Source: Clostridia bacterium
GTDB lineage: Bacteria > Bacillota > Clostridia > Oscillospirales > Feifaniaceae
Length of the DNA: 64,000 nucleotides
Direction: 5' to 3'
NCBI GenBank assembly: GCA_017427525.1
Contig: JAFRSP010000022.1
Location: forward strand, 1-64,000
Made by a program: the position numbers and the translations under genes. Positions within the stretch are counted from its first letter, which is position 1, and the number at the start of each line of letters is the position of its first letter. Below, one piece after another: positions 1 to 64,000 of the stretch. The notes beneath the pieces were generated by a model that was not told where the DNA came from, did not search any database, and worked only from the letters and a program-made list of their open reading frames with translations.

Positions 1-350
1 ATGGAGCGGTAACGCTGGAGCTTCAGATCACCGGTACGCTGCAGCTTCAGTGCGACCGATGTACGAAACTCTATGACTATGCGATTTCCTGTCCCTTTTC
101 CGCCATGGTTTCCGCCGATCCCGACGAGGAGGAGAGCGAGAAGCTGATTGTTGCGGGAAACAACAGCCTGGATATCGACCGGCTCACCGAAACGGCCCTG
201 CTTGTCTGGTTGCCTGCCAAGCATCTTTGCAGGGAGGATTGTAAGGGGCTCTGTCCTGTTTGCGGCGCGAACCGCAATGAAACCGAGTGTGGCTGCGAGG
301 AGCGGCGCATCGATTTGCGGCTCGAGGGACTCAAAAAGTTTTTGGAATAA
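1..350 (+). CDS. YceD/DUF177 family protein (5' truncated)
   Basis: The reading frame is open from the window edge, so the start lies upstream; about 115 C-terminal residues are present. The frame begins with a C-x2-C pair (CDRC) and ends with a second cluster of the form CRED-C-x4-C-x2-C followed by CGC, then a short basic tail. This cysteine-rich ending is typical of DUF177/YceD proteins. In many bacteria yceD lies directly upstream of rpmF, as here with a 23 bp gap. In E. coli and plants the family is linked to 23S rRNA accumulation, so a ribosome-related role is plausible but inferred. Family assignment is good; function is unproven. Confidence 0.85.
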   Translation, partial: GAVTLELQITGTLQLQCDRCTKLYDYAISCPFSAMVSADPDEEESEKLIVAGNNSLDIDRLTETALLVWLPAKHLCREDCKGLCPVCGANRNETECGCEERRIDLRLEGLKKFLE

Positions 351-373
351 AGTGAACCCGGAGGTGTAACGTA

Positions 374-559
374 ATGGCAGTACCGAAGAGGTATACATCC
401 AAAGCGCGCAAGCACAAGCGCAGAAGCGCGGTGTGGAAGCTTCAGCCCCCCACGCTTGTGAGATGCAAGGAGTGCAAGGAGCTGATTGTTCCGCACAGAG
501 TGTGCCCCAACTGCGGCTTTTACGGCGGCAAGGCTGTTGTGGTAAAAGCGGAGGATTAG
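374..559 (+). CDS. rpmF: 50S ribosomal protein L32
   Basis: This 61-residue protein opens with MAVPKRYTSKARKHKRR, the basic N-terminus of bacterial L32, and carries a zinc-binding C-x2-C...C-x2-C ribbon (CKEC and CPNC). All four cysteines are present, so this is the zinc-bound (C+) form. A good SD (cggaggtg) precedes the ATG. It follows yceD, the conserved arrangement, and is closed by a strong terminator at 568-601. L32 is a structural component of the large ribosomal subunit. Confidence 0.98.
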   Translation: MAVPKRYTSKARKHKRRSAVWKLQPPTLVRCKECKELIVPHRVCPNCGFYGGKAVVVKAED

Positions 560-567
560 GCAAACCG

Positions 568-601
568 AAAGCGGGGGTTGTATGGCAACCCCCGCTTTTT
601 T
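568..601 (+). terminator. Rho-independent terminator after rpmF
   Basis: A G/C-rich inverted repeat (AAAGCGGGGGTTG / CAACCCCCGCTTT) with a 5-base loop is followed by a run of T. It ends the yceD-rpmF transcript. Confidence 0.9.
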
Positions 602-694
602 CGATGGACTTTTCACCTGTGCGAAGTCGGTAAGCGGCAGAGCGCCGATCGTTGGCACGGAAGAGATCAGGCATCCTGCAGAAGGAGGTGCGCA

Positions 695-2014
695 ATGAGT
701 GTCGCCATCACGGGAATCGGAGAAAACAGTCCCTGCCTCGGCAAGGTGCAGGTCGGCGAGCGGCTTGAGGAAATCAACGGCAGTGAAATCGTCGACGTGC
801 TGGATTATATGCACTTTTCCATTGAAAAGGATCCCACGCTTACGCTGCTCGACCTGTCGGGCAAACAACGAAAGCTCCGCGTGAAAAAGCCGCGCTATGA
901 AGATCTTGGCCTTGAATTCGACAGCTTTCTCATGGATACGCAGCGGGGATGCGCCAATCGATGCATCTTTTGTTTTATCGACCAGCTCCCCAAGGGGCTT
1001 CGCGAAACCCTGTATTTCAAGGACGACGACGCCAGACTCTCCTTCCTCATGGGGAATTACATTTCCATGACCAATCTCTCGGAGAGAGATGTGCAGCGTA
1101 TGATCGACTATCGGGTCAGCCCGATCAACGTTTCGGTACATACGACAAATCCCGCGCTGCGCAGCAGGATGCTGGGCAACCGAAGAGGCGGCGAGAGCCT
1201 TGCGATTTTGGAGCGCTTTGCGCAGGCAGGACTGGATCTCAACTGTCAGGTCGTGGTCTGCAAGGGTGTGAACGACAGGGAGGAACTCTCTGCAACGCTG
1301 GAAAAGCTGATCTCCATGGCGCCGGCGGTGGACAGCATCGCCGTTGTGCCGGCCGGATTGACGGGTCACCGCGAGGGGCTCTATCCTCTCGAGCTGCAAA
1401 GCAGGGAGGACGCGGCCGACACGGTGGCAAGAGTGGAAGCGGCAGGTCAGGAGGCGCTTAGGGCGCACGGAAGAAGGATCGTATTCGCCTCCGACGAGCT
1501 CTATCTTGCGGCTGGGCTCCCGATCCCGGATTACGACTATTATGAAGACTTTCCCCAGATTGAAAACGGCATTGGGATGATCGCCATGCTGCGGGAAGAG
1601 GTGATGGGAGCTCTGCCCGGCCTGGTGCCGCCGCAGCGCAGCCGAAAAGTCACGGCGGTGACCGGCGAAAGCGTATTCCCGTATCTTCGTGTTTTAGTTG
1701 ACGAAATTGAAAATAAATGCAATAATAATTTAAGCGTCAACCTGATTCCGATCAGAAATGATTTCTTTGGAGGCGGGATCAACGTGACGGGGCTTGTTAC
1801 AGGAGGAGATATCGTAAAGCAGCTTGGCGGAAAGCCTCTGGGAGAAGCGCTGATCGTGCCCGCTGTGATGTTGCGCTACGACAGAGTCTGTTTTCTTGAC
1901 GATATGACGGTGGAGCAGCTCTCACAGGAACTGGATATCCCGATTGTGATTGCGGAAATGAGCGGGGAAGGGCTGATTGAGTCCATGACGGGGCAGCCCC
2001 TTGGCGGTGTGTAG
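695..2014 (+). CDS. DUF512 / PDZ radical-SAM-like protein
   Basis: This 439-residue protein starts with a PDZ-like segment (about 1-45) and then has a C-x3-C-x2-C cluster (Cys86, Cys90, Cys93) embedded in CANRCIFCFIDQLPKG, the signature of DUF512 proteins with a radical-SAM-type Fe-S binding region. The C-terminal third matches the DUF512 domain. A strong SD (aaggaggt) precedes the ATG at 695; the frame extends further upstream but without a comparable SD. It sits upstream of der, a frequent clostridial neighbourhood. The substrate and reaction are unknown; I infer only an Fe-S/SAM enzyme. Confidence 0.88.
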   Translation: MSVAITGIGENSPCLGKVQVGERLEEINGSEIVDVLDYMHFSIEKDPTLTLLDLSGKQRKLRVKKPRYEDLGLEFDSFLMDTQRGCANRCIFCFIDQLPKGLRETLYFKDDDARLSFLMGNYISMTNLSERDVQRMIDYRVSPINVSVHTTNPALRSRMLGNRRGGESLAILERFAQAGLDLNCQVVVCKGVNDREELSATLEKLISMAPAVDSIAVVPAGLTGHREGLYPLELQSREDAADTVARVEAAGQEALRAHGRRIVFASDELYLAAGLPIPDYDYYEDFPQIENGIGMIAMLREEVMGALPGLVPPQRSRKVTAVTGESVFPYLRVLVDEIENKCNNNLSVNLIPIRNDFFGGGINVTGLVTGGDIVKQLGGKPLGEALIVPAVMLRYDRVCFLDDMTVEQLSQELDIPIVIAEMSGEGLIESMTGQPLGGV

Positions 2015-2054
2015 CCCCTGCCGGTTTGAAATGAAAGAATAGTTGAGGTATGCC

Positions 2055-3377
2055 ATGGCAAAGCCCATTGTCGCCGTCGTGGGGCGACCCAATGTGGGAA
2101 AATCCACGCTCTTCAACAAGTTGATCGGAAAACGCCTCTCGATCGTGGAAGACACGCCGGGGGTCACCCGGGATCGGGTTTATGCCGAGTGTGAGTGGAA
2201 CGGACGCAGCTTCGTGCTGGTCGATACCGGAGGGATCGAGCTCTCGACCGACAATCAGATCATGCGGGATATGCGCTCGCAGGCCGAGATCGCGATCGAC
2301 ACGGCCGACGTGGTCGTGCTGATGACCGATGTGGAGACCGGCGTCACGGCGGCCGATCAGTCGGTGGCCGATATGCTGCTGAAGGCCAAGAAAAAGATCA
2401 TTTTGGCGGTGAACAAGGTGGATTCCACGGGACACACTCCGCCGGATGTTTACGAATTTTACAACCTTGGGCTGGGAGATCCCTATCCGATCTCCTCGGT
2501 GCACGGGCTGGGAACCGGAGATCTGCTCGATGAAATCGTTGCGAACCTCCCGCCGGAGCGGGAGACGGAAGAAGAGGCGGACCGGATCCGGGTGGCTGTG
2601 ATCGGCAAGCCCAATGCAGGAAAATCCTCCCTGGTCAACCGGATCCTGGGACAGGAACGGGTGATTGTATCGGATGTCGCCGGAACCACACGGGACGCGG
2701 TTGACAGTCCGCTTGAAAATCAGTATGGGAACTATGTTTTTATCGACACCGCGGGACTTCGCCGCCGGCGCGCAGTAGAGGAAAACATTGAGCGATACAG
2801 CGTGATTCGAGCCAACATGGCCATCGATCGGGCCGATGTTTGCCTGATTCTGATCGACGCCACGGAGGGAGTCACCGAGCAGGACACAAAAGTGGCAGGG
2901 CTTGCGCACGAGGGCGGAAAGGCCTGTGTGATTGTGGTGAACAAGTGGGATCTGGTGGAAAAAGATCACCGCACAATGGATGAAATGCGCAAAGAGGTGG
3001 AGGAAAAGCTTTCCTTTATGAGCTACGCCCCGATCCTCTTTATCTCGGCCAAGACAGGGCAGAGAGTGGAGCGCCTGTTTGAACTCATCAACTATGTCTA
3101 CGGGCAGAGCTGCACCCGCATCTCGACGGGACGTCTCAACGAGGTGCTCTCCGATGCGCAGCTCAAGGTTCAGCCCCCGACCGACAAGGGGAGACGGCTC
3201 AAGATCTTCTATATGACACAGGTGAGCATCAAGCCTCCCACCTTTGTCATCTTCTGCAACAGGGCCGACCTCTTCCATTTTTCCTATCAGAGATACCTTG
3301 AAAACCAGATTCGTTCGGTTTTTGGGCTGGAGGGAACCAGCATTCGGTTTATCATTCGGGAAAAGGGCGATCGATGA
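2055..3377 (+). CDS. der: Ribosome-associated GTPase Der (EngA)
   Basis: Tandem GTPase domains give a 440-residue protein of normal Der length. The first P-loop is GRPNVGKST (about residues 10-18) and the second GKPNAGKSS (about 184-192). Each is followed by the expected switch and D-x-x-G motifs, with NKxD motifs (NKVD, NKWD) and a C-terminal KH-like domain. Der acts in 50S subunit assembly. A TTG lies four codons upstream in frame, but the ATG at 2055 gives the canonical MAKPIVAVVGRPNVGKS start. Confidence 0.97.
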   Translation: MAKPIVAVVGRPNVGKSTLFNKLIGKRLSIVEDTPGVTRDRVYAECEWNGRSFVLVDTGGIELSTDNQIMRDMRSQAEIAIDTADVVVLMTDVETGVTAADQSVADMLLKAKKKIILAVNKVDSTGHTPPDVYEFYNLGLGDPYPISSVHGLGTGDLLDEIVANLPPERETEEEADRIRVAVIGKPNAGKSSLVNRILGQERVIVSDVAGTTRDAVDSPLENQYGNYVFIDTAGLRRRRAVEENIERYSVIRANMAIDRADVCLILIDATEGVTEQDTKVAGLAHEGGKACVIVVNKWDLVEKDHRTMDEMRKEVEEKLSFMSYAPILFISAKTGQRVERLFELINYVYGQSCTRISTGRLNEVLSDAQLKVQPPTDKGRRLKIFYMTQVSIKPPTFVIFCNRADLFHFSYQRYLENQIRSVFGLEGTSIRFIIREKGDR

Positions 3378-3461
3378 AGCACAAACGATCACAATCGAAA
3401 TGCGGCACGGAGCCGGAAAGCCCCTGCCGCCGAGGGAAACACAAGTTGGGAGGACTGTTTT

Positions 3462-4103
3462 GTGAGTATCAATATCAGCAGAGAGTTTCTCTATGACGGG
3501 TTTGTCATCCTGTTCGGTTTTTTGCTTGGGAGTCTGAATTTCGCAATCATGATCTCCAGGGGAAGCGGAAACGGAGATGTGCGCGAGTATGGCAGCGGCA
3601 ACGCGGGAACCAGCAATGTTGCCCGAACGATCGGACTCAAATATGCCGCGGTTGTGCTGGTGCTGGATATTCTCAAAGGGTATATCGCGACGATTGTCGG
3701 GAAGCATTTCGTGCCGGATCAGGGAGAGCTTCTCGGTGGGTTCGGCGCCATCCTCGGACACCGGTATCCCATCTTTTTCGGCATGAAGGGCGGCAAATCG
3801 GTTGCGACCTATGCGGGCGTGCTGTTGGGGATTGATTACCGCATTGCGCTCTGCTTTGCCGCCGTGTGGGCCGTGGTCATCCTTGTGTCACGGTATATGG
3901 CGCTCGGCGCGGTGGTGGCTGTTTGGGCGGTGCCCTTTGCCGCCAACTATTTCTATCCGGACTATCGGGCGCTGCGCACCTATTCCATCGCCATCGGCTG
4001 GATCATCGTCTTCTTCCACCGTGCCAACATCAAGCGGATGCGCCGGCATCAGGAGCCCAAGGCGACCTTGAAGCTGCATTCCAAAGAGGAAAAATACGGA
4101 TAA
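3462..4103 (+). CDS. plsY: Acyl-phosphate:glycerol-3-phosphate acyltransferase PlsY
   Basis: This 213-residue membrane protein has several hydrophobic helices and the PlsY motifs: GSGNAGTSN (the phosphate-binding GSGNxGxTN-type loop) and GHxxPIFFxxKGGKSVAT. PlsY transfers acyl groups from acyl-phosphate to glycerol-3-phosphate, the first committed step of phospholipid synthesis at the membrane. The GTG start is supported by the SD ggaggac, 84 bp after der. A der-plsY pairing is common in Clostridia and Bacilli. Confidence 0.95.
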   Translation: MSINISREFLYDGFVILFGFLLGSLNFAIMISRGSGNGDVREYGSGNAGTSNVARTIGLKYAAVVLVLDILKGYIATIVGKHFVPDQGELLGGFGAILGHRYPIFFGMKGGKSVATYAGVLLGIDYRIALCFAAVWAVVILVSRYMALGAVVAVWAVPFAANYFYPDYRALRTYSIAIGWIIVFFHRANIKRMRRHQEPKATLKLHSKEEKYG

Positions 4104-4188
4104 CGGGGAAAAAGCGGCTTTTTGTCTGCTGTGCGGGAGCTGAAGGGGAGAAGAAGCGGCCAAAAAAGTTGAAATCAGCATAAAATGC

Positions 4189-4217
4189 TTGATTTTCGCA
4201 ATTTGAAATGCTATACT
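4189..4217 (+). promoter_or_regulatory. Sigma-A promoter of rpmB
   Basis: -35 TTGATT (4189-4194), a 17 bp spacer and -10 TATACT (4212-4217), about 90 bp before the rpmB start. Confidence 0.75.
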
Positions 4218-4306
4218 AAATAGCACCGTGCGCCCTGAGGATGGGCTGCGGTTCAAACGTTACAAGAAAAAACTGCAAAGCTGCATTGTATAGGAGGAAG
4301 ATCAAA

Positions 4307-4495
4307 ATGGCAAAGTGTGATGTTTGCGGAAAGGGCGTCAACTTTGGGATTCAGGTTTCCCACTCCCACAGACGTTCCAACCGCGCATGGAAGCCCAATG
4401 TGAAGCGCGTGAAGGCGATCGTCAACGGTTCGCCGAAACATATCAACGTGTGCACCAGATGCCTGCGTTCCGGAAAGGTTACCCGTGCGGTCTGA
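4307..4495 (+). CDS. rpmB: 50S ribosomal protein L28
   Basis: This 62-residue protein begins MAKCDVCGKG and contains VSHSHRRSNRAWKPN and the closing CTRCLRSGKV, all diagnostic of L28. Two C-x2-C pairs (CDVC, CTRC) indicate the zinc-binding form. The SD aggagga lies just upstream of the ATG at 4307; an in-frame upstream ATG at 4241 has no SD. It is a monocistronic unit with its own promoter and terminator. Confidence 0.98.
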   Translation: MAKCDVCGKGVNFGIQVSHSHRRSNRAWKPNVKRVKAIVNGSPKHINVCTRCLRSGKVTRAV

Positions 4496-4560
4496 TTCGG
4501 GAATGGATACGCGGCGACCGGTTCCGGTCTGCAAGAACAGACGGTCATATGGCTTGTAAG

Positions 4561-4593
4561 GAGAGTATGGAGCGACTCTATACTCTCTTTTTT
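4561..4593 (+). terminator. Rho-independent terminator after rpmB
   Basis: The 12 bp stem GAGAGTATGGAG / CTCTATACTCTC (one G-T pair) with a short loop is followed by six T. Confidence 0.85.
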
Positions 4594-4648
4594 CATGGCA
4601 AGAAGGTGCAAAGCGCGGGAAAAGCGCATTTTTGCGAACCGGAGGTTG

Positions 4649-4677
4649 TTGTCATTTTCCACTGGAAACGGTATAAT
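4649..4677 (+). promoter_or_regulatory. Sigma-A promoter of the hprK-murB-whiA-dnaE operon
   Basis: -35 TTGTCA (4649-4654), a 17 bp spacer and consensus -10 TATAAT (4672-4677), 48 bp before the hprK ATG. Confidence 0.85.
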
Positions 4678-4724
4678 AATAGGAAATATAAAGAAGCCGA
4701 CCGCAGGAGAAGGGGGAAACGGTC

Positions 4725-5693
4725 ATGCAGTATTCGGTTTCGCTTGGTCACATTATCGATCAATTCGATTTGGAGGTTCTGCACATGCCGCAGGACGGCC
4801 GAGAGAGGCAGCTTCTGAGAGCCGATTTGCACCGGCCCGGGCTTGCCCTCGCCGGTTTTACCGAATTCTTTGACAATAAGCGCCTGCTTCTGATGTCGCG
4901 CAGCGAGATGGCCTATTTGCGTCAGATGGATCCGGCGCTGAGGAGAAAGCGCATCGACGAAATGCTGGCCCATCGCTCTCCGGCCGTCGTGCTGGCGCGC
5001 GGAGTCGCTCCCGTGCCGGAGCTGAGCGAGGCCTGCGAGCGCTTCGGAGTGCCCCTGCTGCGTTCGGATGAGAGCTCGACCACGCTGACCTCAAAGCTGT
5101 TTGAGCATTTGAGCATCCAGCTTTCGCCCCGCACCACGGTGCACGGGGTGCTGGTGGAGGTCTATGGCTGGGGCGTGCTGATCATCGGCGAAAGCGGAAT
5201 CGGAAAGAGCGAAACCGCGATCGAGCTCATCAAGCGCGGGCACAGACTCGTTGCCGACGATGCGGTGGAGATCATGCGTCTGCCGGATGGACGGCTTCAG
5301 GGCATGGCACAGGAGACGATCCGGCATTTCATGGAGATCCGCGGCATCGGAATGCTGGATGTACGCCGCCTGTTCGGAATGAGTGCCGTCAAGCTTTACG
5401 AGAACGTACTGCTTGTCATCAAACTGGAAAATTGGGACAACCGAAAGGTATACGACCGCCTTGGACTTGAAAACGAAACCATCGAGATTCTCGACGTGGC
5501 AGTGCCGACCATCACGGTGCCGGTGCGGCCCGGGCGAAATCTTGCGACCATCGTGGAGGTGGCCTCGATGAACGCCCGCATGAAGATGATGGGTTACAAC
5601 TCTGCCAAGGAACTTGAGAGAAGGATCCTGAAATCCATGAACATGGAGATTCCCGACGAACTGCAGGAAGAGGAAGGGAGAGACACCTTTTGA
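4725..5693 (+). CDS. hprK: HPr kinase/phosphorylase
   Basis: This 322-residue protein has the Walker A motif GESGIGKS (residues 155-162) and the HprK signature EIRGIGMLDVRRLFG starting near residue 204. It phosphorylates and dephosphorylates Ser46 of the PTS protein HPr, linking sugar status to CcpA-mediated catabolite control. It is the first gene after a strong promoter, with an aggagaaggggg SD. The next gene, murB, starts inside its last codons. Confidence 0.97.
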   Translation: MQYSVSLGHIIDQFDLEVLHMPQDGRERQLLRADLHRPGLALAGFTEFFDNKRLLLMSRSEMAYLRQMDPALRRKRIDEMLAHRSPAVVLARGVAPVPELSEACERFGVPLLRSDESSTTLTSKLFEHLSIQLSPRTTVHGVLVEVYGWGVLIIGESGIGKSETAIELIKRGHRLVADDAVEIMRLPDGRLQGMAQETIRHFMEIRGIGMLDVRRLFGMSAVKLYENVLLVIKLENWDNRKVYDRLGLENETIEILDVAVPTITVPVRPGRNLATIVEVASMNARMKMMGYNSAKELERRILKSMNMEIPDELQEEEGRDTF

Positions 5694-6655
5694 CGATACA
5701 ACATCCTTTGACGCCGGCAACCGCCGCCCTGAAAGAGGAGATCGAGCGCCTGTCGCTGTGCAGCGAAGTGATCCCGTTTGCCCCGATGGCGCCGCGGACC
5801 ACGCTGCGCATCGGAGGGCCGGCCGAGCTCCTGGTCGTGCCGAAGGATGCAGGGGCGGTTGCGGATCTTTTTGCACTCGCAGAACAGCACGGCGTGCCGG
5901 CCTTTGTGCTGGGGAACGGCTCCAATTTGCTGGTCAGCGACTTTGGAATCGAAGGAATGGTCGTCTCTCTGCGGGAAAGCCTGTATAAATTGGAGCGCGA
6001 CGGAACCCGGATCACGGCGGGAGCAGGGCTTTCGCTCTCCCAACTGGCCGCCTTTGCGCGCGACGAGGGGCTTGCAGGGCTGGAATTTGCTTCCGGCATT
6101 CCCGGAACGGTGGGCGGCGGCATTTATATGAACTGCGGGGCTTACGGTTCCGAAATGAAAGATGTGGTGGAAAGCTCCCTCGTGTTGGGGCAAGACGGAG
6201 AGATCTCGGTGCTGCGGGCGAAGCAGCATGGCTTCGCCTATCGACATTCCGCCCTGATGGACAACGGTGATATCGTTTTGGCTGCGACCTTCCGACTGCA
6301 GCCCGACGCTTCTGCCGAGATCGGCGCGCGGATGGAGGAGCTCAACGCCCGCCGCAGGGAAAAGCAGCCTTTAAATCTACCCTCGGCCGGCAGCGCCTTC
6401 AAACGCCCGAAGGAGGGCTTTGCCGCACAGATGATCGACGAGGCCGGACTCAAGGGGATCTCGGTCGGCGGAGCGGCGGTCAGCGAGAAGCATGCCGGAT
6501 TCCTTGTCAACCTGGGAGGAGCAACGGCGGCGGATTTTCTGGCGCTGATGCTGCTGGTGCGGGAACGGGTGGCCGACCGCTTCGGCGTTTTGCTTGAGCC
6601 CGAACTTCGTTTTGTCGGGCGGAAGATGGAGGGTTGTGATGTCCTTTACGGGTGA
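5690..6655 (+). CDS. murB: UDP-N-acetylenolpyruvoylglucosamine reductase
   Basis: This 321-residue protein has the FAD-binding motifs RIGGPAELL, GNGSNLLVSD and GIPGTVGGGIYMNCGAYG. Ser235 lies in the SAGSAFKRP loop, the catalytic proton-donor position of the family, and the C-terminus carries LEPELRFVG with the conserved Glu. It reduces UDP-GlcNAc-enolpyruvate to UDP-MurNAc in peptidoglycan synthesis. The TTG start at 5690 overlaps the hprK stop (TTGA), implying translational coupling. Confidence 0.96.
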   Translation: MTIQHPLTPATAALKEEIERLSLCSEVIPFAPMAPRTTLRIGGPAELLVVPKDAGAVADLFALAEQHGVPAFVLGNGSNLLVSDFGIEGMVVSLRESLYKLERDGTRITAGAGLSLSQLAAFARDEGLAGLEFASGIPGTVGGGIYMNCGAYGSEMKDVVESSLVLGQDGEISVLRAKQHGFAYRHSALMDNGDIVLAATFRLQPDASAEIGARMEELNARRREKQPLNLPSAGSAFKRPKEGFAAQMIDEAGLKGISVGGAAVSEKHAGFLVNLGGATAADFLALMLLVRERVADRFGVLLEPELRFVGRKMEGCDVLYG

Positions 6656-7541
6656 TGTCAAGGCGGAGCTTTCGGCAATCGAGCCCCGAAATCGGGGGGA
6701 GCTCATGGCTGAAGCCTATGGCATGACGCTGCCCTGTCTTGACGCGGCCCTTCGCCGCATTCGGCTTCAGACCGAGAGCGTCGACGCGGCCAAGCGCTTT
6801 GCCGTGCTCTGCGAAGCGCTTTGCGGCGCGCCGGTGGAGCTCTCGATTTTGGGCGCTGGCTTCCTGGCTGAGGTGGAGCCGGAGGGAGATGCGGTCTCTC
6901 AGGTGCTGAAAGCGCTCGACATTGCAACAGATCTTCCGGCAGTTCGGTTGGGGAGAGCCCTGCTCGAGGACGAGGCCTGTATCGAAGCCTTTTTGAGGGG
7001 GCTGTTTCTGTCTGCCGGGGCGGCGGCCGACCCGGAAAAGAGTTATCGGTTCGAGCTGGTGATCCGGCAGCAGCGGTTGAGCGAAGACCTGGAACAGCTG
7101 CTCTGGGAGCTCTCGCTCCCTCCTGCAAAAACCCTGCGCCGCCGGCAGCATGTGCTCTATTACAAAAGCGCAAGGAGCGTGCAGCAAATCCTTGAAAAGC
7201 TGGGAGCGGCACGCTGCGCGCTCCGAATGGAACAGGTGCGGGAGCGCCGCGCCCTGACCAACGAAATCAATCGTCAGACCAACAGCAGTCTTGCAAATAT
7301 CCAGCGGATGGCGCGGGCCAACGCTAGGCAGAATGCGGCGCTTTTGCAGCTTGAAGAGAGCGGCGTATTGGAGACGCTGCCGGGCGAGCTGCGCGAAGTC
7401 GCGCGTCTGCGGCTTGAGCGTCCGGAGGCGACGCTGCGAGAGTTGGCGGAGGCGATGCCGGAGGTCAGCCGGTCCACCATTGACCGCCGTCTGAAAAAGC
7501 TGGTGGAGCTTTGGGAAACAACTTCGGAGGAGACAAAATGA
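6639..7541 (+). CDS. whiA: WhiA-type DNA-binding regulator
   Basis: This 300-residue protein has a degenerate LAGLIDADG-like N-terminal region followed by the WhiA core (YYKSARSVQQILEKLGA, TNEINRQTNSSLANIQRM) and a C-terminal helix-turn-helix (LRELAEAMPEVSRSTIDRRLKKL). WhiA is conserved in Gram-positives and affects division and chromosome segregation. The ATG at 6639 overlaps murB by 17 bp. The usual rapZ and yvcK genes, commonly found between murB and whiA, are missing here. Confidence 0.95.
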   Translation: MSFTGDVKAELSAIEPRNRGELMAEAYGMTLPCLDAALRRIRLQTESVDAAKRFAVLCEALCGAPVELSILGAGFLAEVEPEGDAVSQVLKALDIATDLPAVRLGRALLEDEACIEAFLRGLFLSAGAAADPEKSYRFELVIRQQRLSEDLEQLLWELSLPPAKTLRRRQHVLYYKSARSVQQILEKLGAARCALRMEQVRERRALTNEINRQTNSSLANIQRMARANARQNAALLQLEESGVLETLPGELREVARLRLERPEATLRELAEAMPEVSRSTIDRRLKKLVELWETTSEETK

Positions 7542-10500
7542 GCTTTGTGCATCTGCATGTCCATACGGAATACAGCCTGCTCGACGGCGCCTGCCGTATC
7601 GGGCAGCTTGTGCATACGGCAAAGGAGCTCGGGCAGCATGCGATCGCCATCACCGATCACGGGGTGATGTATGGCGTGATCGACTTCTACAAGGCGGCGA
7701 AAAAAGAGGGGATCAAACCCATTTTGGGCTGCGAAGTCTATGTGGCGGCCCGTCAGCGGACCGATAAAACCCATCAGCTCGACAGTTCCTCCTACCATTT
7801 GATCTTGCTGTGCAAAAACGAAACAGGGTATCACAATCTGATGAAAATTGTCTCGGATGCGTATGTGACCGGTTTTTACAACCGTCCGCGCACGGACTTT
7901 TCGGTGCTTGAGCGCTATCATGAGGGATTGATCTGCCTGTCTGCCTGCCTGGCGGGCGAGGTGCCGCAGGCGTTGCTGCGCGGCGACTATGAGGCGGCAA
8001 AGGAGATCGCGCTTCGCTACAAATCGCTCTTCGGGGAGGATTACTACCTCGAGCTTCAGGATCATCATATGGCCGAGCAACGGCAGATTCTTCCCTCGCT
8101 TGCGCACCTGGCGAAGGAGTGCGGGATCGGGCTTGTCGCCACCAACGACGTGCACTATATCGAAAAGGAAGATGCGCAGGCGCAGAAGGTGATGATGGCG
8201 GTTCAGATGGGAAAGACAGTGGAGGATGAGAGCGAGCTTTTCTTTCCGACACAGGAATTCTATCTCAAAACCGGAGAGGAGATGCTGGAGCTCTTCGGGG
8301 AATTCGAAGGTGCCGTCGAAAACACGGGGAAGATTGCCGATCAATGCAATGTAGAGATCGAATTCGGCCATTATCACCTGCCGGTCTTTCCGCTGGAAAA
8401 GGGAAAGACGGCAAAAGAAACGCTCTTTGCTCTGGTGAAGGAGGGATATGAGCGCCGTTTCCCGCAGGGCAGCGAAGAGGCCTGGAACCGTCTGCAATAT
8501 GAACTGGAGACCATCGAACAGATGGGCTTTATCGATTACTTTCTCATCGTCCGTGATTTTATTCAATATGCCAGAGAGCATGGGATTGCCGTGGGCCCGG
8601 GACGGGGATCGGCGGCCGGTTCGCTGGTTTCCTATGTTCTCGGCATCACCGATATCGACCCGATGAAATACAATCTGCTTTTTGAGCGGTTTCTCAATCC
8701 CGAGCGGATCAGCATGCCGGATATCGATATCGACTTCTGCTTTGAACGGCGCGGCGAGGTGATCGAATACGTTGCGCACAAATACGGACGCGACCACGTT
8801 GCTCAGATCGTCACCTTCGGGACCATGCTTGCCCGCGCCGCCATCCGCGACGCCGGCCGCGCTCTCAACATCCCCTACGGGGACGTGGATGCAGTGGCAA
8901 AATTGGTTCCGGCCGAGCTTGGGATGACGCTTGCCCGCGCGCTTGAAATCTCTCCGCGGCTGCGGGAGCTTCGAGAGCAGCCGGTTATGCGCCGGCTGCT
9001 CGACACGGCGGCCCGGCTCGAGGGCCTGCCCCGCCACAGTTCCACCCATGCGGCGGGGGTGGTCATCACGCGGGAGCCGCTCGACAACTATGTTCCGCTG
9101 CAAAAATCAGAGGAGCTGCTGGTCACCCAGTATCCGATGGGGACGCTGGAGGAGCTCGGCCTGCTGAAAATGGACTTTTTGGGGCTGCGCACCTTAACGC
9201 TGATCCAAAAGGCGAGCGACATGATCCGGCGGCACACGCCCGACTTCACGCTGGAGGGAAAGGATCCCGACGACCCTGCTGTCTATGAGCTCTTTACCAA
9301 GGCCGACACGGAGGGAATCTTCCAGTTTGAATCGGCAGGGATGCGCGCCATGCTGCTGGGGATGCGGCCCGCCTGCTTTGAGGATATTGTGGCCGCTATT
9401 GCTCTCTATCGGCCCGGTCCCATGGATTCGATTCCCAAGTATATTGAAAACAAGAACAACACGGCGGCGATCACCTATATTTCGCCGCAGTTAAAAGAGA
9501 TTCTCGACGTCACATACGGCTGTATCGTCTACCAGGAGCAGGTCATGGCGATCGTGCGGCAGCTCGCGGGATTTTCGCTTGGCCGCGCCGACCTGGTTCG
9601 CCGTGCGATGAGCAAGAAAAAGCACGATGTAATGGAGAAGGAGCGGCAGAATTTCATCTACGGGATTGAACGGGAAGACGGCACGGTTGAGGTGGAAGGC
9701 TGCATCCGCCGCGGCGTGCCTCAGGAGGTGGCGAGTCAGATTTTCGACGATATGGCCTCCTTTGCAAGCTATGCCTTCAACAAGTCCCATGCGGCGGCCT
9801 ATGCGCTGGTCTCCTATCGAACGGCCTATCTCAAGCGGTATTACCCCAAGGAGTTCATGGCGGCGCTGCTGACCACCGTGCTCGACAGTTCCGACAAGGT
9901 CTCGGAGTATATCGGGGCCTGCGTCAAGATGGGGATCCCGGTGCTGCCACCCTCGATCAACGAGAGCGAGCAGGGCTTCACGGTATCGGGCGACAACATC
10001 CGCTTCGGCCTTGTGGCCATCAAAGGCATTGGATACCATTTGATCGACCAGGTGCTTGAAGAGCGCCGAAAGAGCGGGCCCTTTTCGAGTTTTTCCAATT
10101 TTATCGACCGTATGGCAGACAAGGAACTCAACAAAAAGGCGGTTTCGGCGCTGATCGCCGCCGGAGCCTTCGACGGGATGGGACAAAACCGCGCGCAGCA
10201 GTTGGCCGCCTATGAGCTGCTGATGGAGGATACGGCCCAGAAGCGCCGCAGCAACGTGGAAGGTCAGCTCGATCTGTTCGGCAGCGCGCCGGCGGTGGCA
10301 GAGCCCCGCTATCCCGACCTTCCGGAGCTCCCCCTTCGGGAAAAGCTCAATCTGGAAAAAGCGGCCACCGGCTTCTACCTCTCCGGTCATCCGCTCTCGG
10401 AATATCAAGCGGATATTGAACGCGTGGGCGGGGTCCCCATTCGCGACGTGCTGCGGGCGGACACGGAGGATTCCCTGTGCCGCGACGGGCAGGTCGTCAC

Positions 10501-11047
10501 GGTTGCCGCGGTGATTACGGGAAGGCGGCTCAAGACCACCCGCAGCAACAATCAACTCGGGTTCTTCACGCTGGAGGATATGACGGGAACCGTCAACTGC
10601 ATGGTTTTCGCCTCCGTGCTGGAGAAGTATGATGCGCTGCTGCAAAAGGACCGTCTGGTAGCGATGCGCGCCCGTATCTCGAATAAGGAAGACGACGAAG
10701 TCCTCCTCATCTGCAATGAGATTTGGGGTCTGGATGAAGCTGCGCCCACGGGAAGGGCGCAAACGACGTCCGCGGGTGAGCCTGGGGCGCAGTCCACTCC
10801 GAAAAAGAGCGCCGCGCCGGAAGGTCTCTATCTGCGCCTGCCCTCGCTCGACTGTCCGCAGGCCGAAAAGTTGGCCCTGCTGCTGCAGATCTTTTCCGGC
10901 CGGACCGACGTCTACCTTCGTCTGAAGGACACGGGAAAGCTGGTGCGCCATCCGTTGAAGGCGGGGCAGGTGGCTTACCTCTCGGCGCAGCTGAAGGAAC
11001 TGCTCGGAGAGGAAAATGTGGCGGTCGTAGGGACCGCGGAGCCCTGA
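7538..11047 (+). CDS. dnaE: DNA polymerase III alpha subunit DnaE
   Basis: This 1169-residue protein has an N-terminal PHP domain starting FVHLHVHTEYSLLDGA. The palm aspartates lie in PDIDIDF (Asp395, Asp397, Asp399), with GPGRGSAAGS and RPGPMDSIP further along. A helix-hairpin-helix region and a C-terminal OB-fold (about residues 980-1080) follow. There is no inserted exonuclease domain, so this is DnaE rather than PolC. In Firmicutes DnaE usually works with PolC in replication. The ATG overlaps the whiA stop (ATGA) and has the SD cggagga. Confidence 0.97.
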   Translation: MSFVHLHVHTEYSLLDGACRIGQLVHTAKELGQHAIAITDHGVMYGVIDFYKAAKKEGIKPILGCEVYVAARQRTDKTHQLDSSSYHLILLCKNETGYHNLMKIVSDAYVTGFYNRPRTDFSVLERYHEGLICLSACLAGEVPQALLRGDYEAAKEIALRYKSLFGEDYYLELQDHHMAEQRQILPSLAHLAKECGIGLVATNDVHYIEKEDAQAQKVMMAVQMGKTVEDESELFFPTQEFYLKTGEEMLELFGEFEGAVENTGKIADQCNVEIEFGHYHLPVFPLEKGKTAKETLFALVKEGYERRFPQGSEEAWNRLQYELETIEQMGFIDYFLIVRDFIQYAREHGIAVGPGRGSAAGSLVSYVLGITDIDPMKYNLLFERFLNPERISMPDIDIDFCFERRGEVIEYVAHKYGRDHVAQIVTFGTMLARAAIRDAGRALNIPYGDVDAVAKLVPAELGMTLARALEISPRLRELREQPVMRRLLDTAARLEGLPRHSSTHAAGVVITREPLDNYVPLQKSEELLVTQYPMGTLEELGLLKMDFLGLRTLTLIQKASDMIRRHTPDFTLEGKDPDDPAVYELFTKADTEGIFQFESAGMRAMLLGMRPACFEDIVAAIALYRPGPMDSIPKYIENKNNTAAITYISPQLKEILDVTYGCIVYQEQVMAIVRQLAGFSLGRADLVRRAMSKKKHDVMEKERQNFIYGIEREDGTVEVEGCIRRGVPQEVASQIFDDMASFASYAFNKSHAAAYALVSYRTAYLKRYYPKEFMAALLTTVLDSSDKVSEYIGACVKMGIPVLPPSINESEQGFTVSGDNIRFGLVAIKGIGYHLIDQVLEERRKSGPFSSFSNFIDRMADKELNKKAVSALIAAGAFDGMGQNRAQQLAAYELLMEDTAQKRRSNVEGQLDLFGSAPAVAEPRYPDLPELPLREKLNLEKAATGFYLSGHPLSEYQADIERVGGVPIRDVLRADTEDSLCRDGQVVTVAAVITGRRLKTTRSNNQLGFFTLEDMTGTVNCMVFASVLEKYDALLQKDRLVAMRARISNKEDDEVLLICNEIWGLDEAAPTGRAQTTSAGEPGAQSTPKKSAAPEGLYLRLPSLDCPQAEKLALLLQIFSGRTDVYLRLKDTGKLVRHPLKAGQVAYLSAQLKELLGEENVAVVGTAEP

Positions 11048-11143
11048 GTCAAGCGGCGGAAGGGCTTTCCCAGCCTTTGGCGCGCTGCAAGGAACTGTTT
11101 GGACAGAAAGCATTCTATTTCAAGATATGAGGTGAGCGTTTCC

Positions 11144-12142
11144 ATGAACGAAACAACACGCAAGATCGCGATTCTCTCCTCCGGCGGAGACGCGCCCGGG
11201 ATGAATGCCGCCATTCGCGCCGCTGTGCGCAGCGGACTCGGGCGAGACTGTAAAATGGTGGGAGTTCTGCACGGCTACCAGGGGCTGATCGAAGGGGAGA
11301 TGCAGGAGCTGGAGCTCCGCTCGGTTTCCGACATCATCCACAGGGGAGGCACGACGCTTTATACGGCCCGTTCGGACGAGTTTTTAACCGAAGAGGGAAA
11401 GCAGAAGGCCCTGCGCAACCTCAAGGCGCACGGGGCGGACGCTCTGATCGTCATCGGGGGGGACGGCTCCTTCCGCGGTGCGCTTGAGCTGGCCCGCCGC
11501 GGCGTCAAGGTGGTGGGGATTCCCGGCACCATCGACAATGATATTGCCTGTTCGGAGTATACCATCGGTTTCGACACTGCGATGAACACGGTGATCGAGA
11601 TGGTCGACCGCCTTCGTGACACGGCGCAGTCGCATGAGCGCTGCAGCGTGATTGAGGTCATGGGCCGTCGCTGCGGCAATCTTGCGCTTTCGGCGGGGAT
11701 CGCAACAGGCGCCACGGCGGTTCTGGTGCCCGAAATGGCCTTTGATTTTGAGACCGACATTTTGGAGCGGATCGCCTATACCCGCAGCATCGGCAAGCGG
11801 CACTTTATCATCCTGGTCTCCGAGGGGGTCTTCAAGGAAGAAAACAGCCGCTTTTCAAGCAGCGCAGAGATGTCGGCAGCCATTGCAGAGGCCAGCGGCA
11901 TTGCAACCCGCACGACGGTGCTGGGCCATGTGCAGCGCGGAGGAAGCCCAACGGCAAAAGATCGTATTATCGCCAGCGAGATGGGCTATCTGGCGGCTGA
12001 GCTGCTGGCCACAGACCGTGGGAATCGTATCCTTGCCGTGAGAGACGGCAAGGTGTGCGATCTGGATGTGGAAGAGGCGCTGGCCGCAGAGCGGGAGTTT
12101 GACTATGCGCTCTACCGTATGTCGCAGGGGATTTCACTTTGA
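11144..12142 (+). CDS. pfkA: ATP-dependent 6-phosphofructokinase
   Basis: This 332-residue protein carries GGDGSFRGA (glycine after the GGD, as in ATP-using rather than PPi-using enzymes), PGTIDNDI with the catalytic Asp, MGRRCGNLAL and GHVQRGGSPTAKDR. It commits fructose-6-phosphate to glycolysis. The ATG at 11144 is preceded by tgaggtgag. dnaE-pfkA adjacency is widespread in Firmicutes. The next gene overlaps its stop. Confidence 0.97.
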   Translation: MNETTRKIAILSSGGDAPGMNAAIRAAVRSGLGRDCKMVGVLHGYQGLIEGEMQELELRSVSDIIHRGGTTLYTARSDEFLTEEGKQKALRNLKAHGADALIVIGGDGSFRGALELARRGVKVVGIPGTIDNDIACSEYTIGFDTAMNTVIEMVDRLRDTAQSHERCSVIEVMGRRCGNLALSAGIATGATAVLVPEMAFDFETDILERIAYTRSIGKRHFIILVSEGVFKEENSRFSSSAEMSAAIAEASGIATRTTVLGHVQRGGSPTAKDRIIASEMGYLAAELLATDRGNRILAVRDGKVCDLDVEEALAAEREFDYALYRMSQGISL

Positions 12143-12561
12143 AAGACAGAATGGAAAAATGGAAACGCCGAGGGGAATCGCCCCCTCTCGATGCACATGA
12201 AATGACTCCTGGCTATACGCTCTGTCCGGATTGCGGAACGGCGCTGCAGCAGGGCGTTTGCCCGGAATGCGGGAAAAAATGGGAGCCTCCGCCGCTGCCG
12301 CCTTGGTGGCCGGCTGGTCTGTGCACCTGCCTTGCAGGGCTGACGGCTGCGTGGTTTTTCTTTATGGAAAAGAGTCTGCTGAATCTGGGTATTGCCTTTG
12401 CCGGAGCCTGTGCAGCGGTTTTGGTCGGCTGTGCAGTCTGGTTTTGGGCCGCCTTCAAATTCGGGCTCGATAAACGATTGCTGCTGCGTGCGATGCTCTT
12501 CGCGGCAGGAGCGTTTTTGCTGGACTTGACGGCGATCGCCGTGCTTGCCGCAGCGGGGTAG
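12139..12561 (+). CDS. Small zinc-ribbon membrane protein, function unknown
   Basis: The frame codes for 140 residues from a TTG overlapping the pfkA stop, or 136 from the ATG at 12151. The N-terminus holds a zinc ribbon C-P-x-C...C-P-x-C (CPDC about 29-32, CPEC about 41-44). A proline/tryptophan-rich linker and three predicted membrane helices follow. Zinc-ribbon-plus-helices proteins are common in Firmicutes but have no general function. Its place at the end of the hprK-pfkA run suggests co-transcription; a terminator follows. Confidence 0.7.
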   Translation: MKDRMEKWKRRGESPPLDAHEMTPGYTLCPDCGTALQQGVCPECGKKWEPPPLPPWWPAGLCTCLAGLTAAWFFFMEKSLLNLGIAFAGACAAVLVGCAVWFWAAFKFGLDKRLLLRAMLFAAGAFLLDLTAIAVLAAAG

Positions 12562-12608
12562 GCGCCCGGGAGTGAAAGGACAGGTTTGCCCGAAACGGAA
12601 TTGTCTTT

Positions 12609-12657
12609 TGCCAAAGGAGAGCTTTCGATGAAAGGCTCCTTTGGCGTTTTCTTTTTT
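12609..12657 (+). terminator. Terminator closing the hprK-to-pfkA gene run
   Basis: The stem GCCAAAGGAG...CTCCTTTGGC with a loop of about 16 bases is followed by TTTTCTTTTTT. Confidence 0.85.
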
Positions 12658-13045
12658 ATTTGCGATTCACGAAAAAGCTTTGCGGCAGATTCAGCCGGAA
12701 GGGGGAAATCAAAAAGAGATGCATACCTTGCCGAGGATGCGCTCTGCCATTGGGTTTTTAATACAGAATCTGTTTTTTTGGAAAAGAAAAAATAAAAAAG
12801 AAAAGATGAGAACAGGTTTTTCGGGCATACTGAAACAAATGACGAGCCCACGCTGAATTTGAAAAACCGCATCAGAGCAGAGCGGAAAATGCGGCCGACG
12901 GTCTTCCAAAAAACAACAGATTCCCCCATGACGCTTGTCCTACACTGAGGATGCGGCTCCGTGGAGCAGAGAAACAGTTTGCGCAAAAATAGAAAAATAT
13001 GCGCCGATCAGCCGCACACACTAACCGGTGGGGGAGGGATGTGTT
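12658..13045 (+). other. Intergenic stretch before spoIVB
   Basis: This stretch of about 390 bp has an A/T-rich first half (runs of A and T around 12770-12805). I see no convincing gene or RNA. A spoIVB promoter should lie here. CATACTG at 12826-12832 resembles a forespore -10, but no matching -35 stands 17-18 bp upstream, so I do not call one. Confidence 0.5.
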
Positions 13046-14122
13046 GTGAAAACGCAAAGAAAGAGGATCGTATCCTTCATCGAAAGTCTTTTGATCAGCG
13101 CTTTGCTGTGCGCCGTCCTTGCCGCCGGGATCCAATTGGAAACGCCGCAGGTGCAGGCGCTCTCCCAGGGGATGCAGCAGGTGATGGCGGCGCGTCAGCG
13201 TCGGCTGCTGATTCCGGGCGGAGATGTCTTTGGCATCAAGGTCTATGCGCTTGGAGTGATGGTGGTCGGTACGGCGGAGGTTGAAACTGAACAAGGGCAG
13301 GTAAACCCGGCCGCACAGGCCGGCATTCGGGTGAAGGACGTGATCACCTGTGTGGATGGGGAACCGATCCGCACAGTGGAAAAACTGATGCAGCGTCTTC
13401 AGGATTGCGACGGTTCTCCGATCACCCTGACGCTGAAACGCAAGGACGAAAGCGTGGAGACGGTGATTACGCCGGTGTGGTCTGCCGAGGGGAAATATCA
13501 GGTGGGTCTCTGGGTGAGAGATTCCACGGCGGGAATCGGAACCATGACTTTCTATGACCCTGCAACCGACTGCTTTGGCGGGCTGGGACACGCCATTTGC
13601 GACGTGGATACAGGGGAAGTCATTCCCATCGACAGCGGCGTGGTCGTCGGCGCGAAGATTCTCGATGTGCGTCGCGGTGTGAGGGGAACGGCAGGTGAAC
13701 TGATCGGCATGTTCGACGACAACGTGACCATCGGAACCCTTCGCACCAATTGCGAGGCCGGGATATTCGGCAGGCTCTCGGAGAGCTCCGCGGCGGAGGG
13801 GGAGGCCGTTCCTATCGCCTTTCGCGAGGAGATCCGGGAAGGAGCCGCCACGGTCATCTGCGCCGCTTCCGGCAAACCGGAGGAATATGCAATCCAAATC
13901 AACCGGGTTTTGAGCGCAACCGGTTCGGGAGGAAAGAGTATGGTCATTCAGGTGACCGACGACAGACTGATCGCGCTGACCGGCGGAATCGTGCAGGGAA
14001 TGAGCGGAAGCCCGATCCTGCAGGACGGCAGATTGGTCGGGGCCGTCACCCATGTTTTGGTGGGAGATCCGACAAAGGGATACGGCATCTTTATTGAGTC
14101 TATGCTGGAAGCCGCCGCGTAA
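13046..14122 (+). CDS. spoIVB: SpoIVB sporulation signalling protease
   Basis: This 358-residue protein has an N-terminal membrane anchor (about 14-32), a PDZ domain (about 85-150) and an S55 peptidase domain. GLGHAI holds the predicted catalytic His182, and GMSGSPI (318-324) holds the serine. SpoIVB is made in the forespore and crosses to the intermembrane space, where it cleaves SpoIVFA and so triggers pro-sigma-K processing. The SD gggggaggga selects the GTG at 13046 over an in-frame GTG at 13028. It lies upstream of spo0A, the classic clostridial and bacillar order. Confidence 0.96.
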   Translation: MKTQRKRIVSFIESLLISALLCAVLAAGIQLETPQVQALSQGMQQVMAARQRRLLIPGGDVFGIKVYALGVMVVGTAEVETEQGQVNPAAQAGIRVKDVITCVDGEPIRTVEKLMQRLQDCDGSPITLTLKRKDESVETVITPVWSAEGKYQVGLWVRDSTAGIGTMTFYDPATDCFGGLGHAICDVDTGEVIPIDSGVVVGAKILDVRRGVRGTAGELIGMFDDNVTIGTLRTNCEAGIFGRLSESSAAEGEAVPIAFREEIREGAATVICAASGKPEEYAIQINRVLSATGSGGKSMVIQVTDDRLIALTGGIVQGMSGSPILQDGRLVGAVTHVLVGDPTKGYGIFIESMLEAAA

Positions 14123-14176
14123 AGCAAAAGCAGGGCGAGAAGACAAAAGGCAGGCCGGAAAACCGGCGCTGCCGCA

Positions 14177-14216
14177 CGGCGAACGGAGTTTTGTTCCGTC
14201 AAAACTCCGTTCGCCG
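14177..14216 (+). terminator. Long perfect hairpin after spoIVB (possible terminator)
   Basis: The 17 bp arms (CGGCGAACGGAGTTTTG and its exact complement) flank a 6-base loop. The sequence after the hairpin is only weakly T-rich (ATTTCTG), so termination is possible but not certain. Confidence 0.55.
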
Positions 14217-14388
14217 ATTTCTGTCAAAACAGAGCGAAATCAAAGGAAAAAGAGCGGCAACAAGGCTGTGCAGAAAAGGGCGCCCTTTTCCGCAAGGAAG
14301 ATCGAGCGGAACACAGGGGATGAAGAAGCCAAGGAGCACAGGAAAAGAAATTTCCAAAACAGCGGTTGATCGACCGAAGTTTACACAA

Positions 14389-14398
14389 TTCGACAAAA
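14389..14398 (-). promoter_or_regulatory. 0A box upstream of spo0A
   Basis: Reading TTTTGTCGAA on the minus strand, this matches the Spo0A binding consensus TTTTGTCRAA at all ten positions. It lies about 85 bp upstream of the proposed -35 of spo0A, consistent with autoregulation as known in Bacillus. Confidence 0.65.
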
Positions 14399-14482
14399 CA
14401 ATCCTCATATACTAAAAAAACAAGAGAATTCGTTTTAAAGATATCTCAAAACAAAAAGATTTTGTAAGTTTTCAAAAAAACC

Positions 14483-14511
14483 TTGCAAATCCGTGAAGGA
14501 TATGATACATT
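14483..14511 (+). promoter_or_regulatory. Proposed spo0A promoter
   Basis: -35 TTGCAA (14483-14488), a 17 bp spacer with a TGa extended -10, and -10 TACATT (14506-14511). A sigma-H promoter was looked for: AGGATAT at 14497 and GAAT at 14514 are present, but the spacing is about 3 bp too short. Confidence 0.55.
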
Positions 14512-14581
14512 AAGAATAACCAATATATGGAATTCAGACGCTTGCCGTCAGAGATCTGCGGAAAGAAAAGGGGTTTTATAA

Positions 14582-15433
14582 ATGGAAGTGACAAAGCGAA
14601 ACGTCAGGGTTGTCTTGGCAGATGACAATGAAAACCTTACGATGACAACAAAAGCTTTGCTGGATGACTACGGGATCGAGGTGGTTGGAATCGCCGCCAC
14701 AGGGGAGGAGGCACTCGAGCAGAGCCGCCGCCTCAAGCCCGATGTTTTGGTGCTGGATCTTTGTCTGCCGAGAATCGATGGGCTCGGCGTTCTGTCACGG
14801 CTCTATTCCCGCGAGGAAGAATATCACCCTTCCACGATGATCTACTCCTGCGTTGCAAATGAGGAGGTCATGCGCCACGCCATGACGGCGGGAGCCTCAT
14901 ACTACCTGCTCAAGGACAACGATGTCTCGATTCTGGCAGACCGGATCCGCACGCTGGCAAACGGTGGATTCCAGGCGGCAGAGCAGGCAAACGGAGAGCC
15001 CCAGCTGGAAACGCAGCTTCAGTTGGAGCACGCCATCACCGATATCATCCACGATATCGGAGTTCCCGCGCATATCAAAGGATATCAGTATCTGCGGGTC
15101 GCCATCACCATGGCCGTGATGGACTCTTCCATTCTGGATTCGGTGACCAAGAGACTGTATCCCTCGGTCGCCCGTCAGTTCCAGACCACGTCGTCGCGTG
15201 TGGAACGGGCCATCCGTCACGCCGTGGAAGTGGCATGGGACAGGGGGAACGTGGAGACCCTCAACAGCTATTTCGGTTATACGATTCACAACAACAAGGG
15301 AAAGCCCACCAACTCGGAGTTCATCGCCATGATTGCCGATAAGCTGATCCTGATGAAGCGGGAGCAGGAACAAAAAAACCGCGAGCGGGCGCACTATGGA
15401 GCGGCAAAGGAGTTTCAGGCACACTTTGCCTGA
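14582..15433 (+). CDS. spo0A: Sporulation master regulator Spo0A
   Basis: This 283-residue protein has a receiver domain with the acidic pair Asp14-Asp15, phospho-acceptor Asp59 in [13 protein letters not shown] and Lys111. The Spo0A-specific DNA-binding domain (about 150-270) contains [18 protein letters not shown] and [16 protein letters not shown]. Phosphorylated Spo0A activates or represses early sporulation genes through 0A boxes. The upstream DNA carries a 0A box and a promoter, indicating an autoregulated single-gene unit. Confidence 0.98.
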
Positions 15434-15815
15434 AAAACTGCGGTGCGGAGGAGAAATCTGCACGAAGTAGGGGAACTCCCTCCGGCAACGGAAATCCATT
15501 TGCAAATACCGGCGGACAAAGTAAGCTTGAACGAACAAAGCATGCGTCAATGATGCGGAAGAGTTTTTAGAGTTGTGCAGTTGACTCCAAAAGAATATGG
15601 CAATACGCGTGCGGAGAATGGAGTGCCCTCAGAAAAAGGAAAAGCATGGGACCTCGGAAAACGCAAGGCAAGAGGAAAAGGTGAACTCCGGCGAAGAGCA
15701 GAAAGATTTGGCTTTGAAAAAGCCGCATAAAACTATCAGGGGCGGGAAGAAGATCACGCTCGATCCATTATCCTGACCTTTGCTGAAACGAGCTGCCGTT
15801 TCGAGCCTCAAAAAA

Positions 15816-15849
15816 GAAAAAGCACTGTGTGAGAGCACGGTGCTTTTTT
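15816..15849 (+). terminator. Terminator downstream of spo0A
   Basis: The stem AAAAGCACTGTG / CACGGTGCTTTT (one G-T pair) with a 6-base loop is followed by TTTTTT. It lies 380 bp after the spo0A stop. Confidence 0.8.
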
Positions 15850-16046
15850 ACGTCTATTTTGAAACAGAATAGCGAAGGGGTTGCTGTTTCGGACCGAGAA
15901 TCTTGAAACATAAAAAAGGTTTTGCATGGTCCGAAGCTTCTGCTCCAATCAGTCGCCATGAGACCAAGGCATTTGACGGAGTGAAGAAGAGCAGAAGATG
16001 CCCCCGGAAACAGATTGCGCACAGGGCACAAAATACGATTGTATCC

Positions 16047-16075
16047 TTGTGTATCGCAACAGGAACTGCTATACT
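16047..16075 (+). promoter_or_regulatory. Sigma-A promoter upstream of ispD
   Basis: -35 TTGTGT (16047-16052), a 17 bp spacer and -10 TATACT (16070-16075). The resulting leader to the ispD start is about 225 nt. Confidence 0.65.
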
Positions 16076-16308
16076 ATAACGAAGAATAGAAGGACGAATT
16101 CACAAGACGGGATGCAGGCTGTACCCTGCCGAAAAGGATTTCTATCTTCTTGACTTGGCACATATGATTTCCCATGGAGACCGTGCGCGGCGTGCCGCAA
16201 GAGCTTATGGTTCCTCTTTTGTCGGGTGGGAGTTTGCCTGTGAGAGCCCGCGCCGCGTCCCTGATGTTGGAGAGACGAGGCGCTCCGGTCGGTGAGGAGG
16301 TGTGGAGC

Positions 16309-17031
16309 TTGGGCCTTTTTTCCAGAAAGAAAAAGCGCTGCATTTGCGGCTGTGTGGTTCCTGCCGCGGGGCTTGGCAGCAGAATGCAGGGCGCATACGG
16401 CGAAGGAAAGCAGCTGATCGAGCTGCGGGGTACGCCGGTGCTGGTTCACACACTGACCAAGCTGGAGCATGCGCAGACGATCGATTTTGTCGTGGTCGCC
16501 GTGCGGGAAGAGGAGCTTGCCGAAATCCACCGCCTGGTGCAGGAATACGGGCTTTCCAAGGTGACGCAACTCGTGGTCGGCGGGGAAACGCGAATGCAAT
16601 CGGTGGCAAAGGGGCTTGCGGCGCTTCCTCCCTGCGATCTGGTCGCCATCCACGACGGTGCGCGGCCGCTCGCCTCTTCGGAACTGATCGACAGGGTGGT
16701 GCAGGCGGCACAGCAGCACGGCGCCGCCATTCCGGGCGTTGCGATCAAAGATTCGGTCAAGACCCGAAATGGCCAGCTTGCACAGGAGGATCTGCCCCGG
16801 AACCGCCTTGTCGCGGTGCAAACGCCGCAGGTCTTTCCCATGGAGGAGTACGACGCGGCCCTGGCCTACGCGCTGGAGAAGCGCCTCTCTTTTACTGACG
16901 ATGCCGCGGTGTACGCCTCCGTTTTGAAAAAGCCGATCTATCTGGCTGAGGGGGAGTTTTGCAACCTCAAGCTCACAACGCCGGAAGACGTGCCCCTGGC
17001 GGAATTCTATCTGGGAGGTGGCCGACTGTGA
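16309..17031 (+). CDS. ispD: 2-C-methyl-D-erythritol 4-phosphate cytidylyltransferase
   Basis: This protein of about 240 residues has the nucleotidyltransferase N-terminus [10 protein letters not shown], then a conserved Lys (GKQLIELRG), [10 protein letters not shown] and a C-terminal [11 protein letters not shown]. It makes CDP-methylerythritol in the MEP isoprenoid pathway. The strong SD gaggaggt (16294-16301) best serves the TTG at 16309; GTG 16300 overlaps the SD. The next gene, ispF, catalyses the second step after IspD and overlaps the stop. Confidence 0.93.
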
Positions 17032-17510
17032 GAATCGGACACGGCTATGACGCGCATCGTTTGACCGAGGGACGCGCCCTGATTTTGGGTGGGGTCTCGA
17101 TTCCCTTTGAAAGGGGACTGCTTGGCCACTCCGACGCCGACGTTTTGACCCATGCCGTGATAGATGCGCTGCTCGGCGCCGCGGCGCTGGGCGACATCGG
17201 GAAGCTCTTTCCCGACAGCGATCCAGCCTATGAAGGGGCGGATTCCATCTGTCTTTTGGAGCGGGTGATCGAGCTGCTCCGGCAGCACAACCTTTCCGTA
17301 GGCAATCTCGATGTCACGGTGGTGGCGCAGCGGCCAAAGCTGGCGGCCTATATCCCCGCGATGCGAGGACGTTTGGCAAAGGCCTGTCAAACCGAGATCG
17401 GCTCCGTCAGCGTGAAGGCAACCACCGAAGAGGGCATGGGATACACGGGAAGACAGGAGGGCATTGCCTGCCACTGCGTTTGCCTGCTCAAAGAGGGAGC
17501 ACAGGAGTGA
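17028..17510 (+). CDS. ispF: 2-C-methyl-D-erythritol 2,4-cyclodiphosphate synthase
   Basis: This 160-residue protein begins [12 protein letters not shown] with the metal-binding Asp and His and continues [34 protein letters not shown] and a C-terminal [17 protein letters not shown], all IspF hallmarks. It cyclises CDP-ME-2-phosphate in the MEP pathway. The GTG start overlaps the ispD stop (GTGA) behind the SD gggaggtgg, so the two are translationally coupled. Confidence 0.97.
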
Positions 17511-17595
17511 AAGCGGAAGACCGCGCGGAGAGACAAAACAACCAGAAAACCAAAACGGATACCGAATCAACAACATATCGAGGGAGGCGCAAACC

Positions 17596-18306
17596 ATGAA
17601 AAGACCGAAGATTCTCATGAGCGGACACTGGTCGCCTGCGGCGATCTACAACAAACCCTTTGTGGGTCTGACCTGGAATTACTATGAGGCCATCACCCGT
17701 TCCGGCGGCATGCCCATTCTGCTGCCCTACTGCGGAGAATTGGATGATTACGTTGAAATGGCAGACGGGCTTGTTTTAACGGGGGGATACGATATCGACC
17801 CCGCCGTATACCACGAAGAGGTCAAGTACAACACGGTTGAAGTCACACGGGTGCGCGACGATCTGGAGCTCGCGCTGCTTGACAAATGGCTCAAGACAGG
17901 CAAACCTGTGCTCGGCATCTGCCGCGGCCTGCAGTTTTTCAACGTCTATTTCGGCGGCAGCCTCATCCAGGACATCCCTGTGGAATGCGGTGTGATCCAC
18001 AGCGATATGGTGCACAAGGTCAAGCTGGAAGAGGGCAGCCTGATGCACAAGCTGTTTGGAGACGAGATCACGACCAACTCCTTCCACCATCAGGGTGCGA
18101 AAAACGTGCCGGATTGCTTTACCGTGACCGGCCGCTCGCCCGACGGTATGGTTGAAGCATTGGAACACAAGACATTGCCCATCGTGGCGGTGCAGTTCCA
18201 TCCGGAGCGTATGGTAGGGGATTGGCGGTTCGAAGAGCAGACCGATATGACGCCTCTCTTTGAGTATTTTATGGAGACGGTGCGCAGCAACGGCAGCGCA
18301 GTCTGA
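17596..18306 (+). CDS. Gamma-glutamyl-gamma-aminobutyrate hydrolase family protein (class I GATase fold)
   Basis: This 236-residue protein has LTGGYDIDP, the nucleophile elbow GICRGLQFFN with its Cys, NSFHHQ and VQFHPER (His and Glu of the triad), matching the PuuD/peptidase C26 family. Such enzymes hydrolyse gamma-glutamyl amides, but many members have unknown substrates. No polyamine genes are nearby, so the specific PuuD role is unproven. The ATG at 17596 has the SD agggaggcg and follows ispF by 85 bp. Confidence 0.85.
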   Translation: MKRPKILMSGHWSPAAIYNKPFVGLTWNYYEAITRSGGMPILLPYCGELDDYVEMADGLVLTGGYDIDPAVYHEEVKYNTVEVTRVRDDLELALLDKWLKTGKPVLGICRGLQFFNVYFGGSLIQDIPVECGVIHSDMVHKVKLEEGSLMHKLFGDEITTNSFHHQGAKNVPDCFTVTGRSPDGMVEALEHKTLPIVAVQFHPERMVGDWRFEEQTDMTPLFEYFMETVRSNGSAV

Positions 18307-18370
18307 AGACCGAAAACGAAGGGAGTTTTATTTGTTTTTCCACGATACAATTGAGGCAAAATTGTGAAAA

Positions 18371-18415
18371 AAAGGGCTGATTTCCACAAAAAAAGTGGGG
18401 CAGCCCTCTTTCTTT
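18371..18415 (+). terminator. Terminator after the GATase-like gene
   Basis: The outer stem AGGGCTG/CAGCCCT with an inner CCAC/GTGG pairing is followed by CTTTCTTT. Confidence 0.7.
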
Positions 18416-18505
18416 GCAGGACGCGATATGTTATACTAAACTATAAATTCCCGAGTCTCGGGGAGAGAGAAAAGGCTCGAAAAAGGGGCCGGAAAGGAGC
18501 GCAGC

Positions 18506-19360
18506 GTGAACGGTTGGGACTCTTTTGCAGGTTGGTTTGCGGCGCATTATTCCTCCTTCGGCCTGAAGGATGTGGTCGACATCCTGATTGTCAGCTTCAT
18601 TGTCTACGAAGTCATCCAGTTTATCCGCAAATCCCGCGCGGCACAGATTCTCAAGGGAATCCTGCTGCTGGTGGTGGTTTTGCAGCTGGCGCAGATTTTG
18701 AAGTTTTCGGCCACTACCTATCTGCTCAGCAACGGCATGCAGCTCGGAGTGGTCGCTATCATCGTGGTGTTCCAGCCGGAGCTGCGCAGCGCGCTGGAAC
18801 AGGTGGGACGCAGCGGATTCGGAACGGGCTTCTTTTCGGAGAGCGAGCAGGAGGAAGAGCTGCGAGCCTGCATACGCGAGGTTGCCCTGGCCTGTGAGAG
18901 CATGGCCAGCAAAAAAACGGGGGCCCTCATCGTCTTTGAAAGAGAGACCGGTCTGCGTGATATTCTCAATTCCGGCGTGATGCTCGACGCCAAGGTTTCC
19001 GCCGATCTGATCGAATCGATTTTCTTCACCAACAACCCGCTGCACGACGGCGCGGTGGTGATTCGCGGTCTGCGTATTTCTGCGGCCTCCTGTATTTTGC
19101 CGCTGACTCAGAACAGCAACCTCAGCAAGGAGCTTGGCACCCGTCATCGCGCGGCGATCGGGCTTTCCGAAATCAGCGACGCGCTGGTCGTGGTCGTGTC
19201 GGAAGAGACGGGAAAGGTCTCGCTGGTGTCTGAGGGGCTGATTCGGAGGGGATACCGTGCGGATGCGCTGCAGGAAGCCCTGCTCAGCAGTCTGCAGCAG
19301 TCTCCGCAGCAGGGAACGTCGCTGATCAAGCGCCTGTTCGATAGGGGTGAGAAAAAATGA
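18506..19360 (+). CDS. cdaA: Diadenylate cyclase CdaA
   Basis: This 284-residue protein has three N-terminal membrane helices (about 20-90) and a DisA_N domain carrying NNPLHDGAVVIRG (the DGA motif) and LGTRHRAAIG (the RHR motif), both needed for catalysis. It makes c-di-AMP from two ATP and controls potassium and osmolyte homeostasis and wall integrity. The GTG start follows the SD ggaaaggag. A TATACT (18432-18437) is a likely -10, but no good -35 is visible. cdaR overlaps its stop. Confidence 0.96.
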   Translation: MNGWDSFAGWFAAHYSSFGLKDVVDILIVSFIVYEVIQFIRKSRAAQILKGILLLVVVLQLAQILKFSATTYLLSNGMQLGVVAIIVVFQPELRSALEQVGRSGFGTGFFSESEQEEELRACIREVALACESMASKKTGALIVFERETGLRDILNSGVMLDAKVSADLIESIFFTNNPLHDGAVVIRGLRISAASCILPLTQNSNLSKELGTRHRAAIGLSEISDALVVVVSEETGKVSLVSEGLIRRGYRADALQEALLSSLQQSPQQGTSLIKRLFDRGEKK

Positions 19361-20586
19361 TTTCGAAGCTTTTGGACAACCCCACCGTGACAAAGATTTT
19401 TTCTCTGTTTATCGCCGTTTTGATCTGGCTGTTTGTCGGCGCGCAGAATCCGGAGACCGAATTGCCCTTCCGCAATATCGAGATCAAGGTGGTCACGCAG
19501 AATGCGCAGGTGGAAGATGGCGTTTCGGTGGTTGAGATGAAGAACAACACCGTAGACGTCACGCTGCGCGGCAGCAAGAATGTGTTGAGCCGTCTCAGCG
19601 CCGGCGATATCTATGCCACCATCGAAGTCGACGCCACGGCGGCGCCGGGATATTACAATCTGCCTGTCAACCTGACGCTTCCGGTGGACGGCGTGACCGT
19701 GACGGGGAAAAACCCCGCGGGGATCGATGTATGGCTCGACCGCACGTCGAGTGTGACGGTCCCCATCCGTGTGACACAGGTCAACCGGTTGGGTGACGAT
19801 TATGTGGTGGAACCGCCGACTCTGACCAGCGAAACCATGGAGATTTTCGGGCCCGCCTCCCGCCTGACCGGAATCGACTGCGCACAGGTTGAGGTGACGC
19901 TGACCGATCAGAATATGGGCGAGCCCCTGCTCAGTCTGCCCTTCACCCTGCTGGACGAAGCGGGCGAGCCGATTGAAGATGCAAATCTTGAGCCCGCCCT
20001 GCGTGCCGTTACGCTCTCGCCCAACGTGTTTGAGAAGCGGACGCTTCCGGTTTCGGTCTCGTTCCTCAATCGGCCTGAGGGCTGGCTGTCGCAGGATTTC
20101 TCCTATACGATTTCGCCGCGGAACATTGAAATGCTGGTGCCGGCAAGTCAGTCGGTCAATGTGACAGACTATGACGCAGGGGTGATCGACCTGTCGATGT
20201 ATCCGGAGAGCGACACGGTGAAGCTGCTCATTTCGAACCAGTATCTCGAAGAGGGACAGCCGGAGGAGATCACCGTGGATCTTCACTTTTCAAATCTCGT
20301 CACGACAAAGGCCGAGCTCAGCTCCCTTGGTTATGACAACAAGCCGGAGGAGATGGCGGTCTCTTTGCTGACCCCGCTTCCCCTCAGCATTGAACTGCGC
20401 GGCACGGCGGCTGCGATTGAAAAAGGCATCCCCGAGCACCTGCGCGGCATTGTGGATCTTTCAGATCTGAATCCGGGAGAGACAAAGGAGCTCCCTGTGA
20501 AAATCATCACAGGGGATCCTGAGATCGGGGTGCTTGGCAGCGTGAAGGTTACGCTGCGGGCAGAAGCGGGCAGTTCCGAGGAATGA
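19357..20586 (+). CDS. cdaR: YbbR-domain regulator CdaR
   Basis: This 409-residue protein has one N-terminal membrane helix (about 13-30) and then several tandem YbbR domains rich in beta strands (typified by VDVTLRGSKNVLSRLSAGDI). CdaR is the extracytoplasmic partner that modulates CdaA. The ATG overlaps the cdaA stop (ATGA). The phosphoglucosamine mutase gene glmM, which usually completes this operon, does not follow. Confidence 0.93.
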   Translation: MISKLLDNPTVTKIFSLFIAVLIWLFVGAQNPETELPFRNIEIKVVTQNAQVEDGVSVVEMKNNTVDVTLRGSKNVLSRLSAGDIYATIEVDATAAPGYYNLPVNLTLPVDGVTVTGKNPAGIDVWLDRTSSVTVPIRVTQVNRLGDDYVVEPPTLTSETMEIFGPASRLTGIDCAQVEVTLTDQNMGEPLLSLPFTLLDEAGEPIEDANLEPALRAVTLSPNVFEKRTLPVSVSFLNRPEGWLSQDFSYTISPRNIEMLVPASQSVNVTDYDAGVIDLSMYPESDTVKLLISNQYLEEGQPEEITVDLHFSNLVTTKAELSSLGYDNKPEEMAVSLLTPLPLSIELRGTAAAIEKGIPEHLRGIVDLSDLNPGETKELPVKIITGDPEIGVLGSVKVTLRAEAGSSEE

Positions 20587-20710
20587 TCAGGCAATTCTGC
20601 CGGCCCGGGCGGGGCGGCGGATTGCGTTTCAACCGGATGCGGTAGATCCGCCTGTGAGGGTGCGCCGACAGGCCGGAATTCGGGAAGGTTCCGCTTGAGA
20701 AGGGAGAACC

Positions 20711-22300
20711 ATGAGTATTCTCGTCAGCCAGATTTCTCTGCCTCCTGACGAGCCGGAGAGCGAGGCGATCGCAGCGGCATTTCGCAGGTTGGGCTTGCGC
20801 CCCGAGCAGGCGGTGGGGAATATCTATCGAAAATCGGTCGATGCGAGAAGGCGCGGCCGCGTCATGCTGGTGTATTCGGTGTTGATCCGTGTGAAAGAGC
20901 AGGAAGACGCCGTGCTCCGCCGCGTGGTCGATCAGAAGAATATTCGTTTGCAAAAGCCGGAACAGCTTCTCCCCCTGAAGCGGGGAGAGCGGTTTTTGCA
21001 TAGCCGGCCGGTGGTGGTAGGACTTGGCCCCGCCGGTCTCTTTGCAGCGCTTTCGCTCGCCAGAAACGGGCTTCCGCCGCTTGTGATCGAGCGGGGCGCG
21101 CCCATTGAGCGCCGCTGCGAGGCGGTGGAGCGGTTTTGGAAAACGGGGCTGCTGCACCCCGAGAGCAATGTGCAGTTCGGAGAAGGCGGCGCCGGTTCCT
21201 TTTCCGACGGTAAGCTGACAACTCGTATCGGAGATCCACGGTGCCGCTTTGTGCTCGAGACCTTTGTGGCGCACGGCGCACCGCAGCGCATCCTGACCGA
21301 AGCAAAGCCCCATGTGGGCACCGATGTGCTGAGGGATGTGGTGCGGAACATGAGAGACGAGCTGCTGCGCCTCGGCGTGGAGATCCGTTTTCACACTAGG
21401 CTCGAGCGTCTGCTGCTGCGGAACGGAAGACTGGAGGGCGTCGTGACCTCCGAAGGGGAGTTCCCCTGTGAGGCGGCGGTGCTTGCCTTGGGGCATTCGG
21501 CGAGAGATACGGCGGTCTCCCTGTACTCCCAGGGGATCGCCATGGAGAAAAAGCCCTTTTCGGTCGGCGTGCGGATCGAGCATCCGCAGCGGGAGATCGA
21601 CCGGATGTTTTATGGGGAGCTGGCGGGGCATCCCGCCCTTCCGCCGGCCGAGTATCAGCTCTCCTACCGTGTGGGAGAGCGGGGTTGTTACACCTTTTGC
21701 ATGTGCCCGGGCGGCCTCGTTGTTCCGGCTGCGTCGGAAGAGGGCGGCGTTGTCACGAACGGTATGAGTTACGGCGCGCGGGATGGAGAATACGCCAATG
21801 CGGCGGTCGTAGCGTCGGTGCTGCCGCAGGACATCAACGGAAATGCAATGGAGGCCGTGGCCTTTCAGCGAGAGCTCGAGCGGCGGGCCTTTGAGGCGGG
21901 CGGCGGCGCTTACCGTGCGCCGGCGCAGTCGGCGGAATCCTTTTTGAAGGGAGCGCCTGCCTGGAGCACCACGCCGGGAACCTATGCCCGCGGGCTGACC
22001 CTTGCGCCCCTTGGACAATTGCTGCCCGACTTCGTGCGGCCGCTTCTCAGGGAGGGCCTGTCCCATTTTGAAAAACAGTATCCGGGGTTTTCCGGAAAGG
22101 GCGCCCTTCTAACAGGGCTCGAAACACGGACCTCTTCCCCGCTGCGCATTCCGCGCAATGATGATCTGGTCAGCTTTCAGGCGGATGGGCTTTATCCGGC
22201 CGGGGAGGGCGCGGGCTATGCTGGCGGAATCATGAGCGCGGCGGTCGATGGGCTGCGGGTAGCGCAGGCCATCCTTGAACAGTATGCGGGAATCGCTTAG
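20711..22300 (+). CDS. COG2509-family FAD-dependent dehydrogenase
   Basis: This 529-residue protein has an N-terminal domain of about 90 residues followed by a dinucleotide fold VVVGLGPAGLFAALSLARNG, then NVQFGEGGAGSFSDGKLTTR and a closing PAGEGAGYAGGIMSAAVDGL, all standard for the uncharacterised COG2509 flavoproteins. FAD binding is clear; electron donor and substrate are unknown. The ATG has the SD agaaggga. It sits between cdaR and a redox-type RseC-like protein. Confidence 0.88.
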   Translation: MSILVSQISLPPDEPESEAIAAAFRRLGLRPEQAVGNIYRKSVDARRRGRVMLVYSVLIRVKEQEDAVLRRVVDQKNIRLQKPEQLLPLKRGERFLHSRPVVVGLGPAGLFAALSLARNGLPPLVIERGAPIERRCEAVERFWKTGLLHPESNVQFGEGGAGSFSDGKLTTRIGDPRCRFVLETFVAHGAPQRILTEAKPHVGTDVLRDVVRNMRDELLRLGVEIRFHTRLERLLLRNGRLEGVVTSEGEFPCEAAVLALGHSARDTAVSLYSQGIAMEKKPFSVGVRIEHPQREIDRMFYGELAGHPALPPAEYQLSYRVGERGCYTFCMCPGGLVVPAASEEGGVVTNGMSYGARDGEYANAAVVASVLPQDINGNAMEAVAFQRELERRAFEAGGGAYRAPAQSAESFLKGAPAWSTTPGTYARGLTLAPLGQLLPDFVRPLLREGLSHFEKQYPGFSGKGALLTGLETRTSSPLRIPRNDDLVSFQADGLYPAGEGAGYAGGIMSAAVDGLRVAQAILEQYAGIA

Positions 22301-22462
22301 CCTCTTGACCATACTCTGAGAGAATTGGAAATGGCTTAGGGTGCAGGGTGCCTTGACCTGTGTCCCGTCGGATGCGGACAGGCTGCCGGATCGCGGCGGA
22401 GTTTTCTTGCCGGCGCGGCGGCGGGCAAGCCGATGTCGCCATCAAAAGGAGATATTGAGACC

Positions 22463-22885
22463 ATGAGAATGACCGGAACAGTGACCAAGGCGGCGCCCCT
22501 GCGCTGCGAGGTCACGGTTTTTCAAACTTCGGCCTGTCCTGCCGGATGCGGACATCAGTGCGCAGGCTGTTCTGCGGCACGGCCCTTTGTCGTTGCGGCC
22601 GACAGCAGCGGATGGACCCTCGCGGCAGGGGATCGTGTGCTGCTCGAACATACTGCGTATCACCCGCTGCTGATGGGTGCGCTGCTTTTCCTGCTGCCGC
22701 TGATCTCCGGGATAGGCGGCTATCTTCTGGCGCACGACGCCAAGCTCGGGCTGAATGTCTTTGGAACGGCCGGCGGATTTCTGCTCGGTTTTTTGCCCGC
22801 GCTTTGGCTCAACCGGCGCATCAGGCAGTCAGGTCAGCCGACCTATAGGATTGTCGCCGTGATGGATATGCCGGAGACAGAGTAG
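22463..22885 (+). CDS. RseC/MucC family membrane protein (SoxR-reducing-system-like)
   Basis: This 140-residue protein begins with a short beta-rich part and a cysteine cluster (C-P-A-G-C-x3-C-x2-C: Cys25, 29, 33, 36), followed by two membrane helices (about 70-115). This matches RseC/MucC proteins, of which E. coli RseC (RsxC partner) helps reduce the SoxR cluster. Clostridial members often stand near redox genes; here the neighbour is a flavoprotein. The SD aaaggaga lies upstream of the ATG at 22463. Confidence 0.8.
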   Translation: MRMTGTVTKAAPLRCEVTVFQTSACPAGCGHQCAGCSAARPFVVAADSSGWTLAAGDRVLLEHTAYHPLLMGALLFLLPLISGIGGYLLAHDAKLGLNVFGTAGGFLLGFLPALWLNRRIRQSGQPTYRIVAVMDMPETE

Positions 22886-22900
22886 GAAAAAGCGAACGAT

Positions 22901-22929
22901 TTGCGGAAACAGGGCAGATGTGGTATACT
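22901..22929 (+). promoter_or_regulatory. Sigma-A promoter of recJ
   Basis: -35 TTGCGG (22901-22906), a 17 bp spacer and -10 TATACT (22924-22929), about 40 bp before the recJ ATG. Confidence 0.75.
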
Positions 22930-22967
22930 GTTTGGAACGGAAGAATCGGTTTAAGGAAGGAAAATGG

Positions 22968-25064
22968 ATGATGAAACAGCGCATTTGGGAGCTGCGCGGG
23001 CAGGACGACGAAGCCCTTGCCGCTCTGCAACAGGGCCTCGGCGTCTCAGATATCGTTGCCCGACTGCTGTGCAACCGTGGGCTGACCACGGTGCAAAAAG
23101 CCAGAGATTTTCTGAATAAGTCCATTGACGCGCTCTACGACCCGATGCTCATTCCGGACATGGACAAAGCGGTAGATCGGATTGAACAGGCCATTGCGGG
23201 AAATGAAAAAATAACCATCTTTGGAGATTATGATGTAGACGGAATCACATCCACTGCCGTGCTGTATCGGTATCTGACCGGGCGGGGCGCAACGGTGGAA
23301 TACTATATCCCCAACCGCTGTGAAGAGGGCTACGGAATCAGCTTTGCCGCCGTGGAGCGTATTGCACAGGGCGGAACGACCCTGATGGTCACGGTGGATT
23401 CCGGCATCACCGCAGTGGATGAGGTGAATTACGCCAAAACTCTGGGAATTGATACGGTGGTGACCGATCACCACGAATGCCAGGACACGCTGCCGGATGC
23501 GGTGGCGGTGGTCAATCCCAAACGCATCGACAGCAGCTATCCTTTTAAGGATCTGGCAGGCGTCGGGGTGGTTTTCAAGCTGGTCAGCGCGCTCAGCAGG
23601 CGGGAAAACCTGCAAAAGGCCATCGAAGAATTTGCGGGGCTTGTCGCCTTCGGCACCATTGCCGACGTTATGCCCCTAACGGGGGAAAACCGTGTGCTCG
23701 TGGCGCTCGGCATGGCGCGCATTGAGCACAGCCGAAACCCCGGGCTCCGCGCCCTTGTTTCGAGGGCTGGTGTGGAGCACAAGCGTATCAGCGCCAGCAC
23801 CATCGGATTTACGCTGGCGCCCCGTGTCAACGCTGCGGGAAGAGTCGGCTGCGCCCGCCGCGCCGTGGAGTTGCTCCTTGCGAAGGATGCGGCCGAGGCC
23901 GATACCATTGCGGTCTCTCTCTGCGAGGCCAACCGTGTGCGGCAGGAAGAAGAAGATAAGATTTTGCGCCGTGCCCTCAAACAGATCGAAGAGGATTCGG
24001 ATTTCGGAAAACACAAAATTATCGTGTTGGCCGGAGAGAATTGGCACCATGGGATCATCGGCATTGTGTCGTCGAGATTGTCTGACCGGTATTACCTGCC
24101 CACCATTCTGATTTCCTTTGACGAGGAAGGAGTGGGAAAGGGCTCCTGCCGCTCCATTGCCAATTTCAATATCTATGAGGCGCTGGAACAGTGCAGCAGC
24201 CATTTGGAGAAGTTCGGAGGGCACGCCTTGGCGGCGGGGCTCACCGTGCGCAAGGAAAACTACGAGGCCTTTCGCAGAGAAATACTGGATATGGCAGACG
24301 GTGCTCTGCAGGAATCAGATCTTTTGCCGCGTCTTTTGATCGACTGTGAGATCTCTGCGGAGGACATTTCGATTGGCACCGTGAATGATATTCGACTTCT
24401 CGAGCCCTATGGAATGGGCAATCCCGCGCCGCTTTTCCTGTGCAGAGGACTCACGGTCGCCGACATCTATCCTCTCTCGGGAGACAAGCATCTGAGGCTG
24501 ACGCTGCGGCAGGGGAATCTGACCTTCACGGCCTTTTTGTTCGGCAGAAGCAGCAGCCAATTTGAATTTGTGCGCGGCGAACGCATCGACATCTGCTGCA
24601 ATATCGATCTCAATACCTTCCGCGGCGTTTCAAACGTGCAGGTTGTGATCAAAGACTACCGCGAGAGCGAGCGCCAGGTCGCGCAGCGGGAACAGGGAAT
24701 CAAGCGCTATGAGAAACTTTGCAGGGGAGAACTGGCAGGGGCGCAGGCCATCGCCGTTCTTCCGAACAAGACCGATTTTGTGGCGGTCTATCGGCTCTTT
24801 TCCTCGGAGCAGCTTCCCGAATCGCTGACCGCCGCATCCCGTCTGCTTGCAACCCCCGAACATGGGCCGATGGAGCACTGTCGGCTCCGCATTTGTCTTG
24901 ATGTGCTCGAGGAAATGGGGATTTTCGATTTGAAGGTAGAGGAAGACTCCCTCACCGTGAAGGTCAACAAGATCGAAGGAAAGGTCAATTTAAACAACTC
25001 TGTGATTCTCAAGCGGCTTCGTGAAAAGGCATTTCACACGAAGGAGAAGCCCCGCGTTCCATAA
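22968..25064 (+). CDS. recJ: Single-stranded-DNA-specific exonuclease RecJ
   Basis: This 698-residue protein has the DHH-family motifs FGDYDVDGITS, VTVDSGI, VTDHHE and a DHHA1 segment with GGHALAAG. An OB-like domain and a C-terminal extension follow (from about 560), as in Firmicutes RecJ. RecJ degrades single-stranded DNA 5'-3' in recombination and repair. Two adjacent ATG codons (22968, 22971) fit the SD aaggaagg; I chose the first. Confidence 0.96.
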   Translation: MMKQRIWELRGQDDEALAALQQGLGVSDIVARLLCNRGLTTVQKARDFLNKSIDALYDPMLIPDMDKAVDRIEQAIAGNEKITIFGDYDVDGITSTAVLYRYLTGRGATVEYYIPNRCEEGYGISFAAVERIAQGGTTLMVTVDSGITAVDEVNYAKTLGIDTVVTDHHECQDTLPDAVAVVNPKRIDSSYPFKDLAGVGVVFKLVSALSRRENLQKAIEEFAGLVAFGTIADVMPLTGENRVLVALGMARIEHSRNPGLRALVSRAGVEHKRISASTIGFTLAPRVNAAGRVGCARRAVELLLAKDAAEADTIAVSLCEANRVRQEEEDKILRRALKQIEEDSDFGKHKIIVLAGENWHHGIIGIVSSRLSDRYYLPTILISFDEEGVGKGSCRSIANFNIYEALEQCSSHLEKFGGHALAAGLTVRKENYEAFRREILDMADGALQESDLLPRLLIDCEISAEDISIGTVNDIRLLEPYGMGNPAPLFLCRGLTVADIYPLSGDKHLRLTLRQGNLTFTAFLFGRSSSQFEFVRGERIDICCNIDLNTFRGVSNVQVVIKDYRESERQVAQREQGIKRYEKLCRGELAGAQAIAVLPNKTDFVAVYRLFSSEQLPESLTAASRLLATPEHGPMEHCRLRICLDVLEEMGIFDLKVEEDSLTVKVNKIEGKVNLNNSVILKRLREKAFHTKEKPRVP

Positions 25065-25100
25065 GGGAGCCGGAAATCCTGAAAGAAGGGGGGAGAGAGC

Positions 25101-27530
25101 ATGACAAGATTTCGGCTGATCGGCATGCGGCGGACAGCCGCACCGGAAGGGATGTCCGGGATGGGAAATACGGCCGCCAAGCCGGTGGAGAAGTCTGCCG
25201 GATCTGAGCAAGGCGGCTTGGCAGAGTCTGTCCAAAGCCCCCTTCTTGCGCCGTCCACCTCTGAAGAGGCGCTTCCTGAGAGCATCTCTCTCCCTGATGA
25301 AGAGAAAAAGCAGATCCCCATGCGGGAAGATCCCATCGGGATCCTGCTGTGGGAAAAAATCGAAGAATCGGAGCACAGCCGCTCCTATGAGAAGGATTTT
25401 AAGATCATCGAAAAGGCCTTCTTCCTTGCCAGAGAGGCCCATGCAGGGCAAAAGCGCCGTTCGGGGGAAGACTATCTGTCGCATCCCGTGGAGGTCGCCC
25501 GCATACTGATCGATCTCGGGATGGACAGCGACTGCATCGTGGCAGCTCTGCTGCACGACGTGGTGGAGGATACGCGGGTGACCGCGCAGGAAGTGGTCCG
25601 GGCCTTCGGCACCAACGTGGCGACGCTGGTGGAGGGCGTGACAAAACTGGGAAAGATTCCCTATACCAGCAAGGAAGAAGAACAGGTTGAAAATCTTCGC
25701 AAGATGTTTTTGGCAACGGCCAAGGATATCCGCGTGATCATCATCAAGCTGGCAGACCGCCTGCACAATATGCGCACAATGGCGGCTATGCCGGATTTCA
25801 AGCGGCGGGAAAAATCCCGCGAGACCATGGAGGTCTATGCTCCGCTGGCGCATCGGCTGGGAATGCAGCGCATGAAGGTGGAGCTCGAAGATCTGTCGCT
25901 GCAATACCTCGATCCGGTCGGATACGACGAGATCGCACGGGATTTTGCCAGCCACAAGGCCGAACGAGAGGGCTTTTTGAACGAGATCATGAATCGGCTG
26001 AGGGAAAGACTCTCGGTCGAGATCCCGGAGTCACAGGTGTCGGGCCGCGTCAAGCATATCTACAGCGTCTATCAGAAGATGTATCGGCAGAACAAGTCGC
26101 TCAGTGAGATCTACGACCTCTATGCCGTACGCGTGATCGTCAACACCATGGTCGACTGCTACAATGTGCTCGGCCTGGTGCACGATATGTATAAACCGAT
26201 CCCCGGAAAGTTCAAGGACTATATCTCGACCCCCAAGCCAAACATGTATCAGTCGCTGCACACCACCGTGATCGGAAAAGAGGGGATCCCCTTTGAGGTG
26301 CAGATCCGCACCTGGGAGATGCACCGCACGGCAGAGTTCGGAATTGCCGCCCACTGGAAGTATAAGAGAGGGCTCACCCGCAAGGATTCGCTGGAAGGCA
26401 AACTGGAATGGGTACGCCAGGTGCTCGAGGTGCAGGCAAGCTCCTCCGATCCCGAGGAGTTCATGCGCACCTTCAAGTTTGATTTCTTCGACGACGAGGT
26501 CTTCGTGTTCACCCCGCGCGGCGATCTGATCAACCTCCCGGCAGGGGCTACTACCATCGATTTCGCCTATGCCATCCACAGCCAGGTCGGCAATCAGATG
26601 GTTGCGGCCAAGGCCAACGGGAAATTGGTCACCCTTGACTATCAGGTGCAAAACGGCGATATCGTCGAGGTCATCACGGTCAAAGATGGCAACAAGGGAC
26701 CGAATCGCGACTGGCTCAATATTGTCAAAACGAGTGAAGCCAAAAGCAAGATCCGTCAATGGTTCAAAAGGGAAAAACGGGAAGAAAACATTCAGCGGGG
26801 CAGAGAGGAGATCGAACTTGGATTGCGGCAGGCGCTCATCCAGATCGAGCCCGAGGTGCTGCAGGAGCTTCTGGGTACCATCGCAAAGCGCATGGGCGTG
26901 ACAGGGACCGACGAACTCTATGCCGCCGTGGGATACGGCGGTCTTTCCGGGGCCCGCGTGCTCTCCAAGCTCAAGGAGAGCTACGCCAAACTGCACAAAC
27001 CCAGCAATGAAGACATCTTAGAGAACCTTGCGGATTCGGGTGTGAAACCTGCGGTTCATCGCCACTCGACCGATGGGGTCGTTGTGGAAGGGATCGACGG
27101 TTGCCTTGTCAAATTTGCACGCTGCTGCAATCCGCTGCCCGGAGACGATATCGTGGGCTATGTGACGAGGGGGCTGGGGGTTTCTGTGCACCGACGCGAC
27201 TGCCAGAATTTTCAAAATGCCATTGCAAAGGGAGAAGAGCTGGGCCGTTGGATCGCCGTGCACTGGGACGAGACCACCCGCACGGGACATCAGTCTGAGC
27301 TGCTCATCACGGCGGGGAACCGCACCGGTCTTCTTGCAGATCTGACGGCGGTGCTTGCAAATCTTAAGATCCCGATCCGTGCCATGACGGCGCGGGACGT
27401 GCTGCAGAACACTTCGGGGGTGATTTCGATCATCGTGGAAGTGATGGATCTCGAGCACCTCAACATGGTGATGGCGCGGCTGCTGCGGGTGAAAAACGTA
27501 ATCGATGTGCGGCGCGGCAGAATGAATTGA
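25101..27530 (+). CDS. relA: Bifunctional (p)ppGpp synthetase/hydrolase (Rel)
   Basis: This 809-residue protein has an intact HD hydrolase domain with HDVVEDT (His152-Asp153). The synthetase domain has the basic KFKDY motif (RxKD-like, not the EFDD of monofunctional RelA) and KPNMYQSLHTT. TGS, a cysteine-bearing zinc-finger region (FARCCNPLPGD) and a C-terminal ACT domain follow. Both activities should be present. About 75 residues precede the normal family start. It lies between recJ and recG, 36 bp after recJ. Confidence 0.96.
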   Translation: MTRFRLIGMRRTAAPEGMSGMGNTAAKPVEKSAGSEQGGLAESVQSPLLAPSTSEEALPESISLPDEEKKQIPMREDPIGILLWEKIEESEHSRSYEKDFKIIEKAFFLAREAHAGQKRRSGEDYLSHPVEVARILIDLGMDSDCIVAALLHDVVEDTRVTAQEVVRAFGTNVATLVEGVTKLGKIPYTSKEEEQVENLRKMFLATAKDIRVIIIKLADRLHNMRTMAAMPDFKRREKSRETMEVYAPLAHRLGMQRMKVELEDLSLQYLDPVGYDEIARDFASHKAEREGFLNEIMNRLRERLSVEIPESQVSGRVKHIYSVYQKMYRQNKSLSEIYDLYAVRVIVNTMVDCYNVLGLVHDMYKPIPGKFKDYISTPKPNMYQSLHTTVIGKEGIPFEVQIRTWEMHRTAEFGIAAHWKYKRGLTRKDSLEGKLEWVRQVLEVQASSSDPEEFMRTFKFDFFDDEVFVFTPRGDLINLPAGATTIDFAYAIHSQVGNQMVAAKANGKLVTLDYQVQNGDIVEVITVKDGNKGPNRDWLNIVKTSEAKSKIRQWFKREKREENIQRGREEIELGLRQALIQIEPEVLQELLGTIAKRMGVTGTDELYAAVGYGGLSGARVLSKLKESYAKLHKPSNEDILENLADSGVKPAVHRHSTDGVVVEGIDGCLVKFARCCNPLPGDDIVGYVTRGLGVSVHRRDCQNFQNAIAKGEELGRWIAVHWDETTRTGHQSELLITAGNRTGLLADLTAVLANLKIPIRAMTARDVLQNTSGVISIIVEVMDLEHLNMVMARLLRVKNVIDVRRGRMN

Positions 27531-27672
27531 GAAGAATTCGGGGGAATCTCCGCAAGGCGTTTTCTCCCGATGGGAAAAGGAGGATATGCGGCAGATTTCA
27601 AAAAGAAGTCTGTCGCGTACGTTTTTACGGTGAAGAGGGAGAGACCTTTTTGGGGAAGGGGGTGTGCACTGT

Positions 27673-29727
27673 ATGCCGACAGATCTGAAAACGCTGAGCG
27701 GCGTGGGCCCGGCGCGGCTTGAACTGCTGAAGAAACTGGGGCTGACCTGCGTGGAAGACTTTGCCACCTTTTTTCCCCGCGCCTATCAGGATCGAAGCAG
27801 AGTGTGCGCGCTGGCCGAACTGGAAGACGGGCAGAACTGCACCGTGTCGGCCTATGTGATGACCGCTCCCTCGCACTATCGGCTCAGAAGGGGACTGGAG
27901 CTGGTGCGCTTTCGGATCTCCGATGGGGGAGACAGCGCCGAGGTAACCTTCTTCAACCAGAGCTGGCGAAAGAATCAGGTGGAGCGGGGCGGGGAATACT
28001 TTTTCTACGGAATGTGGGAGGTGCGCGACGGGAAAAAGCGCATCACAAACCCCGTTCTCACCCCTCCCGGAGGGGAAGAGGCCTGCCGGATCCTGCCCAT
28101 CTACCGGCTGACCGCCGGACTCAATCAGGCGTGGATGCGCAAGATCGCCCTCGAGGCGGTGCGGCGGATCGCAGAGGGAAGGGAAGAGATCCTTCCGGAA
28201 GAGCTCCGCGTGAGGTATGATCTGATGGGAGCGCGGGAGGCTCTGCTGGAACTGCATCAGCCGAGCGGGAAAGAGTCGCTTTCCCGGGCGCGCAAACGGC
28301 TGAGCTTTGAAGAGATTCTTCGTCTGCGGCTGGGCATGCTGCTGCGCAGGGAACAGGCGCGCACGCGCACGGCGGTGCACATCGATCCTGTGGATCTGTC
28401 GCCCTTTTATGCGGCGCTCCCCTTTGAACCGACCCGGGCGCAGCTGCGTTCGGTGGAAGAGGCGATGGCGGATTTTCAAAAGCCCTATTCCATGAATCGG
28501 ATGCTGCAGGGCGATGTGGGAAGCGGAAAAACCATGGTGGCGGCGGCGCTCTGTTATGCGGCCTTCCACAGCGGTGTGCAGAGCGTGCTCATGGCACCGA
28601 CCGAGATCTTGGCTGAGCAGCATGCCCGAACCATGCAGAGGTTTTTGGAACCGCACGGGCTGCGCGTCTGCCTGCTGACCGGCGGGTTGACGGGGACTCG
28701 CCGGCGTGCGGCGCTTGCGGAACTGGCGAGCGGCGAGGCGGCGCTCGCCGTGGGAACGCATGCTCTGCTGGAGGACGATGTGGTCTTTCACAATCTCGGG
28801 CTTGTGATTACCGACGAACAGCACCGTTTCGGCGTTGCCCAACGGGCAAGGCTTGCGGCAAAGGGACCGTCGCCGCATCTTTTCGTCATGTCGGCCACGC
28901 CGATCCCCCGTACGCTGGCTCTGATCCTCTATGGAGACCTCGATCTTTCGGCGCTCGACGAGCTTCCCGCGGGGCGGCGCAGGATCGAGACCTATTTTGT
29001 GGGCAGAGAATACGAGCCTCGCATCGAAAACTTTATGGAGAAGCTGCTGCGGGAGGGCAGGCAGGTCTACGTGATCTGTCCGCTGGTGGAGGAGCAGGAC
29101 GAGCTGCCCGGACAGGATGGGCGAAAAGACCTGCTCGACGTGAAAAGCTATGCCGCGGCGCTTGCAAAGCGATTGGCACCCTTTGAAGTGGCGTTTCTGC
29201 ACGGCAGGATGAAGAATCCCGAAAAAGAGGAGATCATGTCCCGCTTTTCAAGGGGGGAAATCGGAGTTTTGGTTTCCACAACCGTGATTGAGGTGGGAAT
29301 CGACGTGCCGAACGCCGCGCTCATGGTCGTGCAGGATGCGGAGCGGTTCGGACTTTCGCAGCTGCATCAGCTTCGCGGCAGGGTTGGCAGAGGGACGCAC
29401 CAGTCCTACTGTATCCTGATCAGCGACGCCAAAGGAGTGAGCGCCCGAGAGCGGCTGACCACCATGACTCGCACCGATAACGGCTTTGTCATCGCGGAAA
29501 AAGACCTTGCGCTGCGTGGCCCGGGCGATTTTCTTGGCCAGCGGCAGCATGGGCTGCCCATCACCTTCTTGGAGGGGATCGCGGAAGACCTTCAGCCTCT
29601 GAAGGATGCGGAACAGGCGGCAGATTTATTGATTGCGGGGGATCCCCGTTTGGAGGCGGCTGAGCACCGTGCCCTGCGCGACAGTGTTCTGACGATGTTC
29701 TCCCAAAGCGAGATCGCCTTAAACTGA
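27673..29727 (+). CDS. recG: ATP-dependent DNA helicase RecG
   Basis: This 684-residue protein has an N-terminal wedge/OB domain (about 1-250) and a superfamily 2 helicase core: Walker A GDVGSGKT, MAPTEILAEQH, DEQHRFG (DExH box), MSATPIPRTLAL, and the TTVIEVGIDVPNA and QLRGRVGRG motifs. RecG remodels stalled forks and branched DNA. The start is ATG 27673 behind a G-rich SD (gggaaggggg); a GTG three codons upstream overlaps that SD. Confidence 0.95.
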   Translation: MPTDLKTLSGVGPARLELLKKLGLTCVEDFATFFPRAYQDRSRVCALAELEDGQNCTVSAYVMTAPSHYRLRRGLELVRFRISDGGDSAEVTFFNQSWRKNQVERGGEYFFYGMWEVRDGKKRITNPVLTPPGGEEACRILPIYRLTAGLNQAWMRKIALEAVRRIAEGREEILPEELRVRYDLMGAREALLELHQPSGKESLSRARKRLSFEEILRLRLGMLLRREQARTRTAVHIDPVDLSPFYAALPFEPTRAQLRSVEEAMADFQKPYSMNRMLQGDVGSGKTMVAAALCYAAFHSGVQSVLMAPTEILAEQHARTMQRFLEPHGLRVCLLTGGLTGTRRRAALAELASGEAALAVGTHALLEDDVVFHNLGLVITDEQHRFGVAQRARLAAKGPSPHLFVMSATPIPRTLALILYGDLDLSALDELPAGRRRIETYFVGREYEPRIENFMEKLLREGRQVYVICPLVEEQDELPGQDGRKDLLDVKSYAAALAKRLAPFEVAFLHGRMKNPEKEEIMSRFSRGEIGVLVSTTVIEVGIDVPNAALMVVQDAERFGLSQLHQLRGRVGRGTHQSYCILISDAKGVSARERLTTMTRTDNGFVIAEKDLALRGPGDFLGQRQHGLPITFLEGIAEDLQPLKDAEQAADLLIAGDPRLEAAEHRALRDSVLTMFSQSEIALN

Positions 29728-29829
29728 AGATACGGGCACTCGACCGCCTATCCCGTGGGGCAGACCGGGTTTTCGGCAAAGGGACGGAAAGTAAAAAACG
29801 AAAGATAAAAGGAACGGAGAGAAACAGCG

Positions 29830-30708
29830 ATGGAGTATCTGGACTGTATCATTGTGGGAAGCGGACCGGCCGGTGTTTCGGCGGCGCTGTATACCCTGCG
29901 GGCAGGGCTCAAAACCCTCTTGATTTCAACAGGGGAAAGCGGCCTGAAGAAGGCCGACCGCATTGAAAACTATTACGGTTTCCCGCAGGGGATCTCGGGA
30001 GAGATGCTTCTGCACAGCGGAGAAGACCAGGCGCAGCGGTTGGGCGCCCGGATTCTGCAAAGCGAGGTCACCCGCATCGAATCCTTCGACGGGCTGCGCG
30101 TGATCACTCCGCAGGGAGACTATTTCTGTGGGGCGCTGCTGCTTGCAACAGGTGCAAAGCGTGCCCGTCCGAACCTGCCAGGGCTTGCCGAACTCGAGGG
30201 CAAGGGCGTGAGCGCCTGCGCCGTCTGCGATGGGTTTTTCCACCGCGGCAAGCCGGTCGCGGTGCTCGGAAGCGGAGACTTCGCGGCGGCAGAGGCAAGG
30301 GAGCTTGCACATGTGGCGGGATCGGTCACCGTGCTGACAAACGGCGAACAGCCCTCCGCCGATTTCGGAGAACTGCCGGTCGTGACGACGCCGCTTGCCG
30401 AAGTCGAGGGGAACGAGTTTCTTTCCGGAGTCCGCTTTTCCGATGGCAGTCGGCTGCCGCTATCCGGCCTGTTCGTCGCGCTGGGAAAGGCCTCGGCTGC
30501 CGATCTCGCCCGCGCGGCGGGGATTCTGATCGGTCAGCAGGGGATTGAGGTGGATGCGCAGATGCAGACCAATATCCCGGGGATCTTTGCCGCGGGAGAC
30601 TGCGTGGGCGGCCTGCTTCAGATTTCGAAATCGGTGGGGGAAGGCGCGGTCGCGGGGATGGCCATCGTGAACTTCCTGCGTCAAAAAAAACAGGGAAAAC
30701 CGAACTGA
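29830..30708 (+). CDS. Thioredoxin-reductase-like flavoprotein, atypical NADPH site
   Basis: This 292-residue protein has the FAD motif GSGPAGVSAALY, the redox pair Cys130-x-x-Cys133 (CAVCDGFF) and a closing GIFAAGDC, as in TrxB. The second dinucleotide motif is GSGDFA (147-152) instead of GGGDSA. The HRR-type arginines that bind the NADPH 2'-phosphate are absent, replaced by TVLTNGEQ. This resembles clostridial ferredoxin-type thioredoxin reductases, so the electron donor may not be NADPH. The fold is certain; donor and partner thioredoxin are inferred. Confidence 0.85.
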   Translation: MEYLDCIIVGSGPAGVSAALYTLRAGLKTLLISTGESGLKKADRIENYYGFPQGISGEMLLHSGEDQAQRLGARILQSEVTRIESFDGLRVITPQGDYFCGALLLATGAKRARPNLPGLAELEGKGVSACAVCDGFFHRGKPVAVLGSGDFAAAEARELAHVAGSVTVLTNGEQPSADFGELPVVTTPLAEVEGNEFLSGVRFSDGSRLPLSGLFVALGKASAADLARAAGILIGQQGIEVDAQMQTNIPGIFAAGDCVGGLLQISKSVGEGAVAGMAIVNFLRQKKQGKPN

Positions 30709-30736
30709 AGAGCCTTTGATAATTTCCTGTTTTTTC
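30684..30736 (+). terminator. Terminator overlapping the end of the TrxR-like gene
   Basis: AAAAAACAGG (inside the last codons) pairs with CCTGTTTTTT, with a few further pairs inside. The T-run forms the right arm. Confidence 0.6.
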
Positions 30737-30815
30737 CAGAATCATGGTCAAAATAAGGCGATTTTGCACGAAAGCAGACTTTGCTTGAGGCACATTGTCG
30801 GTTACTATCACCAAT

Positions 30816-30823
30816 TTCGACAA
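30816..30823 (-). promoter_or_regulatory. Possible 0A box upstream of the V-ATPase operon
   Basis: TTCGACAA is an exact 8-base match to the reverse 0A core. A second, imperfect copy in the opposite orientation (TTGTCGG, around 30795-30801) lies 15 bp upstream. The pair sits about 60-85 bp before the ntp -35. An eight-base match can occur by chance in a window of this size. Confidence 0.35.
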
Positions 30824-30882
30824 GTAACGCCGTACAAAATGACGAATTTGTGCTCATTTATCATAAAACTCATGAGGGACAA

Positions 30883-30911
30883 TTGATTTTTTCGGGAGTT
30901 GAAAGTATAAT
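30883..30911 (+). promoter_or_regulatory. Sigma-A promoter of the V-type ATPase operon
   Basis: -35 TTGATT (30883-30888), a 17 bp spacer and consensus -10 TATAAT (30906-30911), about 70 bp before the first gene. Confidence 0.85.
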
Positions 30912-30983
30912 TTAGGATAGCCTTATTATCAAAATGCATATTTTAAAAAGCAAACAACTGGTTTTCAGGAGGGTGGTGAATGT

Positions 30984-31296
30984 ATGGCTGTTGATATGCT
31001 CAAGCAGGTCGGCGAAGCCGAAGCAAAGGCTGACATGATTCGCAAGCAGGCAGGCGATGCGGCAAAAGTCGTTCTCGACGAAGCGGTTGCAAAGGCGAAA
31101 GAACTGGTTGCTGCCAGTGAAGCCAGAGTAAAGAGCGAAACTGCGCAGGTGCTCAAAGAGGCACAGGCGAGAGCGGAAGAAGACACGAAGCAGTACATGG
31201 AAGACATCGCAAAGAAATGCGAGCAAATCAAGTCAGACGCCAGGGTCAATCTGGCCAAGGCGGCGGATATTATTGTAGCAAAGGTAGTGAGTGTGA

Positions 31297-31304
<8 letters not shown>
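30984..31304 (+). CDS. ntpF: V-type ATPase peripheral-stalk subunit (G/H, NtpF-like)
   Basis: This 106-residue protein is almost entirely alpha-helical and charged, with long Ala/Glu/Lys-rich heptad-like stretches, as expected for the stalk coiled coil that pairs with subunit E. It is the first gene of a nine-gene operon in the Enterococcus hirae order F-I-K-E-C-G-A-B-D. The ATG has the SD caggagggtgg. Sequence conservation in this subunit is low, so position and composition carry the call. Confidence 0.88.
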
Positions 31305-33725
<2,421 letters not shown>

Positions 33726-33753
33726 GCGACCCATATCGAATAGACTGGATGTG

Positions 33754-34323
33754 ATGCACTTGAAAGGCATTGAGAATATTATCAGCCGGATTATGGGCGA
33801 CGCTGAGACTTCTGCCAATGAGCTGAAAGCTCAGGCCGAAGCGAAAGCCGCCGAGGCGCTTGCCGAGGCGAAAACCCAGGCGGAGCGCGTGTATGCGCGC
33901 GGCTTGGAATCGGCCAAAGTCGAAGTGGAAAACGTCCTGCTGCGTGGGAAATCCATGGCTGACCTCGAGGGCCGCAAGGCGCTGCTTTCTGCCCGTCAGG
34001 AAGTGGTCGACGAGGCGTTTGCCATGGCCGAAAAGGCCCTTCAGGCCAAGCGCAAGGACGGAGATTATGCCAATCTGCTGTGTAATCTGGCCAAGTCTGT
34101 CCTGAAGAAGGACAGCGTGGTTGTGCTGGATAAAAATGATTTTGACGCCGTGGGCGCAGCCGTGAAATCCGCGTTGGGCTGCGACGTGGAAGCCGGGGAT
34201 CTCCCCTCGGGAGGTCTTGTGGTGAAAAGCGGCGGCATCGAACTCAATCTGACCTTTGCGGCGCTGCTGCGGCAGTATCGTGAGGAACTGGAGCAGGCGG
34301 TGGCATCCGTTTTGTTCCAGTAA
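33754..34323 (+). CDS. ntpE: V-type ATPase peripheral-stalk subunit E
   Basis: This 189-residue protein has a long charged N-terminal helix (about 1-90) and a globular C-terminal domain ending with SGGLVVKSGGIELNLTFAALL, typical of subunit E (where the segment usually reads GGvvv...g.i.vdNTfearL). It pairs with the small stalk subunit at the operon start. Start choice is uncertain: GTG 33751, ATG 33754 and TTG 33760 are adjacent and the SD is weak (ctggatg). Confidence 0.92.
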   Translation: MHLKGIENIISRIMGDAETSANELKAQAEAKAAEALAEAKTQAERVYARGLESAKVEVENVLLRGKSMADLEGRKALLSARQEVVDEAFAMAEKALQAKRKDGDYANLLCNLAKSVLKKDSVVVLDKNDFDAVGAAVKSALGCDVEAGDLPSGGLVVKSGGIELNLTFAALLRQYREELEQAVASVLFQ

Positions 34324-34339
34324 GGGAGGGGGAGATTCG

Positions 34340-35344
34340 ATGTCAGCAGCAAAAAAGAAGAAGAATCTCGATTTTTTGATGATATCGGGTCGCATAAAGA
34401 GCAAAGAAGTTCATCTGGTTAGCACCCAGACAGTGGATAAGCTGATCGATGCGCCGGACATGGCTGAGGTTCTGAAGATCCTCAGCGAGCACGGCTACGA
34501 TATCAGCGGACTGACGGGAGAGGAAAAGAACCTCGCCAGCATCCTGTGCGAGAGAGATCGCGCCGAAACGGCCGAAATCGCAACACAGGCGGGCAACGGG
34601 CTCTTTGACTGCTTCCTGTATCCCAATGACTATCACAATCTGAAGGTGGCTCTGAAAAACGAGCTGCTGAGCGATCCGCGTGACATCTTCACTTCCGGAG
34701 GCAGCGTTTCCGTTGAGGAGCTGCGCGACGGCGTGAAGAATCGTGATTACCGCTCCCTGACCGATATGATGGGAAGCGGCGTGGAAGAGGCGCTCGACGT
34801 CTACAACCGCACCGGGAATTCCCAGATGATCGATATCGTGCTCGATCGCTACTGCTTCAAGGATATGGCCAAGGCTGCCGAAAAGGTGGACAACGAATTT
34901 CTTTCCGGCTATGTGCGCACCCTGGTTGACGTTGCCAACGTGAAGGCGCTGCTGCGCCTGCGCAAAATGGGCAAGTCTCCCGAGTTTGCGTCGCAGGTCT
35001 TCTTTGAGGGCGGGAATGCGACCCCCGAACGTTTTACCGCAGCCTACAACGCCTCCAACGAAGAGCTTCCCTCCCTGCTTGGCGGCGCCGCTTCGCTGAT
35101 GCAGAAGGCACTGGCGGAGATGTCGGGCGGAAACGGCATGTCCGGGTTCGAGCTCTTCTGCGACAACTATCTGATGGACTACATTCGAAATGCAAAATAT
35201 GTTCCGTATGGCGCAGAGGTTCCCATGGCCTATTTGCTGGCCAAGGAGACGGAGTACAAGGTGATCAGCATGATCCTGGCGGGCCGTCAAACCGGTCTGC
35301 CCGCAAATTCCATTAAAGAAAGGTTGAGAGCGCTGTATGTATAA
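34340..35344 (+). CDS. ntpC: V-type ATPase subunit C (d), rotor cap
   Basis: This 334-residue, largely helical protein matches the V/A-type subunit C/d family, which couples the central stalk to the K ring. Visible conserved parts include FLYPNDYHNLKVALK and a C-terminal AKETEYKVISMILAGRQTGL followed by IKERLR. A strong SD (gggaggggga) precedes the ATG at 34340. It overlaps the next gene by 8 bp. Confidence 0.95.
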   Translation: MSAAKKKKNLDFLMISGRIKSKEVHLVSTQTVDKLIDAPDMAEVLKILSEHGYDISGLTGEEKNLASILCERDRAETAEIATQAGNGLFDCFLYPNDYHNLKVALKNELLSDPRDIFTSGGSVSVEELRDGVKNRDYRSLTDMMGSGVEEALDVYNRTGNSQMIDIVLDRYCFKDMAKAAEKVDNEFLSGYVRTLVDVANVKALLRLRKMGKSPEFASQVFFEGGNATPERFTAAYNASNEELPSLLGGAASLMQKALAEMSGGNGMSGFELFCDNYLMDYIRNAKYVPYGAEVPMAYLLAKETEYKVISMILAGRQTGLPANSIKERLRALYV

Positions 35345-35651
35345 GATTGGTGTCATTGGCGACCGCGAATCTGTGCAGGGCTTTGCGGCTCTCGGCCTGA
35401 CGACCTTTGCCGTGTCGAACCCCGAAGAGGCAAACGCCGTTTTGAAAAGCCCCGAGGCATTGGAATATGCGGTGCTTTATATCACCGAACAGCTCGCTGC
35501 GCAATGTGAGCAGGCCATCGAGCTCCATCGCCAGAACCGCACTCCTGCGGTCATTCTGATTCCCGGCAAAGACGGCAGTCTGGGAATCGGCCTGAGCAAC
35601 GTGGGCAAGCGCGTTGAAAAAGCCGTCGGCTCCAACATCCTTGGAGATTAA
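35337..35651 (+). CDS. ntpG: V-type ATPase central-stalk subunit F (NtpG)
   Basis: This 104-residue protein starts MYKIGVIGDRESVQGFAALGL, the classic V/A-ATPase subunit F N-terminus (gD.dsv.GF...Gi), and has VLYITEQLA and AVILIPGKDGS. It binds subunit D in the rotating shaft. The ATG overlaps the ntpC stop. Confidence 0.96.
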   Translation: MYKIGVIGDRESVQGFAALGLTTFAVSNPEEANAVLKSPEALEYAVLYITEQLAAQCEQAIELHRQNRTPAVILIPGKDGSLGIGLSNVGKRVEKAVGSNILGD

Positions 35652-35669
35652 GAGAAAGATGGTGAGTAT

Positions 35670-37436
35670 ATGATTGAAGGAAAAGTCATAAAAATCTCCG
35701 GTCCTCTGGTCGTTGCCGGCGGTATGCGTGAGGCCAATCTTTTTGACGTCGTGCGCGTTGGCAAGAACAGACTGATCGGCGAAATTATTGAGATGCGAGG
35801 CGACGAGGCTTCTGTTCAGGTTTATGAAGAGACGGCCGGCCTCAAGCCCGGCGACTCTGTGGTGTCTACGGGACTGCCCCTCTCCGTTGAGCTCGCCCCC
35901 GGCCTGATCGGCGGTATCTTCGACGGAATCCAGCGTTCCCTGACGGCCATCAAAGAGGCTTCCGGTTCCAACCTTGCCAGAGGCGTTGACGTCTCTGCCC
36001 TCGACCGCGAAAAGAAATGGCATTTTGTTCCCACGGTTTCGGCGGGCGACAAGGTTGTCCCCGGCGACGTGATCGGCACCGTACAGGAGACCGGTCCCGT
36101 CCTGCATAAGATCATGATCCCCCTCGGCATTGAGGGCACGATCGAAGAGATCAAAGAAGGCGACTTCACGGTCGTTGAGACGATCGCAAAGGTCAAGACC
36201 GAGAAGGGAACCGAAGATGTTCGGATGCTCCAGACCACTCCGGTCCGCCGTTCCCGTCCCTACAAGACCAAGCTGATGCCCAAGAAGCCCATGACGACCG
36301 GCCAGAGAATCATCGATACCCTCTTCCCCGTCGCCAAGGGCGGCACCGCCGCCGTTCCCGGCCCCTTTGGCTCCGGTAAAACCGTTGTGCAGCACGCCCT
36401 CGCCAAGTGGAGCGACGTGGATATCGTCGTTTACATCGGCTGCGGTGAGCGCGGAAACGAGATGACCGACGTGCTCCGTGAGTTCCCCGAGCTGATCGAC
36501 CCCCGTACCGGCGAGTCTCTGATGAAGAGAACGATCCTGATCGCCAACACCTCCGATATGCCCGTTGCGGCCCGTGAGGCCTCGATCTACACCGGTATCA
36601 CCATTGCGGAATATTTCCGCGACATGGGCTACTCCGTCGCCATCATGGCAGACTCCACCTCCCGTTGGGCCGAGGCTCTGCGTGAGATGTCCGGACGTCT
36701 GGAAGAGATGCCCGGTGAAGAAGGTTACCCCGCCTACCTGACCTCCCGTCTGGCTCAGTTCTATGAGCGTGCCGGCCGCGTGAAGTGCCTGGGAAGCGAC
36801 GACCGCGAAGGCGATCTGACCGCGATCGGCGCCGTGTCCCCTGCGGGCGGCGACCTTTCCGAGCCTGTTGCGCAGGCGACCATGCGTATCGTGAAGGTGT
36901 TCTGGAGCCTTGATTCTGCGCTGGCCTATAAGCGCCACTTCCCGGCCATCAACTGGCTGAGCAGCTATTCGCTGTATTCCGACAGCATGGGCCAGTGGCT
37001 CAACGAGAACATCTCCCCCGAGTGGACCAACCTGCGCGCCCGCGCGATGAGCCTGCTCCAGAAGGAAGATGAACTCAACGAAATCGTTCAGCTGGTCGGC
37101 GTTGACGCGCTGTCTGCCGAGGACCGTATGATCCTCGAGGTTACGCGCTCCATCCGTGAGGACTACATCCAGCAGAATGCTTTCGACGACAACGACGCTT
37201 TCTCCACCTACGACAAGCAGAGCAAGATGCTTGCTTTGGTTCTCAGCTACTACGACGTCTGCCTTGACGCTCTGAACAAGGGCGCGGGTCTTGACGATCT
37301 GATCGGCCTCAAGGTCCGCGAGCGTATTGCCCGTGCCAAAGAAGTCCCGCAGGACAAGGTCGACGAAGTCTTTGCCGATATCAGCAAGGAACTCGTGCGG
37401 GAAGTCGAAGAGGTCCTTGGAAAGGAGGAGAACTAA
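35670..37436 (+). CDS. ntpA: V-type ATPase catalytic subunit A
   Basis: This 588-residue protein has the P-loop GPFGSGKT (231-238), the catalytic region GCGERGNEM and the characteristic non-homologous insert (about 110-200). It hydrolyses or makes ATP at the A/B interface. Codon use here and in ntpK and ntpB is strongly biased to C-ending codons and CGT arginine, suggesting high expression. Start ATG 35670; SD weak. Confidence 0.98.
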
Positions 37437-38813
37437 ATGCCCAGAGAGTATAGAACGATTCAAGAGGTCTCCGGTCCTCTGATGCTTGTGAAAAACGTCG
37501 AAGGCGTTGCCTACGATGAGCTCGGCGAAATCGAGCTTGCCAACGGCGAGATCCGCCGTTGTAAGGTTCTGGAAGTCGATGGCGACAACGTTCTCGTCCA
37601 GCTGTTTGACTCCGCATCCGGTCTGAACCTGAGCTCGTCGAAGGTCCGTTTCCTCGGACGAAGCCTGGACCTTCCCGTTTCCCAGGATATGCTCGGCCGC
37701 GTTTTCTCCGGAATGGGCGAGCCCATTGACGACGGCCCCGCCATCATTGCCGACAAGAGAATGGACATCAACGGCCTGCCCCTCAACCCGGCGGCCCGCG
37801 ACTATCCTTCCGAGTTTATCCAGACCGGCGTTTCCGCCATCGATGGTCTGAACACCCTGGTCCGCGGACAGAAGCTGCCCATCTTTTCCGGCTCCGGTCT
37901 GCCCCACGCCGAACTGGCTGCGCAGATCGCGCGTCAGGCCCGTGTGCTCGGCGGCCAGTCCAACTTCGCGGTGGTCTTCGCCGCCATCGGTATCACCTTT
38001 GAAGAGGCCGACTTCTTCATCTCCGACTTCCGCAGAACCGGCGCCATCGACAGAACGGTCCTTTTCATCAACCTGGCCAACGACCCCGCCATCGAGCGTA
38101 TTTCCACCCCGCGTATGGCGCTGACCGCCGCCGAGTATCTTGCCTATGAGTGCAACATGCACGTGCTGGTCATCCTGACCGATATCACCAACTACGCGGA
38201 GGCTCTGCGTGAGGTTTCTGCGGCCCGTAAGGAAGTCCCCGGCCGCCGCGGCTACCCCGGCTACCTCTATACCGACCTCGCCAGCATGTACGAGCGTGCC
38301 GGACGTGTTGAGGGCAAAGACGGCTCCATCACCATGATCCCGATTCTCACCATGCCCGAGGACGACAAGACCCACCCCATCCCCGACCTGACCGGATACA
38401 TCACGGAAGGCCAGATCATCCTCTCCCGTGAGCTCTACCGCAAGGGCGTTACCCCTCCGATCGACGTGCTGCCTTCCCTGTCCCGTCTGAAGGATAAGGG
38501 CGTCGGCGTCGGCAAGACCCGTGAGGACCATGCCAACACGATGAACCAGCTCTTCGCCGCCTATTCGCGCGGCAAGGACGCGAAGGAACTGATGTCGATC
38601 CTCGGCGAGGCTGCTCTGACCGATATCGATCTGCTCTATGCGAAGTTTGCAGAGGAGTTTGAGCAGGAGTATGTCTCTCAGGGATACAACACCAACCGCT
38701 CCATTGAGGAAACCCTCAATATCGGATGGGATCTGCTTTCGATTCTGCCGAAGAGCGAGCTCAAGCGTATCAAGACCGATCTCATCGAGAAGTATTATCC
38801 CGTGAAGGAATAG
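37437..38813 (+). CDS. ntpB: V-type ATPase non-catalytic subunit B
   Basis: This 458-residue protein lacks a normal P-loop ([12 protein letters not shown] takes its place), as expected for the B subunit. It has [22 protein letters not shown] and [19 protein letters not shown]. It begins immediately after the ntpA stop, behind the SD aaaggagg located in the last ntpA codons. Confidence 0.98.
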
Positions 38814-38826
38814 GGAGGTGTAGCAA

Positions 38827-39498
38827 TTGGCGAGATTGAATGTAAACCCGACTCGTCAGGAGCTGACTCGCCTGAAGAAGCGCCTCAAGACCTCCCAGCG
38901 CGGCCATAAGCTGCTCAAGGATAAGCGCGACGAACTCATGAAACAGTTTCTTGATTTGGTGCGAAAAAACAGGGCACTGCGTGAATCTGTGGAGCGCAAA
39001 CTGATGCAGGCCCACGGCAGCTTTGTCCTGGCAGCGGCTTCCATGAGCGATGAGAGCCTTGCGGAGGCGCTGATGTGCCCCCGTCAAACGGTTGCGGTCG
39101 ACGTGGAAGTGAAAAACATCATGTCGGTCAACGTCCCCGTCTTTCAGTTTACCACTTCGGGAGACAGCAGCGATATCTATCCCTACGGCTTTGGATTCAC
39201 CTCCGGTGAGCTCGACAATGCCGTTTGGTCGCTGGGCGATGTGCTGACCGAGTTGCTCGAGCTGGCACAGATGGAGAAATCGGCCGAGCTGATGAGCGAC
39301 GAGATCGAGAAAACCCGTCGCCGCGTGAATGCGCTGGAGTATGCCACGATCCCCAATCTTCAGGAGACGATCCGATATATCACGATGAAGCTGGAAGAGA
39401 ATGAGCGTGGCAACACGACTCGACTCATGAAAGTCAAGGATATGATGATCGCCGAGAAGATCGAGGCCGCCGAAAAGGCGAAGGAGGCTCGGGCTTGA
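38827..39498 (+). CDS. ntpD: V-type ATPase central-stalk subunit D
   Basis: This 223-residue protein starts MARLNVNPTRQELTRLKKRLKTSQRGHKLLKDKRDEL and ends with a long helix, the subunit D pattern (two helices forming the rotating shaft). The TTG start at 38827 has the SD agggaggtg. It is the last gene of the operon; no ntpH/ntpJ follows. A strong terminator lies 25 bp later. Confidence 0.97.
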   Translation: MARLNVNPTRQELTRLKKRLKTSQRGHKLLKDKRDELMKQFLDLVRKNRALRESVERKLMQAHGSFVLAAASMSDESLAEALMCPRQTVAVDVEVKNIMSVNVPVFQFTTSGDSSDIYPYGFGFTSGELDNAVWSLGDVLTELLELAQMEKSAELMSDEIEKTRRRVNALEYATIPNLQETIRYITMKLEENERGNTTRLMKVKDMMIAEKIEAAEKAKEARA

Positions 39499-39523
39499 GC
39501 CTGATCTCATTCATCGAATGAAG

Positions 39524-39576
39524 AAGAAAAGCTGCCGCGATGCGTGAAGCATTGCGGCAGCTTTTCTTGTTGTTTT
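39524..39576 (+). terminator. Terminator of the V-type ATPase operon
   Basis: A 20 bp stem (AAGAAAAGCTGCCGC GATGC / GCATT GCGGCAGCTTTTCTT, one G-T pair) is followed by GTTGTTTT. From here to 39810 I see no further gene, only the G-rich leader and SD of the next gene. Confidence 0.9.
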
Positions 39577-39810
39577 AGGGCAAATCTTTTTGTGGAGAAG
39601 GGGTGCGGAAACCCTGCGGAGCGGCGTATGCATGATTGGAAGAAAAAGGGGAAATGCTGGAGAGAGGGAAACTGCATCGCGCCGGACGGAAAGGGAGACA
39701 GGAAAGCCGAGCGGCGAAAAGATTTTTCGCCGTGATCGGTTGGGCCCTTCTGCGCGGCGGATGCGGGATAACTGCCCGCGCAGGGAATCCAAAGGGAGGA
39801 GGGCGTCTGC

Positions 39811-41451
39811 TTGACAAAACGTCTGCTGATTCTTTTTATCGTCTTTATTTTGAGCTTTGTTCAGGTAACGCTGCGCCTGTATGCCATAGCCACAGAGGGT
39901 AATGAGGTCTATGCGGTGCAGGCACAGCGCCAGCAGCAGGCAGAACTGACCCTCTGTCAAAGAGGGGGACTGATTACCGATTGCAGGGGAGAACCGCTCA
40001 ATTATGAAGAGTGCGGATATGCGGCCCTGGTGGAGCCTGACGACTGCGGGGATCTTCTCCGTGCGGCGAGAAGGTTGGCGGCGGCAAGCGAATTGACGGT
40101 GAAAGAAGCGGAAAAACGGTTGGAGCAGGGCGCGCCCTTTGGCATTATGCTGCATGCTCCGGTCGAGGAGGAGGGGATCATCTGCTTTCCCGCGCTGCAA
40201 AGAAGAGCGACCCCGCCGGCGATTCATCTGGTCGGAACCTTAAGCGCCGACGGATCCAGGGCGCGCTCCGGGATGGAGGCCGCCTACGAGAGCTATCTCC
40301 GCAGCTGCAGCGCAAGGGTCTATGCGGCACTGCAAAAAACGGCGGCAGGAGGGCTTCTTTCAACCAAAGCCGCTCTGATCGACGAGGGCTATCACAGAGC
40401 CTCCGGCGTGATGACGACCCTCGATATACGGCTGCAGGAGGCTCTGGAACAGGCGACGGAGGGACTTGTATCTGGTGCGGCGATTCTGATGCGGCTGGAC
40501 GGCAGCATAGCGGCGGCGGTCAGTCGTCCCGCCTATGGAGGGGACGAGGTAGGAGCGCTGCTGGACTCGGAACATGGAGAGTTGATCAACCGGGTTTTGG
40601 CCCCCTACAATGTGGGGTCGATCTTCAAGCTGGTCGTTGCGGCGCAGACGCTCGAGCGAGGAGCGCAAACGCCGGTTTTCAACTGCCCCGGAAGCGTCAT
40701 GGTGGAAGGTCGGGTATTCTACTGCCACAAACGAGACGGGCACGGTCTCCTGACGCTGGAGGAGGCGATGGAAAAATCCTGCAACGTCTATTTTATTTCC
40801 CTGCTTTTGCAGCAGGGAGAGGAGGGATATTTTGCCACGCTGGAGATGGCCCGCAAACTGGGGATAGACGACGGGTCCCTGCTTTGTAGGGGCGTTGCGG
40901 AGCAGGCCGGAAACCTGCCTGTAGAGATCTGGTCCGGTCGGCTTGCGGCAAATCTTGCGATCGGGCAGGGGTCGCTGCTTGCCACGCCGCTCGACCTGGC
41001 GCAGCTTACCTGCTGTATCGCGTCGGGAGGTATGCTGCAGCAGCCCCGCCTGATCGAAGGGATGCTGCAGGAGGGAAAGCTTCTGCGGGATCTTTCCGAT
41101 GGAAAATCCGAGCCGGTTCGGCTTTTGTCTGTCGAAACGGCGCAAAAGCTTAGGCACATGATGGAGGAAACCTGCCGCCGCGGCACAGGGACGACGGCTC
41201 AGCCGGAAGGGTTTTCGGTCGCAGGGAAGACGGCCTCGGCCGAAACGGGATGGGTCGAGCAGGGGGAACCCGTGGTGCACGGTTCCTTTGCTGGATATTT
41301 CCCTGCCGACGATCCGCAGTTCGGATTGGTGGTGATCGTTGAAAACGGAAAGTCCGGCTCGGTTTCGGCAGCCCCGATTTTCAGGGAAGCAGCGCAGAGA
41401 ACCATGGAAATTCTGAACGGATCGGAGGAACCGCGAAAGATGCCGGAATAA
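39811..41451 (+). CDS. Class B penicillin-binding protein (transpeptidase), atypical KTA motif
   Basis: This 546-residue protein has one N-terminal membrane helix (about 4-22), a short non-catalytic region containing RGGLITDCRGEPL, and a transpeptidase domain. Motif 1 is S270-I-F-K273 and motif 2 is S323-C-N325. Motif 3 is K473-T-A instead of the canonical K-T-G. It has no PASTA domains, so it is not a typical SpoVD. It should cross-link peptidoglycan. The TTG start is supported by the SD aaagggaggaggg. Confidence 0.9.
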   Translation: MTKRLLILFIVFILSFVQVTLRLYAIATEGNEVYAVQAQRQQQAELTLCQRGGLITDCRGEPLNYEECGYAALVEPDDCGDLLRAARRLAAASELTVKEAEKRLEQGAPFGIMLHAPVEEEGIICFPALQRRATPPAIHLVGTLSADGSRARSGMEAAYESYLRSCSARVYAALQKTAAGGLLSTKAALIDEGYHRASGVMTTLDIRLQEALEQATEGLVSGAAILMRLDGSIAAAVSRPAYGGDEVGALLDSEHGELINRVLAPYNVGSIFKLVVAAQTLERGAQTPVFNCPGSVMVEGRVFYCHKRDGHGLLTLEEAMEKSCNVYFISLLLQQGEEGYFATLEMARKLGIDDGSLLCRGVAEQAGNLPVEIWSGRLAANLAIGQGSLLATPLDLAQLTCCIASGGMLQQPRLIEGMLQEGKLLRDLSDGKSEPVRLLSVETAQKLRHMMEETCRRGTGTTAQPEGFSVAGKTASAETGWVEQGEPVVHGSFAGYFPADDPQFGLVVIVENGKSGSVSAAPIFREAAQRTMEILNGSEEPRKMPE

Positions 41452-41522
41452 CCGCGGCGGACCCGGTGCAGACTATATCACAGGGTGCAAAAAGCGCAGT
41501 GTAAAGAGGGGAGAGGGGATGG

Positions 41523-41897
41523 ATGAAGAAACCTGTCGAAGAAAGACTCCTGTGGAAAGAGGCCGTGCCCGGGGCAGCTGCCGGAATGGTGAATGGGCTG
41601 TTCGGTGGGGGAGGCGGCCTTCTCATGGTGCCTCTGCTGCGCCACCTCACAGGGATTGAGCTCCACAAGGCCCATGCTACCACGATCGTAACAACCGCCT
41701 GTCTTTCAGCGATCAGCCTGGCCGTCTACCTGTTTCACGGCGCAGTCGACTGGGAGTTGGCGCTTCCTCTGGCGCTGGGCGGAATAGCGGGCAGTGCGGC
41801 GGGGGCGCTTTGGCTGAACAAAATCCCCACCGAGGTGCTGCGCAAGGGATTTGCGCTGTTTTTGATCGTTTCGGCGGGGAGGATATATGTCAGATAA
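41523..41897 (+). CDS. TSUP (TauE/SafE) family half-transporter, first of two
   Basis: This 124-residue protein has about four membrane helices and the TSUP signature GMVNGLFGGGGGLLMVPLL near its N-terminus. Standard TSUP proteins are about twice this length with two such repeats. It overlaps the next half-size gene by 11 bp, so the two probably assemble as a heteromer. The family exports sulfite, sulfoacetate or other organic anions; the substrate here is unknown. Confidence 0.85.
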   Translation: MKKPVEERLLWKEAVPGAAAGMVNGLFGGGGGLLMVPLLRHLTGIELHKAHATTIVTTACLSAISLAVYLFHGAVDWELALPLALGGIAGSAAGALWLNKIPTEVLRKGFALFLIVSAGRIYVR

Positions 41898-42267
41898 GCT
41901 TTGGTTGGCGTTGCTGGGCTGCGGCGTCGGGGTGCTGAGTGGCATGGGCGTCGGCGGAGGAAGCCTGCTCATTCTTTTGCTCTCAGGGTTTCTGGGGGTG
42001 GAACAGACGGTCGCACAGGGCGTGAATCTGGCCTATTTTCTCCCCGTGGCCGCGATTGCCGTTTTGATCCATTTCAGAAAAGGAAGCATTGAAAGCCGTA
42101 CGGCTTGGAGGGGGACCCTCTTCGGAGCTGCAGCCGCATTGCTTGGGGCATTTTTCGCAACTGCGATCGATCAGACCCTTCTTCGCAAGCTTTTTGCGGG
42201 GATGCTGCTCTTTGCCGGCTGTTTTGAACTCTTTCAGGGAAGAGATTCTTCTCCGAAGGAGGAGTGA
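41887..42267 (+). CDS. TSUP (TauE/SafE) family half-transporter, second of two
   Basis: This 126-residue membrane protein of about four helices has its own TSUP repeat motif (GVLSGMGVGGGSLLILLLSGF). The ATG lies inside the end of the preceding gene and has the SD ggggagg. Together the two proteins reproduce the two-repeat layout of a full-length transporter. Confidence 0.85.
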   Translation: MSDKLWLALLGCGVGVLSGMGVGGGSLLILLLSGFLGVEQTVAQGVNLAYFLPVAAIAVLIHFRKGSIESRTAWRGTLFGAAAALLGAFFATAIDQTLLRKLFAGMLLFAGCFELFQGRDSSPKEE

Positions 42268-42344
42268 CGATCTCCGTGCGGCAGTGCTGCAACAGAGGGA
42301 TCGCATGCGCCCCAAAATCGGACAAATCTGGGGACGATCGACAA

Positions 42345-42373
42345 TTGACAAATCCTGTCTTTCCCTATATTCT
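42345..42373 (+). promoter_or_regulatory. Sigma-A promoter of the cohesin/dockerin gene
   Basis: -35 TTGACA (consensus, 42345-42350), a 17 bp spacer and -10 TATTCT (42368-42373). The surrounding DNA is clearly more A/T-rich than the flanking genes. Confidence 0.7.
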
Positions 42374-42430
42374 ATATATTGTAAGATTGTAAAATCTTGT
42401 ATATCGAGCTCGATTCTGAGGTGAGAGGAT

Positions 42431-45400
42431 TTGAAAAGGCAAACAGCAGGATTTGGATTCTTTGTTGTGATTTTGGCTGCGGCGCTGCTCCTTCCCGTCC
42501 GTGCACAGTCTGTTCCTACGCTCTCGGTCGGCGCCGTCACGGCAGAAGCTGGGACGGGGGAGGTCGTTGTTCCGGTATCGATCACAAATAATCCGGGGCT
42601 GACGGAGTTTTCTCTGATCGTCGATATCGGCAGAGAACTTGTTCTGAATTCCGTGGAGACAGGGGAACAGGCGGGAACACTCTGTTCTTCGGGGTCGATC
42701 ACAGGGAACGGAACGCAGGTTCTCTGGTCGGGGGAGCTTGCCGCTTCGGAAGACGGCGTGCTCTTTTTGCTGCGCTTTGAGGAACCGCAGGAGGGAGAAT
42801 ACCCCCTTTCTCTGGTGCTGCTGTCGGCTGCGGATACAGACGGGAATCCCTGTACAGAGCGGTTTGCACTGACGGAGGGAGGGCTTGAGATCCGCCCTTC
42901 CGCGGCGTTTGAGGTCGTTCTGTATGAGGATGAAGCACGGACGTACCTCTGGGGCAGCGGAGAGAGCATTGCCGCCGAAACCTTGGAGCAGGCGATTGGG
43001 ATCGTTGCCGACAGTGAGAGTAAAATCGGCAATATCCGATTGAAGCAGGATGCGGCAGGCAGAGAATCCTATGTGGTTTTGCAGGGGGTCGACCTTGTGC
43101 TCGATCTCTTCGGACACACGGTAGAGGTGGACGGCGCAGATGCGCTGGTCAATCGGGGGAAGCTTGCGATTTGCGATACGGGGCCGATCTGCGGACAGGT
43201 GAAGAGCCTTGGCGGCAGCGCGGTTTCAAACAGCGGTCTCTTGTGTGAAATCTCAGGGGGCGCGTTCAGCGGGCGATACGCCATTCTAAACGAAGGAGAA
43301 TTTGGAGTTCTGTCCGGCGGCTATTATCAGGGGACAGGGGAACCCTTTTTCGGGGAGGTTTCTCTGGCTGCGGGGGCGGATTTGAGCCAGATCACCGATG
43401 AGCGCAGCGAGTTTTATGGGTTTTGGCAGGTCGTGCCCGCGCCGGATGTCACCGTGTGCTTTTACAACGAAACCGGAACCCTTGAACTCGAGCGGATCAC
43501 GGTTCGATACGGCGCCGCCGTTACGCCGCCCGATCCGCCTGTGAAGCAGGAGGACGAGACCTACATTTACTACTTCGTCGGTTGGTACACGGCCGAAGAA
43601 GGTGGAGAGCCGGCAAATCTTGGCAGCGTAACGGTGACGCAAACCGTCTATGCGCGCTACCGTGCGGAGCCCAAGGGGCATATGCATACATATCAGGAGA
43701 TCGTGATCGCGCCCACCTGCACGCAGCAGGGATACACGCTTATGCGATGCGATTGCGGAGATCAGATTCGGACTGACCCCATGCCTGTCGTTGCGCACCG
43801 GTGGATCGCGGGGGATTGGGAAGGGTACTTGATCTGTGAGAACTGCGGTGCGGCAAAAGCAGCGGTATCGCTCGTGGTGGAGGAGACGACACAGGACAGG
43901 GAAGTTTTGCTGCGCGCCCTTTGCGGACGCGAGGTCGTCGCCGGCGGGGCGAGCATCACCCTTCGGAATGCGGCGTTGAGGGATCTTGCGGCACGGACGG
44001 ACAAGCTCACAATCCAAACCGACGTGGGCAGCCTGGAGCTTTCGTCTGCCGCCCTTCGGGAGCTGCTTGAGGCTGCGGCGGGAAGAGACGTGACCTTGCA
44101 GCTCGAGCGCTGTGAACCGGTGAGAGGAACGCAGCTCACGCCCCAGCTTCAGGAGCTTTACGCCTTTCAGGAGCAGGGCGGCGTGGCATATCGGTTCGGA
44201 GTTCAGTGTGCAGGCGAGCCCGTTCCCGTATCGGCCAAAATTGTGGTGGGACTCCCATGCGACGCCGGATCGGAAGGATATTCCTGCCTTGCCGTCAGCA
44301 AAGCGGGAGAAACTGAGGAATTTCTCTTTGCACTGCAGGAGGGGCTTTGCCGTGTGGCGGTAGGGGGCGATACCGCCCTGGTGCTGCTCGAAACCTATGC
44401 CGTTGAAAGACCGACCCTTATTTTGCGGCCGAGACTGCGCCACGTCAATGCCGCAGAGAACCTCGCGGTGGATCTGCTCTTGCTGACGCCGCAGGACGGA
44501 CTGCTCGGAGAGCTGAGCCTTCCCATCCAGTTCAGCGGCGAAGAGCTTGTCTATTCGGAGACACAGAATCTTTTCGGCGGTTTGTCGGCCGCATGGGAAG
44601 AGGGAGGGCATACCCTGCGGCTCTCCTGCCCCGCTTCGGAATCGGGATATCCTCTCGGAGGAAAGCGAACTTTGCTTGGCACGCTGGTATTCTCCGTGCC
44701 GGAGAATGTGAGAACCGGAGAAGCCGTCTTTTCGATCGGAGACTGCGCGCTGAAACTGGATGGAGAGCGGGTCTTCCCTGAGACAGGGGAGGACGAGCGG
44801 GTATTCCTCTGGAATCTGGAGATCTCTCTGTCGGCAGGAGCGCATGCGATATGCGGAGAGGAGCGCGCCTATGTGAAATACGGGCAGTTTGGGCTGTATG
44901 CCGACCGCGCATGCACCCTGCCCCTCCTCGATCCGCAGCCATCGGTGGAGCGAGGGTATCAGCTGCCGAGCGCCTGTTGGTTCCATACGGACGGCGAAGA
45001 GACGGAAGGATTCTCCTTTGCGGAGCTGAACCGGATGTCCTTTGAGCAAAGCGCAGCGTTTGAGGCACGGGCAAAACCCATCGTTTATCAGATCACCTAC
45101 TACGCACAGCCGGGCGAGGCTCCGGCCGGCAATCCCTCGTTTTACACGGTGGAGAGTGACTCATTCGGACTGTGGGATGCAATCTATCCCTATGGCGAGT
45201 TTCTGGGCTGGTTCGAGGATGCGTCCCTGACAGGGAACAGGGTCACGCGGATTGAGCGGGGAAGCGTAGGCGATCGGGAGCTTTATGCCGCCTATCGCAC
45301 CTATTCTTATTCGATCACGCTGCCGCCGCAGGTCACGCTGCTGTCCGGGACCGTCTCTGAAGGGAAGGTACAGGCAGGGCAGGACGTGGTGCTGCAAATT

Positions 45401-46012
45401 GCACCCGATGAGGGAACCCGCATCACGGAGCTGCGCTGCACGGTTTCAGGGAGGCCGACGGCACTGACGCTGGAGGGAGACCGCGCAACGCTCCCCGGGG
45501 CGTTTGTAACAGGGCCGGTCGTTTTGACGGTCAGGCAAACGGTCGACGGAGATGTGGTCCTCTTGACCGGCGCACAGGCAAGGCTGGCGCCAAGGGGATA
45601 CGGGATTTTGCGGCTGGAGGTCGCTTCTCCCCTTGAGACGGGGTCATACAGCTACGAGGGAATCCCTTTGCTCTTCTCCTCCGCGTGCAGCGACGAGGCG
45701 CAGAGACGCTACGTCTACACAGCGATCGTTCCCCTGCCAGCCGAATCAGGTAATGTGGGAGAGAATATCGCGATCGACCGCACTGTGCCGCCGTCCTCGC
45801 TTGGATTGGAGGGGGATGTGAATCAGGATGGCCGCGTCGATCTGCAGGATGCCCGTCTGGTCTATGCCATCTTTACTGGGAGACTGACGGCGGCAGAAGA
45901 ACGGGCTCTCACCCCTCGGCAGCGGCTTGAAGCCGATCTGAACGGTGACGGCTGCGCGGATACCGACGACGTGCAGAAAATTTTGGCCCGTGTGTGGAAT
46001 CAGACGGATTGA
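42431..46012 (+). CDS. Secreted multidomain protein with cohesin-like domains and C-terminal dockerin
   Basis: This 1193-residue protein has a signal peptide (about 1-26, cleavage after VRA). A cohesin-like beta domain follows (about 28-165; VVPVSITNNPG... DGVLFLLRF), then a beta-helix-like stretch (about 200-340) and an InlB-B/Listeria-Bacteroides-type repeat (about 345-415). Next come a HxH/CxC surface repeat (about 417-475) and a second cohesin-like domain (about 655-800). Another InlB-B-like repeat (about 870-960) precedes a type I dockerin from about residue 1127 with two calcium loops, DVNQDGRVDLQD and DLNGDGCADTDD. It is probably a cell-surface or extracellular assembly protein. No enzyme domain is seen. 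Cohesin calls are by pattern and less sure than the dockerin. Confidence 0.8.
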   Translation: MKRQTAGFGFFVVILAAALLLPVRAQSVPTLSVGAVTAEAGTGEVVVPVSITNNPGLTEFSLIVDIGRELVLNSVETGEQAGTLCSSGSITGNGTQVLWSGELAASEDGVLFLLRFEEPQEGEYPLSLVLLSAADTDGNPCTERFALTEGGLEIRPSAAFEVVLYEDEARTYLWGSGESIAAETLEQAIGIVADSESKIGNIRLKQDAAGRESYVVLQGVDLVLDLFGHTVEVDGADALVNRGKLAICDTGPICGQVKSLGGSAVSNSGLLCEISGGAFSGRYAILNEGEFGVLSGGYYQGTGEPFFGEVSLAAGADLSQITDERSEFYGFWQVVPAPDVTVCFYNETGTLELERITVRYGAAVTPPDPPVKQEDETYIYYFVGWYTAEEGGEPANLGSVTVTQTVYARYRAEPKGHMHTYQEIVIAPTCTQQGYTLMRCDCGDQIRTDPMPVVAHRWIAGDWEGYLICENCGAAKAAVSLVVEETTQDREVLLRALCGREVVAGGASITLRNAALRDLAARTDKLTIQTDVGSLELSSAALRELLEAAAGRDVTLQLERCEPVRGTQLTPQLQELYAFQEQGGVAYRFGVQCAGEPVPVSAKIVVGLPCDAGSEGYSCLAVSKAGETEEFLFALQEGLCRVAVGGDTALVLLETYAVERPTLILRPRLRHVNAAENLAVDLLLLTPQDGLLGELSLPIQFSGEELVYSETQNLFGGLSAAWEEGGHTLRLSCPASESGYPLGGKRTLLGTLVFSVPENVRTGEAVFSIGDCALKLDGERVFPETGEDERVFLWNLEISLSAGAHAICGEERAYVKYGQFGLYADRACTLPLLDPQPSVERGYQLPSACWFHTDGEETEGFSFAELNRMSFEQSAAFEARAKPIVYQITYYAQPGEAPAGNPSFYTVESDSFGLWDAIYPYGEFLGWFEDASLTGNRVTRIERGSVGDRELYAAYRTYSYSITLPPQVTLLSGTVSEGKVQAGQDVVLQIAPDEGTRITELRCTVSGRPTALTLEGDRATLPGAFVTGPVVLTVRQTVDGDVVLLTGAQARLAPRGYGILRLEVASPLETGSYSYEGIPLLFSSACSDEAQRRYVYTAIVPLPAESGNVGENIAIDRTVPPSSLGLEGDVNQDGRVDLQDARLVYAIFTGRLTAAEERALTPRQRLEADLNGDGCADTDDVQKILARVWNQTD

Positions 46013-46112
46013 CCGCAGCGCCGTGAAAACAGACCGGCAAAAACGGCGAATTCGAAAATGAAATATACAAGGAAATACGCACAGATTCTTTCGCACATCC
46101 CCTTGGGGAAAG

Positions 46113-46160
46113 AAGCATCCCAAACGAAGCGGCAGCCGCCGTTTCGTTTGGGATGTTTTG
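46113..46160. terminator. Bidirectional terminator between convergent units
   Basis: An 18 bp stem (CATCCCAAACGAAGCGGC / GCCGTTTCGTTTGGGATG, one G-T pair) has TTTT on the right and A-rich DNA on the left. It lies between the dockerin gene (plus) and ruvX (minus). Confidence 0.85.
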
Positions 46161-46247
46161 ACAGGCGAAAGAAATTGATCGAGTGATCCTGTGGGGGAAG
46201 CTGTGCCCGTCTCCCGAGGAGAAGGGGAAAAGAGCGTTCCCATTGCT

Positions 46248-46676
46248 TTAACGGAGACTGTCGAGATAGTCCTGCAGAATAATAGTGGCGGCCACCGCAT
46301 CGATGATTCCCTTGCGCTTTTTCCCGCGCACGTTGGTCTCGTTGAGAATCTGCGTGGCAGAAACCGTGGTATTGCGCTCATCGCGAAGGATGACTTCGCC
46401 TTCAAAACGCTGCTCCAGCATCTCTTTAAAGAGCAGCGTTTTTTCGGCGCGCGGCCCCTCGGTGCCGTTCATGTTGCGGGGAAAGCCGAGAACGATCTGC
46501 GAGACCCCGTTTTGAAGAGCCGCCTCGGCCACGCGGTCGGCCACCCGTTCGGGGTTGCGCTCATGGATGACCGTAAAAGAGCTTGCCAGAAGACCAAGGG
46601 GGTCGGAAAGGGCGAGCCCTGTGCGGGCGTCGCCATAGTCAACGCCTAAGATTCGGTTGTTTTTTGAAGGATTCAT
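46248..46676 (-). CDS. ruvX: RuvX/YqgF family pre-16S rRNA nuclease
   Basis: This 142-residue protein has the RNase H-like fold motifs LGVDYGDARTGLA (first catalytic Asp), IVLGFPRNMNGTEG and DERNTTVSA, and a C-terminal IIDAVAATIILQDYL with the last catalytic Asp. YqgF proteins mature the 16S rRNA 5' end and were first annotated as Holliday junction resolvases. Its ATG overlaps the stop of the upstream fusion gene. Confidence 0.94.
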   Translation of the reverse strand: MNPSKNNRILGVDYGDARTGLALSDPLGLLASSFTVIHERNPERVADRVAEAALQNGVSQIVLGFPRNMNGTEGPRAEKTLLFKEMLEQRFEGEVILRDERNTTVSATQILNETNVRGKKRKGIIDAVAATIILQDYLDSLR

Positions 46677-48880
46677 GAGGGTTCTCCCTTCAGCAGGCTG
46701 CAGGCGATCCTGGCATTTTGGGCGGCGCTGCGGGCCAGCCGCTGTGCGGAGGCCCTGGTGCGCTGCGCCGCTTCGTTGTCGGATAAAAGAGCGGTGAGAC
46801 TGTGAACCAGAAGGGACTCGTCCAGGTTTTCACAGGAGACGGAGACCCCCTCGCCCAGCAGCTCCAAGAAGGCGCTGACCTTGTTGTCGTAGACGATGCC
46901 GACCGAGGGAACGCCGGCCGCCGCGGCAAAGATGAGGGCATGCAGCCGCATGCCTACCACCGCCTTGGCATTGGTGATAGCGCTCAAAAGAGCGTCTTCC
47001 TTCCCCTGAAAGATCTGCGCGTCGTGGACCATCGCCTCGGCCGTCTGCCGGCAAAGATCGGTATCATATTGGGGCTGGAAGGGGACGAAGAGCACCGGCA
47101 GACGGTGTTGCGCGCAGACCCGGTCTAAGGCGCGCGCAAGCTTCGGCACGAACTGTGCGTCGCATTTGTCCCAGCTGCGCAGAGAAACGGCAAGATAGGG
47201 CTCCTCCGGAAGAGAGGGGAATTTTGGGAGCGGCTCCTGTACCGCTGTGAAGATTTCATCGGCCGTCAGCACGACCCGCTCTGTCGACACGCCGAGGTCT
47301 TCCAGAAGCCCGGCGGAATCACTGTCGCGCAGCGTGATGGCGTCAACCGTCTGCAGCACCTTTGCACAGAATCGCCGGCTTTGGGAGAAGCGGAGCGGGC
47401 CGATGCCGTTGCCGTAAAGCATGGTCTTGCAGCCGAGTCGCTTAGCGGTGCGAAGCAGAAAAAGATAGTAGATCAAAGATTTGGAACTGGTCACATCCTG
47501 CAGCAGATTTCCGCCGCCGAAGATCAGCACCTGGCTTCTGCGCAGAGCAGAGAGCACCTCGCGCAGGGAAAAGCGCCGGGCGAGCGCGACCTCCTGTCGA
47601 CAGGAGGCAGCCTGCCTTGTGTGGTTGAGCACGCAGATCGCGGCATCCGGCCGCGCGGCAAGCAGATTCTCCACAATGGTATGCAGCAAAAGCTCATCGC
47701 CAGCATTGCCATAACCATAGTAGCCGGCCAGCAGAAAATCATAGCGGGCATGTCGGTTGTCGAGCAGGGCGGCACGGTAACAGGTGAGCGCATCTTCTGC
47801 GATCCGTTCAACTGTATATTCTCGCAGTACCAGCTCTCGCCCAAAAGAGCCCGCGCCCGGCTGCGCCAGAAGCTTGGAGACGGCAGCGGAGAGGCAGGGT
47901 TCCTCGGGCCACGGAAAGCCGCGGCAGGTGAGGTTGGTGCGCACGGCGTCTTCCAGCGTCTGCCCGTCGAGGGGGCCGAGATAGCCCGCCGTGCCGGCCA
48001 GCAAAACCGGACGGGCACAGGCCGACGCTTCCAGCGCCGCGCGGGAGACGCCGAAAAACAGGTCGCAGGCATTGCAGAAGCGAGGGATATCGCTGCGGGG
48101 ACCGGTCATCAGAATATAGGGCGTATCGGCCTTCGCATTGAGCGCCTCGGCCCGCTGCCGCAGTATCGCTTCGTGCTCCCCCCCGCCCACAATCAGGAGC
48201 TTGAGATTCGGATGATCCGCCTTTAAGAGAGGAGCCTCGTCCAGCAGGCGGAGCACGCCGCCGTCGGCGTCCCGGTCCAGACGGGAGACGCTGAGCAACA
48301 CGAGATCCTGTTCTGCCAACCCCAGTTCCTCCCGCAGCGCACGGCCTTCCGCTTCGTTGGGAGAAAAGCGCCGCGCGTCAATCCCGTTGACCGTTGAAAA
48401 AATATCGCGCTGCGCGATCCCGTAGTTTTGCACCAGATAGCTGCGGATGTCTTCGCTCACGGCGAGGCTCTTGCTGCCCCATCGGGTCAGAAGACGCAGC
48501 GGCAGCGACACATCGTAGCTCCCATGCACCGTGGTGACGAGCGGAATGCCCTGTATCCGGCACAGAGAGGAGAGCAGAAAGGCGGGGATCCGAGCATGGG
48601 CGTGGACAAGGTCAGGCTGCTCCCCGCGCAAAATCCGGCGCAGGAGACGATAGGCCTTCCACATGCTTGCGGGGGAGCGGGAGTTGAGCGGAACCTCGAT
48701 GTGTCGGATCCCGACAGACGTCAGACGCTCTACCAGAACACCGCCGGCAGACACGGCAACGACCTCCAACCCGCGTTCGCGCAGTTGGAGGCAAAGCTCT
48801 ACGATATGCGTTTCTGCGCCACCCAGCTCAAGGCTCATGGTGGCGATCAGGACTTTTTTGCAGGGAAGGGTCGATTTCAC
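46673..48880 (-). CDS. csaB: Fusion of GT4 glycosyltransferase and CsaB-type polysaccharide pyruvyl transferase
   Basis: This 735-residue protein has two domains. Residues about 8-370 form a GT-B glycosyltransferase (MSLELGGAETHIVELCLQL, HAHARIPAF, LLSVSRLDRDADGG, EASACARPVLL; the first Glu of the usual E-x7-E is not obvious). Residues about 380-735 form the pyruvyl transferase (LLAGYYGYGNAGDELLLHT, FGGGNLLQD, YGNGIGPL, GMRLHALIFAAAAGVPSVG). CsaB adds ketal-pyruvate to the wall polymer that anchors SLH-domain proteins. The GTG at 48880 is chosen because the frame further upstream runs through the promoter; its SD is ggag. Confidence 0.9.
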   Translation of the reverse strand: MKSTLPCKKVLIATMSLELGGAETHIVELCLQLRERGLEVVAVSAGGVLVERLTSVGIRHIEVPLNSRSPASMWKAYRLLRRILRGEQPDLVHAHARIPAFLLSSLCRIQGIPLVTTVHGSYDVSLPLRLLTRWGSKSLAVSEDIRSYLVQNYGIAQRDIFSTVNGIDARRFSPNEAEGRALREELGLAEQDLVLLSVSRLDRDADGGVLRLLDEAPLLKADHPNLKLLIVGGGEHEAILRQRAEALNAKADTPYILMTGPRSDIPRFCNACDLFFGVSRAALEASACARPVLLAGTAGYLGPLDGQTLEDAVRTNLTCRGFPWPEEPCLSAAVSKLLAQPGAGSFGRELVLREYTVERIAEDALTCYRAALLDNRHARYDFLLAGYYGYGNAGDELLLHTIVENLLAARPDAAICVLNHTRQAASCRQEVALARRFSLREVLSALRRSQVLIFGGGNLLQDVTSSKSLIYYLFLLRTAKRLGCKTMLYGNGIGPLRFSQSRRFCAKVLQTVDAITLRDSDSAGLLEDLGVSTERVVLTADEIFTAVQEPLPKFPSLPEEPYLAVSLRSWDKCDAQFVPKLARALDRVCAQHRLPVLFVPFQPQYDTDLCRQTAEAMVHDAQIFQGKEDALLSAITNAKAVVGMRLHALIFAAAAGVPSVGIVYDNKVSAFLELLGEGVSVSCENLDESLLVHSLTALLSDNEAAQRTRASAQRLARSAAQNARIACSLLKGEPS

Positions 48881-48929
48881 GCAAAACACACTCCGAAATC
48901 GTCGAGAAAAACTGACAGAATTCAAAAGT

Positions 48930-48958
48930 ATTATACACATTATTCTGTGGGCTTGCAA
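48930..48958 (-). promoter_or_regulatory. Promoter of the GT4-csaB/ruvX unit (shares its -35)
   Basis: On the minus strand: -35 TTGCAA (48958-48953), a 17 bp spacer and -10 TATAAT (48935-48930). The -35 is the same six bases used by the divergent guaB promoter, because TTGCAA is its own reverse complement. Confidence 0.8.
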
Positions 48959-48981
48959 TGTGCTGACAAAGCAATTATAAT
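48953..48981 (+). promoter_or_regulatory. Promoter of guaB (shares its -35)
   Basis: -35 TTGCAA (48953-48958), a 17 bp spacer and -10 TATAAT (48976-48981). The leader to guaB is about 215 nt. I looked for a guanine riboswitch core and a T-tracted terminator in the leader and found neither. Confidence 0.8.
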
Positions 48982-49183
48982 ATTAAGAAAATCTTTTTCC
49001 TGCCGAAGGCCCGTTTCCTGAAGAGAGTGTCGAAAGGGGAAAACAGCTGCCGGCAAACAGAGAAAAGAAACTCGCAGGAACGAACCCCTTTTGCGGGAAA
49101 GTACAGGGGACAAATCCGCATGGGGCAACGGAAATAGGGCAGGGGTCTGTACAGAGCAGATCCGGCAAAATAATGTGGGATAG

Positions 49184-50677
<1,494 letters not shown>

Positions 50678-50732
50678 TTGCAGAGAGCCGCGAAGACCTA
50701 TAGCTGAAAAAGGGAGACGGAGGAAACAACCA

Positions 50733-51560
50733 ATGAGGGATATCAAGATCATTGCGGACAGCGGAAGCTGTCTTGACGCGGAACTTTGTCGACGCACGGG
50801 AGCCATTTCCATCCCGCTGACCCTCACGGTCGACGGACGGGATTTCATCGATACTATGGATCTGGATGTGGTAGAATTCTTAGAGGCGACCGAGGCAAGT
50901 CCCAATGTTGCCCGTTCGGCCTGCCCGTCGCCTGCCGCCTATGCGGCAGCCTATGAGGGGTCGGAAGAGGTTTATGTCTTTACCCTCTCCAGCAAGCTGT
51001 CGGGATCCTATCAGTCGGCAATGGCGGCAAAGGATCTCGCTTCCAACGGCGACAAGGTCCATGTGTTTGACTCCTGGAGCGCCTGCGGAGGGCCGGCGCT
51101 TCAGGTGGTATGGCTCAAAAGACTGATCGACCAGGGGCTGTCAAGAGAGCAGATCATTGAGGACATGGAGCGGTTTATCCGCGAAATGCACACGCTGTTT
51201 GTGCTGGAAGATCTCAATCCCATGATCAAGAACGGCCGCATGAACCGGCTTGTGGGCAAGCTGGTCATGGCCATGCAGATTCGCCCGATCCTCGACGCCG
51301 ATGAGGGAGAAGTGATCCAGATCGATAAGGCGCGGGGAACCAAGGCGGCTCTCAAGCGCCTGACGGAGATTGCCGTGGAGCAGGCAAAAAGGCGCAGCTG
51401 CAAAGTCGCAATGATCGCGCATTGCTTTAATCCGGAGGGCGCAGCCTATGCGAAGTCGATTCTGGAGGAGCAAACCGATCTGGAAGAGATTTTGATCGTG
51501 CAGACCAACGGGCTCAACACCCTGTATGCCGCACGAAACGGTCTTGTGATCTCTCTGTAA
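50733..51560 (+). CDS. DegV family fatty-acid-binding protein
   Basis: This 275-residue protein has IIADSGSCLD near the start, TSQPSP-like ARSACPSPAAY, VFTLSSKLSGSYQSA and a C-terminal glycine/asparagine region, matching the DegV fold. DegV/FakB proteins hold a fatty acid for the kinase FakA. No fakA is nearby, so whether this is a FakB is unknown. It is 55 bp after guaB with the SD ggagacggagg, probably co-transcribed. Confidence 0.88.
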   Translation: MRDIKIIADSGSCLDAELCRRTGAISIPLTLTVDGRDFIDTMDLDVVEFLEATEASPNVARSACPSPAAYAAAYEGSEEVYVFTLSSKLSGSYQSAMAAKDLASNGDKVHVFDSWSACGGPALQVVWLKRLIDQGLSREQIIEDMERFIREMHTLFVLEDLNPMIKNGRMNRLVGKLVMAMQIRPILDADEGEVIQIDKARGTKAALKRLTEIAVEQAKRRSCKVAMIAHCFNPEGAAYAKSILEEQTDLEEILIVQTNGLNTLYAARNGLVISL

Positions 51561-51570
51561 CAAATCAGAA

Positions 51571-51617
51571 TAAAAAAGCCCTGTGGGTCGATTCTGCGGC
51601 TCACAGGGCTTTTTTGG
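51571..51617. terminator. Bidirectional terminator between degV-like gene and ger operon
   Basis: AAAAAAGCCCTGTG pairs with CACAGGGCTTTTTT around a loop of about 17 bases. The A-run and T-run allow function in both directions, fitting the convergent genes. Confidence 0.85.
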
Positions 51618-51641
51618 ACGGAACTGGATAGGGCGGCCCCG

Positions 51642-52523
51642 TCACGGGGCCTGTTTTCGCCTTCGCCACTCCCGCAGAGTGACGCGAAGCGTTTGGAGGC
51701 AGAGCGAAAGATCGGTCAGGGTCGTAAAAAAGATCACGGTGTTCAGCAGAGCGTCCACACGAACGAGCGGCGTTCCGTGAATGACCACGTCGGCGGCCCA
51801 GTAAAGGGGGTCGCGCACAGATTGAAAAAGCGGAACGCCCAGAGTGGTCACCGGCATGAGAAGCATAACCGAAAGTGCAAGGGTGGCGGCAAAGACCCCT
51901 TTGCGTTGGATTTTGAGAAAAATATCCGGGTCGAGATCAGGGAAGAGCATGGAGGTGGAGACTGCAGGGTTGAGGAAGACCAGGGCAAGCATGAGCAGAG
52001 ATTGCTTCGGGAGGTCGCGCGCCTCCTGCCACGGGAGAGAGCGCAGGATGCCGAGGATCTGACGCCACTGGGTTTGACAGTAAAGCGTGACAAGGAGAAG
52101 AAGGGTGATGGAGGGAAGCAGCAGGTGAGAAAGGCGAAACAATGTCGCATCGCTGTGACGCAGAGAAACGAGAGGAGCCGCCAAAAGCAGGGCGGAAAGC
52201 GCCAAAATCGGCGTGTGCGGCAGGAAGGTGGTGTGGAGGTTGAGAATGGTGAAATAAGAGATCACGGCTCCGTGCAGCAGAGAAAGCCCGGTGAGAAACC
52301 ACATCAGCGAAAGGGGAAAACGACCCTTTTCCAAACAGAGCAGGGAGAGCAGCCTGAGAAACAGGGGAGCGAGAAGCAGCATGAGGGCCCCTGCGATTGC
52401 CAGAGCAGCAAAGGCGAGGCAGCTGCCCTCGAGCAGTTTGGAAGCTGATAGGAGACTGCCGAGCAGGGAAACGGTCAGCAGAGCGGACAGATAGGAGTAG
52501 GGGGTGGTTTCGTTTCTGTTCAA
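51642..52523 (-). CDS. Spore germination protein, GerB (B-subunit) type, short
   Basis: This 293-residue membrane protein has about eight hydrophobic helices. It is called from operon context and from weak similarity to GerAB (APC-superfamily transporter fold). Family members are usually about 360 residues, so this one is short. Known conserved residues are hard to see. It is the last gene of the ger operon, overlapping gerC by 4 bp. In germinant receptors the B subunit binds the germinant. Confidence 0.72.
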   Translation of the reverse strand: MNRNETTPYSYLSALLTVSLLGSLLSASKLLEGSCLAFAALAIAGALMLLLAPLFLRLLSLLCLEKGRFPLSLMWFLTGLSLLHGAVISYFTILNLHTTFLPHTPILALSALLLAAPLVSLRHSDATLFRLSHLLLPSITLLLLVTLYCQTQWRQILGILRSLPWQEARDLPKQSLLMLALVFLNPAVSTSMLFPDLDPDIFLKIQRKGVFAATLALSVMLLMPVTTLGVPLFQSVRDPLYWAADVVIHGTPLVRVDALLNTVIFFTTLTDLSLCLQTLRVTLREWRRRKQAP

Positions 52524-53278
52524 GGCTGCACACTCCTTTTGCCGCCTTCAATCGTCAGCGTGCCGGAATAGGCGATGACATTCTGCTCGGAATCGCTTTG
52601 CTGCGCCGAAGAGCCGGAGTCGGAAGAATCGGGCTTTCCGGAAGAGGAAGAACCCCCGGAGGAACTGCCTTCGCCGGAGAAGTCTGGCTCAGATATGCCT
52701 TCCCTTTGAGGGATCAGGGTAAGCCGAGGGACCGAGACCGACTGCCCATCGCCCATCATCGCGTTGTAAAGGCGATACAGGGGGCAGGCAGGGATCTGCC
52801 CGAAGGCAACCTGGTCGTCGAGCATCTGATTGATGGCGAGCGCGTTGGGATCGGCTCCCATCGAACAGCTCAAGATCTCGTATGCGGCGCACCCTTGCGC
52901 CTCCGCCACCAAAATCCCGAGTGAAAAATCATGCGCACGGAGGAACCAGTCGAGCAGGGAAACTCCCTCTTCCTCGAAGAGGGATTCTTCCAGCAGGATG
53001 AGCTTGGCGTGATTCCAGTAGGGAGTGCGCCCGAGCTGACGGATCAGCCCCTGCACGCAGGAGTCTAGGGAATCGCCCTCTGCGCAGATCAGCCGGTCGG
53101 TCGCCTTACCGTCCTCGAAGCTCATGAGCTCCACCGTCATGAGATAGGGTAAATTCTCTCCGTGATCGATTGAAAGACCTGTGGCAATGTGGCGCTGATT
53201 GAGTTCGGTATAATCCCAGCAAGAGCAAAGAAAGAACGCAAATAAGAACACGATCAGGCAAGTCCCCAGTTGTTTCAC
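52520..53278 (-). CDS. Spore germination protein, Ger(x)C lipoprotein, truncated
   Basis: This 252-residue protein has a signal peptide with lipobox (FFLCSCW; lipid on the Cys before W) and then the family N-terminus CWDYTELNQRHIATGLSID. The N-terminal Ger(x)C domain is present to about residue 200. A Ser/Gly-rich linker follows and the protein ends within a few strands. Usual members are about 370-400 residues, so the C-terminal domain is missing. The GTG start overlaps the gerA stop and has an aaggagaag SD. Confidence 0.85.
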   Translation of the reverse strand: MKQLGTCLIVFLFAFFLCSCWDYTELNQRHIATGLSIDHGENLPYLMTVELMSFEDGKATDRLICAEGDSLDSCVQGLIRQLGRTPYWNHAKLILLEESLFEEEGVSLLDWFLRAHDFSLGILVAEAQGCAAYEILSCSMGADPNALAINQMLDDQVAFGQIPACPLYRLYNAMMGDGQSVSVPRLTLIPQREGISEPDFSGEGSSSGGSSSSGKPDSSDSGSSAQQSDSEQNVIAYSGTLTIEGGKRSVQP

Positions 53279-54783
53279 GAACGACTTCTCCTTTTTTTGG
53301 CAGAAAAGATTGGAAAGGCGCGGAGCTTTCTCCAAGAGTCGCGCAGAAAGACATCGCCGGTCTGGATCTGTGAAGAGGGATAGAGGAACTGCGTGTAGGG
53401 GATCCCGAAGCTTTCGATGGAGCACATTTGAAGCAGCAGAAGATAGAAACCGACCACGAAGCCGAGGTAGCCCGAGGTTGCCGTGAGAAGCAGAATGGCA
53501 TAGCGATAGAGCAGCGAAGCTCCGATCAAACGGGGAAGCATCACACCTGTGACACAGGAGAAGGCCGTGATAATCAGAATCGGGGCTCCGATATAACCGG
53601 CTTCGATGGCGGCCTGCCCGAGTACGATGGAGCTGACCACTGCCAGAGCCTGTCCGACATTGCTGGGAGAACGGGCGCCGCTCTCCCGAAGCAGATCGAA
53701 GATCACAAGCAAGAGGATCGCCTCGTTCAGAGTGGAGAAGGGCACGGTTTGCCGCGCTTTTGCGATGGTGATGGCAAGAGCAGAGGGCAGCAGATTCGGC
53801 TGATAACAGGCGAGCGCCACAAAGAAGGCAGGGATCAAAACCGAGACAAAAAAGCCCGTGATGCGCAAGATCCGCTGGAAGGAGGCGTAGTGGTGACTGA
53901 CATAGTAGTCTTCATTGGATTGAAAGAGCTCCAGGAAGAGAAAGGGGGCCGTGATGGCCGAGGGAGAGCCCTCGCAGAAGATGGCAATGCGTCCTTCGAG
54001 CAGCTTGGCGGCGACGATATCGGGTCTCTCGGTCGAGCCGATGGTGCGGAAGGGAGATGAGTCGCTGTCGTGGATCTGCTCGGCGATATAGTTGCTGTCG
54101 AGCACAGCGGTGGCGCGTACGCCCTTCAGACGCCGGCGAGCCAGGTTTAAGACCTTCAGGTCGACACAGCTTTCAAGGTAGCAGATGCTGGCAACGTTTT
54201 TGAAGGTGTCGCCCAAAATATGAAATTCCGCTTTGAAATCGCTGCCGGTGAGGCGGCGGCGCACCAGAGAGAGATTGGTCAGGAGCGATTCGTTGAAGCC
54301 CTCGCGCGGTCCCTGCAGAACCCGCTCGTTATCGGGCTCCTCCACAGCGCGCACCGTCCAGTTTTTGGTATCGATCACAATGGCCTGCTCCATCTGATCA
54401 ATGAAGAGCAGGGTGTTTCCAAGGGAGAGCAAAAAGGCCAGCGTTTCAAAGCTGGCTTCGGTCTGACAGTCGCAGGCAGAGAGCACGCACCGAATCACCA
54501 TGTCCGGCGAGGAACCGCCCAGAGGGGCAAGCTGAAGCGGGGGGATAATATCTTCGTTGAGCGTGCGGCTTTTGATCATACCGTCTATAAAATACAAAAC
54601 AGCACGGCAGCCGTCGATCCCCTCAAGCTCACGGACACGAAAGGTGCCGTCGTTTTGAAAGAGGTCCTCCATCTGACGGCGGTTCTCCGCAAGCTGCGAC
54701 GTCATCTGCACGCGGGCCGGCTGCGGGCCGACAGAGGATGGTGTTTTTTTGTTGCTCATGTCGGAAGCGGAGTTCTGTTTCAC
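53275..54783 (-). CDS. Spore germination protein GerA (A-subunit) type
   Basis: This 502-residue protein has a soluble N-terminal part (about 30-310) and about five C-terminal membrane helices. It shows the family motif EGRIAIFCEGSPSAITAPFLFLELFQSNEDYY and the PALAIT-like SALAITIAKARQTVPF, matching GerABKA (PF03323). It is part of the inner-membrane germinant receptor. The GTG start has an aaagggga SD. It is the first gene of the operon and has a clear sigma-G promoter upstream. Confidence 0.95.
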   Translation of the reverse strand: MKQNSASDMSNKKTPSSVGPQPARVQMTSQLAENRRQMEDLFQNDGTFRVRELEGIDGCRAVLYFIDGMIKSRTLNEDIIPPLQLAPLGGSSPDMVIRCVLSACDCQTEASFETLAFLLSLGNTLLFIDQMEQAIVIDTKNWTVRAVEEPDNERVLQGPREGFNESLLTNLSLVRRRLTGSDFKAEFHILGDTFKNVASICYLESCVDLKVLNLARRRLKGVRATAVLDSNYIAEQIHDSDSSPFRTIGSTERPDIVAAKLLEGRIAIFCEGSPSAITAPFLFLELFQSNEDYYVSHHYASFQRILRITGFFVSVLIPAFFVALACYQPNLLPSALAITIAKARQTVPFSTLNEAILLLVIFDLLRESGARSPSNVGQALAVVSSIVLGQAAIEAGYIGAPILIITAFSCVTGVMLPRLIGASLLYRYAILLLTATSGYLGFVVGFYLLLLQMCSIESFGIPYTQFLYPSSQIQTGDVFLRDSWRKLRAFPIFSAKKRRSRS

Positions 54784-54852
54784 GGTTTTCCCCTTTCACA
54801 GGCTCAAGACGGCCTGTCGTTTTCCGAATTTGAATCGAGCGGTCTTTGTGAA

Positions 54853-54882
54853 AAGTATGAACGAAAAAACGCCGCAATATTC
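54853..54882 (-). promoter_or_regulatory. Sigma-G promoter of the ger operon
   Basis: On the minus strand: -35 GAATA (54882-54878), an 18 bp spacer and -10 CATACTT (54859-54853). This fits the forespore sigma-G consensus and is identical in both elements and spacing to the promoter before sigG at 59885-59914. Confidence 0.8.
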
Positions 54883-54941
54883 AAAAGGCCGCAAAGTGAT
54901 GGAGCACGGTATCGAAAGGCTGCACCGGAAGAAAACAGATA

Positions 54942-54984
54942 GAAAAAAGGCGGAGCGGTCTCTTTTAAGAGACTGCTCCGCCTG
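54942..54984 (-). terminator. Terminator of the zinc-ribbon/barrel gene pair
   Basis: On the minus strand the stem AGGCGGAGCAGTCTCTT / AAGAGACCGCTCCGCCT is followed by TTTTTT. It separates the pair from the ger operon downstream. Confidence 0.88.
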
Positions 54985-55029
54985 ACAGGGCGCATCCGAC
55001 ATGGCTGCCGCGCCCAAATGAATGGTAAA

Positions 55030-55599
55030 TCATGCCTTTACGAGCAGGGAACCCGAGCGAAAAACAAGCCCTTTCTGTGCCACATGCAGGGTGTTCTCAT
55101 AGCCGGCCGCGCCCGGCTCGCCGCCCGCCACATTCGAATCAAGCTCCTGAATGGTGAGCTTGGTCTCCCTTCCGTCCTGCAAAAGCGTGACAGAGTCGCC
55201 GAGATTGAACTTCCCAAAGAGCACGTAGCCTGTGACGAAGATTTTCGGAGACTTAAACAGCCCCTGCTTTTCTGTGGAGCAGGAATCGATACGAAACACC
55301 GCGTTCCAGGGGGCGTACTGCTCCCGCAGATCCTCCAGCTTTTCGCCGGCCTCTCCGATCACGTGGATCACTTCCTCGACGGTGAGATCTGCAAGCGGAT
55401 CGATCCGGCGAACCTCTCCGTGAGAAAACTCTTGGCTGGCGGGATAGAGAAAGCGCAGCCGCCGCACGCAATGATCGCAAAGAGGCGAGTTGTCTTTCAA
55501 TCGGATCGCATTGCCCTCGTAAACCGAATAGGCCGACCGGCCGCAGATCACACAGGGGCCCAGATCCATTCTCTCGGTTGCATTGATAACGTCTGACAT
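55030..55599 (-). CDS. Zinc-ribbon / beta-barrel protein A, function unknown
   Basis: This 189-residue protein has one four-cysteine zinc site (C16-x2-C19...C41-x2-C44), a helical middle with RIDPLADLTVEE, and a C-terminal domain (about 118-189) whose G-x-V-x-x-G...G-D-x-V...G...L pattern looks like an EF-Tu domain 2-type barrel. It shares this layout and two motif blocks with the gene just upstream. The ATG has a gggaggag SD, 15 bp after that gene. I do not recognise a named family, and the barrel call is by pattern only. Confidence 0.75.
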   Translation of the reverse strand: MSDVINATERMDLGPCVICGRSAYSVYEGNAIRLKDNSPLCDHCVRRLRFLYPASQEFSHGEVRRIDPLADLTVEEVIHVIGEAGEKLEDLREQYAPWNAVFRIDSCSTEKQGLFKSPKIFVTGYVLFGKFNLGDSVTLLQDGRETKLTIQELDSNVAGGEPGAAGYENTLHVAQKGLVFRSGSLLVKA

Positions 55600-55614
55600 G
55601 GTGCACTCCTCCCG

Positions 55615-56448
55615 CTAATGAATGGCAAGGATATCGCCGGGATAGATGCAGGTCGCATCCACTTCCAGAACCAGTTGGCCGTAGCACCCTTCGCCGATGC
55701 GGTCGGCCTTTTCCATGCTGAGCGTATCGCTGACCGGCGTCTCAACGCGTTTAATTTCAAAGGAATAGCTGTTTTCCCGCCGCTTGACTTGAGCTCGCCT
55801 GCCCGCCTCGATCTCGCCCAGCAGGACCGTGCCGGAGATGGCGTATTCGTTTTTGATCACGATTCGGCCTCTGCTGGCTTCATGGATGATCCGCTTGTTG
55901 TTGTCCACGCGAAAATAGGCCGGAGCGTTCCCATACCGTTCCCGGCGCAGCCCGCGCTCCTTTTCGGCGTCCTGAAGGGAGGAGAGGAATTCATAGGAGC
56001 TGAGCTCCCGCAAGGGGTCAATCCAGAGGCTTTCTTCCTCATAGTCGTTTTTGTCGATATCGTCCGATCCCCGGTAGACATATTGCCAGGTATAGTCTTT
56101 GGGATACAGGATGCGGACTTTTGATACGCAATTGCTGCAGACTCTGTGACCGTCTTTCAATTCCACAGCCAGGCGGTCTTTTCGGCCGATGGGCTGTTTG
56201 CAGCAGGCACAGGTCGAGACATCGATCTCCGGCTTGAGCGCGTCGGTATGTACCCGCTCAACACTCCTTACCTCACGCAGGGGCCGGACTGGAGCGCCCT
56301 GAGCCTCATCCAGTGCGGCGCGGATCTCTTCGATGTCCAGATATTCCCATTCGTCGTCCGGAAAGCGCTGCTGCACCTTTTTATAACAGTTGTCGCAAAA
56401 GCCTTCACGCGTCATGGGTTTTCCGCAAATGGGACAGGTGTGCTCCAT
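55615..56448 (-). CDS. Zinc-ribbon / beta-barrel protein B, function unknown
   Basis: This 277-residue protein has two four-cysteine zinc sites (C5, C8, C18, C21 and C80, C83, C104, C107), the block LKDGHRVCSNCVSKVRILYP, then WIDPLRELSSYE and a C-terminal barrel-like domain (about 200-277: SGTVLLGEIEAG ... CIYPGDILAIH). The second zinc site, IDPL motif and barrel match protein A, so the pair are paralogues; B has an additional N-terminal zinc ribbon. ATG 56448 has a perfect aaggaggag SD. Nucleic-acid or ribosome binding is possible but purely inferred. Confidence 0.75.
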   Translation of the reverse strand: MEHTCPICGKPMTREGFCDNCYKKVQQRFPDDEWEYLDIEEIRAALDEAQGAPVRPLREVRSVERVHTDALKPEIDVSTCACCKQPIGRKDRLAVELKDGHRVCSNCVSKVRILYPKDYTWQYVYRGSDDIDKNDYEEESLWIDPLRELSSYEFLSSLQDAEKERGLRRERYGNAPAYFRVDNNKRIIHEASRGRIVIKNEYAISGTVLLGEIEAGRRAQVKRRENSYSFEIKRVETPVSDTLSMEKADRIGEGCYGQLVLEVDATCIYPGDILAIH

Positions 56449-56610
56449 CCTTTCTCCTCCTTGCATTCCTGTTCTCTGCGCATGCTTTGCCCGCTTTTCC
56501 GATGTTGGGCCGTGCGTGTGTAAACGGTTGTTTTTTTAAGCACAGTTTGCCTGTGTGGTTCGCAATGCCGCCCTTTTGCTCGAGGTTGCAGCCCCGGGGG
56601 AGAGATCTGC

Positions 56611-57057
56611 TCAACGGGGGAAGTCCCGGATCATCTGGAGATAGGGAAGAGGCTCAAACCCGTGGCGGCGGTAGAGTGCAAGCGCCCGCTCGTTGCTCGG
56701 CTCGATCTCCAGGCGGAAGCGGCAACAGGTATCTGTGAAGGTCTGCTCCAGAAAATGCAGGAACTCGCTCCCGAGACCGCGCGAGCGAAAGGCCTCGCGG
56801 AGATAGAGTTCTTCGATCCAGAGCACGGGGCCACCGCACTCGGCCGAATAGGCGCGGGCCAGCATGGCATATCCCACCGTCTGTCCGTCGAGCTCAAAGA
56901 GATAGCCGAGCAGATAGGCATCGCTGCGCAGCATCTCGTCGACCGCCCGTTCCCAATACCGGCGATCGACCGGATGCAGAACGGCGGGGGAGTGGTAGAA
57001 TTCATCCATCAGGGAGAGATATATGCTGCGGTCTGCAGGAGTGATCGGTCGAATCAT
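56611..57057 (-). CDS. GNAT family N-acetyltransferase
   Basis: This 148-residue protein begins MIRPITPADRSIYLSLMDEF, a typical GNAT opening. Motif A is EELYLREAFRSRGLGSEFLHFLE (acetyl-CoA binding R-x-x-G-x-G/S) and motif B is EPSNERALALYRRHGFE. It acetylates an unknown substrate. ATG 57057 with the aaaggag SD is preferred to an upstream in-frame ATG. It is on the same strand as the carboxypeptidase gene but separated from it by a terminator. Confidence 0.9.
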   Translation of the reverse strand: MIRPITPADRSIYLSLMDEFYHSPAVLHPVDRRYWERAVDEMLRSDAYLLGYLFELDGQTVGYAMLARAYSAECGGPVLWIEELYLREAFRSRGLGSEFLHFLEQTFTDTCCRFRLEIEPSNERALALYRRHGFEPLPYLQMIRDFPR

Positions 57058-57096
57058 GAAAAGACTCCTTTCGTCAAGTCCGTTGCGGGAAAGCAA

Positions 57097-57146
57097 AAGC
57101 CGGCGATAAGGCAAACGAGAGTCCCGTTTTTGCTTTTCGCCGGCTT
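57097..57146 (-). terminator. Terminator after the VanY-like gene
   Basis: On the minus strand the stem AAGCCGGCGA / TCGCCGGCTT encloses a second pairing (GCAAA..TTTGC-like) and is followed by TTGCTTT. It begins within a few bases of the carboxypeptidase stop codon. Confidence 0.65.
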
Positions 57147-57154
57147 AAGGTCTA

Positions 57155-58021
57155 TCAGCTCCAACGCAGAGGAGTCTTGAGCGGGCTGTGAATGATTTCG
57201 GTGACCAGATACCCGTCGCCCTCATTGGCGATGGGGTTGATCGAAACGCCGGTCTCGGTCAGATCGTAGTCGCCCGGCGTATCGGCATAGGAGATGCGAT
57301 AGGAGATCCCGTTTTTATCCGTAAAGGTGACGGTACGCCCCTGCTCCTTGGTCAGCGTGATATACTCCTCAAGACAGAGACTGCGCTCCTGAAGAATCTG
57401 TGCATGGGGCGCGCCCACAAAGCGAAAATGCCACGGTTCATAGATGATGCCCGTGAGATTGGATTTGTCTTTGGGATAGCGGAGCGTATATCCGAATTCC
57501 CAGGCCCTTTCCTTCAGCCAGGCGCCCACGGCGCTCTTTTCCACGTTGCCCGAAAGGGTGCCGCCCTGCGCCGTATTGGAGATATCCATGGCGAGCCCGC
57601 TCTGATGCTCGGAGGTTCCCGGCACCGCCACGATGGTGCGGGTGAGCTGGTCGGCCTGTTCGTCGCTGTAGCCAAGGGCCTTGTAGGAGGCCAGCTTATC
57701 GGCATAGAGCTGCTGCTGCTTTGCATATGTGCGATATCCGCTCACCACCATGTAGTTGGTCACGCCGTCCTGTATCATGGCGTCGAACATGGCGCGGGCA
57801 AAGGAGGCCGACTGCCGGTCGAGCTTGATCGAGGAGAGGCTGACCACAATGGAAAGAGAATAGAGCGAAACCATATCTTCCGGAGCCTCGTCCGCCCCCA
57901 TGCTGTTCCAGGGATTGTAGAGCAGACGGCAGCTAAAGTCTTTCGGAGTCTCTGCCGAAGCGGGGAGAACCAGCGAGAAGAGCAGCATCAGGCAGAGAAC
58001 AGAGGTCAGCATTTTTTTCAT
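57155..58021 (-). CDS. VanY-type D-alanyl-D-alanine carboxypeptidase (M15B), secreted
   Basis: This 288-residue protein has a signal peptide (about 1-23, cleavage after ASA) and an M15 domain with SGYRTYAKQQQLY, the zinc ligands His139 and Asp146 in SEHQSGLAMDI, and Glu195/His198 in EPWHFRF. It trims the terminal D-Ala of peptidoglycan stems outside the membrane. No vanRS or van ligase genes are close, so it is more likely a housekeeping or sporulation enzyme than a resistance gene. SD aaagggag. Confidence 0.93.
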   Translation of the reverse strand: MKKMLTSVLCLMLLFSLVLPASAETPKDFSCRLLYNPWNSMGADEAPEDMVSLYSLSIVVSLSSIKLDRQSASFARAMFDAMIQDGVTNYMVVSGYRTYAKQQQLYADKLASYKALGYSDEQADQLTRTIVAVPGTSEHQSGLAMDISNTAQGGTLSGNVEKSAVGAWLKERAWEFGYTLRYPKDKSNLTGIIYEPWHFRFVGAPHAQILQERSLCLEEYITLTKEQGRTVTFTDKNGISYRISYADTPGDYDLTETGVSINPIANEGDGYLVTEIIHSPLKTPLRWS

Positions 58022-58062
58022 CGGATCACTCCCTTTCGCAGCGCTGCGGGATTTCAACCCCT

Positions 58063-58091
58063 ATTATACTAAAGCAGACGGTAAAATGCAA
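58063..58091 (-). promoter_or_regulatory. Sigma-A promoter of the VanY-like gene
   Basis: On the minus strand: -35 TTGCAT (58091-58086), a 17 bp spacer and consensus -10 TATAAT (58068-58063). Confidence 0.8.
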
Positions 58092-58202
58092 ATCAGAGGT
58101 GAAAATGTTTTTTGATTCACAACCGGAACAGACAAAATCTGAAAGCAGAGGGCGCTACAATATGCCAAAGAGACAACGCCGCGCTGCAAAGGGGGAAAGG
58201 AT

Positions 58203-59093
58203 GTGCGCACCGTCAATCTGGATCTGCTCTTTCTTTTCAACTGTGCAGTGGATTTCCTGCTGCTCGACGGAACGCGCAGGCTGCTCCGCGAATCGGCAGG
58301 GATGGCCCGAATGGCAGTTGGGGCGCTCGCGGGAGCGGGATATGCGGTCGTCTGCGCACTGTGTCCGGAATCGGCGCTGTGCGGGACAGGAGGTCGGATC
58401 GGGGCCGGTCTGCTCATGGTTGCCGTCTCCTTCAGCGCAGGCGGAAAAGCCAGACTTCTGCGCTGCGCGCTGGTCTTTTTCTGTCTTTCGGCGGCGCTGG
58501 GGGGAGCCGTGTTCGGACTCTACTATCTGGTGGGAGACGGCATGTGCTTCTCGCTGCAAAACGGGATGGCGTGGATCGATATCGGCCCGAAGACCTTCCT
58601 GCTGTATTTTGCCGTCTCCTACCCTATCTGTCTGCTGGTCTATCGCGTTTTCGGACGCGGAACGATCGGGCGGGAGTTGCTCTCTGTGCAGCTGACAGTA
58701 ATGGGAAGAGAGCTGGAACTGAAGGCGCTGCTGGATTCGGGATGCTCACTCTGTGAACCGGTAACAGGGAGACCGGCTGTGGTGTTGGAGCGTCGGATGC
58801 TGTTGAGCGACCCGGTGACGCCGCAGTCTCTGAAAGAGGGGATGGTGCTGCTGCCGTGTGCCACCATTTCAGGGGAGACCCTTCTTCCTGCGCTGAAAGG
58901 GGAGCGGCTGCTTTTGCGCAGAAAGGGAAGGAATGAGATGTTTGAGCAGTTTTTTGTGGCGCTTACCGAGCAACCGCTCTCTTCTGACCGCGGTATTTCC
59001 CTGTTGCTGCCGCACGAATTTGCAGCTGGCGGACGAAGGATTGCAGGGGAATCCGATGGGGCGGATCAATCATTTGCAAAGGAGGCGATCTGA
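58203..59093 (+). CDS. spoIIGA: Sigma-E processing peptidase SpoIIGA
   Basis: This 296-residue protein has about five N-terminal membrane helices (1-150) and a C-terminal aspartic-protease-like domain with Asp178 in [23 protein letters not shown]. SpoIIGA cleaves pro-sigma-E in the mother cell. The GTG start has the SD aaagggggaaagg. A TACAAT -10 (58156-58161) lacks a proper -35, which would fit an activator-dependent (Spo0A-type) promoter; no good 0A box was seen. sigE starts 2 bp after the stop. Confidence 0.95.
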
Positions 59094-59094
59094 G

Positions 59095-59820
59095 GTGCAG
59101 TTTACGGTGTTTGCATATGCGAGGGCTGCGATTGTCAGGGCGGTGTTGCGGTTTCTGGGGTTGCCGGCTCCTTCGGTTTTCTATATCCACGGGTCGGATA
59201 CGCTCCCCCTGCCGCTGACCAAGGAGAGAGAGGCGGAGCTTTTAGCCCTTTTGCCCCAGGGAGACCGCAGGGTGCGCGACGAGCTGATCGAGCACAATCT
59301 CCGGCTGGTGGTCTACATTGCAAGAAAATACGAAAACAGTGGGATCGGCGTGGAAGATCTGATTTCGATCGGGTCGATCGGGCTGATCAAGGCCATCAAC
59401 TCCTTCCGCGTAGAGCGCGGTATCAAGCTTGCCACCTATGCCTCCCGCTGCATCGACAACGAGATCCTCATGACGCTGCGCAAGGCCCACAATCTGCGCC
59501 GCGACGTCTCGATCGACGAGCCACTGACAGTGGATTGGGACGGAAACGAGCTGCTGCTTTCGGATATTCTCGGAACCGATACCGACGTTACGTCGCGCAG
59601 CATTGAGGAACGGGAGGAAAAGGAGGCGCTTTACGAGGCGGTTTCCAGATTGGAGGAACGGGAGCGAAGCATCATGGAATACCGATTTGGGATGCGAGGC
59701 AAAGAGAAAACACAAAAGGACGTTGCCGATCTGCTGGGTATTTCACAATCTTACATTTCCAGGCTGGAAAAGAAAATCCTGGCAAAACTGCGTGCGGAGA
59801 TTGCAGGAAACGAATCGTAA
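59095..59820 (+). CDS. sigE: Pro-sigma-E, mother-cell sigma factor
   Basis: This 241-residue protein has an N-terminal pro-sequence ending near [17 protein letters not shown], equivalent to the cleavage region of Bacillus pro-sigma-E. Region 2 ([33 protein letters not shown]) and region 4 ([25 protein letters not shown]) follow. GTG 59095 is chosen because of the SD aaaggagg and the adjacent spoIIGA stop. It drives early mother-cell genes. Confidence 0.97.
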
Positions 59821-59884
59821 ACGTCCCAAAAAGGAAAATGGGCGCTGCACAAAAACTGGAAGATTTCTTTGCGGATGCCCGACC

Positions 59885-59914
59885 GAATAAAGGAAAAAGA
59901 AAACGCTCATACTT
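59885..59914 (+). promoter_or_regulatory. Sigma-G promoter of sigG
   Basis: -35 GAATA (59885-59889), an 18 bp spacer and -10 CATACTT (59908-59914), the same elements and spacing as the ger operon promoter. The leader is about 55 nt. It supports autoregulation of sigG in the forespore, as known in Bacillus. Confidence 0.82.
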
Positions 59915-59975
59915 TTTCACAGAAAAAGCCGTCGGAAGGGCAACCTTCGGCGCCGTGGAAAAGGGGGAGAAGCCG

Positions 59976-60749
59976 TTGCAGCATACCAAGGTGGAGATCT
60001 GCGGGGTCAACACGACGACACTGAGGGTGTTGTCGGCCGCGCAGACCGAAGAGCTGCTGCGCCGGATCGCGCAGGGAGACCGCACGGCGCGGCAGGAATT
60101 CATCGAGGGAAACCTGCGTCTGGTACTCAGCGTGATCCAGCGCTTCATCGGGCGCGGAGAAATGGTCGACGACCTCTTTCAGGTGGGCTGTATCGGTCTG
60201 ATTAAGGCGGTGGATCATTTCGATCTGCGCTATCAGGTCAAATTCTCTACCTATGCGGTGCCCATGATCGTGGGGGAGCTGCGTCGGCATATGCGGGATT
60301 TCAGCGCAGTAAGGGTAAGTCGATCGCTCCGCGACACGGCGTACAAGGCCCTGACCGTGCGGGAGAGACTGACGGCCGAGCTCTCGCGGGAACCCCATGT
60401 GGAGGAGGTCGCGAAGGAACTCGGTCTCAAGAAAGAGGAGGTCGTGATGGCGCTCGACGCCATTTTGGACCCCATCTCCCTGTTCGACCCGGTCTACAGC
60501 GATGGGGGAGACACGGTCTGCGTGATGGATCAGGTGGCGGATCCTTTTGACCTCGAAGAGAACTGGGTCGAGGAACTCTCCATCCGGGAGTCGATCCAGT
60601 CGCTCTCGAAGCGGGAGAAACGGATTCTGGCCCTGCGCTTTTTTGAAGGCCGCACACAGATGGAAGTGGCAAAGGAGATTCAAATCAGCCAGGCGCAGGT
60701 CAGCCGTTTGGAGAAGGGCGCAATTGAGCGGATCAAGAAAAACCTCTAG
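59976..60749 (+). CDS. sigG: Forespore sigma factor sigma-G
   Basis: This 257-residue protein opens with KVEICGVNTTTLRVLS, the conserved sigma-G N-terminus (KVEICGV). It has region 2 NLRLVLSVIQRFIGRGEMVDDLFQVGCIGLIKAVDHFD and region 4 RTQMEVAKEIQISQAQVSRLEKGAI. The TTG at 59976 has the SD aagggggaga and gives the usual length; an ATG at 59838 would place the promoter inside the gene. spoIIGA-sigE-sigG order is classic. Confidence 0.96.
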   Translation: MQHTKVEICGVNTTTLRVLSAAQTEELLRRIAQGDRTARQEFIEGNLRLVLSVIQRFIGRGEMVDDLFQVGCIGLIKAVDHFDLRYQVKFSTYAVPMIVGELRRHMRDFSAVRVSRSLRDTAYKALTVRERLTAELSREPHVEEVAKELGLKKEEVVMALDAILDPISLFDPVYSDGGDTVCVMDQVADPFDLEENWVEELSIRESIQSLSKREKRILALRFFEGRTQMEVAKEIQISQAQVSRLEKGAIERIKKNL

Positions 60750-60834
60750 GAGAAAAACAGGCGGCAAAAAGGGGCCGCGGGAAAACCATGTGCCGCCGCT
60801 CTTCCCCGCAGAAGGCAGAAGAGAGACGAAACAC

Positions 60835-60888
60835 AAACGGGCCGAAGGACGGCTTTCCGCAAGGAAGCGTCTGTTCGGCCCGTTTTTT
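60835..60888 (+). terminator. Terminator after sigG
   Basis: The outer stem AACGGGCCGAA / TTCGGCCCGTT and inner GAC/GTC pairings are followed by TTTTTT. Confidence 0.88.
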
Positions 60889-60921
60889 GCATATAGTGAA
60901 GGGAAAAGGAGGGAGTGGAAG

Positions 60922-61221
60922 GTGTGGCGATTGGGCGATCTGCGGCGCAAGGAAGTGATCAATATCCGGGACGGGAGACGGCTCGGATATATCATGGATC
61001 TTGAGATCGACGAAACACAGGGACGGATCGAAGCCCTCGTGGTGCCGGGCCCCAGCCGCCTGTTTGGGCTCTTCGGACGGGAGGAGGATTATATCATAGA
61101 CTGGAACGAGATCGAGACCCTGGGAGAGGATATCGTTCTGGTGCGGGTTTCGGTGCCGGACCGGAGGCGGACGGCGGGAAAGGAGCAGTGGCTGCACCGC
61201 GGCAGGCATTATTCCTATTAG
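60922..61221 (+). CDS. YlmC/YmxH family PRC-barrel protein
   Basis: This 99-residue protein has the pattern LGDLRRKEVINIRDGRRLGYIMDLEIDETQGRIEALVVPG, typical of the YlmC/YmxH sporulation-associated family with a PRC-barrel fold. The GTG start has the SD aaaggaggg. In Firmicutes it lies next to sigG. Its molecular role is not settled. Confidence 0.9.
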   Translation: MWRLGDLRRKEVINIRDGRRLGYIMDLEIDETQGRIEALVVPGPSRLFGLFGREEDYIIDWNEIETLGEDIVLVRVSVPDRRRTAGKEQWLHRGRHYSY

Positions 61222-61620
61222 GTCGATTTGGGTTATTATTTGAGTTGAATTGAGGCCCGTGCACGCCGTTTTTCCGGAATTGTGGCATGCTGTAGTTTAT
61301 GGGAAAGCGCCTTTGCAGCGGTCAAGGCAACTCCGAAATCCTGCAAAAGAAGAATGCTGCCGGAGATTTTCCCCGGCAGCAAGTGCGTTTTTTCTTTTTG
61401 ATGTATCCCGAAAACCCGCATGGCGGTTTCTTGAGCTTTTCGAACATTCAAGTCTTGTGCAAGCCGACGATTCGCCGAGGAACGGAACCTCATTTTCTTA
61501 TGAGCAGACAGTTTATATGCCGACTCTCAAAAGGCAGGGTTTTCTGACCCGATGGTAGCGTCGGTTTCTCGTTGATCTATGCATTTTCACATTCGACAGG
61601 GTTGCCGAGTGGCCGCCCCG
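61222..61620 (+). other. Intergenic stretch between YlmC-like gene and PFL gene
   Basis: About 400 bp hold no gene that I can support. The stretch contains a plus-strand terminator (61354-61400). Short open frames on both strands overlap it but lack SDs and family resemblance. Confidence 0.5.
61354..61400 (+). terminator. Probable terminator downstream of the YlmC-like gene
   Basis: TGCTGCCGG / CCGGCAGCA with a loop of about 9 bases is followed, after 5 bases, by TTTTTTCTTTTT. Confidence 0.7.
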
Positions 61621-62979
61621 TCAGTTTTTGAGGCTTTGCAGGGGAGCGGGGATCCTGCCGCCGCGGGAGATGAAGGCGGCGGGGGATTCCCTGTGCACCG
61701 GCATGACAGGGGCCGAACCGAAGAGACCGCCGAACTCGAGTTCGTCGCCCTCCTGATGTCCGATCGCGGGGATCACCCGCACCGCGGTGGTCTTGGAGTT
61801 GATCATGCCGATGGCGGCCTCGTCGGCGATGATAGCCGAGATGGTCTCGGCCGTGGTGTCGCCGGGTACAGCGATCATGTCAAGCCCGACCGAACAGACC
61901 GCCGTCATGGCTTCAAGCTTGTCGATGGTCAGCACACCACTGCGCGCCGCGGCGATCATGCCGGCGTCTTCCGAAACGGGGATGAAGGCACCCGAGAGCC
62001 CGCCCACGGAGGAGGAGGCCATCACACCGCCCTTCTTCACGGCGTCATTGAGCAGAGCCAGGGCCGCCGTGGTTCCATGGGTCCCGCAGCGGGCAAGGCC
62101 GATCTCCTCGAGGATATGGGCGACCGAATCGCCCACGGCAGGGGTGGGGGCCAACGAGAGGTCGACGATGCCGAAGGGAACTCCCAACATGAGGGCGGCC
62201 TCCGTGCCCACGAGCTGTCCGACGCGGGTGATTTTGAAGGCGGTTTTCTTGATGAGCTCCGCCACCTCCGTGAGATCGCAGCCGCCTCCGACCTTTTGCA
62301 GCACTGCACGGACCACGCCGGGACCGGATACCCCCACGTGCACCACGCAGTCGGGCTCGCCGGGGCCGTGAAAGGCGCCGGCCATGAAGGGGTTATCTTC
62401 GGGTGCGTTGCAGAAGATCACAAGCTTGGTGGCGCCGACGCAGTTGTTGTCCTGCGTGAGCTCGGCGGCCTCCCGCACCGTATGGCCGAGCAGGGCGACC
62501 GCATCCATGTTGATGCCGGACTTGGTGGAGCCCACATTGACCGAGGAACAAAGCCGAGTGGTTTCGGCGAGCGCGCGGGGAATCGCGCGGATCAGAGCCT
62601 CGTCGCCGGGGGAAAAACCCTTGTGTACCAGCGCCGAAAAGCCGCCGATCAGGTCGATCCCGAGGGCGTTTGCCGCCTTTTCCAGCGTCAGCGCGTAGCG
62701 CACGGGGTCGCCGCCCGACGCACCGACCAGCATGGCGATCGGGGTGACCGAGACCCGTTTGTTGATGATGGGAACACCGTATTTTTTCTCCAGAGCATCG
62801 CCCACCTCGACCAGTCTGCCGGCGCAGCGGGTGATTTTTTCATAGACCTTGATGCAGGAATTCTCGATATCGTTATCCATGCAGTCGAAGAGCGAGATGC
62901 CCATGGTGATGGTGCGGACGTCGAGATTCTCCTGTTGGATCATTTGGATCGTCTCTAAAATATCGCTTGTGTTGAGCAT
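61621..62979 (-). CDS. PFL family protein (UPF0210/DUF711)
   Basis: This 452-residue protein matches the UPF0210 family throughout: [59 protein letters not shown] and [20 protein letters not shown]. The fold resembles pyruvate formate-lyase, but the radical glycine chemistry is not established for this family. It is co-transcribed with the small ACT-domain gene upstream (19 bp gap), a conserved pairing. Confidence 0.93.
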
Positions 62980-62998
62980 GACAAGCCTCCTTATCCTG

Positions 62999-63268
62999 TC
63001 AAATACGGTGCATGGAGTTGAAGATGTCTTCGTGCATCACATGGACGACCAGCTTCTCACGCCGCCCCACCTCGGTCATCCGCTCCTGGAATTCGGAGAG
63101 GGTGCAGGTGAGATTCGTGATATCGACCAGCATGATCATGGCAAACATCTCCTGCAGCACCGATTGCGTGACCTCGATAATATTGCCGTGCACATTGGCG
63201 CATTCGGCGCTGATTTTGGCAAGGATGCCGACCGTATCATGTCCGAGAACGGTAAGAATGGCCTTCAT
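62999..63268 (-). CDS. ACT-domain protein (UPF0237, GcvR-like)
   Basis: This 89-residue protein is a single ACT domain ([20 protein letters not shown]...) and belongs to UPF0237, normally the partner of the PFL-family gene that follows. ACT domains bind small ligands, often amino acids, so a sensing role is likely; the ligand is unknown. ATG 63268 is set by the SD aaggaggag. Confidence 0.93.
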
Positions 63269-63334
63269 AGGGGAAGCTCCTCCTTGTTGTTTCACGCCGG
63301 CCTATGCGTCTGCACACCGGCATATTTCCCCGAT

Positions 63335-63363
63335 ATTCTACCATGCTTTCAGGGATTTGACAA
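63335..63363 (-). promoter_or_regulatory. Sigma-A promoter of the ACT-PFL operon
   Basis: On the minus strand: -35 TTGTCA (63363-63358), a 17 bp spacer and -10 TAGAAT (63340-63335). Confidence 0.75.
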
Positions 63364-63500
63364 GGATTCCGCCCGCGCCGGCCGTTTTAAGGGAGTTGGG
63401 AAAACTGGGGGCGTCAGAGCGCCTTCCCCGCATGCAAACCGCCGCGCGGATATCGGAAAAAGCCGCTCTGACAATTCTGCAATCTTTTCAGCGGGAAGCA

Positions 63501-63529
63501 TTGTCTTTTCCGGGAGCGTATGATACACT
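63501..63529 (+). promoter_or_regulatory. Sigma-A promoter of the glycerol-dehydrogenase-like gene
   Basis: -35 TTGTCT (63501-63506), a 17 bp spacer and -10 TACACT (63524-63529). The leader to the ATG is about 135 nt and shows no gene. Confidence 0.65.
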
Positions 63530-63672
63530 ATTTGCAATGAATTCGTGGGTTTTCGGTTTGGCTGCCGGAGGATTGATTTTTCCGCGCAAGGCGACGAAGC
63601 GAAAAGCGACGCGATCAGGGCGCGATTCTTTTGAGACGCGGCCAATTTTCAAAAAGGAGAGAGTACATCACT

Positions 63673-64000
63673 ATGTCTGACTATGTTTCTTTTTGCCCCT
63701 ACACCATCGGAGAAGATGCGTATGATGCCATTCCGAGCGTCTGCAAGAAGCTCGGCAGCAAGATGCTGCTCATCGGCGGGAAAACCGCTATGGAAAAAGC
63801 CCTGCCCTCTTTTTTGAAAGCCATCGAGGGGAGCGGACTGGAAATTGTGGCAACCCGCTGGCACGGCGGCGAGTGCACCTTTGCCCGGATCAATGAACTG
63901 ACCGAAGAAGCGCAGACCCTGGATATTGACTTTATCGTCGGCATGGGAGGCGGCAAGGCGCTGGATACTGCCAAGGGCGTGGCCAACAACCTGGGACTGC
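63673..64000 (+). CDS. Iron-containing alcohol dehydrogenase, glycerol-dehydrogenase type (3' truncated)
   Basis: The frame runs off the window after 109 codons. The visible part begins MSDYVSFCPYTIGEDAYDAI and contains KLGSKMLLIGGKTA and VGMGGGKALDTAKGVAN, the NAD-binding glycine motif of the GldA family. It oxidises glycerol or a related alcohol with NAD, but the metal ligands lie beyond the edge. The SD aaggagag precedes the ATG at 63673. Confidence 0.85.
   Translation, partial: MSDYVSFCPYTIGEDAYDAIPSVCKKLGSKMLLIGGKTAMEKALPSFLKAIEGSGLEIVATRWHGGECTFARINELTEEAQTLDIDFIVGMGGGKALDTAKGVANNLGL

Follow-up and report, generated by a model that had tools for sequence, protein, structure and literature searches.

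A rare family of paired clostridial proteins combining a zinc finger with a predicted translation-factor domain-2-like barrel and no GTPase

Introduction

Domain 2 of the translational GTPases (PF03144; EF-Tu, IF2, EF-G and LepA) is a barrel, and for its known relatives the ligand is mostly an RNA or a protein of the translation apparatus. Single barrels of this kind are also found without a GTPase: the archaeal proteins PF0907 (4pgo) and Pbp11 (7anu) of Pyrococcus are about 90 aa long, which is too short for a zinc finger of the type described below. Pbp11 is described as a small tRNA-binding protein.

A second reference point is DUF4428 (PF14471), a family with an N-terminal CxxC..L.DG..CxxC finger. 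Some homologues of SNIPE that lack a transmembrane segment carry DUF4428 (PMC13190303). SNIPE itself is an anti-phage nuclease that has a GIY-YIG nuclease domain and DUF4041.

Here we describe two adjacent genes, A and B, in a 64,000-nt stretch of DNA from a Clostridia bacterium (hereafter the window). They belong to a rare family of small paired proteins in which a zinc finger is joined to a domain-2-like barrel, with no GTPase.

Results

Paralogous genes in a two-gene operon

Gene A (minus strand, 55618–56448; ATG at 56448) encodes 277 aa, and gene B (minus strand, 55033–55599; ATG at 55599) encodes 189 aa and starts 15 bp past the stop codon of A. The initial annotation had described tandem paralogues that form a two-gene operon, each gene with a strong Shine–Dalgarno sequence and the operon with its own terminator, and the analysis agreed on each count. 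BLASTP aligned A with B at 22% identity over 167 aa (E=6e-10). Shine–Dalgarno sequences are visible upstream of A, within AAGGAGGAGAAAGG-ATG (minus strand, 56449–56464; GGAGGAG), and upstream of B, in the 15-bp spacer (minus strand, 55600–55614; GGGAGGAG). RNA folding placed an intrinsic terminator 3′ of B (minus strand, 54940–54983), with a 15-pair stem, GGCGGAGC..GCTCCGCC, followed by a T tail (−29.1 kcal/mol, z −4.81). The stem was absent from the output of a simple terminator scan, perhaps owing to its internal mismatch, and an Rfam search of the locus returned no match. Judged by sequence, the paralogy of A and B is old, and the two genes form one operon.

Sequence, alignment and predicted structure together gave the domain layout. 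In A, an extra N-terminal zinc ribbon (aa 5–21) is followed by a low-confidence linker, a DUF4428-like finger (C80/C83/C104/C107), a helix (aa 151–171) and an EF-Tu-domain-2-like barrel (about aa 177–277). In B, the finger (C16/C19/C41/C44), a helix (aa 74–94) and the barrel (about aa 100–188) follow in the same order. The block L-K-D-G/N..C-x2-C...R..Y-P and the barrel pattern G.V..G...P-G-D recur in the alignments of 10 A and 10 B proteins. Of the motifs first proposed as common to the two genes, this block and I-D-P-L do recur across A and B proteins, although I-D-P-L is missing from some B proteins.

A DUF4428-type finger below the family threshold

The four-cysteine zinc site seen in the initial annotation is conserved in both alignments. 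Cysteines 16, 19, 41 and 44 are invariant across the aligned B proteins, and the finger keeps the L.DG turn that is a feature of DUF4428; one A row begins at a contig edge and so enters the alignment without its first CxxC. Window A also carries the second zinc ribbon that had been noted, CPIC-x9-CDNC (C5, C8, C18 and C21; minus strand, 56386–56436; DZR_2 E=0.0056). The ribbon is real in this protein but missing from the other A proteins aligned.

Searches of A and B against Pfam and NCBIfam gave nothing above curated cut-offs, in line with the earlier view that the genes belong to no recognised family. The DUF4428 score of window A fell just below threshold (25.0 bits against a gathering cut-off of 27.8), B had no DUF4428 match, and sub-threshold DUF4428 matches were found in 11/20 A/B members; further members scanned were likewise under the cut-off. 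As judged by sequence, the A/B finger is of a sub-threshold DUF4428 type. A profile with no known function, phrog_888, matched 5/10 members of alignment A1 (best E 1e-5).

The likeness to DUF4428 proteins lies in this N-terminal finger. In the seven DUF4428 proteins scanned from the same order, the C-terminal region differs from that of A and B (two have SHOCT, the other five lack any named domain), and none of the seven gave a domain-2 match. One of the two family members in the distant genome G1117, the second, starts MGLFNKK..CSVCG and thereby resembles the DUF4428 proteins of the order.

A predicted domain-2 barrel without a G domain

AlphaFold models of B and A had mean pLDDT values of 86.5 and 77.7, respectively. 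When both were compared with the PDB using Foldseek, the best matches were EF-Tu, IF2, EF1A and aIF2gamma or small stand-alone relatives. The B model matched 2crv, an IF2 C-terminal-domain entry (TM 0.61 by target length, rmsd 2.9), and the A model matched the stand-alone barrels 4pgo (TM 0.83 by target length, rmsd 1.7) and 7anu (TM 0.76 by target length, rmsd 2.5). Whole-chain rmsd values against EF-Tu were large, which we attribute to alignments that extend beyond the barrel.

Profile comparison pointed the same way. Using hhalign, a profile of 22 barrels aligned with one of 28 domain-2 sequences (one row, L150, is on the wrong strand and adds noise only) collinearly over 73 columns, with E ~1e-5 and a score of 34.6, against a best score of 16.4 in 150 column shuffles. 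An earlier profile made of EF-Tu only had been marginal (score 20.1 against a shuffle maximum of 17.8); the broader profile was built after that result was seen, and the shuffles were rerun for it. Weak Pfam domain-2 matches occurred in three members (best E 0.022), within the barrel where coordinates were shown. For GTP_EFTU_D2 (PF03144), two members scored 12.7 and 13.5 bits, below the gathering cut-off of 30.3, and window A and B gave no match to this model. Searches of the PDB by sequence with single A or B proteins found nothing relevant. Sequence matches to PDB entry 4p99, an antifreeze protein with a tandem repeat (E 1.5e-8), were discounted, since no single stretch passed alone.

These data support the assignment of both C-terminal domains, as predicted folds, to the EF-Tu/IF2 domain-2 barrel class, as the initial annotation had proposed from glycine and valine spacing. 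The predicted C-terminal folds of A and B agree with each other, where unrelated folds would have spoken against that proposal. The G domain has no counterpart: no P-loop ([AG]xxxxGK[ST]) was found in the 10 A and 10 B proteins, and no GTPase-domain Pfam match in window A and B or in other members.

The structural matches raise the possibility that A and B act as domain-2 mimics without a GTPase, binding directly to tRNA or the ribosome and tuning translation under particular conditions. Both the prominence of translation-factor domain 2 and small stand-alone barrels among the top matches and the tRNA binding described for Pbp11 would fit. Against this, the ligand does not follow from the fold alone, the net charge of most members is close to neutral or acidic, and no translation gene is among the common neighbours of the loci. 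We regard direct binding of this kind as a tentative alternative.

Rare occurrence and constant pairing

Profile searches, run on genomes that represent a fraction of each group and liable to miss lone genes that have diverged beyond the reach of the profile, found matches in one of eight genomes of the window's family, 6/394 of the order and 2/87 of one other family. The class sample yielded no new pair, only the window's genome and a single short match within a frame of 737 aa. Of the 398 genomes in the phylum sample, four matched: besides the window's own, these were G1117, which has a full pair, and two genomes whose short matches cover the zinc finger only. The pair is thus rare and patchy across Clostridia. 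Where it occurs, its two members stay together. Two adjacent members in the same direction were found at all nine other loci near the window's (two each in G014, G038 and G056; one each in G266, G149 and L037) and at the distant G1117 locus; at one of these loci (L036/L042), the contig edge truncates A.

Such a distribution resembles that of accessory genes, and, with the similarity to DUF4428 and the occurrence of that domain in SNIPE homologues, it could be read as the sign of an envelope- or phage-response group in which the finger serves as a localisation or sensing module, as it would in DUF4428 proteins and those SNIPE homologues. The pair has no PADLOC match, however, and was rejected as a defence system on that ground; Pfam detected no nuclease or other effector domain in A or B, the GIY-YIG and DUF4041 domains of SNIPE included, and no defence neighbour is common to the loci. 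Carriage by phages or plasmids was likewise rejected, as searches of viral contigs turned up no relatives, and phage and plasmid records held no relative of P0002. We therefore consider an envelope or phage response unlikely.

Joint descent of A and B

A tree of 10 A and 10 B proteins (the window and nine other loci) and the two G1117 proteins separated A and B cleanly (support 99/97; 200/200 bootstrap trees). Three corresponding subgroups, moderately supported in B, make up each clade: window/G266/G149, the first pairs of G014/G038/G056, and L037 with the second pairs. This correspondence suggests that A and B descend together, and it fits one duplication that would predate the divergence of the ten loci, after which both copies would have been inherited jointly. 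The two G1117 proteins form a group of their own instead of joining the A and B clades separately, so that pairing may be independent there, or long branches may mislead.

Pairwise dN/dS values (NG86) were 0.10–0.15 in five comparisons within the G014/G038/G056 genus (A and B of L038/L045, A and B of L039/L044, and B of L036/L039), which points to purifying selection on A and B in that one genus; the window, L037, G266 and G149 lie outside these comparisons. The nearest relatives of the window pair are 44% (A) and 53% (B) identical, too distant for a sound synonymous rate. Constraint on the window's own genes would be read from their open frames and conserved motifs only.

An apparent insertion between spore genes

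The window pair sits between a VanY/GNAT block, beside spoIIGA-sigE-sigG, and a gerA operon. From this position, one could take A and B for a sporulation or germination operon, and the initial annotation had noted the flanking sporulation genes and proposed a search for co-occurrence with them. The same neighbourhood is kept without the pair in two genomes of the same genus, G002 and G003, where DegV, GerB-like, GerAC, GerA, GNAT, VanY, SpoIIGA, SigE and SigG follow in the same order. No A-B was found between GNAT and GerA in either, and the GNAT-to-GerA stretch that holds the pair here (54784–56610, unstranded) is represented by a gap of about 190 bp in G002. At the other loci, an all-against-all comparison at E 1e-6, limited by several short contigs, found no common neighbours besides A and B outside the orthologous G014/G038/G056 regions. 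With unrelated neighbours elsewhere and no conserved linkage to spore genes, a tie to sporulation is not supported; the setting looks incidental, and a sporulation or germination operon is very improbable.

The simplest reading is that A-B was inserted at this site in the window's lineage, which would most simply explain why it adjoins spore genes here; loss of the pair in both G002 and G003 is a history that would also be compatible. The GC content of A-B is like that of its flanks, so the sequence gives no mark of recent foreign DNA.

Several neighbours are described here in their own right. The GerAC-type germinant protein of the window (52520–53425) is about 300 aa long and matches only the N-terminal Pfam domain, and its G002 and G003 relatives match over the same length. 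The second pair of G038 and of G014 (L045 and L047) is directly preceded by a gene for a large multi-membrane protein, which did not turn up at the other groups of loci. Small membrane proteins beside the pair in G266 (L040:4102–4632) and G038 (L045, downstream) look alike by eye (VQERA..LGL and VQERAIDIGL), with no link between them in the blastp neighbour comparison.

Discussion

On balance, we lean towards a reading in which A and B are the two subunits of an accessory complex, each combining a DUF4428-type finger with a helical linker and a domain-2-like barrel but lacking a G domain. The likeliest role of the pair would be docking and recognition. A and B would form a heteromer; the zinc finger would dock to a partner, and the barrel would recognise its ligand passively, without a GTP switch. 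That the two proteins probably work as a heteromer is suggested by their constant pairing and matching trees.

As to the target, the ligands of barrel relatives make a modulatory role at the translation apparatus the leading, if unproven, guess, and RNA, tRNA or the ribosome would be possible partners. The net charge, near neutral or acidic in most A/B members, does not favour nucleic-acid binding. A 670-aa protein of the same order (L157:751–2763; G023:C7) has a signal-like start, SLH- and Ig-like segments by eye, and a domain 2 that reads GRGTVLTGKI...; this secreted-looking protein suggests that the barrel is used outside translation in the order. Fold alone does not place the pair at the ribosome. 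A bolder version, in which A and B mimic translation factors without a GTPase and function exclusively as a pair, with barrels that jointly fill a ribosomal or tRNA site, regulate translation and have spread sporadically among gut Clostridia, seems to us a long shot. A survey of the window's own genome (G000) found four domain-2 frames, all of at least 650 aa; tuf is therefore probably missing from this incomplete assembly.

The analysis thus adds a family without a curated model, in which a zinc finger and a translation-factor domain-2 barrel occur in a co-inherited pair that is scattered sporadically through Clostridia. With the ribosome or tRNA as its target, the pair would be a portable translation modulator; if the target lies elsewhere, the pair would exemplify the reuse of domain 2 for binding in general.

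Compared with known systems, the combination of domains is new and the folds are already known. A and B have in common with domain 2 of the translational GTPases the barrel fold and the pattern G.V..G.i..Gd.v with a terminal Gd.l, at about 10–20% identity in structural alignments and with every scanned member under the PF03144 gathering score. Unlike those GTPases, A and B lack a P-loop and have the barrel fused to a zinc finger. PF0907 and Pbp11 resemble them in having a single domain-2-like barrel without a GTPase.
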